Positions 1 to 49,035 of a stretch of DNA of 49,035 nt are shown here, one piece after another (the first letter of the stretch is position 1; every line of letters starts with the position of its first letter). A model generated the notes under the pieces. The model searched no databases, was not told the DNA's origin, and saw only the letters and a list, made by a program, of their open reading frames with translations. The DNA is from Chloroflexota bacterium (GTDB lineage Bacteria; Chloroflexota; Anaerolineae; UBA1429). The translations under genes and the position numbers were made by a program. The stretch lies in the NCBI GenBank assembly GCA_012729455.1, contig JAAYDC010000030.1:1-49035 (forward strand), in the 5' to 3' direction.

Positions 1-546
1 CATCGTACAGTAAAACTGGTGTTTTGTGCTGATAATGAACCAGTCAGCTCGAGTAGGAATGATAGACTGCTTGTTGAAGATGCCCAGAGAGCTAGTATGC
101 TACTCTTTCTATGGAGTATTCCTCCCGGAACTAGAGAAGATGGCACCTTTAGCGAAGAGGCTTTTCAGAGCTGGTATTCTACTGCTATTCAGATCTGTAA
201 GGAATCCAACTATATGGTAGAAGCTATGACTGCGCTTGGAGGTGTTCTTACGTATGTACCAGAAGACCCCTCCGGATTTTGGATCAACAGAGCAGTTGCT
301 TCTGTCCTTGATACGGAGCTTTGCGAAGCTCTATGTAGTAGGTTCATATTCAAAAAACGTAGCTCACTAGGCGTACATTTTGTGGACCCAACAGGTGAAT
401 CTGAACGGGAGCTCGCAAATTACTATAGCGACTTGGCCATTAAAACTCGTGAAGCATCTTTTTTCCGCCTTGCGGTAAAACTCGATTTATTGGCTGAGCA
501 TTTCAGGAGAGAATCTAAAAGAATTCATAAGACGTCTGGTGACTAG
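1..546 (+). CDS. C-terminal part of an unrecognised protein (5' cut by window edge)
   Basis: The frame is open from base 1 to the TAG at 544-546, so this is the last ~180 residues of a longer protein; the GTG at 19 is only an internal codon. The visible part looks mostly alpha-helical and soluble, with no membrane segment or signal. It ends in a basic helix. Around residues 95-130 it carries a WINRAVASVLD stretch and a GVHFVDPTGE stretch, which look like a conserved C-terminal helical domain, but I cannot assign a family or function. Base composition is clearly more AT-rich than in the genes from 643 to 6846, which hints at foreign origin. A strong hairpin terminator follows it directly. Confidence 0.6.
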   Translation, partial: HRTVKLVFCADNEPVSSSRNDRLLVEDAQRASMLLFLWSIPPGTREDGTFSEEAFQSWYSTAIQICKESNYMVEAMTALGGVLTYVPEDPSGFWINRAVASVLDTELCEALCSRFIFKKRSSLGVHFVDPTGESERELANYYSDLAIKTREASFFRLAVKLDLLAEHFRRESKRIHKTSGD

Positions 547-562
547 ATGAAACTGACCTAAA

Positions 563-583
563 GCCGCCCCAATGAGGGGCGGC
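563..583. terminator. Bidirectional hairpin terminator
   Basis: An 8-bp perfect GC stem, GCCGCCCC (563-570) and GGGGCGGC (576-583), closes a 5-nt loop. It lies between two convergent genes, the cut gene ending at 546 and the esterase ending at 643. T-rich tracts on either side are weak, so it would serve both strands with modest efficiency. Confidence 0.65.
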
Positions 584-642
584 CTGCTTGTTTCACCTGT
601 GCAACTGCCGGATGCTGTGCCGCGGCACAGCTGGCGGTGTTG

Positions 643-1659
643 CTAGCGCCACACCGCCCTGAGCCAGGTCCAGGCGCCGGCGCTATAGTAGCGGTGCCCC
701 TCCGGGCCGATCCACAGGCTGCAGCGCTCGGGCACACCGGCGGCGGCATAGATCGCATGGGTGTGCGCAAACTGCTCGCGGGCGGCCTCGATGGGAAAGA
801 TCGGATCGAGCCGGCCATTCAGGAACCTGACATAACGGGGTGCGATCAGGCCCGCCAGGCTGCCCAGTTCGCCCAGAGAGAGGATGTCGGGCACATAATT
901 GCAGTCGCAGTGGTAGATGCTGCCGATGCTATCCGCCAGCGAGCAATAATAGCTGCCCGGCAGGGCAGCCGAGTAGCGCACGTCGCAGGCGGCTGCGAAA
1001 AAGCTGGCTGTGCCGCCCCCCGAGTTGCCGGTGATGGCCACACGGGCGGGGTCGACGCTCTGCTCAGCAAGCGCCCAATCCAGCAGGCGTTCGAGATCCC
1101 AGACCCTCTCGCCGATGACGGTGCGCCCCACGAGCAGGCCCTGCAGGGTGCGCGTGCGGCACGAGTTCAGCGCGCCGGCGGCAATATCAGCGGGTGTGCG
1201 GGTCTCGCCAAAGCCGCGCGCGGTGGGGGCGATCGCCAGGTAGCCCTGACGGGCGGCCTGCACGGCAATGTCGCGCTGCCCCTCGACGCCGGAACGGCGC
1301 TCTTCTTCGTCGGCGTACACGCCGGCATAAATGCCGGGGACGTTGTGGCCGTGGGGGGTCAGCACCAGCGGCAGGCGGCCGGCCGGCAGCGGATCGGGGC
1401 GCAGCAGGTAAAAGGGCAGCGCCAGATCGGGCTCGGTGGTGAGGGTCCAGCGTTCGCGCACGAATCCCTCGCAGACCTCGCGTTCCAGCAGCTCGGCTTG
1501 CGGGGTATGGCTGGCCAGGTCGGCCTCCATGCGCGTGAGCCCGAGGGCAGCCCGCAGCGCCGGGCGCAGGCGTGCTTGCCAGGCGGAGACGCCCGCGGGG
1601 GTGAGGTCATCCAGCGGATAGCGCGGCGTTACGGCGCGGTAGAGGGCGTGGTAGTCCAT
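643..1659 (-). CDS. Alpha/beta-hydrolase esterase (acetylxylan esterase / dienelactone hydrolase-like)
   Basis: A cytosolic alpha/beta-hydrolase of 338 residues. The nucleophile elbow is GNSGGG (Ser in GxSxG) near residue 200. The acid is probably the Asp of NGRLDPIFP and the His lies in GPEGHRYY near the C-terminus, so the whole triad is present. It lacks a signal peptide. An HGHN loop near residue 105 could form the oxyanion hole. The layout fits the large family of acetyl-xylan or acyl-sugar esterases, and the surrounding glycoside hydrolases make removal of acyl groups from imported oligosaccharides the likely role; the substrate is not shown by the sequence. I chose the ATG at 1659 over an upstream in-frame start because AAGGAG sits 9 nt before it. 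It is transcribed alone, with a TGTGCTACAAC promoter-like element just upstream. Confidence 0.8.
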   Translation of the reverse strand: MDYHALYRAVTPRYPLDDLTPAGVSAWQARLRPALRAALGLTRMEADLASHTPQAELLEREVCEGFVRERWTLTTEPDLALPFYLLRPDPLPAGRLPLVLTPHGHNVPGIYAGVYADEEERRSGVEGQRDIAVQAARQGYLAIAPTARGFGETRTPADIAAGALNSCRTRTLQGLLVGRTVIGERVWDLERLLDWALAEQSVDPARVAITGNSGGGTASFFAAACDVRYSAALPGSYYCSLADSIGSIYHCDCNYVPDILSLGELGSLAGLIAPRYVRFLNGRLDPIFPIEAAREQFAHTHAIYAAAGVPERCSLWIGPEGHRYYSAGAWTWLRAVWR

Positions 1660-1687
1660 ATAGATGCTCCTTGACAGAGATTGGCAC

Positions 1688-1699
1688 TGTTGTAGCACA
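1688..1699 (-). promoter_or_regulatory. Candidate extended -10 promoter of the esterase gene
   Basis: On the minus strand this reads TGTGCTACAACA, with TG-TGC-TACAAC as a possible extended -10, about 30 nt upstream of the start codon at 1659. The same 12-mer stands before the next gene at 2305-2316. No convincing -35 is seen. Confidence 0.35.
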
Positions 1700-1785
1700 G
1701 CTGAACACGAATGCCCAGTACGCGGTCTCTGTTGGCCCGCAGCCGGTGCCGCCGCGCCACCGGAGGGCGGCCGTGCACGAGCTGC

Positions 1786-2274
1786 TCAACGGCGCGTGAG
1801 AAGGCAGCCGATGACGATGCCGCAGATCCACAACAGCTCGATAACCGAATCGGCCAGCATGGCGTTCAGGCTCGTGTATTCCATGGATGAGCTCGGAACA
1901 AACGGAATGCCCCAACCCGCCAGGGCAAAGAAGGCAAGCCGTCCGACCATATAAACACTCAGCAGGATGATTGCCAGCGTACGAATCCTGGCCTTGTGCT
2001 TGGGGGCTACCATCACCGCCGCTAACAGAAAGACGCTGGGGATAACCAGCGCCTTTAACACGTCATCAGTCCTACGAACCAGCAAAGATAACAGCATCCA
2101 CCCCCGCTGTGACGGTTTGGTCGTCTTAGACAGGAGGGACCGCACGATTGGATCGACAATCTCTGTCCACCACGCGATCATCTTTTCGATGAACCACACG
2201 GCGGTCACTACAGCCGGCAAGAGGGCGATCCAGCACAGCACGCGGCCGCCCGTTTCGCTGCGGTCCTGAGTCAT
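1786..2274 (-). CDS. Small integral membrane protein, unknown function
   Basis: A 162-residue protein with about four hydrophobic segments: near residues 12-30, 70-90, 95-120 and 135-158. It ends in a basic LLTRR tail. I do not recognise a family. A charged loop of Lys/Arg between the first two segments would be cytoplasmic. I favour the ATG at 2274; a GTG at 2292 in the same frame would add six residues, and neither has a strong ribosome site. It is transcribed in the same direction as the esterase but has its own promoter-like element, so it may be an independent gene. Base composition is a little lower in GC than rtcB upstream. Confidence 0.55.
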   Translation of the reverse strand: MTQDRSETGGRVLCWIALLPAVVTAVWFIEKMIAWWTEIVDPIVRSLLSKTTKPSQRGWMLLSLLVRRTDDVLKALVIPSVFLLAAVMVAPKHKARIRTLAIILLSVYMVGRLAFFALAGWGIPFVPSSSMEYTSLNAMLADSVIELLWICGIVIGCLLTRR

Positions 2275-2304
2275 GCGGGGGTTCCCAAGCACTCTTATGG
2301 GGTG

Positions 2305-2316
2305 TGTTGTAGCACA
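2305..2316 (-). promoter_or_regulatory. Candidate extended -10 promoter of the membrane protein gene
   Basis: The minus strand reads TGTGCTACAACA, identical over 12 bases to the element before the esterase gene at 1688-1699, and about 31 nt before the start at 2274. A CTGACT lies 17 nt upstream of the TGTGCT hexamer and could act as a -35 if that hexamer were the -10. Confidence 0.35.
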
Positions 2317-2331
2317 ACCCGATCACGTTGG

Positions 2332-3726
2332 CTAGTCAGCGCCCTTTAAACTCGCCAGCGGCCAGAGGGTATAGCGCACCGCCGCCAGATCGGCCGCCAG
2401 GATGGCCTCGAGCACCTCGCCGGCGGGCTTGTAGACCGCGTCGGATTCATCCAGCGGCACATCCGCGCCGGCGTTCACCAGCACGCCCGCATGGCGGTAG
2501 CGCTGGTTGACATCGCGCTGCGAGAGGGTGCGCAGGGCCTGCTTGCGCGCCATGCGCCGACCCGCGCCGTGGTTGACGCTGTAGGCGCTGCGGGATGCAT
2601 TGGGGCGCGCATCCAGCACATAGGAATAGTCGCGGTTGGAGCCCGGCACCAGGATCGGGTAGCCCGTATCAGCCCACTGCGTGCCGGCGAGGTCGGGATG
2701 TCCTGCGGGGAAGGCGCGCGTGGCGCCCTTGCGGTGCACCCACACCCTGCCGAACTCGGGGTGGGTCTCGCGCTGCACCAGGTTGTGCGAGATCTCGGCG
2801 ATCAGCTCGAGCTTGCCGCCAAAGGTATCCTCAAAGGCAGCGATGACCTGCTCGGCGATGATCAGGCGGTTGATGGTGGCAAAGTTGCGACCGGCCGCCA
2901 CTGCCGAGAGGTAATCGGCACGCGTGGGAGAATCGGGCGCGAAATAGCCCATATCCAGCTGGCGGATGGCGGGGTTCTCGGCACGGGCACGTTCGAAATA
3001 GTGCTGCGCCAGCCCATGGCCAAAGCCGCGCGAGCCGGTATGGATCTGCACAAACAGGCTTTGGGTCTCTTCGCAGCGCTGCAGCTCGATAAAGTGGTTG
3101 CCGCCCCCGAGCGTCCCCAGCTGGGCGCGCCCGCGGTCGGCGCGGCCCTTGGGCATCTGCCAACTGTCGGCAACCGCGAAATCGCCCCCTTCGGTGCGTT
3201 CCGGGTCAAGGCGCGAGCCGTAGCGGCGCACATATTCGCGCGCTCCGCCGCGCACCAGCGCCTCAAACACGCGCGGCTCCAGCGTGCCCAGCTCCTTGTT
3301 GACGCTGCCGACCCCCATCGCAACCGTGCTCATCACCGCGCGGCTAAAGGCCATCCGCGCCCCGGGGGTGGCGCGCTCGGCGGGAACCTCTGAGCGCAGC
3401 GAGATCATCCCGCAGCCGATATCATAGCCCACCGGCCCCAGCGCGATCGTGCCGGAAGTGAGGATCACACAGCCGACCGGCACGCCATAGCCCTGATGCA
3501 CGTCCGGGGTGATCACCACCAGCTGCACGCCCGGAAAGCGCGTGGCATTGACGATCTGCGGGTAGAGGTCTTCTTCGGCGGCCTCGAGCAGGGCGGGGGT
3601 GAGGAACAGCCTCACCGGCACGCCGCGGGTGTCTTCGGTCGCCAGGGTGTAATAGCCCTCCTCGCGCTGATAGCTCGCGAGCGCTTTCCAGGCGCGATTG
3701 GGCACGCGCGGCGGGGTGGTATCCAT
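2332..3726 (-). CDS. rtcB: RtcB-family RNA ligase (3'-phosphate / 5'-OH RNA joining)
   Basis: RtcB joins RNA 3'-phosphate or 2',3'-cyclic phosphate ends to 5'-OH ends through a GMP-histidine intermediate, using GTP and Mn(II). The 464-residue length is typical. Family motifs follow in order: DVHQGYGVPVG near residue 75, the metal-binding Cys in GYDIGCGM near 100, GTLGGGNHFIE near 205, an SHNLV histidine near 310, and SVNHGAGRRMAR near 385, whose His is the guanylylation site. No archease, RtcA or CRISPR-like neighbour is present, so the physiological RNA (tRNA or mRNA repair) is open. The ATG at 3726 has AGGAGG 5-10 nt upstream and a clear sigma-70 promoter that faces away from the GH18-like gene. 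Confidence 0.95.
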   Translation of the reverse strand: MDTTPPRVPNRAWKALASYQREEGYYTLATEDTRGVPVRLFLTPALLEAAEEDLYPQIVNATRFPGVQLVVITPDVHQGYGVPVGCVILTSGTIALGPVGYDIGCGMISLRSEVPAERATPGARMAFSRAVMSTVAMGVGSVNKELGTLEPRVFEALVRGGAREYVRRYGSRLDPERTEGGDFAVADSWQMPKGRADRGRAQLGTLGGGNHFIELQRCEETQSLFVQIHTGSRGFGHGLAQHYFERARAENPAIRQLDMGYFAPDSPTRADYLSAVAAGRNFATINRLIIAEQVIAAFEDTFGGKLELIAEISHNLVQRETHPEFGRVWVHRKGATRAFPAGHPDLAGTQWADTGYPILVPGSNRDYSYVLDARPNASRSAYSVNHGAGRRMARKQALRTLSQRDVNQRYRHAGVLVNAGADVPLDESDAVYKPAGEVLEAILAADLAAVRYTLWPLASLKGAD

Positions 3727-3751
3727 TGGAGCCTCCTGGGGCGAAAAGGCG

Positions 3752-3781
3752 AGTATAGCGCGCCGCGCTGGGCGGCGTCAA
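3752..3781 (-). promoter_or_regulatory. Sigma-70 type promoter of rtcB
   Basis: On the minus strand TTGACG (3781-3776), an 18-bp spacer and TATACT (3757-3752) form a near-consensus promoter, about 25 nt upstream of the rtcB start. Confidence 0.75.
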
Positions 3782-3794
3782 ATCGGCGTTTGGT

Positions 3795-3823
3795 TTGGCA
3801 AGCGTCTGCGCTGCGCGTACACT
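3795..3823 (+). promoter_or_regulatory. Sigma-70 type promoter of the GH18-like / alpha-galactosidase pair
   Basis: TTGGCA (3795-3800), a 17-bp spacer and TACACT (3818-3823). It is divergent from the rtcB promoter; the two -35 boxes are only 13 bp apart, so the two RNA polymerases could compete. Confidence 0.75.
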
Positions 3824-3852
3824 GGAAGCCAAGACCTCGCGAGGAGAGACTG

Positions 3853-4833
3853 TTGGCGAAACGCCCGCTGCGCTTCGGGCCGGGCGCCAGGATCGTGCTG
3901 TTGGCGATCGTGGTGATAATCGCGTGGGCCTGGATCCCGCAGGGCACGCCGCGTGCCGATTGCGCCGGCACGAGCTATGCTGCCTGGAGCGACGTATCCT
4001 GGAACGCCCAGCCGGTGGAGCGCGTGAGCGTCGCGCACATGGCTTCGGGAGCGCGCGCGCGTCGTCTGACCTACCTCTACCCCTACCTCTCGTACCTGCG
4101 CAAGGACGGCACCTTTAGCCCCAGCTATGACCATGCCGATGCCTTTGTGGCCGAGTTCCGCCGCGCCGATTCGCGCACCAAGCTGCTGGCCTGGGTGGGC
4201 CTGCCGCTGACCAACGATCGGCCGATCGGGGTGCACGGCTGGGTCGACCTGGACGATCCTGCCACGCGCGCGCAGATCGTGGCTTTTGTGGCCGAGCAGG
4301 TGCGCACCGCCGGCTATGACGGCGTGCACCTCAATGCCGAACCGGTGCCCAACCGCAGCGCCGGCTATCTAAAGCTGCTGGAAGAGCTGCGCAGCGAGCT
4401 GGGCCCCAACAAGCTCGTGAGCGTGGCAGTGCCCCATTGGGTGCCCGTGTGGCTGAACGCAATCCCGCCGCTCGAAAATCTGCGCTGGACGAGCGACTAT
4501 TACCAGGCGGTGAGCGAGCGCGCCGACCAGCTGGTGACCATGTCGTACGACAGCCTGATGCCGGTCGGCTGGCTATACCAGGTGTGGATGCGTATCCAGG
4601 TGCGCGGCATTGCGCGGGCGCTGCGGAATTCGCAAAGCGAGCTCTTGATCGGCATCTCTGTCTCGCGCGAGCACACCCGCACGCACAACCCGGCCGCCGA
4701 GAACCTCACCAACGGATTAAAGGGCGTCTGCGCTGCCGACCGACCGCAGGACGTCGACGGCGTGGCGATCTATGCCGACTGGGAATTCGACCCCGCCGAT
4801 CAGGCTGTGTGGGAAGCCTGGCTGAGCAAATAG
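3853..4833 (+). CDS. Exported GH18-like TIM-barrel protein
   Basis: A 326-residue protein with an N-terminal basic patch and a hydrophobic segment (about residues 12-28) that acts as a signal peptide or anchor. The rest resembles a glycoside hydrolase 18-type barrel: a YLYPYLSYLRKDG strand, then GYDGVHLNAEPV near residue 155 in the place of the family's DGxxxDxE signature, and a later MSYDS strand (DxxxM-Y region). The catalytic Glu of the motif is kept but the paired Asp is replaced by Asn, so activity may be altered or lost; alternatively it is a related barrel family. The TTG start at 3853 is chosen because GAGGAGA lies 6 nt upstream and the hydrophobic segment then stands at the N-terminus. 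The alpha-galactosidase follows 18 nt later in the same operon. Confidence 0.7.
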   Translation: MAKRPLRFGPGARIVLLAIVVIIAWAWIPQGTPRADCAGTSYAAWSDVSWNAQPVERVSVAHMASGARARRLTYLYPYLSYLRKDGTFSPSYDHADAFVAEFRRADSRTKLLAWVGLPLTNDRPIGVHGWVDLDDPATRAQIVAFVAEQVRTAGYDGVHLNAEPVPNRSAGYLKLLEELRSELGPNKLVSVAVPHWVPVWLNAIPPLENLRWTSDYYQAVSERADQLVTMSYDSLMPVGWLYQVWMRIQVRGIARALRNSQSELLIGISVSREHTRTHNPAAENLTNGLKGVCAADRPQDVDGVAIYADWEFDPADQAVWEAWLSK

Positions 4834-4851
4834 TTTGCGATAAGGAGCATC

Positions 4852-6846
4852 ATGACCACTGTACCCCTCTCGCCCGACACCACCCCTCAGGATATGGCCC
4901 TCCTGCGCCGCTGGGTGCTGGGCATGCTGACGGACGCGCAGGCCCTGCCGATTGCCTTTAGCCTGGATGGCCGCCCCTGGCACGGCATCCCTGCCGGCTG
5001 GCAGCTCGAGGTGCGCGACGAACGCCTCGACGCGCTCCTGCAGCGGCGCATCTGGAAGGGGCTCGACCCCGAATCGGGCTTGAGCATGACGGTGGAGGCC
5101 ACCTGGTATCAGGATTTCGCCTGTGTCGAATGGCAGGCCAGGTTCACCAACCACGGCGATGCCCCCTCGGCGCTGATCGAGCAGCTCGCGGCGCTGGATG
5201 GCGCCTTTGGCGGGCACAATGCGGTGCTTGAGCACGGTAATGGCGATTATTACGACGCCGCCGGCTATGAGATGGAGTTCACAACGCTCCAGCACCAAGA
5301 GACGCTCACCATCGCCCCGCGCGGCGGACGGCCGTGCGACGGAGCCTTCCCTTATATGCGCCTGATCTACCCCGGATGCGGCCTGACCCTCGCGATCGGC
5401 TGGCCCGGGCAGTGGCAGGCCGAGTTCACCGGCCATACCGAGGGCGCGCGCGTCAGGATCGGGCAGCAGGAGCTGGCCGCCAGCCTGGAGCCGGGCGAGA
5501 CGATCATCACCCCGCGCATCACGCTGCTGGCATGGCAGGGCGAGCGCGAACGCTCTGTCAACCAGTGGCGCAGGTGGTATCTGGCGCACATCCTGCCGCG
5601 TCCGGATGGCCGGCCGATCCCGCCCTGTTGGGTGGGCTGTGCCCCCGGCGACGGCGAGGAATGGACCGCCTCCACCGAGGCCAACCAGCTCGAGTGGCAG
5701 AATCTGCACGCCGAAAAGGGCATGACCTATGACGTGTGGTGGATCGACGCCGGCTGGTACCCCTGCTGGCTGGGCGAGGAGCGCAAGTGGTGGCACACCG
5801 GCCACTGGCGGGAGGATCCCGAGCGCTACCCGCGCGGCTTTCGGCCCGTCAGCGAGAACCTGGCGCGCCGGGGCGCCAAGCTGCTGGTGTGGTTTGAGCC
5901 CGAGCGCGTGCACACCGGCGGCCTGCTCGAGCTCGAGCACCCCGAGTGGCTCCTGCGCGCTGAAGAGGATCCCGATAACGCCCTGCTGAACCTGGGCAAC
6001 CCCGCGGCGCTCAACTGGCTGATCGAGCACGTCTCGGGCATCATCCAGCGCGGCGGGATCGGCATCTACCGCCAGGATTTCAACTTTGCGCCGCTCCCTC
6101 ACTGGCGCGCCGACCGCACCCCCACGCGGCTGGGGATGGCCGAAAACCTGCACGTGCAGGGATACCTCGCCTATTGGGACGCGCTTTTGGCGCGCAATCC
6201 GGGGCTGTGGATCGACTCGTGCTCGTCGGGCGGGCGCCGCAACGACCTGGAGACCATGCGCCGCAGCGTGCCTCTGCATTACAGCGACTGGGGCTATGGC
6301 GACCACGCCGTCAAGCTGGCCTTTCAGCACCGCCTGCACGAGTGGCTGCCCTATTACAAGGAAGCGGCCCTCTCGTGGGACCTCACGGGGCAGCATCGCA
6401 TGGAGAGCCAGGTGGATCCGTTCTCTTACTATTGCGCGATGGGCCCGATGATCTTTTCCTCGATCGACGTGCGCTGCGAGGGGCTGAATGTGGCGCTGCA
6501 CAACCAGCTGCAGGCGGTGTGGCGCAGGGCGGTGCCCTATATCCACATGGGCGATTATTACGCCCTGACCGAGTTCGAAAAGCGCGCCGACCGCTGGCTG
6601 GGCTGGCAGTTCCACAACCCGTGCGACGGCTCCGGCATGCTGCAGGCGATCCGTCTGCAGGAGGCCCCCGAGGCCAGCTGCACGCTCAGGCTGCGCGCGC
6701 TGGATGCGGATGCCGGCTACAGGCTCGAGCAGGCTGAGACGGGCGAGGTGCGCACGATGACGGGCCGGGCGCTGATGGAGACTGGCGTGACGCTCGAGAT
6801 GCCGGCGCGCAGCGGGGCGATCTGGCTGTATCAACGGATGGTGTAG
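4852..6846 (+). CDS. Alpha-galactosidase, glycoside hydrolase family 36
   Basis: Removes terminal alpha-galactose from raffinose-type oligosaccharides or galactomannan pieces. The 664-residue protein has the GH36 order: an N-terminal beta-supersandwich (residues 1-~265), the catalytic barrel, and a short C-terminal beta domain. In the barrel WIDAGWYP, KLLVWFEPERV and the nucleophile Asp in YRQDFNF are clear; the acid/base Asp lies in the SDWGYG strand after SCSSGGRRNDLETM. There is no signal peptide, so it works on imported sugars in the cytosol. AAGGAG sits 4-5 nt before the ATG. The gene ends 17 nt before a long hairpin that is shared with the end of the oxidoreductase gene at 13.1 kb. A second, only distantly similar GH36 lies at 45.3 kb. 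Confidence 0.93.
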   Translation: MTTVPLSPDTTPQDMALLRRWVLGMLTDAQALPIAFSLDGRPWHGIPAGWQLEVRDERLDALLQRRIWKGLDPESGLSMTVEATWYQDFACVEWQARFTNHGDAPSALIEQLAALDGAFGGHNAVLEHGNGDYYDAAGYEMEFTTLQHQETLTIAPRGGRPCDGAFPYMRLIYPGCGLTLAIGWPGQWQAEFTGHTEGARVRIGQQELAASLEPGETIITPRITLLAWQGERERSVNQWRRWYLAHILPRPDGRPIPPCWVGCAPGDGEEWTASTEANQLEWQNLHAEKGMTYDVWWIDAGWYPCWLGEERKWWHTGHWREDPERYPRGFRPVSENLARRGAKLLVWFEPERVHTGGLLELEHPEWLLRAEEDPDNALLNLGNPAALNWLIEHVSGIIQRGGIGIYRQDFNFAPLPHWRADRTPTRLGMAENLHVQGYLAYWDALLARNPGLWIDSCSSGGRRNDLETMRRSVPLHYSDWGYGDHAVKLAFQHRLHEWLPYYKEAALSWDLTGQHRMESQVDPFSYYCAMGPMIFSSIDVRCEGLNVALHNQLQAVWRRAVPYIHMGDYYALTEFEKRADRWLGWQFHNPCDGSGMLQAIRLQEAPEASCTLRLRALDADAGYRLEQAETGEVRTMTGRALMETGVTLEMPARSGAIWLYQRMV

Positions 6847-6862
6847 ACGGGCAGCGGCGCAG

Positions 6863-6895
6863 AACGGGCGGCGAGGGATAACCTCGCTGCCCGTT
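6863..6895. terminator. Hairpin terminator after the alpha-galactosidase gene (left repeat copy)
   Basis: A 14-bp stem, AACGGGCGGCGAGG (6863-6876) and CCTCGCTGCCCGTT (6882-6895) with one G-T pair, closes the loop GATAA. It forms the outer part of the left direct repeat. The matching hairpin at 13029-13059 has the same arms but the loop in reverse-complement orientation. Confidence 0.7.
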
Positions 6896-7011
6896 GTTCC
6901 CATAGCTCGCCGTCAGGCGAACTGCACCACATCCACGACCTTTTTCGTATCCATCGACTCGTTCGCCGCCAGGCCAAAGGCCAGCGATTTCAGCGCGTCG
7001 TGGTAGGGCGA
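6864..7011. repeat. Left copy of a 148-bp direct repeat
   Basis: Bases 6899-7011 match 13064-13176 exactly over 113 bp. Further left the match continues through the hairpin arms to 6864/13029 with differences only in the loop and at 6888 and 6898. The shared sequence is the end of the Gfo/Idh/MocA oxidoreductase gene and its terminator. The offset between copies is 6165 bp, so the repeats bracket the lower-GC block at 7012-13028. Confidence 0.95.
6913..7011 (-). pseudogene. 3' fragment of the Gfo/Idh/MocA oxidoreductase gene
   Basis: The minus strand carries the last 32 codons and the TGA stop of the oxidoreductase found whole at 13078-14121, with identical sequence. The reading frame is cut at 7011, where sequence unrelated to the gene begins. 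There is no start or promoter, so it is a duplicated remnant and not expressed as a protein. It marks the left edge of the inserted block. Confidence 0.9.
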
Positions 7012-7187
7012 TCTGTGCTCAGGTATTGGTCGAGTTCGTTGCAGCATTTACGTTAACGGCCCAGCCGCTCAAGAATCGGGCTGCTATTCATCGAACTGAG
7101 TTTCTGCGAGATCGGTGCCCGGCTAACTATTGCAGCGCGTGGTGCAAACACTGCGGACGGGTCAATATCCTCTGACTCGCTGTTTAC
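7012..7187. other. Spacer with no recognised feature
   Basis: About 175 nt between the left repeat and the end of the CotH gene. I see no reading frame with coding character, no clear hairpin terminator and no tRNA fragment. The true left junction of the block is at 7011/7012. Confidence 0.5.
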
Positions 7188-9071
7188 TCACGGTTTTCTG
7201 CGATACTGCTTTGCGAAAAGAAGCGCAATGATCAAAACTGCAAAGCATATGCCATATGTGGTGAGATTCCTTGTCAAAGTAAAGGGTGAACCAATGTAAC
7301 CCAAGTCCATTGCTGACGGATCAAAGCTCCCGGGCATCATCCTGCTTGGCTGAGCACTATCAGTTGCAGATTCATCGCCCTCTCTTGATTCCGAGAACAG
7401 GAGTACGGCTGCTTCAGCGTCAGATTTGGGAGTACCTGTCACTTTATTATCGCCTTCTGCTCCGACGTCAGAAGGACTTGGCCAATTTGGACTTGGGCCA
7501 TCGAAGTTAAAACCACCGCCCATCTTCATCCTGCCCATTACGCCGAGATCAAGCGGTGAAGCATCAACAAGTGCATCGGAATAGCGCTGTTCGCTGGCAA
7601 TTGAGGGAATTGTGCCGTCCAACTGCCCACTGATGGACTGGCCGCGCAGCGTCACAACTCTGTAAAGCATTTCGACCGCCGCAGTGTATTCTTCATAGGT
7701 ATAGAACGCGGTTGGGTCAGTTTCCACCAGGCTGTCAATCTGGCTACGAGTCCTTGAGTAGAATTCATCAAAGCCGCCGCCGTTAATATACTCGTCTACA
7801 AGCTGTTGGAGGTAGGCGTGGTACTGCGCCTTGTACTCTTCGTTTTCCATCAGGGTATCAAAGAACCTGGTTCCAGAGAAAGCGCCATCGATGGGATCGT
7901 TTACCGTGCTTGTAGCATCCTGATTGCTGCCCATACCGCCGAGAGCAAGGTTATAGTCCCACGGTAGAATGTTTAATTGCCCGTCATATTCATACAGGTA
8001 ATAGTTGTGCGCCATATTACCAGAAAGACTGTCTTCATTGACGGAGAACACATGGACAGCCATGTATTTGAGCAGGTTGTCGACATCCATGTACTCATCC
8101 AGGTTCGTACCCTCAGAGATGTTTTTGAGCGCCTCCACTACTCGCTTGTGGTCGCTACTGGAAGTGCTGATAACCTCGCTTTCCCAGATAGAAGAGTAGC
8201 TATCAAGGTCATCGTCGATGTAACTCAGACTCGCTCCACGGTCACCCATGGAAAAACCGCCGCGGATATTCGAAACATTCAAGTCTCCTATATCGGGTCT
8301 GCCCTCAGAGCCAGGGGCTATATCGGGCCTGCGCGATTCGCCGCTAATAGGAGAGCCTTCAAAGGGATCGCCGCTGGGAGGTGCCATCCCTCTGGGCTGA
8401 GGCGGCTCAAAGCCCTTGGGCATATTGCCGCCGATATCCATGCTGTCCGGCTTGTAAAGCATACCGCTCTCCACGCCATAGTTTCGCAGTAAAAAGCTTT
8501 CTTCTACGGCTTCAAGCGCCAGATATATGCCCCAGTATTCATCATTAACTGAGACCTTGGCATAGTTATAAAGGGATGCATCTACACCAAGATACTGGTA
8601 CATGTCAAAGATAAGCGCCTCTTTCATATTTGTGGCGTCTGCATAGTTGTTATTCAGGACCAGCTTGTCCAGACCAAAACAAGTTTGGCCTTTCACGAAC
8701 TGATCAAATTCCAGCTTCAGGCTGAAGCGATCCGTATCTGGATCGCTTGCAATCGATGCCAGGCTGGTATTGCCCTTGGGACGAATACCTACGCTGTAGA
8801 ACATGTAGCCGTTTATTTCCACATCACACTGGTAGTATTCCTCGGAAGTTGCATTTGCGAGCATGGCGTTCCATTTGTCATCATCCATCATGATATTAAT
8901 GCTGATGGGCTCGCTAGTGTCAAAGAGCGCGGACTCATATTCCATGCTGACGCCCGTGCCTCCTGCTGCGGCCATTAAATCGTCCGAGAAGGCCATGGCA
9001 TAAAGGCACAGGCAGACAGTGATTGCCGTGACTACAGCAACGATTCTCGTGATATGTTTGCTTGCGATCAT
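7188..9071 (-). CDS. CotH-family (secreted/membrane) kinase-like protein
   Basis: CotH proteins are atypical kinases, shown in Bacillus spore coats to phosphorylate coat proteins; the substrate here is unknown. This 627-residue protein has a signal or anchor helix at residues 8-28 and a C-terminal helix near 600-620 followed by a basic tail, so the bulk is outside the membrane. Core motifs are IRPKGNTS near residue 97, LDKLVLNNNYAD near 135, and the EDS-GN-HNYYLYEYDG and ILPWDYNLALGG segments near 345-375, where the metal- and ATP-binding Asp/Asn residues lie. A Pro/Gly/Arg-rich insert at about 210-270 interrupts the domain. It is the last gene of the VTC-DUF4956-CotH operon, 15 nt after DUF4956. 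The gene arrangement is a recurring one in Clostridia. Confidence 0.88.
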   Translation of the reverse strand: MIASKHITRIVAVVTAITVCLCLYAMAFSDDLMAAAGGTGVSMEYESALFDTSEPISINIMMDDDKWNAMLANATSEEYYQCDVEINGYMFYSVGIRPKGNTSLASIASDPDTDRFSLKLEFDQFVKGQTCFGLDKLVLNNNYADATNMKEALIFDMYQYLGVDASLYNYAKVSVNDEYWGIYLALEAVEESFLLRNYGVESGMLYKPDSMDIGGNMPKGFEPPQPRGMAPPSGDPFEGSPISGESRRPDIAPGSEGRPDIGDLNVSNIRGGFSMGDRGASLSYIDDDLDSYSSIWESEVISTSSSDHKRVVEALKNISEGTNLDEYMDVDNLLKYMAVHVFSVNEDSLSGNMAHNYYLYEYDGQLNILPWDYNLALGGMGSNQDATSTVNDPIDGAFSGTRFFDTLMENEEYKAQYHAYLQQLVDEYINGGGFDEFYSRTRSQIDSLVETDPTAFYTYEEYTAAVEMLYRVVTLRGQSISGQLDGTIPSIASEQRYSDALVDASPLDLGVMGRMKMGGGFNFDGPSPNWPSPSDVGAEGDNKVTGTPKSDAEAAVLLFSESREGDESATDSAQPSRMMPGSFDPSAMDLGYIGSPFTLTRNLTTYGICFAVLIIALLFAKQYRRKP

Positions 9072-9086
9072 GCTCCGCTGCCTTAT

Positions 9087-9758
9087 TCAGGACATGTACT
9101 CGCCGTTATAGCTGACGAGAGTTGCGTTTTCCACGCCCTCTATGTCATTGATGCGGTTGATGAAAGAAGTGGTGGCGTCCTTGGTACGAAGCTCGGTAGT
9201 AAGTTCAATGCCGGCCGCATTGACGGTCTTGGATTTGACAACATAGTGTTCCACGGACTTTTTCAGAAGGCTCAAAGCAGATTCCTCGCTGGCTTCATCT
9301 GTGCAGTTCAACACAAGAATGTACGGGCTATTATGAAGCTTGCGATTGGCAAAAAAGAGAAGGATCAGGCCAATGATAACCGAGCCGATGATGGCAAGAG
9401 GAATCATGCCTGCGCCGACTACGATGCCGCCCGCCAGCGCCCAGAACAGGAATACGATCTCCATCGGTTCCTTGATGGCTGCGCGAAAGCGGACGATGGA
9501 CAGTGCACCGACCATACCGAGCGAGAGTACTACGTTGGAGGTGACGGCCATGATGACAAGTGTGGTCACAAGAGAAAGTCCAACCAGCGTAAGCGAAAAG
9601 CCGTTGGAATACATGACACCATAAAAGGTTTTTTTATAGATGATATAGATAAACAACCCGATTAATAGAGAAACGAGCATGGCTATCAGGACATCGGTCA
9701 CGGAGAACTCGGTCACGCTCTCCAGAAAGCTGGATTTAAAGATATCATTGAAATTCAT
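9087..9758 (-). CDS. DUF4956 membrane protein
   Basis: A 223-residue protein with four hydrophobic segments (about residues 18-42, 50-72, 76-95 and 105-130) and a soluble C-terminal part of about 90 residues with a ferredoxin-like alternation of strands and helices. The segment VGALSIVRFRAAIKEPMEI is the family's most conserved stretch. DUF4956 proteins have no proven activity; they nearly always stand next to VTC-domain and CotH genes, as here. GGGAGG lies 8 nt before the ATG and the spacer from the VTC gene is only 23 nt, so the three genes form one transcript. It may hold the polymerase at the membrane or form the exit path for its product (inference). Confidence 0.88.
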   Translation of the reverse strand: MNFNDIFKSSFLESVTEFSVTDVLIAMLVSLLIGLFIYIIYKKTFYGVMYSNGFSLTLVGLSLVTTLVIMAVTSNVVLSLGMVGALSIVRFRAAIKEPMEIVFLFWALAGGIVVGAGMIPLAIIGSVIIGLILLFFANRKLHNSPYILVLNCTDEASEESALSLLKKSVEHYVVKSKTVNAAGIELTTELRTKDATTSFINRINDIEGVENATLVSYNGEYMS

Positions 9759-9781
9759 TGGTATATCCTCCCATGAAATAA

Positions 9782-10474
9782 TCAGCCGAATCTTCGGCAG
9801 GCACGGTATTTTGAGAAAGCTTGTTGTCTTACGCGCTCTGTCTGCAGGAGGTCCTGTATGATCTCTGGTAGAAAGCCGTCATACTTTACTTCGAGGATCA
9901 TCTGCCCCAGTGTGCCAGTGGCGCTGATATCGCTGACATGCGGTTCCAAAAACTCCTTATGCCAGAGCGTTGTGCGGATGTCTGAGTCGAATGTCACTCT
10001 GACATTTCCGGGAGCATAGATAAAGGGCTCTCTTGTGTAGGATACGCGAACGCGCGGTCGCAGCTGCAAACCCTTTATCTTGATATAGAACTCGCGAACG
10101 AGCGGTGCCGGATGGGAGAGCATCCAGTCGAGCTTGCCGCCAAGCAGCATTCGATACTCGTTTTCCGTAAGTGGAGCGCCCAACTTGACGCACAGATTGT
10201 TGAGCTTGACTTTCTTTTCCAGTTTTATGTAAGAGTAGTCGTCGTTGTAATAACGAATGCGAAACTTTTCACGCCTGGCGACACCATCTACCTTTTCCCG
10301 AATTGCTTTATCGTTAAAGTTGTCAAAGTAGATACTGCGGATGATGTAATGACCATCGTCTCTGACGTGTGCGTCCCTCTTCATGATGGGGCACAGTCTC
10401 TGACGAAGCGCCAGATAATCGGCATAGTCAATCGAGTATTTCAGTTCAGTACGATACTGTCTGTTTGTAACCAA
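9782..10474 (-). CDS. VTC-domain polyphosphate polymerase-like protein
   Basis: The VTC domain belongs to the CYTH/triphosphate-tunnel superfamily; in yeast Vtc4 it makes polyphosphate from ATP. This 230-residue protein is one tunnel domain. Visible signature parts are RTELKYSI at residues 5-12, YIIRSIYFDN near 45, the basic strand RREKFRIRYYN near 68 and IKLEKKVK near 85, and a C-terminal EVKYDGFLP strand near 195. These supply the basic tunnel wall and acidic metal-binding residues typical of the fold. It has no membrane helix, so coupling to DUF4956 would bring it to the membrane. The TTG at 10474 is preceded by GAGAGG, 7 nt away. First gene of the operon, with a clear regulator-box promoter upstream. 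Confidence 0.85.
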   Translation of the reverse strand: MVTNRQYRTELKYSIDYADYLALRQRLCPIMKRDAHVRDDGHYIIRSIYFDNFNDKAIREKVDGVARREKFRIRYYNDDYSYIKLEKKVKLNNLCVKLGAPLTENEYRMLLGGKLDWMLSHPAPLVREFYIKIKGLQLRPRVRVSYTREPFIYAPGNVRVTFDSDIRTTLWHKEFLEPHVSDISATGTLGQMILEVKYDGFLPEIIQDLLQTERVRQQAFSKYRACRRFG

Positions 10475-10504
10475 GGTTTATCCTCTCTGTTAAGTCACCA
10501 GCAT

Positions 10505-10537
10505 ATACTAAATCAATGAGTTAAAACGAAGTTAAAA
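10505..10537 (-). promoter_or_regulatory. Promoter with OmpR/PhoB-type direct repeat upstream of the VTC operon
   Basis: On the minus strand TTTTAAC (10537-10531), 4 nt, TTTTAAC (10526-10520), 9 nt, then TAGTAT (10510-10505) as the -10. Two identical 7-mers 11 bp apart, ending about 10 bp before the -10, are the classic site for an OmpR/PhoB-family activator that replaces the -35. The same geometry stands before the regulator gene at 12865-12897. Confidence 0.65.
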
Positions 10538-10933
10538 AAACAGGAGTGATTCTAGCTGAATGTCCATTCCTTGAGCTTGGACTATGGCTATATCGCTGCT
10601 GCTGTTCTTTTGTTGATGCAGCAGCACATTGGGTGATACTCCCCAGTCAGGGAAGCCAAACAGTGATAGAAGCACAGTACAGACCGAAGAATCAGATGCT
10701 GTCGAATTGGTGGGAGATATTGCGCAACACAGCGCTACCCTACGGGATTCAGCCGTAAGACGGGGTAAAGATGCCTGACGGGGCGCAAGCGTGATACCAT
10801 AGCAACATAGTCAAAACTAGCCGAGATCATCGATGCATAACTGAGCGCCGCAACCAGCGATCGTGTCGCAAATGGTCACAAATATCAAGTTGTTAATTGG
10901 ACATCAAGGTACTGATACCGGAAATAAACAGGT
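10538..10933. other. Intergenic region without a supported gene
   Basis: About 400 nt between the VTC promoter and the end of the histidine kinase gene. Frames on both strands are short and lack ribosome sites and coding character. No clear terminator hairpin is seen after the kinase gene. It could be decayed coding sequence, but I can name no family. Confidence 0.4.
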
Positions 10934-12172
10934 CTATGTTGCTTTACTCAGAGTGACTATAAACTTGACGGAATTCTTACTGGGGCACTTGACCGTTATT
11001 TTTCCACCATGCCCGTCAGCCGCGGCCTTTGCGATCGAAAGTCCAATCCCCGTACCGCCAGTATTCTTAGAGCGTGATTTATCCGGCCGATAAAACCTGT
11101 CGAACAGATGTGCGATGTCTTCCTGACTGATTGGCTCGCAGGTGTTGAATACCTCTATCCATACGTGCTTTTTTTTCTGATAAACATCGAGCTGTATCTG
11201 CCCGCCAGCGTTGGAATAGCGCAGGGCGTTATCAAGCAATATGGATATCATCTGTTGGATTGCGTTTTTATCTCCGGTGATTTCGAGAAAATCCTCAATG
11301 CGCTGGGTATAGTCCTTGCCGCTTGCCTTGGCGAGAAAAGAGAACGACTCAGAGATCTCCCATGCTGCATCGCTCAGGGAGAAGCGGGTTTTTGTAGGGA
11401 ACGGTGTCGCCTCATCCAGGCTGGATAGGGTTACCAGATTATTGACCAGCTTTGTGAGCCTGGCGGATTGCTTTTGTATATTTTTCACCCATTCGTTGCC
11501 TTCGTACTCGAGAGCAAGTACATCAGCGCTAGTGGAAATAGACGTTAGCGGTGTTTTTATCTCATGTCCGGCGTCGGAGATAAACCTCCTTTGCATCTCC
11601 AGATTCCTGACATACGGAAGGACCGCGCGTCTGGAAAGCAGAATGATCAAACCAAAAATCAGCAGGAGAGTCACAAGCGCAACCAGGGAGGAAGTCAGCA
11701 GCACATATCGGATCAACTGGAGTTCGTTTGCGGAATTGAGAAACGCGATACTGATATCCGTGTCACCATATTCCACCACGTAGCGGTAATCTCCATAATA
11801 ACCAGAGCTGCTGTTTCTGGATAATACATCCTCGGCATGTTCAGAAGCTTCCTCTTCTGACACAGACGCTATAAAATCCATCCGTATATTCAGGACATTG
11901 CCGTTTCTATCACAGTGAACCACAAAAAAACGTGTGGAGTACTGGAATTCCGGTGAGGGCGGATCGAGCCAGCCATGACCCGAAAACGGAACGCCATTGA
12001 CTGGCATTCCAGGCATCTTTTCCAGTTTGAGTATCATAGCAAGTATCTGGTCTTGGCGGGCTGTCACAATGGAATAATTTATCAAATTGATGGTGGCGAC
12101 AAGAACCAGCATGACAATGAATACAGCTGCCATTGCGGCCCAAACAAAGCGCCAACGCATCCTCTTCAACAC
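10934..12172 (-). CDS. Sensor histidine kinase (HisKA type)
   Basis: A 412-residue transmembrane sensor. Membrane helices lie at about residues 9-30 and 160-185, enclosing an extracellular sensor of about 130 residues. The H-box is DAGHEIKTPLTSI near residue 205, with the phospho-accepting His. The ATPase part has the N-box LLDNALRYS near 310, an F-box FDRFYRPDKS near 360 and the G-box GGTGIGLSIAK near 375. It overlaps the regulator gene by 7 bp, so the pair is translated together. No HAMP domain is evident; the linker after the second helix is short. The partner is the OmpR-type regulator, and the nearby VTC-DUF4956-CotH operon is the likely target. The signal is unknown. Confidence 0.93.
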   Translation of the reverse strand: MLKRMRWRFVWAAMAAVFIVMLVLVATINLINYSIVTARQDQILAMILKLEKMPGMPVNGVPFSGHGWLDPPSPEFQYSTRFFVVHCDRNGNVLNIRMDFIASVSEEEASEHAEDVLSRNSSSGYYGDYRYVVEYGDTDISIAFLNSANELQLIRYVLLTSSLVALVTLLLIFGLIILLSRRAVLPYVRNLEMQRRFISDAGHEIKTPLTSISTSADVLALEYEGNEWVKNIQKQSARLTKLVNNLVTLSSLDEATPFPTKTRFSLSDAAWEISESFSFLAKASGKDYTQRIEDFLEITGDKNAIQQMISILLDNALRYSNAGGQIQLDVYQKKKHVWIEVFNTCEPISQEDIAHLFDRFYRPDKSRSKNTGGTGIGLSIAKAAADGHGGKITVKCPSKNSVKFIVTLSKAT

Positions 12173-12843
12173 AGCGATTTCTCCAACGAAAACCCCGCAC
12201 CGCGCACCGTCCTGATCTCGACACCCGCACCGAGCTGCTTTAGCTTACGACGGAGAAATCCGATGTATGTCCATACGACATCGATCTCCGCTTCAGAGTC
12301 CAAATCCCATATTCTCTCCATCAGATGCTCTGTGGAAAACAATTGATGGGGATGCCGCATGAACAGCTCCATCATCTGATACTCCTTGTTGTTGAGCCGA
12401 ACAACCTCACCGCCGCAGCTTAGTTCATAAGCGTTGCAATCGAGCCTTATATCTCCAAAGCTGATAATAACAGGCGTGTAGGTGTCGCTTCGTCTTGTCA
12501 GAGCTTTGACTCTGGCGATCAACTCTGATGTGGCAAAGGGCTTGGGCAGATAGTCGTCAGCGCCGGCATTGAGCCCCGCAACGCGGTCTTCCAGCTGTCC
12601 TTTGGCGGTGAGAAACAGGACGGGTGTGGTCACGCCTTTGGCACGTGCTTGTGCCAAAACCTCAAACCCATCCATGCCCGGCATCATGATATCCAGAACA
12701 ATGGCGTCGTAGGCTATCGTGGTGATATAGTCCAGTGCGTCGATACCGTTATGGACGGTGTCCACACTGTATCTATTGCGCTCCAGCATGACCTTTAATG
12801 CCTTTGCAATTTCTACTTCATCTTCCGCAACCAGTATTCGCAT
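12166..12843 (-). CDS. OmpR/PhoB-family response regulator
   Basis: A 225-residue transcription regulator. The receiver domain (1-~118) has the acidic pair AEDE near residues 6-9, the phospho-accepting Asp in VLDIMMPGMDG near 51, the Thr in FLTAKG and the Lys in LPKPFA. The winged-helix DNA-binding domain (~128-220) shows the RLNNKEYQMMELFMRH recognition-loop region and a final TVRGAGFSL wing. Such dimers bind two direct half-sites 10-11 bp apart. Its own promoter and the VTC operon promoter each carry such a pair at the same distance from the -10, which points to autoregulation and control of the operon. The ATG at 12843 has a weak ribosome site (AGGTGG 9-14 nt upstream). Confidence 0.93.
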   Translation of the reverse strand: MRILVAEDEVEIAKALKVMLERNRYSVDTVHNGIDALDYITTIAYDAIVLDIMMPGMDGFEVLAQARAKGVTTPVLFLTAKGQLEDRVAGLNAGADDYLPKPFATSELIARVKALTRRSDTYTPVIISFGDIRLDCNAYELSCGGEVVRLNNKEYQMMELFMRHPHQLFSTEHLMERIWDLDSEAEIDVVWTYIGFLRRKLKQLGAGVEIRTVRGAGFSLEKSLC

Positions 12844-12864
12844 TGGCCTATACCACCTATTCTA

Positions 12865-12897
12865 AGTATAGGATACCAACTTTAAATCAGGTTGAAA
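12865..12897 (-). promoter_or_regulatory. Promoter of the regulator/kinase pair with a matching direct repeat
   Basis: On the minus strand TTTCAAC (12897-12891), 4 nt, TTTAAAG (12886-12880), 9 nt, then TATACT (12870-12865). The spacing of half-sites and -10 equals that of the VTC operon promoter base for base, while the half-sites are less perfect, as often seen for autoregulated genes. Confidence 0.55.
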
Positions 12898-12924
12898 AAG
12901 CGGTTATCTGTGTGCGCGGCCAAC

Positions 12925-12954
12925 AAAAAAACCAGAGTACGAAATACTCTGGTT
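12925..12954 (-). terminator. Rho-independent terminator behind the tRNA fragment
   Basis: A 10-bp stem, AACCAGAGTA (12930-12939) and TACTCTGGTT (12945-12954), loop CGAAA on the plus strand. On the minus strand it is followed by a run of six or seven T, so it ends transcripts that come from the tRNA fragment side and isolates the regulator gene. Confidence 0.85.
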
Positions 12955-12963
12955 CTCACTCAG

Positions 12964-12998
12964 TAGCGGGGAGCGGATTCGAACCACTGACCTCCGTG
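12964..12998 (-). tRNA. 3' fragment of a tRNA gene (truncated)
   Basis: Minus strand from 12998: CACGG (anticodon stem 3' arm), AGGTC (variable loop), AGTGG-TTCGAAT-CCGCT (T arm with one G-U pair), CCCCGCT (acceptor 3' arm) and A (discriminator); no encoded CCA. The 5' half, which should start AGCGGGG, is absent: the sequence beyond 12998 does not fold as a tRNA. The anticodon is lost, so the amino acid cannot be told. It is followed by a proper terminator, as a real tRNA gene would be. Fragments like this mark the end of elements that insert into tRNA genes. Confidence 0.7.
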
Positions 12999-13028
12999 CT
13001 ATGCTACTTTCGTCATCCCGAAATGATC

Positions 13029-13059
13029 ACGGGCGGCGAGGTTATCCCTCGCCGCCCGT
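13029..13059. terminator. Hairpin terminator of the rhamnoside operon (right repeat copy)
   Basis: A 13-bp perfect stem, ACGGGCGGCGAGG (13029-13041) and CCTCGCCGCCCGT (13047-13059), loop TTATC. It stands 18 nt beyond the stop codon of the oxidoreductase gene on the minus strand. Confidence 0.75.
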
Positions 13060-13176
13060 TGTCCCCATAGCTCGCCGTCAGGCGAACTGCACCACATCCA
13101 CGACCTTTTTCGTATCCATCGACTCGTTCGCCGCCAGGCCAAAGGCCAGCGATTTCAGCGCGTCGTGGTAGGGCGA
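13029..13176. repeat. Right copy of the 148-bp direct repeat
   Basis: Counterpart of 6864-7011. This copy belongs to the intact oxidoreductase gene and its terminator, so it is the original; the left one is the duplicate. Confidence 0.95.
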
Positions 13177-14121
13177 GCGGATCTTGCTGCCATCGCCCGA
13201 GATCACCGCTTCGACAAAGGTGCGGTCGCAGGTAATGCCGGCGCGCCCGTCGTCTTTGATCGTCACCTGGCCATCGCTGGAGCTCGCCATGGTGCCATCG
13301 CCCTGCACCACCAGCCCGGACTTGGCTTCAGGCGGCTTTGCTCCGTAGATATTCACGCGGTCGATGATGTAATGGTCGAGGCGTGAATCAGGGGTCGAGA
13401 AGGTGATCTTGCTGTCAAAGGCTGCGCCCGAAGCGGCATAGCAGCCCGACGAGACCGAACCCAGCGCGCCGCTCTCGAACGTGATGGCCGTGACGGTCAG
13501 GTCGTCGGTATCATAGTTCTCCCAGCCCTTGACAAAGCCGCGCGTTGTCATCGAATAGACCGACTTGGGCTCACCCGCGGCGTAGCGGATCATATCCAGC
13601 TGATGAATGGTCTGCTCGACCAGCTGCCCGCCCGACTGGCTCTTGACGCGCCACCACTCCACCGCCGGCACCCCGCCGATGCGCGCGCACTCGACAAAAA
13701 CGATCTGGTTATCGCGAGTGAACTGCAGCGTCGGCTCGACAATGTTCGAGTAACGGCACTGAAAGCCGACTGCGGTGATCAGCCCGGCCTTGGTGATCGC
13801 CTCGTCGATCTCTTGCGCCAGCTCGAGGTCGAGGGCGATCGGCTTTTCGATAAACATGGGGATGCCGCGCTTGACACTCTCGAGCTCGATCTCGCCGTGC
13901 TGGGTGGGCGGCACACACACAAACACCATGTCGGGCTTGACGGTGTCGTACATGCGCCGGAAATCGGTAAACGCCTGCCCGCCCGTCTTGGCGGCAACAC
14001 CCTCGGCGCGCTCGGCAATCAGGTCGCACGCGCCGGCCACCTTTACGTCGTCAAACTGCAAGAGGTGCCCGAGGTGATAGTTGCCGATCCCGCCGCAGCC
14101 AATAAGCGCTACACGTTTCAT
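13078..14121 (-). CDS. Gfo/Idh/MocA-family sugar dehydrogenase
   Basis: NAD(P)-dependent oxidoreductase for a sugar or cyclitol, 347 residues. The Rossmann motif GCGGIGNYH lies at residues 8-16, the EKPIALD motif with the catalytic Lys near 95, and a GGQLVEQTIHQLDMIRY segment near 170 supplies the conserved Asp/His pair of the substrate site. No signal peptide. Its ATG overlaps the TGA of the isomerase gene (ATGA), with GGAGGAG upstream, so the two are translationally coupled and probably catalyse successive steps of one sugar pathway. Last gene of the rhamnoside operon. Its final 32 codons are duplicated at 6913-7011. Confidence 0.93.
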   Translation of the reverse strand: MKRVALIGCGGIGNYHLGHLLQFDDVKVAGACDLIAERAEGVAAKTGGQAFTDFRRMYDTVKPDMVFVCVPPTQHGEIELESVKRGIPMFIEKPIALDLELAQEIDEAITKAGLITAVGFQCRYSNIVEPTLQFTRDNQIVFVECARIGGVPAVEWWRVKSQSGGQLVEQTIHQLDMIRYAAGEPKSVYSMTTRGFVKGWENYDTDDLTVTAITFESGALGSVSSGCYAASGAAFDSKITFSTPDSRLDHYIIDRVNIYGAKPPEAKSGLVVQGDGTMASSSDGQVTIKDDGRAGITCDRTFVEAVISGDGSKIRSPYHDALKSLAFGLAANESMDTKKVVDVVQFA

Positions 14122-14954
14122 TTTGCTCCTCCATAAGCGATGATGATGTCGAGTGCCTGAGACGTGATGGAATACAAAAAGTCGGGCGTGTTGGGCATCG
14201 CCGGCAGCTCGGCCGTTAGATAGCCGTCAAAGCCGGCCGCTTGCAGAGCCTGCACGACGCGCTCCCAGCGGATGGTGCCCTCCAGCAGATTCGCCCACGA
14301 GCCGCCATAGCCGCCCGCACGCGCGAAGTCCTTGACGTGGATCGCCATGATGCGCTTGCCGAGCACCTCGATCCAATCCTCCGGCGACGAAAAGATCGCC
14401 ACGTTGCCCACGTCGAAATAGGCGCCGATGGCCGGCGAGCCGAGGTCGTCGATCAGACGCGCCATGTCGTCCGGCGAACCGAAAAAGCTGTTCCAGACGT
14501 TCTCGAGCCCCACGCGCACCCCCGAGCCCTCGATCTCGCTGGCAATCTCGCGCAGCGTTGTGCGCACATTGCGGTGCGCCTTGGCGAACGAACGCTGTGC
14601 GGTCATCCCGCCCGGCACCACCAGCACGACCTCAGCTCCCAGCGCCTGGGCGGCCTCCAGCTGCTTGCGCAGCACCCGCAAGGCGCCGTCGATCTCGGCG
14701 GCGTCGTCCGAACCAAGCTGGTTGGCATACAGCGAGGTCGAGATGGTCGGCAGCGCCAGCCCGGCGCGCTCGGCAGAGGCGCGGATGGCCGCATAGTCGG
14801 CGGCGGTACTGGCCAGAGAAAGGGCGTGCGCAGAGGCTCCCGCGCGGTCGACGTTGAGCTCGACGCCCTCAAAGCCCGCCTTTGCCAGGCTGGCGAACAT
14901 GGCATCGAACGGAACCTCGCTCGGGACGCTCCAGGCATTCAAGGCCTTTTTCAT
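14118..14954 (-). CDS. Sugar phosphate isomerase/epimerase (xylose-isomerase-like TIM barrel)
   Basis: A 278-residue AP-endonuclease-2/xylose-isomerase-like barrel. Metal ligands expected in this family can be placed: Glu of GLENVWN near residue 148, Asp of GAYFDVGN near 182, His of AIHVKDF near 207 and Glu of TAELP near 245. There is no signal peptide. It is coupled to the dehydrogenase downstream by a 4-bp overlap and follows the rhamnosidase by 52 nt, so it acts on a sugar released from rhamnosides or on a linked oxidised product. The exact sugar cannot be told from sequence. Confidence 0.9.
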   Translation of the reverse strand: MKKALNAWSVPSEVPFDAMFASLAKAGFEGVELNVDRAGASAHALSLASTAADYAAIRASAERAGLALPTISTSLYANQLGSDDAAEIDGALRVLRKQLEAAQALGAEVVLVVPGGMTAQRSFAKAHRNVRTTLREIASEIEGSGVRVGLENVWNSFFGSPDDMARLIDDLGSPAIGAYFDVGNVAIFSSPEDWIEVLGKRIMAIHVKDFARAGGYGGSWANLLEGTIRWERVVQALQAAGFDGYLTAELPAMPNTPDFLYSITSQALDIIIAYGGAK

Positions 14955-15006
14955 TATGAACCTCCAGGATTACATAAAATTTCGGCTAATCTTACAGCTG
15001 TCTTTT

Positions 15007-17709
15007 CTACTGACCGGGCTGCTTGGGCAGATCAGCCGGCACATCCGGCAGGGCGCCCTCGGCCAGCGGATAGGTAAAGCGGTAGGTGCCCGACCCCAGC
15101 GACAATGCCGCGCCGTCCGAATCCTGGCGCGCCTTGGGCTGTACGCCGCCTTCGCGCAGCGTCTCGATCCGGGCGCCCGTCAGCCACAGCTCGCTGGTGG
15201 TGTTGGGCGGGATTACGAGGTCGACCGTCATGGTGCCGTCGCCGTGCTCCCAGCGGCAGCTGAGCATGCCGTAGGGGGTTTCGTGCGAGGCCTCGGCCCA
15301 GCGCATCGCCTGGTTGGGCTGCGGGCGGATGATGGTGTGCTGGTAGGCCGGCTGCGACTCGGAGGTCTCCAGCCCCACCGCATAGCGATAGAGCCAGTCG
15401 CCGATCGAACCGTACGAGTAGTGGTTGAACGAGTTCATGTTGGCGCTCCAGAAGCTGCCATCCGGGCGGATGCCGTCCCAGTGCTCCCAGATGGTGGTGG
15501 CGCCCATGGTGATCTGGTAGAGCCAGGAGGGGAAATCCTGCTGCAGCACCAGCTTCCAGGCCACGTCGCTGCGGCCGTTCTCGCTCAGCACCCGGCACAG
15601 GTAGGGCGTGCCCAAAAAGCCGGTCGTGAGGTGCCAGTTATTTTGTTCGAGCATCTTGACCAGCGTCCCCGCCACGCGCGCGCGGTCCTTTTCCTCCATC
15701 AGGTTGAACGCCAGCACCAGCACATGCGCCGATTGCGTCGGCACGGCTAGGCGCCCCGACGGGGTAATGAATTCGTTGCGAAAGGCCGTCACGATACGCC
15801 CGTGCAGGTGGCGCAGCTCCTCGGCGTCCTCGTGCTTGCCGAGGATCGCGGCGATTTTAGCCAGAAGCTCGACCGAGTAAGCATAGTAGGCGGTGGCAGA
15901 AAAGTCGTTGGGGGTTGCGCCGAAATACGAGCCTTCTTTGGCGTCCAGAGCCAGCCAGTCGCCAAAGTGAGCGCCCGAGTTCCACAGCACCTCGTCTTCG
16001 GCAATACTGCGGATATGCCTGACGTGCGCCTGCATCGAAGGATACTGCGCCTCGAGGATGGCGGTATCGCCATAGCACAGATAGGTCGTCCAGGGGATGA
16101 TCACGGCGGCATCTGACCAGCCGCAGGCCGAAGCAGGCGGGCCAAAGATGTTCTTGAGCACATCCGGCACCACGTTCGGGACGGCGCCGTTGGGGGCCTG
16201 GTCGATCGCGAGATCAGCAAGCCACTTGGCAAAAAAGAGCTGGGTATCCATGTTAAAGCAGGCGGTGCGCGCAAACACCTGCGCGTCGCCCGTCCAGCCC
16301 AGGCGCTCGTCGCGCTGCGGGCAGTCGGTGGGCACATCCACAAAGTTGCCCTTTTGCCCCCACAGGATGTTGTGCTGCAGCTGGTTGACCAGCTCGTTGG
16401 CACACGCAAAGCTGCCCGTCACGGGCATGTCCGAGTGCACCACGATGCCGGCGAAATCCGCCAGGTTGGGCTCGCCGGGCCATTCCAGCAAACGGATGTA
16501 GCGCCAGCCCTGATGGGTAAAACGCGGTTCATAGGTCTCGCGCCCGCCTCCGCGGCAGGTATAGGTGATCATATTGGTCGCTGCGCGCATGTTTTCGATG
16601 TAAAAGTTGCCGGCGGCATCCAGCACCTCGGCGTGGTCGTACTTGACCAAGGAGCCGGCCGGCGCGTTAACGCTGAAACGCACCCAACCGACCATGTTCT
16701 GCCCGAAATCGATGACCGTCTCGCCGGCGGGGGTCTTGATCACCTCGATGGGGGTGATCGTCTCCTGCGCGCGGATCGGCAGGTTGGCCTGAGCGATCAG
16801 CTGGCCCGCGTAGGGTACTGCATAGACCCTGCCCCAGCCGGAGAGGTCGGCGCCGGGCATGGCCCAATCGGGTTGCTCGAGGCGCGCGTCATAGGTCTCG
16901 CCCAGGTAGAACTCGCTCATCAGGATCGGCGAGGCGGCCGTGCGCCAGCTCTCATCGGTGACAATGCGCACCACCGAGCCGTCATCGCAGGTGATCTCGA
17001 GTTGGGCGATCAACGCCGGCAGGTTGCCGTAATTGTTCTGGTTATCGCCCAGGCCAAAGTAGCCGGCGTACCAGCCGCGCCCGAGGAGCCCGCCCAAGGC
17101 GTTGGCGCCCGGCTGCAGCAAACTCGTGACGTCATAGGTCTGATATTGCACCCGCGCCTGGTAGGCCGTCCAGCCGGGGGTGAGCAGGTCCTGGCCGACC
17201 CGAACGCCGTTGATCCACAGCTCGTACAGGCCCAGAGCCGAGGCATACAGCCGCGCCGAACGCACCGCGCACTCGAGGGTAAAGCTGGTGCGCAGCATCG
17301 GGCAGGACTGCTTCTGGTCGACATTATCCGGCGGCTGTGAGGCGATCCATTGCGAGCACCAGTCGCCAGGCTCGAGCAGGCCCAGCTCGAACCAGGCCGT
17401 CTCGCTCCAGCCCGAGCTGCGGCCGGCCGTGTCGGTGACCTGTACGCGCCACCACACCTTTGCCCTTGAGGCGAGTGCCAGTCCCTCCCAGGGCACCAGT
17501 ACGGAACGGCGGCAAGCGACGGTACCGGAATCCCACAGCAGCTGGGTAAAATCGGGGTCGGAGGCAGCCTGCACGCGGTAGCTGGCCTGCAGCACGTCGC
17601 GCGCGTCGGAGACGAGCTTCCAGCTCAGGCGCGGTTTGGGGGCATCGATCCCCAGCGGGTTTACACGTGCCTCACAGCGCAGATCGGTCACACGCAGTTC
17701 GGTGCTCAT
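15007..17709 (-). CDS. Alpha-L-rhamnosidase, glycoside hydrolase family 78
   Basis: Releases rhamnose from pectin fragments or plant glycosides. The 900-residue protein has the family order: N-terminal fibronectin-like and beta-sandwich domains (1-~320), a linker, the (alpha/alpha)6 catalytic barrel (~400-780) and a C-terminal beta domain. Hallmarks are DVPTDCPQRDERLGWTGDAQ near residue 460, holding the general acid, GDWLALD near 585 and TTIWEHWDGIRPDGS near 735, holding the second catalytic Glu. No signal peptide, so it is cytosolic and handles imported oligosaccharides. Second gene of the operon: it follows the zinc-ribbon membrane protein by 17 nt and has AAGGAG before the ATG. Confidence 0.95.
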   Translation of the reverse strand: MSTELRVTDLRCEARVNPLGIDAPKPRLSWKLVSDARDVLQASYRVQAASDPDFTQLLWDSGTVACRRSVLVPWEGLALASRAKVWWRVQVTDTAGRSSGWSETAWFELGLLEPGDWCSQWIASQPPDNVDQKQSCPMLRTSFTLECAVRSARLYASALGLYELWINGVRVGQDLLTPGWTAYQARVQYQTYDVTSLLQPGANALGGLLGRGWYAGYFGLGDNQNNYGNLPALIAQLEITCDDGSVVRIVTDESWRTAASPILMSEFYLGETYDARLEQPDWAMPGADLSGWGRVYAVPYAGQLIAQANLPIRAQETITPIEVIKTPAGETVIDFGQNMVGWVRFSVNAPAGSLVKYDHAEVLDAAGNFYIENMRAATNMITYTCRGGGRETYEPRFTHQGWRYIRLLEWPGEPNLADFAGIVVHSDMPVTGSFACANELVNQLQHNILWGQKGNFVDVPTDCPQRDERLGWTGDAQVFARTACFNMDTQLFFAKWLADLAIDQAPNGAVPNVVPDVLKNIFGPPASACGWSDAAVIIPWTTYLCYGDTAILEAQYPSMQAHVRHIRSIAEDEVLWNSGAHFGDWLALDAKEGSYFGATPNDFSATAYYAYSVELLAKIAAILGKHEDAEELRHLHGRIVTAFRNEFITPSGRLAVPTQSAHVLVLAFNLMEEKDRARVAGTLVKMLEQNNWHLTTGFLGTPYLCRVLSENGRSDVAWKLVLQQDFPSWLYQITMGATTIWEHWDGIRPDGSFWSANMNSFNHYSYGSIGDWLYRYAVGLETSESQPAYQHTIIRPQPNQAMRWAEASHETPYGMLSCRWEHGDGTMTVDLVIPPNTTSELWLTGARIETLREGGVQPKARQDSDGAALSLGSGTYRFTYPLAEGALPDVPADLPKQPGQ

Positions 17710-17726
17710 GGTACGGCTCCTTTTGA

Positions 17727-18311
17727 TTATTCAATGATAATGGTTTCTTCGGCGAGCAATTCCAGCAGGGCATCTGCCAGCTCGGGGCGTGTAAAGCGAT
17801 AGATCACCCGGTCGTCCTCGGGCTGCATGGTAACGGCCTGCGGCAGGGCACGGCCGCGGCGGTGCAGCCGGCGGGAGATAACCTCTGACACTATGGCGCT
17901 GGCGGCTACAAAGATCAGGCCAACCAGGATCACCCACACGATGTTGCCCGGCTGGAAAAACGCCCAGCCGTTGGACGCGCCGGTCATGTTGATCAGCAGG
18001 TAGAGGATTGCGCCGATCACCAGACCGCTGGTGCCGGCCGCCAGATCGGCCTTTTTGGTGGCTATAGCATGAGCGCCGGCATGCATGTGTTCCTGGCAGC
18101 GATGGGTGATCAGCTCGACGGGGACGTCGCGCGCGTCGGGACTGGTGAGGGTGGTGCGCAGCTCGGCATGCGAGCTGGCCAAGGCGGGTTTGCCGCAATA
18201 GGCGCAGGTGGGCAGGTCATATACGGCGGCGCCGCCGGTGGCGGGCAGACGTTTGGCACGCGCGGCGGCGAGTTTATACGTGATGGTAACGGCAGTAGAT
18301 GTATCGGCCAT
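17727..18311 (-). CDS. Membrane protein with a cytosolic CxxC/His zinc-ribbon-like head
   Basis: A 194-residue protein of unknown function. The N-terminal 90 residues are soluble and carry CAYCGK at about 37-42 and HRCQEHMHAGAH near 70-81, together a plausible zinc site. Two hydrophobic segments follow (about 92-112 and 118-142), then a basic loop and a soluble tail of 45 residues ending in acidic and aliphatic residues. It heads the rhamnoside operon and has its own promoter. Its place suggests a link to that operon, but the join may only be positional. I do not recognise a named family. Confidence 0.7.
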   Translation of the reverse strand: MADTSTAVTITYKLAAARAKRLPATGGAAVYDLPTCAYCGKPALASSHAELRTTLTSPDARDVPVELITHRCQEHMHAGAHAIATKKADLAAGTSGLVIGAILYLLINMTGASNGWAFFQPGNIVWVILVGLIFVAASAIVSEVISRRLHRRGRALPQAVTMQPEDDRVIYRFTRPELADALLELLAEETIIIE

Positions 18312-18342
18312 AGCTGTGCCCTCGGTCTAAAGGATCAGGCAC

Positions 18343-18370
18343 AGTATAGCAAGGATTAACGCGCCCGCAA
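18343..18370 (-). promoter_or_regulatory. Promoter of the rhamnoside operon
   Basis: On the minus strand TTGCGG (18370-18365), a 16-bp spacer and TATACT (18348-18343), about 32 nt before the first start codon. Confidence 0.65.
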
Positions 18371-18381
18371 GGCGCTACGTA

Positions 18382-19101
18382 TCAGCCGACCAGCTGTTCG
18401 CGCTGCACAGCGCACCAGGCAGGCTCAGCGCGCTGCAAGGGGCCGCTGGTGAGGATATCCATCAACACGGCTCGCACCGCCTCGCTGGGGGCTCGCACCC
18501 AGGCTTCCAGCATCGGCAGACCTTCATGGGGCAGGGCCGCCGCTGCCAATGCCCAGCCCTGCGCCAGGGTCTGCATCAGCGTCTGATGTAAGGCGGTACC
18601 GGTATGGGCAGAGCGCGCCAGGCTGGCGGTAACGGTCTCCAGCAGGTGCAGCACCGGGCAGGCCTGCTCGGGATGCTGCAGCAAGCTGGGCACGGCGGCG
18701 GATTGCACCGCTGCGATCTGTTCGTAGAGGTTGCCGAGCACATAATGCTGCAGTTCGAGCATCAGCCGGGCGTGCGAGCGCTTTCCGAGGTATTGCAGAG
18801 CGGTAATAGAAGCCTCGCGCACCGAAGCGCGCGGGTCAGAAGCCAATGCGCGCAATGGGTCGCTGGCGGCCATATCGCCGCGCGCCAGCTGCATGCCATA
18901 TGCCAGGGCGGCGCACATCGCCAAGAATTCGTTATCGGCGCGCTGCCAGGCCAGACGCTGGGCGGCACTGGCGTGCAGCGCGGCGGCGGATGCGAGGCGC
19001 AGGTTGTAGCTGCCGTGCGGTGTGCGAGCGTGGGTACAGAGGTAATCCTCCCAATCCGGGCAAGCCAGCAGATCAGCCTGATACGAAAGCACCTCGGTCA
19101 T
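18382..19101 (-). CDS. Alpha-helical HEAT-repeat-like protein, unknown function
   Basis: A 239-residue, Ala/Leu-rich, fully helical protein without signal or membrane segment. The stretch DPRASVREASITALQYLGK near residues 88-107 is a typical HEAT repeat, and similar helix pairs seem to run through the sequence, so it is likely a superhelical binding protein. No catalytic motif is visible. ATG at 19101 and GTG at 19104 both fit AGGAGG upstream; I use ATG. It stands 79 nt behind the AAC(3)-family gene on the same strand and may be the last gene of that operon. Confidence 0.65.
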   Translation of the reverse strand: MTEVLSYQADLLACPDWEDYLCTHARTPHGSYNLRLASAAALHASAAQRLAWQRADNEFLAMCAALAYGMQLARGDMAASDPLRALASDPRASVREASITALQYLGKRSHARLMLELQHYVLGNLYEQIAAVQSAAVPSLLQHPEQACPVLHLLETVTASLARSAHTGTALHQTLMQTLAQGWALAAAALPHEGLPMLEAWVRAPSEAVRAVLMDILTSGPLQRAEPAWCAVQREQLVG

Positions 19102-19180
19102 CACTAGCGCCTCCTGTAGGTCACTGTCCCACTCTAGCGCCAGTTCGTTTTCGTGCGGTTAAGGGCTGGTAATGCTTTGG

Positions 19181-20008
19181 TTAGGGTTGCGGAGTGTGTC
19201 CCCACAGGTGCGTGCGCGGGCGGATCGGGCAGCGCCTGCATGGCGGGGTATCGTCCAGACCATCGGCGAGGCACCTGGAGATCACCTGATACCCCGCCGA
19301 GAGCGGGTAGAGGATCGCCTCGGCCTGGCCGACCATGCCGCGCCGTTCCTGGCCGGTCTCGCGCATCAGAGGGGCGTAGGCAGCAGTGTCGTCGATCGGG
19401 CAGGGCGCGGCGCGCCAGCCCCAAGTGTAGTGCATCGTTAGCCGGCCATCAGGCAGCCGAACGGGATACAGCTCCGTTTCATAGCCCAGGCACGGGGCGC
19501 GCGTGAGCATCTCGACCACGTGGTGAAAGGTGTTGGCACGGTATCCCACGCCGAGCAGCAGGCACCAGCCGCCCATCCCATGCAGCCGGGCGTAGGGCGA
19601 ACGCGCGCCAAAAGTGCTGGTGCGGTGATGATCGGCCAACAGCTCGCCGGCACGCGCACCCCAGCCGGCGATGGCGTGCGTCGGGTTGAGGGTGCGCAGC
19701 ACCCCGTCTTGGCGCCAAAAAGTGTCGGGGATGCGCCCATTGGTGGTGGGCGTACTCTTTGGATCATAAATGCCCGCGCCGCCGGGCTCAAAGGGAGCGC
19801 CGTGGTTAAAGCTGGGCATCAGCAGCGTGCCGGCGGGGGTGAGCACGTCCTGCAGGGCGCCTATGACAGCCTCGGCGCCGCCCTCCACCCAGCCCAGACG
19901 GCTGAGCGAAGAGTGCACCATCAGCCCCATCCCCGCGTGCAGGCCCAGGGCGCGCAGCTGCATGGTAATCTCGCCGCGGGTGATGCCGGCCGGCACGGTG
20001 CTGCTCAT
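19181..20008 (-). CDS. AAC(3)-family N-acetyltransferase
   Basis: The family transfers acetyl from acetyl-CoA to the 3-amino group of aminoglycosides, but many chromosomal members have other or unknown substrates. The 275-residue protein has family marks: VHSSLSRLGWVEGG near residue 30, a GTLLMPSFN strand near 65, NPTHAIAGWG near 105 and a GVGYRANTFHHVVE segment near 150, holding the His residues of the active site. The ATG overlaps the Nudix stop (ATGA). A CRRCPIRPRTH tail is unusual and could bind metal. In this operon with a Nudix enzyme a repair or salvage role is as likely as drug resistance. Confidence 0.85.
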   Translation of the reverse strand: MSSTVPAGITRGEITMQLRALGLHAGMGLMVHSSLSRLGWVEGGAEAVIGALQDVLTPAGTLLMPSFNHGAPFEPGGAGIYDPKSTPTTNGRIPDTFWRQDGVLRTLNPTHAIAGWGARAGELLADHHRTSTFGARSPYARLHGMGGWCLLLGVGYRANTFHHVVEMLTRAPCLGYETELYPVRLPDGRLTMHYTWGWRAAPCPIDDTAAYAPLMRETGQERRGMVGQAEAILYPLSAGYQVISRCLADGLDDTPPCRRCPIRPRTHLWGHTPQP

Positions 20009-20475
20009 CGGCGCGGCAGCCTGGCAGCCTTGCGCGGGTCGGCCTGCGTCAGCCTGAGGTTGAGCTCCCACAGAGCCACGCGGTCGGAATCGTAAAAGGC
20101 GCGTTCGAGGGCTTGGTCAATGCGCATCCAAGCGACCTCGCGGTGCTCGGACGAGAGCTGCAGTTCGCAGCCGGTCGCATCCAGCCCAAAGGCGTATTGC
20201 GGGATGGTGTAGAGGTCGGGCGACCAGTGCGGGGCGTCGAAATAGCACACTGGCACCATCTGAAGGGCCTGCAGGCGCGTGAGCGGGCAGGTATCCGGCA
20301 GGTCGCCCTCTTCGCGCGCTTCGCGGCGGGCGGCTTGCTCGGGGGTCTCGTCATCCTCGCCGCCGCCGGCGATGCCCTGCCAGTTGCCCTCGTCGGCCTC
20401 CAGGAGCAGGGCAAACTCCCAGCCCTCTGGTGTACGGCGATACGGCAGCACCAGCACGTTATAGGGCGCGCGCAT
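20005..20475 (-). CDS. Nudix hydrolase
   Basis: Nudix enzymes cleave nucleoside diphosphates linked to other groups. The 156-residue protein carries the Nudix box at about residues 37-59: GGGEDDE then REAREEGDL. The catalytic Glu residues are all there, but the end of the box reads EEGDL where EExGL is usual, so the loop is shifted. It overlaps the TPR lipoprotein by one base (TGATG) and the AAC(3) gene by four. The overall look is that of the dATP/dihydroneopterin-triphosphate pyrophosphatase group; the substrate cannot be fixed by sequence. Confidence 0.88.
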   Translation of the reverse strand: MRAPYNVLVLPYRRTPEGWEFALLLEADEGNWQGIAGGGEDDETPEQAARREAREEGDLPDTCPLTRLQALQMVPVCYFDAPHWSPDLYTIPQYAFGLDATGCELQLSSEHREVAWMRIDQALERAFYDSDRVALWELNLRLTQADPRKAARLPRR

Positions 20476-21326
20476 CAGGGCGTCTCGGCTGCGCGCAGGT
20501 CAGCAAGGGTCTCCTCGGGCACCTGCATACCCAGCTCCTGGGCGCGCCGGATAAAGTCGCCGGCCAGTTTCACGTCCTTTTTATTGCCGTACAGGTAGCA
20601 CATCCCCAGGCCATAGTTGAGCCCGGGATCGTCGGGCATCTGGCGGTAGGCCTGCGCCAGGTAGGGCAGGGCGCTATCGGGCTGGTTGGAGCCCAAGAGC
20701 GACATCCCCAGCAGGTAGCGCACCTCGGCCAGATGCGACGAGTTCTGCGCCGCCATGATCTGTTCGGCACGCACCAGGCTGATGGCCGCCAGCTGATACT
20801 CACCCATGATGTAATAAGCCGCGCCGACCCCGTAGGGCCCGTCGGCACGCTCGGGCTGCAGCTCGCTGAGTTTCAGGTATGGATCGATGGCTTTATCCGG
20901 ATTACCCAGCATGGTATAGAGCCTGCCAAGGTTCGCCAGGGCGGCTGGGTTATCGGGCTTGACCGCCAGCGAGGACTCGAGCAGCGCGACGGCCTCGTCC
21001 AGGCGATCCTGGGCGCGCAGGAGCCCCGACAGGTTGTCATAAGCATCACAAAAGGTTTCGTCGGCAGCGATGGCAGCGCGGAAGCGCTCCTCGGCGGCGG
21101 TCTGGTCGCCAGATCCTGCCAAGGCGACGCCCTCCCGGTAGGCGCTGATGGCATCGGGCTTGGCATCCGCGCACAGCAGAGCGGCCTCGGCGGGCTTTTC
21201 GGTGGGTGCCGTGGTCGGCACAGGCGTGGGCGCCGGAGTAGGCACAGCCGTCGGCTGGGCGCAGCCGGCCATAACCAGACAGAACGCAAAGAACAAGGGC
21301 AGCAGGGCACGCAAACGGGCGCTCAC
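20475..21326 (-). CDS. TPR-repeat lipoprotein
   Basis: A 283-residue surface lipoprotein. The signal peptide ends in the lipobox VMAGC (Cys at about 22), followed by a Thr/Pro linker and about five tetratricopeptide repeats from residue 60 on (for example the SAYREGVALAGSGD and NPAALANLGRLYTMLG units). TPR arrays bind partner proteins. The GTG start overlaps the stop of the upstream TPR gene (GTGA), and the stop overlaps the Nudix start. It resembles its upstream neighbour in plan, so the pair arose by duplication. Confidence 0.85.
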   Translation of the reverse strand: MSARLRALLPLFFAFCLVMAGCAQPTAVPTPAPTPVPTTAPTEKPAEAALLCADAKPDAISAYREGVALAGSGDQTAAEERFRAAIAADETFCDAYDNLSGLLRAQDRLDEAVALLESSLAVKPDNPAALANLGRLYTMLGNPDKAIDPYLKLSELQPERADGPYGVGAAYYIMGEYQLAAISLVRAEQIMAAQNSSHLAEVRYLLGMSLLGSNQPDSALPYLAQAYRQMPDDPGLNYGLGMCYLYGNKKDVKLAGDFIRRAQELGMQVPEETLADLRAAETP

Positions 21327-22198
21327 TGATCAAGCGCCTCGGCAAGGTCTGTCTCTACCTGCGGGTCGATATCGGTATAGCCGGCCTCGCGGGCCTGCTC
21401 GATATAGGTTTGCGCCTGGGCAGCATCCGGCGGCGAATCGTAGAGGTAGCTGACCCCCAGGATATACGACAGGTAGGGCACCTCTTTGGCGAGCTTGATG
21501 ATCGGCACAAGGTAGCGCTTGGCCTCGCTGTACTCTTCGCGGCGGTAGTGGATCACTCCCAGCAGCACCATCACATCCAGCTTGTGCAGCGGCGTTTCGT
21601 TGGCAAACAGTTTTTCGGCCTCCTGTGCGAGGCTGAGCGAGCGGTCGAGGTCGCCCTGAGCCAGCACGGCGCGCGCCAGGCCATAGGGGCCGCGGCCATC
21701 CTGCGGCTTTAACCGCATGAGAGTCTCAAAAGCGCTGGCGGCTTCGTCGTAGCGCTCGAGATAGTGCGCCACGGTGCCGAGGTTATCATAGGGCTCGGGG
21801 TTGTTGGCGTTCTGCTCGGTCGAGCGCTGCGACCAGCTGAGCGACTCTTCGTACTTGCCTTGGTAGCGCAGGAGGATCGCCAGGTAATCCATCGCGTCGC
21901 AGTAGCCGGGATCAGCCTCGAGCGCCTTGCGGAAGGAATCCTCGGCCAACACCAGATCGCGCGAGTTCATTGCCACCAATCCGGCCTGGTAGGCCTGAGT
22001 GGCATCCTCCGACTGGCTGGGGCAATACTGGCGTGCCGGCAGGTCGGGGGTGTTCACCGGGGTGACGGCCTCGACTTGCACGGTAGCGCCCGCGGTTGGC
22101 TGATTGCCGGGGGTTGGGGTAAAGGGCACTACCTCAGCGGGCTGGCAGCCGGAAAGGAGCAGGGTCAGGATCAGCAACAGGGCTGCTGTTCGACGCAT
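21323..22198 (-). CDS. TPR-repeat lipoprotein, paralogue
   Basis: A 291-residue lipoprotein with lipobox LLSGC at about residues 14-18, a Thr/Pro-rich linker to about 55 and TPR units from there on (AYQAGLVAMNSRDLVLAEDS, NPEPYDNLGTVAHYLERY and others). ATG at 22198 is preferred to the GTG two codons upstream, because GAGGTG lies just before it. First gene of the lipoprotein-Nudix-AAC(3) operon, read from a TATAAT promoter divergent from the TIM-barrel gene. Confidence 0.85.
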   Translation of the reverse strand: MRRTAALLLILTLLLSGCQPAEVVPFTPTPGNQPTAGATVQVEAVTPVNTPDLPARQYCPSQSEDATQAYQAGLVAMNSRDLVLAEDSFRKALEADPGYCDAMDYLAILLRYQGKYEESLSWSQRSTEQNANNPEPYDNLGTVAHYLERYDEAASAFETLMRLKPQDGRGPYGLARAVLAQGDLDRSLSLAQEAEKLFANETPLHKLDVMVLLGVIHYRREEYSEAKRYLVPIIKLAKEVPYLSYILGVSYLYDSPPDAAQAQTYIEQAREAGYTDIDPQVETDLAEALDQ

Positions 22199-22225
22199 GG
22201 TCACCTCATGCTATGGATTGCCGAC

Positions 22226-22253
22226 ATTATAGCACGTTCGAGGTTGCTCTCAA
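22226..22253 (-). promoter_or_regulatory. Promoter of the TPR lipoprotein operon
   Basis: On the minus strand TTGAGA (22253-22248), a 16-bp spacer and TATAAT (22231-22226), 28 nt before the ATG at 22198. Confidence 0.7.
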
Positions 22254-22281
22254 GATTGCCATTCGCTTGAGGGAGGATATA
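22254..22281 (+). promoter_or_regulatory. Possible promoter overlapping the start of the TIM-barrel gene
   Basis: TTGCCA (22254-22259... spacing 16) and TATAAT (22276-22281) stand directly before ATG 22282. If used, the transcript would begin near 22288, and translation would have to start at GTG 22318, which has GGGGG 8-12 nt upstream. If not used, GAGGGAGG before ATG 22282 is the ribosome site. Confidence 0.35.
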
Positions 22282-23697
22282 ATGCGCATGCCAGTAGGTT
22301 GCATCGGGGGTGCAAGGGTGTATCCGATTCTCAAGTATCGTGTGTTGTGGACCTGGGATTACTGCATGGGCTGGGATCACACGGTATTCGCGCGCGGGCG
22401 CGGCGCCTTTGGCCCCAATCAGCGGCGCGCAGCTTTCCTGAGCGACTATCTGCGCATGGTGGATTTCTGTGCCAAGCAGAACATCAACGGCATCGTCATC
22501 TGGGGGGCGTTGCGTGCCCATAACGGCGGTGAAGAACAGCTGCGCGAGCTGGCGAATTATGGCAACGAGCGCGGCGTCAGGATTCTGCCAGGGGTCGGCA
22601 TCTTTGGCTATGGCGGCATCTACTATGACCCGCGCGCCGACTATGACAGCGTGGTGGATACCCCGCTGACGCCTCACCCCTATTCGCTGACCTCCTGGCT
22701 GACCGATCACCCCGAGCTGGCAGCCATCGGACCGGACGGCAAGCCGTACCGCACCGGGCCTTACTCGAGCCTGGCTTGCCCCAGCAAGCCCGAAAACCTG
22801 GCCTGGTTCCGCGAGGCCCTCGCCTGGCTTTACAGCGAGTTCCCCATCGGCGGGGTGCAGGTGGAGGTGGGTGACTATAGCATCTGCCACTGTGATGATT
22901 GTCGAGTGCGACGCGCCTATAATCTGGATGCCATGTTTGCTGTTGAGGATATGCGCCTGGCTTATGGCGAGGCGGTGAGTGTGGCACAGGGCATCCGCCC
23001 CGATACCTGGGTGATCTGCGAGACCTATTCGAGCCCCGGAATCGCCATGCACGCCGAGGAGCCCGGCTTTAACAAGGTCATGAGCCTGCGCCAAAAAGAG
23101 CTCCTGAGCACTCTGCCGGAGGGCACCATCCTGCAGTGGGTGGCGGATCGCGCGGTGGGACCCAATGCCGACCATCGTTGGCCTTCCAACACCTATTTGC
23201 CGGTGCGCGAGAACATTGCGCGTATCCACGCCGGCTCGCAATGGTCGGGCGGCGGGTGCGACGAGTGGGCGGTCGAGACTATTTCCGACCTGGTGGAGCG
23301 TTCCGCGGCAGGTAACATGCACGGCGTGAGTATCTTTGGCGAGGAATCGCCCGTCGCACCCCCCAACGAGGCCAACTACCTGGCCTTTGGGCAGCTGGCG
23401 GGGCGCGACTGGACCGAACGGCAGCCGGTGAGCATGAGCCAGTTTTACACCCAAGTGCTGGATCCGCTCTATGGCGGGGCGGATATGGCGGCTGCCTGGC
23501 GCAACCTGTACACCTCCGCGCGCGAGCTGCGTGCGCGTCGGAGCGCCAACGCGGCGGCCAAACTGGTGCGCCTGGCGGATCAGGTGCACAGCACATCCGC
23601 AAAACTCTCGGGTGAGACCTGCCGGCGCTGGAGCTGGCTGGAAGACTGGATCTGGAAGGCTGAGTGGCTGTGCCGCACGCAACCAAGGAGGGCCTGA
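22282..23697 (+). CDS. Putative TIM-barrel glycoside hydrolase, unassigned family
   Basis: A 471-residue soluble protein with the look of a retaining-barrel hydrolase, but I cannot place it in a named family. Order: YRVLWTWDYCMGWD strand near residue 20, INGIVIWGALRAH near 75, GVRILPGVGIFGYGG near 105, and GVQVEVGDYSICHCDDCR near 195-212, where an acidic strand end and a CxCxxC cluster resemble the GH20/GH67-like barrels that carry a metal or cystine loop there. A later HGVSIFGEESP strand could give a second acid. No signal peptide. The start is uncertain: ATG 22282 has AGGGAGG 5 nt before it, GTG 22318 fits the overlapping promoter. A sulfatase wreck follows directly. Confidence 0.6.
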   Translation: MRMPVGCIGGARVYPILKYRVLWTWDYCMGWDHTVFARGRGAFGPNQRRAAFLSDYLRMVDFCAKQNINGIVIWGALRAHNGGEEQLRELANYGNERGVRILPGVGIFGYGGIYYDPRADYDSVVDTPLTPHPYSLTSWLTDHPELAAIGPDGKPYRTGPYSSLACPSKPENLAWFREALAWLYSEFPIGGVQVEVGDYSICHCDDCRVRRAYNLDAMFAVEDMRLAYGEAVSVAQGIRPDTWVICETYSSPGIAMHAEEPGFNKVMSLRQKELLSTLPEGTILQWVADRAVGPNADHRWPSNTYLPVRENIARIHAGSQWSGGGCDEWAVETISDLVERSAAGNMHGVSIFGEESPVAPPNEANYLAFGQLAGRDWTERQPVSMSQFYTQVLDPLYGGADMAAAWRNLYTSARELRARRSANAAAKLVRLADQVHSTSAKLSGETCRRWSWLEDWIWKAEWLCRTQPRRA

Positions 23698-23909
23698 TCC
23701 CGCCGAATATCATCTCGATCCTGGCCGACGATATGGGCTATGGCGACTTTTCCGCCATCAACGGCGGGCTTTCGCACACCCCTGTGCTGGATGGCCTTAT
23801 GCGCGAGGCTTTGCAGTACGTGCTGGAAAATGACGCGCGCCTGCCGCTCGCTGAATGCAACGATTATCGCCGGCGCTGGCTGGACAAGTCCTCGGACGAC
23901 CAGCCCTAA
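23697..23909 (+). pseudogene. Sulfatase gene remnant: N-terminus fused to a C-terminal tail by deletion
   Basis: The frame begins with PPNIISILADDMGYGDFSA, followed by TPVLDGLM: the canonical sulfatase N-terminus with two metal-binding Asp residues. After only about 35 residues the match stops and a 32-residue tail (from LQYVLENDARLP) leads to the stop. The catalytic Cys/Ser-x-P-x-R motif and the rest of the ~450-residue enzyme are missing, so the protein cannot work. AAGGAGGG lies at 23685-23692 and an ATC stands where an ATG overlapping the upstream TGA (TGATG) would be expected, so the start codon also seems lost. The frame stays open across the join, as after an in-frame internal deletion. 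Confidence 0.75.
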
Positions 23910-23920
23910 GCGTCCCCCAC

Positions 23921-23949
23921 CTGACAACTCCCCCGAATTCGGCTATCAT
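23921..23949 (+). promoter_or_regulatory. Promoter of the 2-hydroxyacid dehydrogenase gene
   Basis: CTGACA (23921-23926), 17-bp spacer, TATCAT (23944-23949), about 30 nt before the ATG at 23980. Confidence 0.65.
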
Positions 23950-23979
23950 TACCCCGTCCACCAACTGCGGAGGTGCGCC

Positions 23980-24996
23980 ATGCGCGATGTGATCCTGCTC
24001 GACCCGGCCTTTCGTCAGCTCGAGGTCATCTTTAACCCCGAGGACCTGGCGCGCGTGCAGGCAAGCGGCGAGGTGCTGTGGGCACGCAACGACCCATTCC
24101 CCGAGGCCGACTATGACACCCTGCGCGAGCGCGTCACGTTGATCATCACCGGTTCGTGGCGCCACGGCGATGTGCGCGCCTGGCCCAAACTCAGGGCGAT
24201 CCTCGAGGTCGGCGGCGGATTCCCCTCGCCTGCCGATCTCGACTATGCCGAATGCTTCCGGCGTGGCATCCGCGTGCTCTCGTGCGCACCGGCCTTTGGC
24301 CCGGCGGTGGCCGAGATGGCCCTCGGGCTGGCGCTGGCTGGTGCGCGCCAGATCGCCTTTACCGACCGCGCCTTTCGCACCGGTGAACCCAACTGGAGCC
24401 ACACTTCCTTTAGCACCGCCATCGGCGAGCCCTTTACCCTCTACGGCAAGACGATCGGCCTGATCGGCATGGGAGGGCTGGCTCACAGCCTGCTGCCCCT
24501 GCTGGCGCCCTTTAAGCCGGAACTGATCGCCTACGACCCGTGGCTGACGGATACCTATATCGCCGCACAGGGCGCCCAGAGCGTTGCGCTCAACGACCTG
24601 ATGGCGCATGCCAGAGTGATCTTTGTGCTGGCGGTGCCGTCGAGCTCCAACCAGGCTTTGCTGGATCGCCGCCGCCTGGAATCTATTCGCCCCGATGCCC
24701 TGCTGGTGCTGGTGAGCCGCTCGCACGTGGTCGATTTCGATGCCCTCACCGACCTGGCGCTGGCCGGCCGGCTGCGCGCCGCGGTGGACGTCTTCCCGCA
24801 GGAGCCGCTCCCGCGCGACCATCCCATCCGCCGTGCCGAGGGGGTGGTGCTGAGCTCGCACCGCGCCGGCGCGCAGGGCGAGGCGCTGCACAGTGTCGGA
24901 CGGCTGGTGGCGGAGGATATCGAGGCGCTCACCGCCGGGCTCGTGCCGCGTTCGATGCAGCACGCCCAGCCCGAATACATCCGCCTGCGCGGATAG
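23980..24996 (+). CDS. D-isomer-specific 2-hydroxyacid dehydrogenase
   Basis: NAD-dependent reduction of a 2-keto acid or the reverse, 338 residues. The nucleotide-binding domain starts near residue 160 with KTIGLIGMGGLAHS, a slightly altered GxGxxG. The catalytic Arg is in LVLVSRSHVVD near 245 (SR in place of the usual GRG), and DVFPQEPLP near 270 holds the Asp/Glu pair; the His lies in SSHRAGAQ near 292. All three catalytic residues are thus present, with local changes that suggest a subfamily different from classic phosphoglycerate dehydrogenase. GGAGGT stands 5-8 nt before the ATG. Single gene with its own promoter; the substrate is unknown. Confidence 0.88.
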   Translation: MRDVILLDPAFRQLEVIFNPEDLARVQASGEVLWARNDPFPEADYDTLRERVTLIITGSWRHGDVRAWPKLRAILEVGGGFPSPADLDYAECFRRGIRVLSCAPAFGPAVAEMALGLALAGARQIAFTDRAFRTGEPNWSHTSFSTAIGEPFTLYGKTIGLIGMGGLAHSLLPLLAPFKPELIAYDPWLTDTYIAAQGAQSVALNDLMAHARVIFVLAVPSSSNQALLDRRRLESIRPDALLVLVSRSHVVDFDALTDLALAGRLRAAVDVFPQEPLPRDHPIRRAEGVVLSSHRAGAQGEALHSVGRLVAEDIEALTAGLVPRSMQHAQPEYIRLRG

Positions 24997-25015
24997 CCCT
25001 TACGCACGCGGCGAT

Positions 25016-25044
25016 TTGCCCGTGGCGGTGCGGCGTCGTACACT
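25016..25044 (+). promoter_or_regulatory. Promoter of the CofE-like gene
   Basis: TTGCCC (25016-25021), 17-bp spacer, TACACT (25039-25044). TACACT is also the -10 of the promoter at 3818-3823. Confidence 0.7.
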
Positions 25045-25077
25045 GCAACAAGTCTATCCAATCCGGAGATATAACCC

Positions 25078-26268
25078 ATGGAACGCTATACCGGCACCAC
25101 TGCGCGCGGCATCCGCACTCCTATCATCCGACAGGGAGATGACCTGGTGCGCATCGCTGCTGACAGCATCATGCAGGCCGCCGCCGCCGAGGGCTGGCAG
25201 CTGCACGACCGCGACGTGGTGGCCGTTACCGAGGCTGTGGTAGGGCGCTCTCAGGGCAACTATGCCACGCTCGACCAGATTGCTGCCGATATCTCGGCGC
25301 GCTTCCCGCAGGGCGAGGTGGGGGTGCTTTTCCCGATCCTCAGCCGCAACCGCTTTGCCATGCTGCTGCGCGGGATCGCCCGCGGCGTCAAGCGCGTGGT
25401 GCTGCAGCTCTCTTACCCGGCCGACGAGGTCGGCAACGCCCTCGTCAGCCAGGATAAACTCGAGGATTCGCCCGTCGACCCGTGGCGCGATGTACTCACT
25501 GAGGCGCGCTACCGAGAGCTGTTCGGCGTCAATCCGCACCCTTTTACCGGCGTCGATTACGTGGCCCATTACCGCGAGCTGATCGAGGCCGAGGGCGCAC
25601 ACGCCGAGATCATCCTCGCCAACAACCCGCGCCAGATCCTGCGGCACACCCCGTATGTGCTGTACTGCGATATTCACACCCGCCGCCGCACGCAGCGCAT
25701 CCTGGCCGAGGCCGGCGCCGTGACCCTTTACGGCCTGGCGGATATCCTCTGCGCGCCGATCAAAGGCTCCGGCTATAACGAACGCTACGGCCTGCTGGGC
25801 TCTAACAAGGCTGATGACGAACGCGTCAAGCTCTTCCCGCGCGATTGCCAGCCGCTGGTTGAGGCGCTGCAGGCCGAGTTGCGCGAGCGCACCGGCGCGC
25901 ACGTCGAGGTGATGATCTATGGCGACGGCGCCTTCCGCGACCCGGTGGCGATGATCTGGGAGTTGGCCGATCCGGTGGTCTCTCCGGCTTACACCGCCGG
26001 CCTGGAAGGCGTGCCCAACGAGGTCAAGTTAAAATACCTGGCGGATAATGACTTTAAGCATCTCGACGGCCAGGAACTGGTGGACGCCATCCGCGCCTAC
26101 ATTGCCAGCAAACCCGCCAATCTGGTGGGGGTAATGGCCGCCGAGGGCACCACTCCGCGGCGCCTGACAGACCTGTTGGGGTCGCTGGCTGACCTGACCT
26201 CCGGGTCGGGCGACAAGGGCACGCCGGTGGTGGTGATCCAGGGTTATTTCAGCAACCTTGCGGATTAG
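25078..26268 (+). CDS. CofE-like ligase (F420-0:gamma-glutamyl ligase superfamily)
   Basis: CofE adds glutamates to coenzyme F420 with GTP. This 396-residue protein is a long bacterial relative: about 150 residues longer than archaeal CofE and typical of a Bacillota/Chloroflexota group whose role is unproven. Visible parts are GIRTPIIRQGDDL near residue 10, DVVAVTEAVVGRSQGN near 44, ILSRNRFAMLLRGIARG near 85, and DGAFRDPVAMIWELADP near 282. No other F420 gene (cofC, cofD, fbiB) is in the window, and its neighbours are catabolic enzymes, so a different acid or amino-acid acceptor is possible. It is monocistronic, with a GGAG ribosome site 10 nt before the ATG. Confidence 0.82.
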   Translation: MERYTGTTARGIRTPIIRQGDDLVRIAADSIMQAAAAEGWQLHDRDVVAVTEAVVGRSQGNYATLDQIAADISARFPQGEVGVLFPILSRNRFAMLLRGIARGVKRVVLQLSYPADEVGNALVSQDKLEDSPVDPWRDVLTEARYRELFGVNPHPFTGVDYVAHYRELIEAEGAHAEIILANNPRQILRHTPYVLYCDIHTRRRTQRILAEAGAVTLYGLADILCAPIKGSGYNERYGLLGSNKADDERVKLFPRDCQPLVEALQAELRERTGAHVEVMIYGDGAFRDPVAMIWELADPVVSPAYTAGLEGVPNEVKLKYLADNDFKHLDGQELVDAIRAYIASKPANLVGVMAAEGTTPRRLTDLLGSLADLTSGSGDKGTPVVVIQGYFSNLAD

Positions 26269-26324
26269 CTGCCCAAGCTGAGCGTACGCGCTGCACGGCG
26301 CAGGTGCGTCGCGCTTCAAGGGGA

Positions 26325-26360
26325 TAAAAAACGGCCAGGCGGATCACTCCGCCTGGCCGT
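26325..26360 (-). terminator. Strong terminator of the pilus operon
   Basis: A 13-bp perfect stem, ACGGCCAGGCGGA (26331-26343) and TCCGCCTGGCCGT (26348-26360), loop TCAC; on the minus strand it is followed by six T. It ends transcription 19 nt after the last gene of the pilus operon. Confidence 0.9.
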
Positions 26361-26378
26361 CCTGGTTGGCGCGTACGC

Positions 26379-27611
26379 TTATTCAGCGAACGTAAATGGG
26401 CAAGCGGTCGCCTGCACAAAGTTGGTGTTGTTGTTGGCGTTATCCAGCGCGTTCTTTAACGCTTCCTGGTAGGCCTTTAACTCGGGGGTATCGGCGGTGG
26501 CGACACCGTGCAGACCGAGCTCAGCATTGGCTTCCGCCATCACGGCATCCACCGTGGCATAGCCCAGGCTGTTGGCCGAGGTCACGCCGGGGGCATAGAT
26601 CAGCGCCCCGCCATTCACCTTGTCGTTGAACACGTTCAGCTCCATGGCGGCCAGTTGAGCCGAGAGCATGTAAGCCATGTTGACGGCATTGGAATCCTTC
26701 AACCAGGCTTTCAGCTGGTTAAAGGAGGTCGGATCAAAGGCACTGCCGTCGGCATTGCGCAGGTTGAGCGCGCGCAGCATCGCCAGGTCGTCTGCACCCA
26801 CCAGCTTGGCGCCGTTTTTGTTGGTCCAGAAACCCTTGGTGAGCCCGCCGCCCGCGCCGAGGCACAGGTTGCCGAACTCGACCGTCTTGTTGTCGCCGGC
26901 CGCAACCGTCACATAGACGGGGTTGGGGGTGGTGGCGCGCCAGTTGGTCTCGATGGGCATGAATTCCGTCACGGTATAGTCATCCGGGGCGACCTGGATG
27001 CTCACCGGGGTGTAACGGATATAGTCGATCCCATCCTGGATCTGCACCTTCCAGTCAATGATCGGCATGTTGTCGTCGTTGATGCCGTTGGCGTTGGCAT
27101 CGTAGAACTTGATTACGTTCAATGTCGCGGGCTGCGTGCCGGCAATGACTTTAAAGTTGTCGGTCTTGGTGGAACTGGGGTGGAAATCTGCCACCTTGCT
27201 GACCCACACCTTGTACTCGCCGCCGGCGTTGGGCGTCAGGTCGTAGCCGGTGGTGCCGTCCGAGGCTTTGATCAGGATCGACCACAGTTGGTAGCACTGA
27301 ACGAACTCACCGCCGACTACCGTGACGGGGGTTTCGTTAGCGCTTGCGATGCTGGTGCCCAGCAAGGTGCCATCCGGAGCCGTCACCTTGACATAGTAGA
27401 CGCCATCTTCCAGTCCCGAGCCGCTCGGCACCCTGGGGCCGCCATCCAGATAGACGGCTTCACGCGATTCAAACAGGTTGATGTTGACGCCGGTGCAGCC
27501 GGCATTCGTGGTAAAGGTGGCGCCGGTAGCGGCAGCAGCCGCGGGCAGCACCAGGGCGAGTAGGACGGTGACACTCAACAATAACGATAGACCCAGTCTG
27601 CGTAGCTTCAT
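26379..27611 (-). CDS. Secreted SdrD-B-like repeat protein of the pilus locus
   Basis: A 410-residue exported protein: a signal peptide to about residue 27 (LPAAAAA end), a beta-rich domain to about 165, an SdrD/CnaB-like segment with the calcium-type loop DANANGINDD near 180, then GGLTKGFWTNKNG near 265 and a helical C-terminal part of ~130 residues rich in Asn/Ala. It has no LPxTG signal and no membrane anchor, so it is released or held by other means. It follows sortase 1 by 184 nt and shares the operon terminator. Role unknown; a co-secreted adhesin or pilus-associated subunit is my inference. Confidence 0.75.
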   Translation of the reverse strand: MKLRRLGLSLLLSVTVLLALVLPAAAAATGATFTTNAGCTGVNINLFESREAVYLDGGPRVPSGSGLEDGVYYVKVTAPDGTLLGTSIASANETPVTVVGGEFVQCYQLWSILIKASDGTTGYDLTPNAGGEYKVWVSKVADFHPSSTKTDNFKVIAGTQPATLNVIKFYDANANGINDDNMPIIDWKVQIQDGIDYIRYTPVSIQVAPDDYTVTEFMPIETNWRATTPNPVYVTVAAGDNKTVEFGNLCLGAGGGLTKGFWTNKNGAKLVGADDLAMLRALNLRNADGSAFDPTSFNQLKAWLKDSNAVNMAYMLSAQLAAMELNVFNDKVNGGALIYAPGVTSANSLGYATVDAVMAEANAELGLHGVATADTPELKAYQEALKNALDNANNNTNFVQATACPFTFAE

Positions 27612-27795
27612 CTAGCCCCTTTCTTTTTTCGATACACAACACAATAATATATGGACGGCTCAGCACGAGGGGGAACGCCCGGATGTGGCGCTGCAGCAAG
27701 CTGCTTTTCGGCTGATCTGCGGAAAGTTTATCATTTCAATAAGGAGCTTTGATGCGCCGTTTGGCGTACTGGGATACGCCATTTAGCGCGCGGGG

Positions 27796-28509
27796 TCAGG
27801 GCAGGGGGATGCGTTCGCCAGTCACCAGCAGCCTGAGCTGCAGGGAGCCGCGCCAGGTGCATGTCAGGAGGGAGCACAGGTCGCGGCCGGGTTGTATCGT
27901 CAATGCCTCGGCCTGGTCGGGGGCGATCTCGCGTACATTAATCACGCGGTAGGCAATGCGCTCCCGGATCGTCGCCAGGTAGATCACGTCACCCACGGTT
28001 GCATAACGCAGGTTGTTGAACAGCACCGCACCGGCGTGGCCGGTGTGTCCGGCGATCACGCAATGCGTGCTATCGCCGCCGAGGGGGAAGGAAGTTCCCT
28101 CGACGAGCGCCGCGCCGCGCCGCAGGTTGGCGATCGTGGCACCGTAATAGACCGGCTGTGCCAGCCCAACTGCCGGCAGTTCGACCGTGGCGATCGCCTC
28201 GCCCTGCAAGCCGGCTTTCAGCAGCTCCAGGGCACTGGAGTCGGCCGGCGTCCTGGGGTTGACTCCTGACTCATCGGCGGGGTTAACAGGCGCCTGAACG
28301 CGCGCCAGCATTACGGTGTTGATGCGCTCCAACTCGTTCAGATCCGCCAGGTCGCGCTGCTCGAGCTGGAATCTGGCCTGCAGCTCGCTCACCACTGCCG
28401 ATTGGGCGCGCTGATTGAGCACCTGGGCGACCTGCGGATAAAGCACCAGCAGCCATCCCAGCATAAAGATCACAGTGGGGAGCACCTTACTCCGCCAACG
28501 CTGGTTCAT
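27796..28509 (-). CDS. Class C sortase 1
   Basis: A 237-residue sortase. Membrane helix at about residues 9-28; catalytic His in VIAGHTGH near 148, Cys in LLTCTW near 212 and Arg near 224 in the following strand. It is the shortest of the three and lacks the C-terminal membrane helix that the two others have, and its strand before Cys reads SLLTC where TLVTC is usual. This may be a housekeeping-like sortase that fixes finished pili to the wall (inference). ATG at 28509 overlaps the stop of sortase 2 by 4 bp. Confidence 0.88.
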   Translation of the reverse strand: MNQRWRSKVLPTVIFMLGWLLVLYPQVAQVLNQRAQSAVVSELQARFQLEQRDLADLNELERINTVMLARVQAPVNPADESGVNPRTPADSSALELLKAGLQGEAIATVELPAVGLAQPVYYGATIANLRRGAALVEGTSFPLGGDSTHCVIAGHTGHAGAVLFNNLRYATVGDVIYLATIRERIAYRVINVREIAPDQAEALTIQPGRDLCSLLTCTWRGSLQLRLLVTGERIPLP

Positions 28510-29429
28510 GTGCGCGCCTCGATCCGCCCGCGCCGGCGGCGATAGAACAGCCATCCCAGCACGAGCAGCAGCCCCCCCACGCCCACGGCGATGAAATACT
28601 CGCGGAATTTCTGCCAGAACGTGATGCGGTTGGTCGGCTCAAGTTCGATCTCGCGCGAGGGCGCTGGCAGTGCGGATTGATCCGGCTGGTTGAGCGGCAC
28701 GTCGCTTTCCTCCGGATGATACGCCACGCGGTGCCCGCGTACAATCAGGCGGTTGGTGTTGATCATGTACGGGTCGCAGGTCACCAGCGTCACATAATCC
28801 ATGCCGGGCACAATCTCGAGGTCGCTGATATCCGTCGGGACAATGATCTTGATCTGGTCGATCTCGTAGGCCAGCACCTCGTCCAGAATGTGAATTAAAA
28901 ACACATCGCCGACTACCACCTTGTCGAGGTCGCGCAGGAGCCGCGCACTGGGCAGCCCGCGATGGCCGGTCAGCACGGCGTGCGTCGAGGGCCCGCCGAT
29001 CGGCAGGGTCGAGAGCTCGATGTGCCCGATCCCGTGCTGCAGCACCTCGTCGCTGGTGCCGTGATAGATCGGGTAGTCGATCTCGAGCACCGGCACCTCC
29101 AGGTGGCCGATCGCCGCGCCCACGTTGAGCACATCGGCGTAATAGGCGCCCTCCACCACCGGCTTTTGGGCCTCCTCGAGCGTGCCGAGGAGGTCGTGCC
29201 CGGATTCGATCAGCAGCGCGTTATAGGCGCGTGCCAGGTCGCGCGCCTCGGCGATCTCGGCGGCGGATGCCTTTTGCAGCTCGAGCTCGTAAGCGTTGAT
29301 CACCAAAGACTGGCTGCGGCGGTTGACGGCATCTGCGACCAGCGGGTAGCTAAAGACCGCCGCCCCCACCAGAAAAATGAGCACATAAAGCCAGAGCCGG
29401 TCGCGCCGCTGCGATGCTTTACCGGCCAT
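28506..29429 (-). CDS. Class C sortase 2
   Basis: A 307-residue pilus-polymerising sortase with membrane helices at about residues 10-30 and 275-298. His lies in LTGHRGLP near 159, Cys in TLVTCDPY near 221 and Arg in NRLIVRGHR near 230. It lacks the DP(W/F) lid motif before the catalytic domain that sortase 3 has. ATG 29429 lies inside the end of the sortase 3 gene (11-bp overlap) and is preceded by AAGGTG. Same operon as the pilins; it should act on pilin subunits by linking their sorting signals to a pilin-motif Lys. Confidence 0.93.
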   Translation of the reverse strand: MAGKASQRRDRLWLYVLIFLVGAAVFSYPLVADAVNRRSQSLVINAYELELQKASAAEIAEARDLARAYNALLIESGHDLLGTLEEAQKPVVEGAYYADVLNVGAAIGHLEVPVLEIDYPIYHGTSDEVLQHGIGHIELSTLPIGGPSTHAVLTGHRGLPSARLLRDLDKVVVGDVFLIHILDEVLAYEIDQIKIIVPTDISDLEIVPGMDYVTLVTCDPYMINTNRLIVRGHRVAYHPEESDVPLNQPDQSALPAPSREIELEPTNRITFWQKFREYFIAVGVGGLLLVLGWLFYRRRRGRIEART

Positions 29430-30381
29430 CGCGCACCTTTTTGCGTTTGCGGCGCGTTCCAAATGCCACCAGCAGCATCAGCAATACCAGTACCGCCAGC
29501 GCCAGCCAGTATTCGCGGTATTTCTCCCACACAGACAGGGTCGTCTCCGGCCGGGTGCCGGCGGGGGGAGGCAGCGGGGTGGGCAGCCCGGAGGCCGGAG
29601 CACTGGCCTGCGTAGGACTGGCCTGCGCAGTACTGTCCTCATCCAGCTCGCCCTGGTAGGCCACGCGGTGTCCGCGCACCAGGATTCGATGCGAGTTGAT
29701 CATATACGGGTCGCAGGTGATCAGCGTGACATAATCCTGAGCGGGGATGATGACCAGCGACTCGATCTCGTACGGCAGCACCCTCAGGATCTGGTCGACC
29801 TGATACGCCAGGGTGCCCGCGGCACTGCGAAGGTAAAACAGGTCGCCGATCTGCAGCTCGCCCAGATCGCGAAACAGGCGCGAGTTGGGCAGGCCGCGGT
29901 GGCCGGTGAGGATGGCGTGCGTGCTGTAGCCGCCCACCGGCATCGAGCTGCCCTCGATGTGGCCAATGCCTTCCTGCAGCACGAGGTCGCTCGAGCCGTG
30001 GTAAATCGGCAGGTCGACGTCGATTTTGGGGATAATGACGCGCCCCATGATGTCGCTGATCGAGAGCACCTGGGCATAGGCCACCCCGCCGGAGGGAAGC
30101 GGGGTTTCGCTGAAGGGGTCGCGGATCAAACTGGTGCGGTCAGAAAGGTGTGCGTTATAGTTCTGCGCCAGGATCACCTGGCGTTCGAGCTCTTCGTGAG
30201 AGAGCTTGGCCAACTCAGCCTCGAACTCGTTCACCACATAGGATTGCGCGCGCGCGTTCAACCAAGACGATACCAGCGGATAGCACAACACCGCCAGCCC
30301 GACCAAAAAGACGAGCACAAGCGGCCAAAGCGGGGTGCCCTTTTTTGCGCGGGCGGGTGTGGTTGTGCTGGGTGACATCAT
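29419..30381 (-). CDS. Class C sortase 3
   Basis: A 320-residue pilin polymerase. Membrane helices at about residues 19-40 and 288-308, a Pro/Thr-rich linker near 250-280, the lid motif DPF near residue 88, His in LTGHRGLP near 164, Cys in TLITCDPY near 226 and Arg in HRILVRGHR near 235. The DPF lid is typical of class C sortases and blocks the active site until substrate arrives. First of the three sortase genes, 77 nt behind the backbone pilin, separated from it by a hairpin at 30400-30432. Confidence 0.94.
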   Translation of the reverse strand: MMSPSTTTPARAKKGTPLWPLVLVFLVGLAVLCYPLVSSWLNARAQSYVVNEFEAELAKLSHEELERQVILAQNYNAHLSDRTSLIRDPFSETPLPSGGVAYAQVLSISDIMGRVIIPKIDVDLPIYHGSSDLVLQEGIGHIEGSSMPVGGYSTHAILTGHRGLPNSRLFRDLGELQIGDLFYLRSAAGTLAYQVDQILRVLPYEIESLVIIPAQDYVTLITCDPYMINSHRILVRGHRVAYQGELDEDSTAQASPTQASAPASGLPTPLPPPAGTRPETTLSVWEKYREYWLALAVLVLLMLLVAFGTRRKRKKVRDGR

Positions 30382-30399
30382 CGGCTTCGAGGGGAACTG

Positions 30400-30432
30400 A
30401 CGGCAGGCAAGCCTAAAGCGCTTGCCTGCCGT
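30400..30432 (-). terminator. Intercistronic hairpin between pilin and sortase genes
   Basis: A 13-bp perfect stem, ACGGCAGGCAAGC (30400-30412) and GCTTGCCTGCCGT (30420-30432), 7-nt loop. It has no T run on the minus strand, so it would act as a partial terminator or a 3' stabiliser of the pilin part of the message and keep sortase levels below pilin levels. Confidence 0.7.
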
Positions 30433-30458
30433 ATCCGTTCAGAAGCAGCAGGATGTAC

Positions 30459-32231
30459 CTATTCGGTCTTGTACCGCAGCAAGACGGCGCAAGACATCAG
30501 AGCGACTCCCACGATGGTGAACAGGGCGGTGCCGATGCCGCCTGTCGCCGGGATACTCGGGCCGGTGTTGTTGACCACCTGTACACGCGTTTGCAGCGTC
30601 GAGCTATAACTCGACGTGGTCACGGTAAAGGGCACCGCCGCGGTGAGCGCGTTATAGCCCGGAGGTGCTTCGATCTCGATCAGGTAATAGGTCTTGCCGG
30701 CCAGACCCCTGATGCCAAAGTTTCCGGAAGTGTCCGAGGTCAGTACCACGTCCTGCCCGGAGACTGCCCCCGCAACACCGGGGTTGGCCTCGATCAGGTC
30801 CTGGTTCCACTTTAAGTAGTTGCTGGTGCCGCCATCCAGCGAGATCTTGAACTTGGCGCCGGGCAAGGGGGTGACGTCATCGACACCGCCATCCACCTTA
30901 ACCCAGTTGTAGCCGCCGGTCCACACATACGGCAGCACCTGGGTGCTCATCGTGCCGTCTTCGGCCATGTAGCCGTTGTTATAGGTAAGGTAGGCATTAT
31001 TGTAGATAGGCTCACCCATTACAGCGTTCTCGTTGATTGTGTTCAACCAGGTGCACACCAGGGTCGTGCCTGAGAGGGCTTCGCGACCGGAGGCGGTGAA
31101 CTCGAAAACGCCGGTATAGTCGTTGGCAATGGTCGGAAGGGTGACGGACAAGTGGCCGCTTACTACCCAGGTGCTGCTGACATCAACGTTATCCACATAG
31201 ATACGCCATGAACCGGGCACCACCGACAATCTCGGGTCGATCGTATCCGAAAAGACATACTTGGTATACGAGGCGATGTCGGGCGGTACTTCCGGGGTCA
31301 CATACCAGGTAAAGGTCTCGCCGATCACATAGGAGCCTTCCTTGAGGTGGGCTGCGCCGATATACTTGTCAACAGTCGGAGCGCTGGCGTTGATCTGGGT
31401 AAAGGCCGCCGGCGTTCCTGTCATTTCCAGCACGCCCATGGTATCCGTCACCATAGAAGAGCTGATGATGCTAAAGCTCAACTGGGTCTCGCGGATAGCA
31501 TAGCCATCCGGCGGCATGGTCTCTACCAGGTAATAGTCGCCATAGGGCAGGTTGTTGACGACGATGTGCCCATACTCGTTGGTGACTAGGTCACCCATGC
31601 CGGGGTAAACCGGGTAGGAGCCATCTTCCGGGTTTCTCATGTGCAGCGAATAGTGGGCACCTTCCAACACGGCGATGCCGTCGCCAGCCGTCTTGGTGAG
31701 CACGACCGAGCCGCGCACTTCGACGTTCTTGGGGTAGATGTCCACCGTCAGCTGCAGGTCGCCATTCTGGTCGACAGCCGGCAGGCTCAGGATAAAGGGC
31801 GCAGAGGCCTTCCAGATATAGGCCGGCACTACCTTTTCGGCAAAGATATACAGGCCGTCCGGCAGGGTGATGCTCGCCAGGCCGCTGGAGTTGGTGGGGC
31901 TCAGCACGCCAGTCTCGGTGCCGAAATCGGCCCTTACGTCGGCATAATCCGCATACTCTTCAGAGGCCAGTGCATCGTATTTTTCCTGCAGGGTTGAGCC
32001 CCCCAGCGGGATCAGCCAGTAGGCAAATACGGCGCCCTCAAGCGGCGAAGCGCCCGGCGGCAACGCGGTGGGCACCTTGCCGTCGTTGGCGATGGGCGGC
32101 GGCAGTTGATCGGTAAACTTTAGTTTGTGCAGGTTGACGGTGTTGGTATAGGCCAGGCTGCTCATCGGCGTAATCAGCACGGCCAGTGCCAGCAGGGCGA
32201 TCATCACTCTGATTATCTTGTTGCGTTTCAT
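30459..32231 (-). CDS. SpaA-type backbone (major) pilin, IPATG-anchored
   Basis: The shaft subunit of the pilus, 590 residues. Signal peptide to about residue 27; pilin motif VDIYPKN near 160, whose Lys is the polymerisation site; SpaA/CnaB domains with E-box-like stretches YYLVETMPPDGY near 245 and YYLIEIEAPPGY near 525, where the Glu forms isopeptide bonds; a D1-type domain from about 285; and the sorting signal IPATGG near 556 with a membrane helix and KTE tail. Note IPATG in place of LPxTG, while the tip pilin has LPNTG; one sortase of the three may prefer each. AAGGAG precedes the ATG at 32231. Confidence 0.92.
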   Translation of the reverse strand: MKRNKIIRVMIALLALAVLITPMSSLAYTNTVNLHKLKFTDQLPPPIANDGKVPTALPPGASPLEGAVFAYWLIPLGGSTLQEKYDALASEEYADYADVRADFGTETGVLSPTNSSGLASITLPDGLYIFAEKVVPAYIWKASAPFILSLPAVDQNGDLQLTVDIYPKNVEVRGSVVLTKTAGDGIAVLEGAHYSLHMRNPEDGSYPVYPGMGDLVTNEYGHIVVNNLPYGDYYLVETMPPDGYAIRETQLSFSIISSSMVTDTMGVLEMTGTPAAFTQINASAPTVDKYIGAAHLKEGSYVIGETFTWYVTPEVPPDIASYTKYVFSDTIDPRLSVVPGSWRIYVDNVDVSSTWVVSGHLSVTLPTIANDYTGVFEFTASGREALSGTTLVCTWLNTINENAVMGEPIYNNAYLTYNNGYMAEDGTMSTQVLPYVWTGGYNWVKVDGGVDDVTPLPGAKFKISLDGGTSNYLKWNQDLIEANPGVAGAVSGQDVVLTSDTSGNFGIRGLAGKTYYLIEIEAPPGYNALTAAVPFTVTTSSYSSTLQTRVQVVNNTGPSIPATGGIGTALFTIVGVALMSCAVLLRYKTE

Positions 32232-32339
32232 AGTTTCTCCTTGCTGCATTGCTTCCAAACGGGTCGTTGCTCCATCAGGGTCGTTATATCGTTTATGGCG
32301 GTGCACCTCCTCGGCTGTGCTCTGGTGGCGAGGGCGCTC

Positions 32340-35300
32340 TCATGAGTCCCTCCGGCGTCGCAGGTATAGGATCACGGCCAGCAGCATGATCAGAACGCCG
32401 GCCACGGTAAAGATCACTGTGCCCACACCGCCCGTGTTCGGCAGCGGCACATGGGTGTTGGGAAAGAGGATATAACCGCTTGTCCCCGATACTGAGCGCA
32501 CCAGCGGGGCGCTTACCAAAAAATAGTTGCCGGCTTCATTCTGGGTAGCCGTCAACTCATAGGTGGCGGCATCGAGGCTGTAGCCGGTCGGTGCGGCCAG
32601 CTGGCGCAGATAGTAGGTGCCCGGGCCGATCGGCGGCAAGTCTGCCACGCCGTTGGTGGTGGTCACCGGCTCGCCGATGGGTTCCATGGCGCTGTCATAG
32701 AGCTGAAAGACGGCCGCGGTGGCGGTGATGAGGGTGGTCAGGTCCTGGCGCACACTGCGCACCGCAAGAGACAGGCTGGGCAGGTTGCGAAAGGTATAGC
32801 GATAGGCGGGCGCCGAAAGCGCTACGCTATCCACACTGACCGAACCATCCGCGCCGATTACCACCGCGCGCGGGGTGCTGTCGAGCAGATAACCCTCAGG
32901 CGCTGCCGATTCCACCAGATGGTAATTACCCGGCCGCAGTTGGGTGAATGTCACCAACCCCGAGCTGGTCAGCTGGGTGGCGACCAGCGTGTCCGAGCTG
33001 TCGTAGAGCTCGAACTCGACACTGGTGGTGATAGGCGTGCCGCTCTGGTTGACCTTGGCCACCGAGAACTGGTAATAGATCGTCTGGTTGGCAATGTTCA
33101 CTGCATTGCTGATGACGGCGGTGCCATCCAACGTCATGGTTCCGTCGTCGGTTATCACCAGAGTGTGGCGGGCCAGGTCCTTGACATAACCCGGCGGCCC
33201 GACCGTCTCGTAGAGCGTATAGGTGCCTGCCAGCAGGTTGCTAAAGGTTACCTGGCCAGTGCCCAGGGCGGTCGAGCGGGTCTGATTGTAGTAGACGTTG
33301 GTGGTCGGGCAATGCAGCTGAAAGCTGGCGCTTTGGGTGGTGATAGGCACACCGAGTTCATCGACTTTGGTGATGGTGAGCTGCAGCGAGACGGAGGGCG
33401 TGTTGTAGATGGTATAGCTGGTACCGTTGTAGCGGTCGGTGATGGCAGTGCCGTTGATCGTGACGGCGCCATCCTGGGCGATAATCACCTCGTACCAGGT
33501 GGGATCGAGGCGGTATCCGGCGGGGGCAACCGCCTCGCGCAGGTAATAGATGCCCGGCTGCACGTTGACAAATCCCACCACGCCGGTGGTGCTGGAGCTG
33601 CTGCGTTGGATCAGGGTGGTCTTGTTGATGGCGTACAGCTCGTAAAGCGCGTCCGTCAGGGCCGGCGATTCGTCCGTTGCGCCGCGCTTGATGAACGAAA
33701 AACTGCCCGGCACGGCCGCCGGCGGATGCGGAGTGCTGGCAGCGTAAGCATTCTTGGTGTAATAGGTGCCGCTGTAGCGGTAATAGAGCTGCTCGCTGTT
33801 TTCGTAATAGGTGAACCCGGGCAGCTTTCTGGTGGTGATCAGCACCGCCAGGGTTTCGCCGTTGAGGTTGTTGAAGACGACCTCATAGCCTGTGGCAGTG
33901 GGGTTTGCGATCGACCACTTGTCGTACAGCAGACCAAGGGTGATCAGCCCGCTCGCGCTGACAGTGGCGTGATATACCCGGATGTCGGGCGCCGGGTTGC
34001 TTGACGTCCCCTGATAATAGGTGACAGATTGCGCCTGGGTAAAGGTTCCATATTGCCCGGAATACGATTCGCGCAGTCTCACCGGGTTCATGTTCAGATG
34101 GTCGGCGTTAAGGACCACCGCCCAGACGACGGTAGTATCCGTCTCGGTATAGACCCATTTGCGGTTGGGCATGTCGGCCGGCGGCGTGGAATAGGTGATG
34201 CTGGCCGAATCCGTATAGGTGTTGTTAGAGGTCACCCCGCGCACGTTATAGTAGGTGTTGTACACCAGCGGATACGTACCGCTGGTGGGCACCGTCGCCG
34301 GGTTAGCCGAGGCGATGTCATTCAGGCTAAAGGTGCCCGTTATCTCTGAGAGGGGGTCAGCGACGGCATTGAGCGTAAAGGTCACCACTCCGCTGGTGTT
34401 GACCGACCAGGTGCCGGCGATCTGCGCGTCCGCGGTGTAAAAATAGCCCGTGGCGGGGTAACGGATCAGCAACTCTGGCGGGAGCTGCATGGTAAACTGG
34501 TCGCCGGCTCGGGCGGAGCTGGGCGCACGCCAGGTACCCGAGATCACGTCCAGGTTGTAAGAGACCATTCCCTGGGCGTTGGTATCCGGCAAAAAGGCGT
34601 TGACGGGGTTATGACTGGGATCCCACGAATAGCTGTCGACGGCCGTCACGCCATAAATGTACGAGGCGCTGGGGATGACGGTGGTCTGGCCGGGCGCACT
34701 GGTGTTGTAGAGTGCGTCTGTGGCGGTGGCATAGATCACCGTGCCGGCCTCCTGGGCCGGGATGGCGATGTTAAAAAAGCCGCTGGCGTCTGTCATACCC
34801 GCGACAAGCACGTTGCCCGGCAGCTCCACGTTGATGTAGACGTTGGGAGCACTATAGCCCGTGACGGCGGTATCCGTATCGCGCACCGGGTTGAGCACCG
34901 GCGGCGGCGGCGGGTAGATATCCGGGTAAACCTGGAGCGGGATCACCAGATTCGGCAGGCCCGCTTTGCTGATCGTCAGGCTGGTATTGCTCAGCGTCAG
35001 GGACGTGTTTTGCGGCGGCGAAAAGCTGACGCTGGAGAGCGCGCGCAGCGCGGCATAGTCAAAGATCCTGACATTGCCGTAGATGTCGGTCATTTCAACC
35101 AGCAGCAAGCTCAGATCGAGCCGATCGCCCTCGGCGTATTGCTGGCGCGGGTTCCGCAGCACGCGCCACGAGGCGAGGTTGTTGAGGTCAATATAGGGCT
35201 CTTCCACCTGGATCTGCTGAGTGGCACTGCCAAAGGGGTTGACGGCTTTAAAAGTCAGCACGGTGCCCGCCGGTTGGGGCGGCAAGCCGCTCAGCTCAAA

Positions 35301-36803
35301 GCTGCCATCTGCTGTGCTGGCTGTGGTGGTATAGACGGTGCCATCCGGCAGCCTGAGCGTGACGGTGCTGCCTTTAGTAGCTATACCGCCGGCGATGGTC
35401 GAGTTGACAAATACTGAGTTGATGCGCGCAAAGGTCGCCGGATAGGCTGTGATATCGTAATAGCCTTCTGCAAAATAAGTCCAATAGTTGCGCGTCCAGC
35501 TGACGGAGGTACCGACATCCAGGTAAAAGGTAGCCGGGTAGCTCAGCCCGGCGAGGATGGGCGTCGAAAAGGTAAAGGTCAGGGTACTGTTGGCCGCTAC
35601 CGGCCCGCCCACGGCAAACCAGCCGGTAGTGGTATAGGTATCGAAATACTCGATGACGGTGGTATCACCAGTGGTTAGGGGGCCAACGACCAGCCCGGAG
35701 CTCGCCAGGGAGGGCACAATGCTGGTGATAAAGGGTCCCGGCGGCCCAAGGGTGACATCGTTGCGCGAAATGAAAATGGCCATGTCTTCGCTATAGTTCG
35801 GGTGAGATTTGGCCACCACCACCCAGTTGATCGCGGTATAGTTGGCGTTGAATGTCCCTACAACCTGCAAGTCCACCACACTGCCGTCGGTCACCACGAT
35901 CGGATCCAGGTTCGCCGACGGGTTGGTATAGGTCATCGGCAGCGCGTCATCCACGCTCAGCTGATCCAGAACCGTATACTTGGGCACGGAATCGGTGATC
36001 GCGCCTTCACGAGCGGTGATGGTGGGCGTGGACGACGCGCTGAGCGACAGAGTTGGCGTGACAGAAGACAGGTCGGTATCCGCGGCAGTCGCCGTCCCTG
36101 TCGCCGTGAGCGTCTCGGTGGCGGTCAGCGCAGCCGTCGCCGTGAGCGTCTCAGAGATGGCGATGGTGGCGGTCGGCGTGCTATTCAGCAAGGTCGTGCT
36201 GGGGCTCGGACTCGGGTCGGCTGAGGATGTGAGCGGCAGCGGCGTGGCGGTCGCCTGGGGCACCACCAGCGACGACTGGAACTGTTCGGCGCCGGCGCGC
36301 AGCTCGGCGAGCACGCTGAAATCGCCCACGATGGGCGTGATCGGCTGGGTGGTCAGGTCGAGCTGGTAACTGGTGCCGCCCGGCAAATAGAGGGTATAGA
36401 CGCCCTCGGCGCTTTTGAGCGCGATGCGCCAGCGTTCGGCATCCGCTGGGTCGGTAGAGATTCCCGCCAGATAGGCCTGGTAGGAGGCGATCTCGGCATT
36501 GTAGAAGGCCGCGTCTTCGGTGATGGCGAGTGCGCCTCCGGGCACGCTCAGCTGCAGGCTGTTGACCAGGAGCGCTGCGCTGGGCAGCGTGAGGGTCAGC
36601 TGGGCATCCGGCAATGGCGCTGCGACGCGATTGACGGCTACAGCAAGGTTTGTGAGGTCGTCGCTGGCGGAGAGTAAGAGGGTATCCGGGTTAGGGTTGT
36701 AGAGCTCCTGGGCGGCGCTATGCCACAGGTCGAGCGGCAGACTGGCGATGATGACCACAAGAGCCAGCAGCACTGGTACCCAGCGCAGTGAGGAGCGTCT
36801 CAT
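32340..36803 (-). CDS. Large tip pilin / adhesin, LPNTG-anchored
   Basis: A 1487-residue surface adhesin, first gene of the pilus operon. Order: signal peptide (1-~32); a beta domain to ~185; a Thr/Ser/Ala-rich mucin-like stalk at ~190-270; a long adhesive part to ~1030 made of beta-sandwich units; then four SpaA/CnaB-like domains (~1040-1450) that end in YYLREAVAPAGY, YTLYETVGPPGY, YHLVESAAPEGY and YYLRQLAAPTGY. The first three keep the isopeptide Glu (E-box); the last has Gln. The sorting signal LPNTGG, a helix and RRRRDS close the protein. No thioester CxxQ motif was seen, and just one Cys. Being larger than the backbone and first in the operon, it should sit at the pilus tip. Confidence 0.9.
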   Translation of the reverse strand: MRRSSLRWVPVLLALVVIIASLPLDLWHSAAQELYNPNPDTLLLSASDDLTNLAVAVNRVAAPLPDAQLTLTLPSAALLVNSLQLSVPGGALAITEDAAFYNAEIASYQAYLAGISTDPADAERWRIALKSAEGVYTLYLPGGTSYQLDLTTQPITPIVGDFSVLAELRAGAEQFQSSLVVPQATATPLPLTSSADPSPSPSTTLLNSTPTATIAISETLTATAALTATETLTATGTATAADTDLSSVTPTLSLSASSTPTITAREGAITDSVPKYTVLDQLSVDDALPMTYTNPSANLDPIVVTDGSVVDLQVVGTFNANYTAINWVVVAKSHPNYSEDMAIFISRNDVTLGPPGPFITSIVPSLASSGLVVGPLTTGDTTVIEYFDTYTTTGWFAVGGPVAANSTLTFTFSTPILAGLSYPATFYLDVGTSVSWTRNYWTYFAEGYYDITAYPATFARINSVFVNSTIAGGIATKGSTVTLRLPDGTVYTTTASTADGSFELSGLPPQPAGTVLTFKAVNPFGSATQQIQVEEPYIDLNNLASWRVLRNPRQQYAEGDRLDLSLLLVEMTDIYGNVRIFDYAALRALSSVSFSPPQNTSLTLSNTSLTISKAGLPNLVIPLQVYPDIYPPPPPVLNPVRDTDTAVTGYSAPNVYINVELPGNVLVAGMTDASGFFNIAIPAQEAGTVIYATATDALYNTSAPGQTTVIPSASYIYGVTAVDSYSWDPSHNPVNAFLPDTNAQGMVSYNLDVISGTWRAPSSARAGDQFTMQLPPELLIRYPATGYFYTADAQIAGTWSVNTSGVVTFTLNAVADPLSEITGTFSLNDIASANPATVPTSGTYPLVYNTYYNVRGVTSNNTYTDSASITYSTPPADMPNRKWVYTETDTTVVWAVVLNADHLNMNPVRLRESYSGQYGTFTQAQSVTYYQGTSSNPAPDIRVYHATVSASGLITLGLLYDKWSIANPTATGYEVVFNNLNGETLAVLITTRKLPGFTYYENSEQLYYRYSGTYYTKNAYAASTPHPPAAVPGSFSFIKRGATDESPALTDALYELYAINKTTLIQRSSSSTTGVVGFVNVQPGIYYLREAVAPAGYRLDPTWYEVIIAQDGAVTINGTAITDRYNGTSYTIYNTPSVSLQLTITKVDELGVPITTQSASFQLHCPTTNVYYNQTRSTALGTGQVTFSNLLAGTYTLYETVGPPGYVKDLARHTLVITDDGTMTLDGTAVISNAVNIANQTIYYQFSVAKVNQSGTPITTSVEFELYDSSDTLVATQLTSSGLVTFTQLRPGNYHLVESAAPEGYLLDSTPRAVVIGADGSVSVDSVALSAPAYRYTFRNLPSLSLAVRSVRQDLTTLITATAAVFQLYDSAMEPIGEPVTTTNGVADLPPIGPGTYYLRQLAAPTGYSLDAATYELTATQNEAGNYFLVSAPLVRSVSGTSGYILFPNTHVPLPNTGGVGTVIFTVAGVLIMLLAVILYLRRRRDS

Positions 36804-37030
36804 GGCAGCCGCCTGGTGCCGAGGACATCAATAGACCTCGCATCCTGTGTTGGCCGAGGTGGCTGGCTGATCTGTGGCGGTGCCCATCCGCTTTCGGCAG
36901 TCATCGCCGCGCGGACGCCCCCATATGTGGCTGGAAACACTATTCTCCGTCGGGTCGATAACAATAAAAGCTATAGCGTATGTCGTGTCTCGAGACGCGC
37001 AACAAGAAGCAATTGAATGCTTCTTGTCAT
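36804..37030 (-). promoter_or_regulatory. Long structured 5' leader of the pilus operon
   Basis: From the likely start of transcription near 37024 to the ATG at 36803 there are about 220 nt without a reading frame. It holds a perfect 10-bp hairpin at the very 5' end (37002-37027), a near-palindrome around GTCTCGAGAC (36987-36996) and, further in, a GAAA-capped hairpin region and a pairing of ACCTC with GAGGT near the start codon. A cis-acting control element is plausible; I could not match it to a known riboswitch. Confidence 0.4.
37002..37027. repeat. Inverted repeat at the pilus operon transcription start
   Basis: ACAAGAAGCA (37002-37011), loop ATTGAA, TGCTTCTTGT (37018-37027), perfect 10-bp arms just downstream of the -10 element. 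Either an operator that would block transcription or a 5' RNA-stabilising hairpin. Confidence 0.6.
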
Positions 37031-37036
37031 ATTATA
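37031..37036 (-). promoter_or_regulatory. Extended -10 of the pilus operon promoter
   Basis: On the minus strand TGCTATAAT: a perfect TATAAT with an upstream TGn extension. No good -35 is present 17 nt upstream (ATCTAC), as expected for an extended -10 or an activator-dependent promoter. Confidence 0.6.
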
Positions 37037-37254
37037 GCATATAAGAAAGCATTGTAGATGCAAATCTGGACCCCGTTTTAATGAGCTGCCGGATAGTTTC
37101 GTAAGGGGGGCTCAACCTGGCGCCAGATGCGGCCGGATTCGAACTGGTCGCGTACCCGGGCGGACAGGTCTTAAAACTGACAGCACGGCGAACATAAAGA
37201 AAGCGGGTTTGTCATATCCCAGCCGGGCTGGCTTGTCAAACACCAGCAATATAT
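37037..37254. other. Intergenic region with a tRNA-like string, no gene seen
   Basis: About 220 nt between the pilus promoter and the GH5-type gene's terminator. The stretch around 37125-37190 resembles a decayed tRNA on the minus strand (TTCGAAT loop, CCA-like end), but its T stem would have two A-C mismatches and no anticodon stem forms. No other feature is visible. Confidence 0.35.
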
Positions 37255-37286
37255 AACGAGGGGCGGCCGCGTGACCGCCCCTCGTT
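37255..37286. terminator. Terminator of the GH5-type hydrolase gene
   Basis: A 12-bp stem, AACGAGGGGCGG (37255-37266) and CCGCCCCTCGTT (37275-37286), 8-nt loop, directly behind the stop codon at 37302 on the minus strand. Confidence 0.8.
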
Positions 37287-37301
37287 AGTCATCGGCCGTG
37301 C

Positions 37302-38576
37302 TCAGGCTTGCTTGAGGACAAAGTCGCCCTCTGTGCGGCGCAGATTGGTGAGGCGCACCAGTTCGCTCTGGCGCACCTCAGGGTCATAGTTGGCAGCGCC
37401 GTCAAAGGTGCGCACCGGCAAGCGTCCGGCCGGCTTGCTGGCCTTGATAGCGGGGGCCATCGATTCAAACATGCTGCCCCACACCTTTTTACCGCCATCG
37501 GCGTTGAACATGCCGGAATGGCGCGTGCAATCCTGGGCTTCGGGCACATCAAAGGTGCCCCAGTTGAGCCAGCCGCACACATAGGGGCGTGTTTCCCACA
37601 CCAGGTCGCGGTTCCAGATGGCGCCCTGCTCTTCAGAGCTGGGCAGGAACTGGCTGCCGCCGATCTGGGCCAGCTCGGTGTTGCCGCCCACCCAGCTGAA
37701 CTCGCCGTTAAAGACCGGCTTGCCAAAGCCCGCCATATAGGCAGCCGTCAGCACCCCGCGATCGAGCGCGCGGCGATACTGCAGGCTGTGGTCGATCATG
37801 CCCGGGTAGTAGTGATAAGACAAAAAGTCGTGGTTGGCGGCCGCCCAGGCAGGATTAAATCCGCAAAAACCACTCATCGGGAAGATGTACTGCAAAAAGC
37901 CGACCGTCACAAGGGTCTTGTTACCCCCCTCGCGGATGGCGGCGGTCATGCGCTCCAGCCAGGCATCGCCATATTGGCAGCACAGCTTTTGGTAGGCGAC
38001 GGCTGCCGCCGGATCGGAAAAGGTGTCGCGGCGGTCGGGACTGGCGGGCCAGCCGTGCGCTTCGGCGATCGGCGCCCAGGCCGCCCAGAAGGTATCGTTA
38101 GGGCGCACCCAGGGCTCGTTGAGGATATCCCAGGCAAAGATGCGCTCGTCGTTTTTATAACGCACGTTCATCTCGCGCCAATAGTTCTCGGCGGCCTGCA
38201 GCAGGTGCTCGCTGATAATATAGTTGGCGTCTCCGCGCATAAAGGCCGGCGCGCCCTCCCAGTGGTCGGGCCCTGTGGGATGAAGCCGGATGCCGTGCTT
38301 CCAGGCGATGGCGGCCATCTTTTCGAACTTGTTAAAGCCCTCTTTGTTGATTTTCGTTTCTGATTCGACAAAGCTCATCCAGGTGCCAAAGACCCGCACC
38401 ACGTTCACGCCCACCGATTCCATCAGCGCGAAATCGGCTTCGGCGCGATTGACGTCAAAGGTCTTCCACAGCTGGGGAGCCCAGCCGGTGCGCGGCACAA
38501 AGTAATTGGCGCCCCACGGCACAAACAGCTTGCCATCTACACTGAACGACTTGCCACTTACTTCAACTCTCGCCAT
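37302..38576 (-). CDS. Glycoside hydrolase, GH5/mannanase-like TIM barrel
   Basis: A 424-residue cytosolic hydrolase of clan GH-A. Near the N-terminus GANYFVPRTGW and GVNVVRVFGTW are the first strands; the acid/base Glu is in AWDILNEPW near residue 160 and the nucleophile Glu in PVFNGEFSWVGG near 300. The layout is that of endo-beta-1,4-mannanases and related GH5 enzymes, but without a signal peptide it would act on imported oligosaccharides, so an exo-acting mannosidase or other beta-glycosidase is equally possible. GGAGGGG lies 6 nt before the ATG. It has its own promoter (38603-38631) and terminator. Confidence 0.87.
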   Translation of the reverse strand: MARVEVSGKSFSVDGKLFVPWGANYFVPRTGWAPQLWKTFDVNRAEADFALMESVGVNVVRVFGTWMSFVESETKINKEGFNKFEKMAAIAWKHGIRLHPTGPDHWEGAPAFMRGDANYIISEHLLQAAENYWREMNVRYKNDERIFAWDILNEPWVRPNDTFWAAWAPIAEAHGWPASPDRRDTFSDPAAAVAYQKLCCQYGDAWLERMTAAIREGGNKTLVTVGFLQYIFPMSGFCGFNPAWAAANHDFLSYHYYPGMIDHSLQYRRALDRGVLTAAYMAGFGKPVFNGEFSWVGGNTELAQIGGSQFLPSSEEQGAIWNRDLVWETRPYVCGWLNWGTFDVPEAQDCTRHSGMFNADGGKKVWGSMFESMAPAIKASKPAGRLPVRTFDGAANYDPEVRQSELVRLTNLRRTEGDFVLKQA

Positions 38577-38602
38577 GTTATCCCCTCCAGGTTGCTGAGG
38601 GC

Positions 38603-38631
38603 ATCATAACCGCTACGAGCTGGTATGGCAA
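38603..38631 (-). promoter_or_regulatory. Promoter of the GH5-type hydrolase gene
   Basis: On the minus strand TTGCCA (38631-38626), 17-bp spacer, TATGAT (38608-38603), 27 nt before the start codon. Confidence 0.7.
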
Positions 38632-38682
38632 GCGCCAGCACCTGCCTTTGATGTGTTTATCCCGCTCTCGCTCAAGCGGTAG

Positions 38683-39159
38683 CTACTCCCAGTGCCCGTC
38701 AGGGGCGCCGGATTGCAGCGCCAGGAGCGAGAGCGCCCCGTGGTGGTGCATGGTATGGCGAATGGCATAGATATACCGGCTCAGGCGGGTAGTATCTGCT
38801 TGGGCAGCACTGTAGGGCTCGCTCAGCGCCGAGTCATCCATGACGCTCAGTTTGGCGGTGATGTGCGCCATGGTGGTATCCAGAAACTCTAGCACCTGAC
38901 GCTGCGAGGGCAGCTGCTGTTCGGCCAGCTCCCACTTGTCGCGAAAGGGCCAGCCCCAATCCCACTCGCTGTCTGGGTCATCACGGAAAAAGTAGGCCAG
39001 CGTCTCGGCGATGTGGTTGGCGATCATCACCGGCGTCTGAAAGCGGTTGACCCCCACCTGCACCCAGGCCTCGTCAGTGAACTGGCCGATCGTCTCACAC
39101 ACCAGCGCGTTGCAGGCGCGCAGGTTATCCAACAAGACCATGCATTGCGGGTTGTGCAC
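38683..39159 (-). CDS. DinB-family four-helix-bundle protein
   Basis: A 158-residue putative metal-dependent enzyme of the DinB/YfiT superfamily, which includes thiol S-transferases. The three His ligands of the metal site can be placed: ANHIAET near residue 48 and HTMHHH near 135-140 (two of these). No signal or membrane segment. It follows the ferritin-VIT1 gene by 11 nt, so it ends the operon that starts with the thioredoxin/CcdA gene, which fits a role in thiol or metal chemistry (inference). Confidence 0.8.
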   Translation of the reverse strand: MHNPQCMVLLDNLRACNALVCETIGQFTDEAWVQVGVNRFQTPVMIANHIAETLAYFFRDDPDSEWDWGWPFRDKWELAEQQLPSQRQVLEFLDTTMAHITAKLSVMDDSALSEPYSAAQADTTRLSRYIYAIRHTMHHHGALSLLALQSGAPDGHWE

Positions 39160-39170
39160 GGCAACACCTC

Positions 39171-40058
39171 CTAGATATCGACACCCAGCAGGATGCGCAC
39201 CAGGTAGCCGATCCCAAACGACAGTGCCGCCACCCCCAGGCTGACAGCAGCCATCAGCATAAAGCGCTTGCGAAAGTTTATACCCATCGCCACCGAATAG
39301 TAGGCAGTAAAGAGGGCGATGATGATCACCGCCGTTACGAGCATGATGCCCAGTGCCACGAACTTGGGCAGCCCCAGCAAATAGGGCAGGATCAGGAGTG
39401 CCACGGTGATCACATAGGCAATGCCGGTGTAGAGCGCCGCCAGACCGGGGTTCTTTTCGTCCGCCTCAGTTGAGGTAGAGAGGTACTCGGAGGCCGCCAT
39501 CGAGAGCGAGGCAGCGATGCCGGTGATCAGCCCGGAGAGGGCGATCACGCGCGTGTCCTGAAAGGCAAAGGTCAATCCGGCCAGCGCGCCGGTCAGCTCT
39601 ACCAGAGCATCGTTAAGCCCCAGCACCACCGAGCCGGCATAGCGCAGGGCTTCTTCATCCAGCAGATCGAGCAGGGCGGCCTCGTGGCGCTCTTCGTCGG
39701 CCAAAACCTTTTCGGCCTCGGGTACCTCTTCCAGCAGCAGGGCATAGCCCTGCTGAGCGCTGCGTTCGTTGTTTTCCATCAGTCTGGCGCTAAAGGTAAA
39801 GCCGAGGGTGCGCGCCAGGAATGTATACCAGCGCACCTGGTGCTGATTGGGCTGCACCTCGGTGCCGGTGTAGCGCTGCCAGATGCGCTCGTGCTTGGTC
39901 TCTTCATCTGCCAGGCGCTCGAGCACCTCGCGGTTGTGTCCGGGCTTTAGGCGCGCTGCTACGGCGCGATAGATCGCTGCCTCGGTGGCCTCGGTGTGCT
40001 GGAATTTCAGGAGCTGCTCGCGCACGGTGGGCGAGAGCGAACGCTTGGCGCTGTTCAT
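39171..40058 (-). CDS. Ferritin-like domain fused to a VIT1/CCC1 metal transporter domain
   Basis: A 295-residue membrane protein. The N-terminal part (1-~135) is a rubrerythrin-type helical bundle with iron ligands in HTEATEAAIYR near residue 21, ADEETKHERI near 51, NNERSAQQGY near 95 and ADEERHEAAL near 118. The C-terminal part (~140-295) is the VIT1/CCC1 fold with the helix NDALVELTGALAGLTFAF and five membrane helices. Such MbfA-like fusions export iron or manganese out of the cytosol and help peroxide resistance. It overlaps the SGNH gene by 4 bp (ATGA). Confidence 0.92.
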   Translation of the reverse strand: MNSAKRSLSPTVREQLLKFQHTEATEAAIYRAVAARLKPGHNREVLERLADEETKHERIWQRYTGTEVQPNQHQVRWYTFLARTLGFTFSARLMENNERSAQQGYALLLEEVPEAEKVLADEERHEAALLDLLDEEALRYAGSVVLGLNDALVELTGALAGLTFAFQDTRVIALSGLITGIAASLSMAASEYLSTSTEADEKNPGLAALYTGIAYVITVALLILPYLLGLPKFVALGIMLVTAVIIIALFTAYYSVAMGINFRKRFMLMAAVSLGVAALSFGIGYLVRILLGVDI

Positions 40059-40702
40059 GGGCGACCTCCGGTTAGTTCAAGTAGCACAGGCTTGACATAA
40101 CATTCCAGCTGGACGTAGCCGAGAGGGTTGAGGTGCAGATCGTCCTCGCGGTAGTATGCCCCGCGCGCATTGGAGTGCTCGTCCAGGGTCAGGGCGGGGG
40201 TCTCGACCAGACGGATATCGCCAAACTGCGCGGCATAATCGCGCCATAGCTGGTTGAGGGCGCGGATCTCGCCCAACACCTCACGGCGCGAGGGCGATTC
40301 CTTGACGGGGATGATCACGAACTGGATGCCGGGCAGGTCGGCACGCGCCCACTCAAACAGGCGGTGACTGAGCGAGATGACCTCGTACGGCTTGTAACCG
40401 AGCGCCAGATCGTTATCGCCCTCGTAATAGACCAGCACGCTCGGACGCAGGGGATATACCAAGCGGGGATAGTAGTAGAGCGCTTCGTCGGCAGTGGAGC
40501 CGCCAAAGCCCGTGTTGAGGGCGCGCAGCGGCGCCATCTGCTGCTCAAGCAGGCCATCTTCCCGCCAGCAGACCATCGTCGAGCTGCCGTAAAAGAGGAT
40601 TGCCCCCGGCTCGGGCTGAACCTTTTTCCAGGATGCCTCGAGCGCCTCTACTTCACCAACCAACCGCTGCAGATCAATGCGCGTCGGAATCAGCTCGGGC
40701 AT
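40055..40702 (-). CDS. SGNH/GDSL-type esterase
   Basis: A 215-residue hydrolase with all four blocks: FYGSSTM near residue 37 (Ser nucleophile), NTGFGGST near 64 (Gly), YEGDNDLA near 93 (Asn) and REDDLHLNPLGY near 188 (Asp-x-x-His). No signal peptide. This subgroup includes lipases, acyl-sugar and carbohydrate esterases. ATG 40702 has GAGGAGGG 5 nt before it; an in-frame GTG/ATG slightly upstream lies in a poorer context. Second gene of the thioredoxin operon, 10 nt behind it. Confidence 0.9.
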   Translation of the reverse strand: MPELIPTRIDLQRLVGEVEALEASWKKVQPEPGAILFYGSSTMVCWREDGLLEQQMAPLRALNTGFGGSTADEALYYYPRLVYPLRPSVLVYYEGDNDLALGYKPYEVISLSHRLFEWARADLPGIQFVIIPVKESPSRREVLGEIRALNQLWRDYAAQFGDIRLVETPALTLDEHSNARGAYYREDDLHLNPLGYVQLECYVKPVLLELTGGRP

Positions 40703-40712
40703 AGCGCCCTCC

Positions 40713-42665
40713 TCAGGCAAAAATGGAATAGATCAACCAAACCGCCATCATCACAAAGAATCCCGCCATAATGGTCTTGACCAGCGCGGCATTACGGCGC
40801 ATCCACGCGAGCAGCTGCTGCGAGGTGGTGCCGAAATACACCAGCAGGAACACGGCCACCAACGGAACGATAAACATCAGGTTGTAGAGGATCAACGTCA
40901 GCGCGGCTCTGGTGCGCAGCTCCGGCACACCCAGCACGAACACGATCGTAGGCAGATACACCTGTCCCGTGCAGGCCAGCTCGATCAGCGAGACCACCAG
41001 CCCCAGCCCAAGCGAAGCCGGAATCAGCCAGCGCGAGGTTGTGCCCTCGCGGATCAGCTTGTGGCTGACCTTTTTCAGGCGATCGGGCAGGGTGAGGGAC
41101 ATATCATCGAGCTTGCCCTGGCGCGCCTTGCGGGCATCCTGCAGGCTGCCAACCGCCAGAACCAGGCACAACAGGGCGGTGGCGCCATACAGCCACTTGC
41201 TGATGGCGTTGAGAAAGGGCAGCGCGGTGAGGGCCTTTAACAGGCCAAAACCAACTCCGAGGTAGGTGAGAAACACGCCAAGCGTAAAGGCCGCTCCGCT
41301 CATGAGGAGCGCCTTGCCGGTGCGTTTGCGCACCGCCAGATACGAGAGCAAAAAGATGATCGTGGCAAAGGCGCACGGGTTGACGCCATCCAGCAGCCCG
41401 GCGCCGATGACGGCCAGCAACCCAAAGCTGCGAAAGCGTTCGACGATCGAGCTGGTAGCCGCGGCCTCGTCGTAGCCGGCCCACGGCTCAGGCGCGCCGC
41501 TCTCGAGATAAGGCTGCAGCATGGCCTGGATGCCCGGCGCGCGCACATCTTCGCCCAGCAGGTAGCTATCGCCGATGAACAGGGCCGGCGCCGTCATGCG
41601 GCGCGCTTCGGGCACGCCGGAACGCTCCGATAGATAGGTGTTCAGCGGTCCGCCCTCGGCGATGTTGATGCGCCGCAGCACTAGCTGCGGGTATTTCTGT
41701 TGGATATAGGCCAGGTCCCGTTCGGCGCGCTCGCATACGTCGCAGCCATCCTGGAAAAAGTAGGCGGCATGGATTGGCGCAGCCGGGCCAACCTCGGCAG
41801 CGGGCGTGTCGCTGAGGGCTGATGGGATCTCGCCGGTAAAGACGGGCGCCAAGGTGTTATCCAGCCGGTCGGCCAGCGGATAGGGCCACACCTCGCCGGC
41901 CTGCAAAAAGGCGTCGATCAAGCCGTCTAGGTTTTCGCGCGGCGACTCGGCGCCGATCATGATGCGGTCGCCCACAACGGTCATGGGTACATACCAGGCA
42001 TCCTGCTGGACGCCCGCCAGCGTCATAAAGTCGTGCCAAAAGTCGTTGCCGGGCTCGTGAGTCACATCAATCACGCGCACCTGCAGCTTGTCGCCATATT
42101 TGGCCATGATCGGCGGCAGCACCTCGGTCATCATCTCATGGCAGTGTGAGCAGGTGGGTGAGTAAAACAGCAGCAGATTGACCGGCGATGTGGTAGTAAC
42201 CCCGCCGCCGCTGGCGATGGGCGTGGCAGCAGCCGTTGGGCTGTCGCTTGGCAGCGGCGTCACCGCCGCCAGGGAGACGCCCTGGTCAGCGTATTCGGCG
42301 ATGCGCGTCTTGAGCGCAGCGCGGATCTCGGCCTCGCCGGAGAGGGCATAGTCACCGATAAAGATCTCGGGGATGCCGCCGGAAGCCACGCCGTATTGTG
42401 CCTCGAGCGCCAGCAGCATCTCAAAGTTGGCCGTCTCCGTCATGTCGATGCGAACGATCACCAGCCGCTCGCCATATTCGGCCTGCAGGGGCGCCAGGAT
42501 CTCGCGCTGCACCGTATCGCACGACGAACACACCGGGTCGTAGAAATAGTAGAGCTCGATAGCCGGCTTTTGTGCGGCGGCACCCGGCGCGCTCGCCAGT
42601 AACAGCGCTGTCAGGACGAAAGAGAATGCCAACCAGGCGCCAAAACGGCGCAGTTTAGAGACCAT
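40713..42665 (-). CDS. Triple thioredoxin-like protein fused to a DsbD/CcdA-type membrane domain
   Basis: A 650-residue exported membrane protein. After a signal helix (residues ~10-30) come three thioredoxin-fold units, each with a redox pair: CSSC near residue 46, CSHC near 174 and CDVC near 313. A hinge leads to six membrane helices (~415-650) of the DsbD-beta/CcdA type with the paired Cys residues in DGVNPCAF near 435 and LACTGQVYLPT near 568. This domain passes electrons from cytosolic thioredoxin across the membrane, so the three outer units form a relay to extracellular disulfides. Most DsbD-like proteins have one or two such units. First gene of a four-gene operon with a metal exporter. 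Confidence 0.9.
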   Translation of the reverse strand: MVSKLRRFGAWLAFSFVLTALLLASAPGAAAQKPAIELYYFYDPVCSSCDTVQREILAPLQAEYGERLVIVRIDMTETANFEMLLALEAQYGVASGGIPEIFIGDYALSGEAEIRAALKTRIAEYADQGVSLAAVTPLPSDSPTAAATPIASGGGVTTTSPVNLLLFYSPTCSHCHEMMTEVLPPIMAKYGDKLQVRVIDVTHEPGNDFWHDFMTLAGVQQDAWYVPMTVVGDRIMIGAESPRENLDGLIDAFLQAGEVWPYPLADRLDNTLAPVFTGEIPSALSDTPAAEVGPAAPIHAAYFFQDGCDVCERAERDLAYIQQKYPQLVLRRINIAEGGPLNTYLSERSGVPEARRMTAPALFIGDSYLLGEDVRAPGIQAMLQPYLESGAPEPWAGYDEAAATSSIVERFRSFGLLAVIGAGLLDGVNPCAFATIIFLLSYLAVRKRTGKALLMSGAAFTLGVFLTYLGVGFGLLKALTALPFLNAISKWLYGATALLCLVLAVGSLQDARKARQGKLDDMSLTLPDRLKKVSHKLIREGTTSRWLIPASLGLGLVVSLIELACTGQVYLPTIVFVLGVPELRTRAALTLILYNLMFIVPLVAVFLLVYFGTTSQQLLAWMRRNAALVKTIMAGFFVMMAVWLIYSIFA

Positions 42666-42707
42666 TTCCAACCTCACAACGCGGAAAATCGTTATGAATC
42701 TTGTTCG

Positions 42708-42713
42708 ATTATA
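42708..42713 (-). promoter_or_regulatory. -10 element of the thioredoxin/CcdA operon
   Basis: On the minus strand TATAAT, about 43 nt before the ATG at 42665. The -35 at 17 nt (TTCGTA) is weak. Confidence 0.5.
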
Positions 42714-42765
42714 TACGCGCCGGCAAGCTTTACGAAATCTGTCCGGCTCCAAGCTAAAATGCCGA

Positions 42766-42793
42766 TTGCGTGCACTCTCTCAGGTGCTAAACT
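42766..42793 (+). promoter_or_regulatory. Promoter of the metallophosphoesterase gene
   Basis: TTGCGT (42766-42771), 16-bp spacer, TAAACT (42788-42793). The -10 ends six bases before the ATG at 42800, so the transcript should begin at or within a base or two of the start codon. Confidence 0.65.
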
Positions 42794-42799
42794 AACCGC

Positions 42800-43699
42800 A
42801 TGCATCCAGCTCGTTACACGCCTGATACGTTTAACCCTCCTCCGCGCCCGCCGAAGCGCCGCCGGCTGAGGGTTTGTCTGGTCATTCTGGCAGTGATCAT
42901 GGTGGCGGCGGGGGCCAACCGCTGGGCCAACCAGCGCCTGTGGCTCAACCAGATCACCGTCGCGAGCCCAAGGGTGCCGGCTGCCTTTGACGGCTTCCGC
43001 ATCCTGCAGCTTTCCGACCTGCACAACCGCCGCTGGGGGGCGGGTTCGGCCGAGCTGCTGGCGCTGTCGGCCAGTGCCCAGCCCGATATCATCGTGGTGA
43101 CGGGCGATCTGGTGGATCACCGCACCGGGCCGCTGGATGAGGTCACGGCCGTTTTGCGCGGTCTGCAGGCCATCGCACCGACCTATTACGTCTCCGGCAA
43201 CCACGAGATGCACGTGGGGCGCGTCCGGGAGCTGACGATGCTGTGCCAGTCGCTGGGCGTCGAGTACCTCGATGGGCGCCAGGTCACGCTCGTGCGCGGA
43301 GACGGACAGGTCATCCTGATGGGCATGCCCGACCCGATCGCTTACGGCGAGTATCTCTATGAGTTTCCGCGCTATTCTCAGCATCTGGATGAGCAGATGT
43401 CTGCGTGCCCCGCGAATGCGTTTACGGTGCTGCTGGCGCATCGCCCCGAACTGATGCCGATTTATGCACAGGCAGGCTTGGACCTGGTGCTGGCCGGACA
43501 CGCGCACGGCGGGGTGCTGCGTATCCCCGGATACGGCGGGCTGCTGGCGCCCGGGCAGCCGATCCCGGCGCGCTACACTGGCGGGCTGCACCGTGAGCGA
43601 GATACACAGCTGGTGATTTCGCGCGGAGCCGGCGGCAGCACACTGCGCATCAACAATCCTCCCGAACTGGTGCTGATTGAGCTGCGGCGCACGGACTAG
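42800..43699 (+). CDS. Membrane-anchored metallophosphoesterase
   Basis: A 299-residue calcineurin-type phosphatase, anchored by a hydrophobic helix at about residues 26-43. Motifs in order: DLHN near 74, GDLVD near 103, GNHE near 133, LLAHRPE near 220 and GHAHGGV near 241. They supply all seven metal ligands. The group includes YkuE-like phosphodiesterases at the outer membrane face. There is no ribosome site before the ATG at 42800 and the -10 is only six bases away, so the mRNA is probably leaderless. A second possible start further in would lose the anchor. Confidence 0.92.
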   Translation: MHPARYTPDTFNPPPRPPKRRRLRVCLVILAVIMVAAGANRWANQRLWLNQITVASPRVPAAFDGFRILQLSDLHNRRWGAGSAELLALSASAQPDIIVVTGDLVDHRTGPLDEVTAVLRGLQAIAPTYYVSGNHEMHVGRVRELTMLCQSLGVEYLDGRQVTLVRGDGQVILMGMPDPIAYGEYLYEFPRYSQHLDEQMSACPANAFTVLLAHRPELMPIYAQAGLDLVLAGHAHGGVLRIPGYGGLLAPGQPIPARYTGGLHRERDTQLVISRGAGGSTLRINNPPELVLIELRRTD

Positions 43700-43705
43700 C
43701 TGGGA

Positions 43706-43734
43706 TTGCCAGCCCGAAAACGCTGCCGTAATAT
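43706..43734 (+). promoter_or_regulatory. Promoter of the MFS transporter gene
   Basis: TTGCCA (43706-43711), 17-bp spacer, TAATAT (43729-43734), 31 nt before the ATG at 43765. Confidence 0.7.
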
Positions 43735-43764
43735 AGGTCATCCTGCACACCCGTGGGAGGGGCT

Positions 43765-45021
43765 ATGAAGTCCGCTCATCGCTACCACTTTTCGCCGGCT
43801 GTCACCGTCATCCTCATCTTTGGGATCATCTCGCTCTTGGGCGACATGGTCTATGAGGGCGCGCGCAGCGCCAACAGCCAGTATTTCAGCCTGTTGAGCA
43901 TCAGTGCGGCGCAGATCGGGCTGGTGTTTGGCATTGGCGAGTTCCTCGGGTATGCCCTGCGCCTGCTGGCGGGTGTGCTTTCGGATAAGACCGGCCGTCA
44001 CTGGGTGTTTTTGTTCGTCGGCTATGGCATGCTGCTGGTTGTACCGCTGATGGGCGTGACTGGGCAGTGGAACGTGCTGGTGGTGCTCCTGCTGATGGAA
44101 CGCATCGGCAAGGCGCTGCGCAACCCCGCCAAGGATACGATCGTCTCATCGGTGGCCGAAAACCAGGTCGGGATCGGCTTTGCCTTTGGCCTGCAGGAAG
44201 CCCTCGATCAGCTGGGTGCATTTTCGGGCCCGCTGATCTTTAGCCTGACCTTTATCCTGGTCGGCTCCAACAACCTGGGAGCGTATCAACTGGGGTATCG
44301 CTGGTTGCTGCTGCCTTTTGTCCTGCTGATGCTCTTTTTGGTCTACGCCTGGCAGCGCATCCGCCGCGAGAGGCTGATCAAGCACGTCAAGGTGCGCGAA
44401 TTCCGCCATGAGCGCCTCTCGCGGCTCTTTTGGTTCTATACCGCCTTTACCTTTTTTGCCTCGCTGGGTCTGGTGAACTTTGCGCTAATCGGCTTTCACC
44501 TCAAAGCCAACCGGCTGCTTTCGGATGCCAACATCACGCTTTTGTACGCCGTCGCGATGGGCGTGGATGCCCTGGTGGCGCTGGCGGTGGGCAGGTATTA
44601 CGACCGTGCGAAGGCGCGCAGCGGCCACAAGACCGGCGGGCTGATCGTGCTCTTGGTCGTGCCGCTGCTGACGGCGCTGATCCCCTTTTTCGCGCTGACG
44701 CGGTCGGTGGGCCTGGCGGTGCTGGGCATGGTGCTCTTTGGCGCGGTGATGGGTATACACGAAACCATCATGCGCTCAGCCATCGCCGACCTGACGCCCT
44801 TTTACAAGCGCGGCACCGGTTACGGCGTCTTTCACCTCGGGTATGGGCTGGCCTTTTTGGTGGGCGCCGCTGCCATGGGCTGGCTATACGACCGCGGCTT
44901 GATCGCGCTGATCTTTGGGCTGGTGCTGGTATCAGAAGCTGTAGCAGCACTCGTGTTTTACCGCATGCGTCAGATAGCACTGCGTGAAGCAGAATACCAG
45001 CCGCCCGCCGCAGGCAGCTAA
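43765..45021 (+). CDS. Major facilitator superfamily transporter
   Basis: A 418-residue membrane protein with 11-12 hydrophobic helices. The MFS motif A lies in the loop after helix 2 (GVLSDKTGRHW near residue 73), and a second such loop (GRYYDRAKARSGHK) is near 280. It looks like a drug or small-molecule efflux member; no substrate can be read from sequence. GGGAGGGG stands 5 nt before the ATG, which I prefer to an in-frame GTG 12 nt upstream that lies inside this ribosome site. Single gene with its own promoter. Confidence 0.88.
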   Translation: MKSAHRYHFSPAVTVILIFGIISLLGDMVYEGARSANSQYFSLLSISAAQIGLVFGIGEFLGYALRLLAGVLSDKTGRHWVFLFVGYGMLLVVPLMGVTGQWNVLVVLLLMERIGKALRNPAKDTIVSSVAENQVGIGFAFGLQEALDQLGAFSGPLIFSLTFILVGSNNLGAYQLGYRWLLLPFVLLMLFLVYAWQRIRRERLIKHVKVREFRHERLSRLFWFYTAFTFFASLGLVNFALIGFHLKANRLLSDANITLLYAVAMGVDALVALAVGRYYDRAKARSGHKTGGLIVLLVVPLLTALIPFFALTRSVGLAVLGMVLFGAVMGIHETIMRSAIADLTPFYKRGTGYGVFHLGYGLAFLVGAAAMGWLYDRGLIALIFGLVLVSEAVAALVFYRMRQIALREAEYQPPAAGS

Positions 45022-45093
45022 AGAATGAGCGACTAGCCGGTGAATAAGTGGCATTACGCTCTTGTGATACTCGCCGCACAAAATAGGACGCAG

Positions 45094-45138
45094 AGATTTG
45101 GCCGGGATTAGAGCTCAGTCCGCTTGAACCGGTTAAAA
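45094..45138. repeat. Left copy of a 45-bp repeat (gene-end remnant)
   Basis: Matches 48856-48900 at 39 of 45 positions, same orientation. On the minus strand both encode the C-terminal end of one gene family (FNRFKRTEL here, IFNLFKRVEF at the right end), followed by a conserved GGCCAAATCT downstream. Confidence 0.75.
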
Positions 45139-45217
45139 CCTGCCTCGCAGTACGAGCTCGATGCAACTCGAAAACCTGTAATCCTGACCCCGCTCTACCA
45201 TCTCACATTATACAAGA

Positions 45218-45245
45218 GAAAACGGCTGAGCAATCAGCCGTTTTC
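45218..45245. terminator. Bidirectional terminator
   Basis: A 12-bp stem, GAAAACGGCTGA (45218-45229) and TCAGCCGTTTTC (45234-45245), loop GCAA, with T-rich ends on both strands. It separates the MFS gene from the convergent second GH36 gene. Confidence 0.85.
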
Positions 45246-45309
45246 ATCCCTGTTTTTGTCGCTCCAGGCAAAATGGATTTCAGGATCAGTATCTATAAAC
45301 GCATTTACA

Positions 45310-47451
45310 TCACTCGGCCGCATCCGCAGTTGCTTGCAGGAGGATGAGTTCACTGGTCAGCGCACCGCTCAGGCGGATACGCAGACCATGCCGCAGCAAA
45401 GCTCCGCCGGACACCGTCATGCTCTCCCCTGTGTTGTCCAGGGTCACAACATAGTCCCTGCCCGCAGCTATGCCGCGCGGATAGACGATCGTTTCATCTT
45501 TTCCCGCTTCTGAAATTTTGAAAACGCCTACCATACCTCGGCTTACGTCCTCGTGCGCTATCTCCAGCACACCGAAACCATCCTTCACCTGGCTTAGATC
45601 CGGCGTGTGGTGGAACATCAGCGATTCGCGGTGCATGGGGCGGACAAACCTCTTATACAGATCAATATGGTGCCGTACTATCTCATGCTGTATTGGGTTG
45701 GGCTTGACAAACGCAGGCGTAAAGCATCCCACGGTCGGACGCGCAAAGATCAGGTTTCGTATGAGTGTCGTGATGTCCGCTGTCAGGTAGGCGCTCTGGC
45801 CGCCAATCAAGCGATCGACATTCTCAGGAGGCAGCGCCATGGTCATGCCGTTGGTGATGCTGAAAGCCCGCGGATGTATCTGCCAATCGGTCACCCAGGT
45901 ATGGGTGAAATGGGAGGTCATGCCCAGATCGGTTCGCCCGCCGCCTCCTGCGCAGTTCTCAAACACAACGTTCGGATATTCAGCGCGCAGCCGGTCATAC
46001 ATGGAGTAGACATTGTCATAGTAGCGCGCAAATGTGTTTTCCAGGTAGCCATCCCGCTGGTTAAACGCCACAGCGTCCTGTGCGCCGACATTATGGTCCA
46101 GGCGGAACATGTCCAACTGATACTCATCCAGCAGATAGCGAATCTGGTCTTCCATCCATGCAGCGAGCTTTGGATCGGCAAGGTTCAAAAGCCCCGATGG
46201 AGTGCGCCTGCCGTTATAGTTCATCGCGCGCCATTCTTCATGCTCTGCCCATACCTGGCTCTTGGGACCAATACGCTCGGCATCCATCCACATTCCGAAC
46301 AGCATTCCCTTTTCTTTCACAGCATCCCGGATCTCTTGGAGGCCATTCGGATAACGATCCTTGTTATATCGCCAGTCTCCGCAATAGTTCCACCATTCAT
46401 CTTCCGTGTTAGGGGGCAGGTACCATCCCGCGTCTATGAAGAATAGTTCAACTCCCAAACTGTGCGCATGCTCTAATGATGCCAGGGTGGAGTCTCTGTC
46501 CATTTCAAATTCGGGACCAATGCCGGATTCCACCCAACCCGTCACGCCGCGCGTGGGCGGCAGAAAGACGTTCTGCCGGATGTGACGGTGCATCTCCTGG
46601 ACCGCAGCGTCCAGACCGCCAAACACCAGAGCGATATGAACGGACGGACTTTTATATCTTTCCCCAGGCGCGAGTACCAGCAGCGGTGCCGGCGCATCAA
46701 GTGCGATGTCCATTGACATCGCCGCTACGCGAGCGTTCTCACGGTTCAGATCAAAGGCAAAGGTATATCCCCCTGTCCAGGCGAGCTGTCCCAGCAGGGT
46801 TTCTCCCGACACCAGGTTCTCGAGCACAAATATGGGGTGGCGGTAGCGCTCTCGCCTGAAACGGCCGCTCACGGAAACAGAATCCTCGGACAGGTTCTTC
46901 CAGCAAAACGCTCCCTCATGCCCCCAAAGGGTTTCCTTCATATAACCGAGCCGATACAAATTGCTCTGGTCTTTATAATCGTTGCGCTCCTTTGTCATTA
47001 TCTGATATCCGCCTGACAGCGGAGATAGCATCGCAAGCGCGCTGGGGCTGGCTGAAGTGTTTTCCACCTCAATGTACCGCTCGAACACCGCATTGCCATG
47101 TAGCGCTGTAACGACACGAACTAGAACGCTTCGGACCTCGTGCACAAGGGTAACAACCGCTTTGACGCCTTCACCGGTTCTTTCGACCTCAACACTCTGA
47201 CAACGCCAATGTGAACACAAATCCTGTCCGTCTAGGTTCAGACGAAAGGACTGAGGCTGCGCAAATTGGTTGATATCCATATACGGAGGTGTAGGCCGAG
47301 TGTTCGCGCTCATCATATGACCGCTGGCGCTATAGGAAAGCGCGACCCATTTGCCATCCCGCAGCCCTTCCTCATAAACCATCAGCCCGCTGCGGTAGCT
47401 TATGGTGAGCTCAGGTTTCTCCTGGATAACGACATCCGCGAATTGTTTCAT
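45310..47451 (-). CDS. GH36-type alpha-galactosidase, second and divergent member
   Basis: A 713-residue cytosolic hydrolase. Order: N-terminal beta domain (1-~300), barrel with FIDAGWYLPP near 353, GMWMDAERIGP near 405, the nucleophile Asp in FRLDHNVGAQD near 461 and the acid/base Asp after ENCAGGGGRTDL (THTWVTDWQ near 530), then a beta-rich C-terminal domain. It shares this frame with the alpha-galactosidase at 4.9 kb but differs in most motif wording and in codon use, which is visibly less GC-rich, so it was acquired separately. GGGAGG precedes the ATG at 47451. It is divergent from the GH43 gene across an operator-bearing spacer. Confidence 0.88.
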   Translation of the reverse strand: MKQFADVVIQEKPELTISYRSGLMVYEEGLRDGKWVALSYSASGHMMSANTRPTPPYMDINQFAQPQSFRLNLDGQDLCSHWRCQSVEVERTGEGVKAVVTLVHEVRSVLVRVVTALHGNAVFERYIEVENTSASPSALAMLSPLSGGYQIMTKERNDYKDQSNLYRLGYMKETLWGHEGAFCWKNLSEDSVSVSGRFRRERYRHPIFVLENLVSGETLLGQLAWTGGYTFAFDLNRENARVAAMSMDIALDAPAPLLVLAPGERYKSPSVHIALVFGGLDAAVQEMHRHIRQNVFLPPTRGVTGWVESGIGPEFEMDRDSTLASLEHAHSLGVELFFIDAGWYLPPNTEDEWWNYCGDWRYNKDRYPNGLQEIRDAVKEKGMLFGMWMDAERIGPKSQVWAEHEEWRAMNYNGRRTPSGLLNLADPKLAAWMEDQIRYLLDEYQLDMFRLDHNVGAQDAVAFNQRDGYLENTFARYYDNVYSMYDRLRAEYPNVVFENCAGGGGRTDLGMTSHFTHTWVTDWQIHPRAFSITNGMTMALPPENVDRLIGGQSAYLTADITTLIRNLIFARPTVGCFTPAFVKPNPIQHEIVRHHIDLYKRFVRPMHRESLMFHHTPDLSQVKDGFGVLEIAHEDVSRGMVGVFKISEAGKDETIVYPRGIAAGRDYVVTLDNTGESMTVSGGALLRHGLRIRLSGALTSELILLQATADAAE

Positions 47452-47794
47452 CCAAAACCTCCCGTTTTTAATATCGGGCAAGTACCGGTGCAGCTAGCTG
47501 CTGTGAACATGACAAACACCAATGTGCAATTGGATAAGCTGCGGTAACAGTACGCCATGATAGTATCTATCATACTGCAATGCCGGATCCTCATCCAGCG
47601 GCGGAGTTGAGTATAGATAACACTGTGAGTATGATTGGTGAATGGACTGGAGCACATGGCACCTGGTTGCCTGAATAGGTCTAGTCAAAGTCGCTTGCAG
47701 CGTCCATCTGGAGGATGGGAAGCCTGTCCCCCCCTCCCCCGCGTGGGCGGCGAATATCGTGGCATGCATACTTGATGACAGAGAGGAATAAGAG
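47452..47794. other. Divergent control region between GH36 and GH43 genes
   Basis: About 340 nt without a gene. It holds a perfect 17-bp palindrome (47557-47573), a smaller inverted repeat CCAAT-GTGCA-ATTGG (47519-47533) and a 12-bp palindrome GCAGCTAGCTGC (47490-47501). No promoter is clear enough to assign. Confidence 0.6.
47557..47573. promoter_or_regulatory. Palindromic operator candidate
   Basis: ATGATAG (47557-47563), TAT, CTATCAT (47567-47573): perfect 7-bp arms in the shared control region of two sugar-hydrolase genes. A dimeric regulator, for example of the LacI or GntR type, is the natural reader; none is encoded in the window. Confidence 0.55.
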
Positions 47795-48658
47795 ATGAAA
47801 CTGAACGATATTCACCTTCGCGATCCCTTTGTGCTGGTGCATGAGGGCAGGTACTATCTTTACGGCTCATGCGGCAGGACTTTATTTGGAAGGCCTACCG
47901 GATTTGATGTCTATGTCAGTGAGGACATGGAAAACTGGTCGGATCCTGTCGCTTGCTTTGAGGATGACGGAACCTTCTGGGCAAAGAAAGATTACTGGGC
48001 TCCGGAGGTTCACAAATGGAATGGCGCGTTCTATCTTTTCGCGTCCTTCCTGGGCGAGGGCATGTGCCGGGGAACGGCCATCCTGAGGTCGGAGAGTCCG
48101 TTGGGACCTTTTGTGCCTCACAGCGATAAATGCGTTACCCCGGCGGATTGGGAGTGCTTGGACGGCACGTTATATGCAGACAAGGCTGGCAAGCCCTGGA
48201 TGGTCTTCTGCCATGAGTGGACGCAGATTGTCAATGGCGAGGTCTGCGCGATGCCGCTGACAGCGGATCTGAAAATGGCGGCCGGAGAGCCGCGTGTTCT
48301 CTGGCGGGCCAAGGATGTATCTTGGGGCGTCCTGGTCAAGGGCTCTGACCGGGAGGGTTATGTAACGGACGGTCCCTTCCTATGGAGGACGGAGAACGGC
48401 ACACTCCTGTGTCTATGGTCGAGTTTTTCTGAGAACGGCTATACGCAGGCGTTGACGATGTCAGATAACGGAGAGATCGACGGAAACTTTGTTCATCTCC
48501 CGCCCCTGAAATTAGCGGATGCTGGTCATGGAATGCTCTTCCGTGATCTGCAGGGTCAACTGTGGCTGACACTGCACAGCCCCAATACTCATCCGCAGGA
48601 GCGTCCCCAGTTCATTCGTATGAAGGATATAGGCTCCACAATAGCGTGCGTGGGGTGA
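47795..48658 (+). CDS. Glycoside hydrolase family 43-like beta-propeller enzyme
   Basis: A 287-residue single-domain enzyme of the five-bladed propeller fold, cytosolic. The catalytic base is the Asp in LRDPFV near residue 10, a modulating Asp lies in ECLDGTLY near 128 and the acid Glu in CHEWTQ near 147; all three are kept. GH43 enzymes act on arabinan, arabinoxylan or xylo-oligosaccharides; the exact bond cannot be told. GAGAGG lies 9-14 nt before the ATG. Codon use matches the second GH36 gene rather than the bulk of the window. A terminator follows it. Confidence 0.87.
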   Translation: MKLNDIHLRDPFVLVHEGRYYLYGSCGRTLFGRPTGFDVYVSEDMENWSDPVACFEDDGTFWAKKDYWAPEVHKWNGAFYLFASFLGEGMCRGTAILRSESPLGPFVPHSDKCVTPADWECLDGTLYADKAGKPWMVFCHEWTQIVNGEVCAMPLTADLKMAAGEPRVLWRAKDVSWGVLVKGSDREGYVTDGPFLWRTENGTLLCLWSSFSENGYTQALTMSDNGEIDGNFVHLPPLKLADAGHGMLFRDLQGQLWLTLHSPNTHPQERPQFIRMKDIGSTIACVG

Positions 48659-48685
48659 AATATAGACTGAATAAGGCTGTGATCA

Positions 48686-48726
48686 AGCACCAGGAACAGA
48701 AATGATGATCTTTTGTTCCTGGTGCT
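48686..48726 (+). terminator. Terminator of the GH43 gene
   Basis: A 13-bp perfect stem, AGCACCAGGAACA (48686-48698) and TGTTCCTGGTGCT (48714-48726), 15-nt loop, 28 nt behind the stop codon. Confidence 0.75.
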
Positions 48727-48855
48727 GTCTGTCGGCTCGTCAACCCCTTTCAGGATCACACCATGGAGCGCGCCCGTCAGGTCGCCCAGCAGGATGTTGT
48801 GCCCGGAAGGAGTTTTGAGAATCAGACGCCGCAGGATGCCCGCGAAATGAACCGC

Positions 48856-48900
48856 AGATTTGGCCGGGATTAAAACTCTACCCGCTTGAACAGGTTAAAA
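48856..48900. repeat. Right copy of the 45-bp repeat
   Basis: Counterpart of 45094-45138, here as part of the intact end of the gene at the right edge. Confidence 0.75.
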
Positions 48901-49035
48901 ATGGAAATGGTATCCATGCCCTGTTCGTTTTTTTTACCGACCAGTTTCGTGTTTAAAACACCGGGAAGCAACTCTGCAAATGCGTATCCAACAACATCCC
49001 CCTGCTTGTTTTTGATGTAGCAGAGCTGCTCAAAG
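48870..49035 (-). CDS. C-terminal end of an unrecognised protein (cut by window edge)
   Basis: The minus strand is open from the window edge to the TAA at 48872-48870. It gives 54 residues, with YIKNKQGDVVGYAFAELLPG and a C-terminal ISIFNLFKRVEF. The mix of Lys, Asn and AT-rich codons is unlike the GC-rich genes and looks like mobile-element or plasmid-type cargo, but I recognise no family. A decayed copy of its last ten codons stands at 45 kb. Confidence 0.65.
   Translation of the reverse strand, partial: FEQLCYIKNKQGDVVGYAFAELLPGVLNTKLVGKKNEQGMDTISIFNLFKRVEF

Follow-up and report, generated by a model that had tools for sequence, protein, structure and literature searches.

It was found that a gene of a Chloroflexota bacterium (Anaerolineae, UBA1429) encodes a protein in which three thioredoxin units are fused in a row to the N-terminal side of a CcdA-type membrane domain. 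The gene lies in the window, that is, the whole 49,035-nucleotide stretch of contig JAAYDC010000030.1 analysed here, and its parts and neighbours are listed in Table 1. This Trx-Trx-Trx-CcdA protein is a variant of the known CcdA/DsbD kind, and its arrangement is apparently undescribed; no description of the three-unit layout was found among the open-access papers searched. With slightly better than even confidence, I read the protein as a fused multi-armed envelope thiol reductase, in which the membrane cysteines C431 and C565 would feed the membrane-proximal unit (U3) as a fixed exit, and the two distal units (U2 and U1) would be exchangeable output arms.

Table 1. Features of the reductase gene and its neighbours in the window
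Feature	Position	Strand	Basis
Trx-Trx-Trx-CcdA protein CDS	40713..42665	-	ORF, 650 aa + stop; same-layout orthologue L169
Predicted signal peptide / N-terminal membrane anchor, residues 1-31	42573..42665	-	model and sequence
U1, residues 33-128; CSSC at 42519-42530	42282..42569	-	family profile E 2e-30; fold match 1v98
U2, residues 158-258; CSHC at 42141-42152; probably inserted	41892..42194	-	PF00085 over cut-off; fold match 7d6l; grouping with VKOR-fused Trx
U3, membrane-proximal, residues 297-386; CDVC at 41733-41744	41508..41777	-	PF05768 best stretch; membrane-proximal clade; fold match 1v98
CcdA-type membrane domain, residues 413-650, six predicted transmembrane helices	40716..41429	-	models, hhalign, NPC and CTGQ motifs
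Membrane redox Cys431 in DGVNPCAF	41373..41375	-	invariant in 18 aligned relatives
Membrane redox Cys565 in ELACTGQ	40971..40973	-	invariant in 18 aligned relatives
GDSL-like hydrolase gene, downstream, overlapping the reductase gene end	40055..40720	-	PF13472; orthologue adjacent to L169 in G451, 53% identity
Ferritin-like/VIT1 gene, neighbour only, linkage not conserved	39171..40058	-	PF01988

The reading frame is intact from the ATG at 42665 to the stop codon at 40713. An AlphaFold2 model of the full protein, made with 44 aligned sequences, has a mean pLDDT of 84.1, and residues 290-650 modelled on their own give 89.2. The full model begins with a hydrophobic helix at residues 2-24; its confidence is low at 25-31 and again in the linkers, at 137-157 and 281-286. 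The protein has nine cysteines: the CxxC pairs 46/49, 172/175 and 308/311, and the membrane residues 431, 500 and 565. In the predicted structures, each unit has the order b-a-b-a-b-b-a, with its CxxC starting the first helix. A cis-Pro motif occurs at the expected place in each unit sequence (GGIP99, WYVP227 and MTAP360), and P227 and P360 are invariant in 44 sequences. The structure match of U1 is Thermus thermophilus thioredoxin (1v98; Z 11.2, rmsd 2.3 A, 87 aligned residues), that of U2 is Deinococcus radiodurans Trx2 (7d6l; Z 10.8, rmsd 2.3 A, 88 aligned), and that of U3 is again 1v98 (Z 10.3, rmsd 2.0 A, 86 aligned). Pfam finds the Glrx-like family PF05768 in three stretches of the protein and PF00085 (Thioredoxin) in U2. 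By these models, all three units are thioredoxin folds. A sequence-only reading of the window had claimed three such units, each with its own CxxC (CSSC, CSHC and CDVC), and the AlphaFold2 model and the structure matches (Z 10-11) bear this out. That reading had also considered that one unit might be a pseudodomain without a thioredoxin fold; every unit was found to have the fold by prediction, which rules out a single-unit artefact or a pseudodomain. The same three-unit protein (L169; CTSC/CSHC/CDVC) is encoded in a genome of another genus (G451), with identities of 56, 60 and 70% for U1, U2 and U3. Its presence there argues against an assembly artefact.

The membrane domain has six transmembrane helices in both models, by prediction only. 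Its DGxNPCAF and CTGQ motifs are invariant among 18 aligned relatives. When compared by hhalign with a profile of two canonical CcdA sequences, the domain was matched with a probability of 88.8%, and both cysteines were aligned. Thus, the earlier statement that the membrane part keeps both cysteines holds: C431 and C565 align with those of canonical CcdA and are invariant in the 18 relatives. The membrane part of the window protein has no Pfam match; the protein does not match the CcdA family profile PF02683 over the cut-off, and one of the 18 relatives matches that profile at E 1.4e-4. Since the profile is unmatched but the hhalign probability is high, the domain is named CcdA-type and not a PF02683 member; judged from its sequence, it is a divergent CcdA type. 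No experimental CcdA structure was among the structure matches listed, which were filled by thioredoxins and are not evidence against the fold, and a sequence-profile search for such a structure gave no match. C500 was invariant in the first eight sequences but is lost in wider relatives, and was rejected as a conserved redox site. The loop charges suggest that the N-terminal units are outside the cell.

The protein resembles CcdA in its six helices, in the paired cysteines in helix 1 and helix 4, and in having an outer thioredoxin acceptor. It differs in that CcdA stands alone and has separate thioredoxin partners, whereas three units are fused N-terminally here, and in that its membrane sequence is too divergent for the Pfam DsbD_TM family. 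With DsbD and ScsB it shares the fusion of a membrane electron transporter to redox domains on the outside. In E. coli DsbD, both ends carry an outer domain; the C-terminal one has a thioredoxin fold and the N-terminal one is immunoglobulin-like. The comparison made earlier, that DsbD has one outer unit at each end, is therefore right about the outer domains but not about the fold, which is thioredoxin at the C-terminal end only. DsbD has eight helices, with an Ig-like domain at the N terminus and a thioredoxin domain at the C terminus. In contrast, the outer units of the window protein are all N-terminal thioredoxin folds, and the protein ends in its last helix. The Ig-like nDsbD domain was not found in it by Pfam or in the model, nor was a C-terminal thioredoxin domain in the sequence or the model.

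How widespread is this layout? Relatives were gathered by a phylum search, a class search and a GTDB contig scan; in the class search, 81 of 396 genomes were matched at E < 1e-30. The 119 distinct CcdA fusions examined comprise ten one-unit, 86 two-unit and 23 three-unit proteins, although 23/119 is not an unbiased frequency because long frames were fetched on purpose, and the first unit of one three-unit form (L162) is cut by the contig end. With 23 three-unit relatives found, the layout is not unique to the window. The three-unit forms occur in several branches of Anaerolineae, all within the window's class. Forms with one or two units are found in Atribacterota, Poribacteria, Latescibacterota and elsewhere as well. 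The unit number changes at least 12 times on a quick membrane-domain tree. Thus, the three-unit forms have been gained or lost more than once. Two-unit relatives also differ in their linkers: 53 of the 86 have exactly two cysteines in the linker before the membrane-proximal unit. This linker has no cysteine in 22 of the 23 three-unit proteins, including that of the window, and in several three-unit relatives it is the first linker that holds a cysteine pair. In Gemmatimonadota, Poribacteria and Eisenbacteria (L080, L088 and L085), a DUF1573 domain is fused to the N terminus of Trx-Trx-CcdA, and a DUF1573-like neighbour family with a CGC motif recurs at the loci of other relatives.

A tree of 143 units (97 columns), whose deep forks are weak, places the membrane-proximal units of the sampled one-, two- and three-unit CcdA fusions in one clade (support 98/91). 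The only membrane-proximal unit outside it is that of L019, a distant long branch. The distal units are mixed in the tree, and one-unit relatives of Atribacterota retain only the membrane-proximal unit. U3 is shown by these unit sequences to be orthologous across the relatives, with the distal units turning over. The nearest match of U1 is the distal unit found in two-unit relatives of the same family, for example that of L165 (43% identity), whose pairwise score is 217 against U1 and 137 against U2. U2 groups with VKOR-fused thioredoxins with a support of 98/94 (31-42% identity). Apart from the L169 orthologue, its best scores are with the thioredoxins of VKOR fusions (173-213) and with a set of units that includes those in the middle of L162, L170 and L171 (178-202). 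Since U1 is nearest to a two-unit distal unit and U2 to VKOR-fused thioredoxins, the simplest reading is that, in the window protein, U2 is the extra unit, having probably been added between U1 and U3. A first alignment had suggested U1 as the added unit, but the unit tree and the pairwise scores point to U2. The order of the distal unit types, as seen in the tree and the scores, differs between lineages.

Two-unit Trx-Trx-CcdA proteins of Anaerolineae (L165 and L113) have an orthologous membrane domain and membrane-proximal unit, and in those of the same family the distal unit corresponds to U1. Unlike the window protein, two-unit forms have no inserted middle unit, and the linker cysteine pair seen in most of them is absent from the window protein. 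The Trx-VKOR fusions of Chloroflexota (L011-L030) have a thioredoxin unit that is among the closest relatives of U2. A 639-residue ORF of another genome (L010 in G072) has three thioredoxin units (CTFC, CPHC and CSSC) strung together and fused to a VKOR domain. In both the Trx-VKOR fusions and L010, the partner is the oxidising VKOR and not CcdA. L010 thus indicates that the stringing of units occurred on both engines. It is possible, though I hold this only tentatively, that one fixed membrane-proximal thioredoxin serves changing distal cassettes of a type common to the oxidising VKOR and the reducing CcdA engines, so that the engine rather than the cassette would determine the redox direction.

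How would electrons flow through such a protein? Electrons from a cytosolic thioredoxin would enter the membrane cysteines C431 and C565, which would pass them to the CDVC pair of U3, the fixed first outer acceptor. U3 would hand them through the flexible linkers to the distal U2 and U1, which may serve different disulfide clients outside the cytoplasm as interchangeable output arms. I infer the direction of flow, the place of U3 as first acceptor, the hub-like hand-over and the separate clients. A cytosolic-type thioredoxin is present in the window genome. Profile searches did not find DsbB in the window genome (a 99.2% complete draft), or VKOR in that genome and 14 other genomes of the family. 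Thus, there is no known quinone-linked oxidase there to drive the oxidative direction. A precedent for several arms is the pneumococcal system, where CcdA1/2 feed separate Etrx1/2 that differ in client preference (PMC3914529). The CcdA1/2-Etrx1/2-MsrAB2 system is similar in that CcdA feeds more than one outer thioredoxin with differing client preference, but Etrx are separate lipoproteins and are not fused.

The sequence-only reading had left the choice between a stepwise relay and three clients. A strict linear relay, from CcdA through U3, U2 and U1 to a client, would have its potentials stepped by the CxxC dipeptides; outer-domain relays are known, such as that of DsbD from beta through gamma to alpha (PMC4460558). 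The dipeptides of CSSC, CSHC and CDVC all differ, and differing potentials are plausible, but the dipeptides vary among relatives even within one unit position. The unit order varies as well, and the middle unit looks inserted in the window's own lineage. Moreover, the middle unit of the three-unit relative L156 (residues 180-274), which lies between CPHC and CQEC units, is still recognisable but has HADF in place of CxxC. Two other relatives (L097 and L101) have a distal unit that keeps the thioredoxin family sequence but has no cysteine. An obligate chain would not tolerate such cysteine-less units, although that of L156 could be a local degeneration rather than a general rule. Taken together, the varied unit order and the L156 unit make an obligate stepwise relay unlikely, and I give the linear scheme a low probability. 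The comparative evidence favours output arms that vary around one fixed exit unit.

The reductase gene is tightly packed on one strand with genes for the GDSL hydrolase, a ferritin-VIT1 protein and a DinB-like protein. The sequence-only reading had proposed an operon with a ferritin-VIT1 exporter, suggesting oxidative-stress or metal-linked control of extracellular thiols. However, the GDSL gene lies between the reductase and VIT1 genes, and VIT1 is unlinked in relatives. In G451, the GDSL gene is the only one of the window neighbours that adjoins the reductase gene. Of the 15 genomes of the family, 12 have a VIT1 orthologue. Wherever a relative has both the reductase and the VIT1 gene, the two lie on different contigs (for example, contig 1 and contig 2 in G476). 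Since VIT1 is located elsewhere in relatives, the link to metal stress is weak. A promoter scan found no candidate upstream of the reductase gene and one weak candidate inside it, and a terminator scan found short, doubtful sites only. It was also considered that the protein is a metalloid or metal detoxification reductase, whose outer units carry out envelope thiol chemistry linked to arsenic or metals. Several relatives adjoin genes for ArsR, an ArsP permease, Thioredoxin_3, a low-molecular-weight ArsC-like phosphatase or ferredoxins. Some ars operons are known to include genes for CcdA and thioredoxin (PMC2963123), and the window has its VIT1 neighbour. Nevertheless, no ars genes exist at the window locus or at that of the closest orthologue, and the VIT1 neighbour is not conserved, so this role appears improbable. 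At one locus of a relative (L172 in G464, 76-9146), two Trx-CcdA fusions, one of two units and the other of one, occur together with a canonical CcdA and a separate thioredoxin, and with an ArsC-like phosphatase and ferredoxin-like and Fe-S proteins. A 4Fe-4S ferredoxin-like protein of 170-200 residues recurs downstream at other loci (L165, L161, L162, L146 and L152).

The window genome has a canonical CcdA gene beside a gene for a ResA-like thioredoxin on another contig, and cytochrome c maturation is thus probably covered there. On contig C15 of the same genome (G000), a second thioredoxin-like match (L177, 82122-82418) adjoins a standard thioredoxin and contains one in-frame TGA, which may mark a pseudogene, a selenocysteine codon or a sequencing error. 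An isomerase-like envelope foldase, whose PDI-like multi-unit arms are reduced by CcdA and reshuffle wrong disulfides, is quite improbable: with the whole model as query, Foldseek ranks multi-thioredoxin proteins of the PDI family highest and U2 is closest to the thioredoxins of VKOR fusions, but the Foldseek matches are domain-level only (TM-score 0.10-0.13 on the query), and with neither DsbB nor VKOR found in the genome, no oxidative folding pathway is evident.

These results indicate that CcdA-type electron transporters can grow by gaining thioredoxin arms. The one-, two- and three-unit forms are a natural series for testing how many clients one membrane reductase serves, and the same series may be used to ask whether one thioredoxin cassette works in both reducing and oxidising settings.
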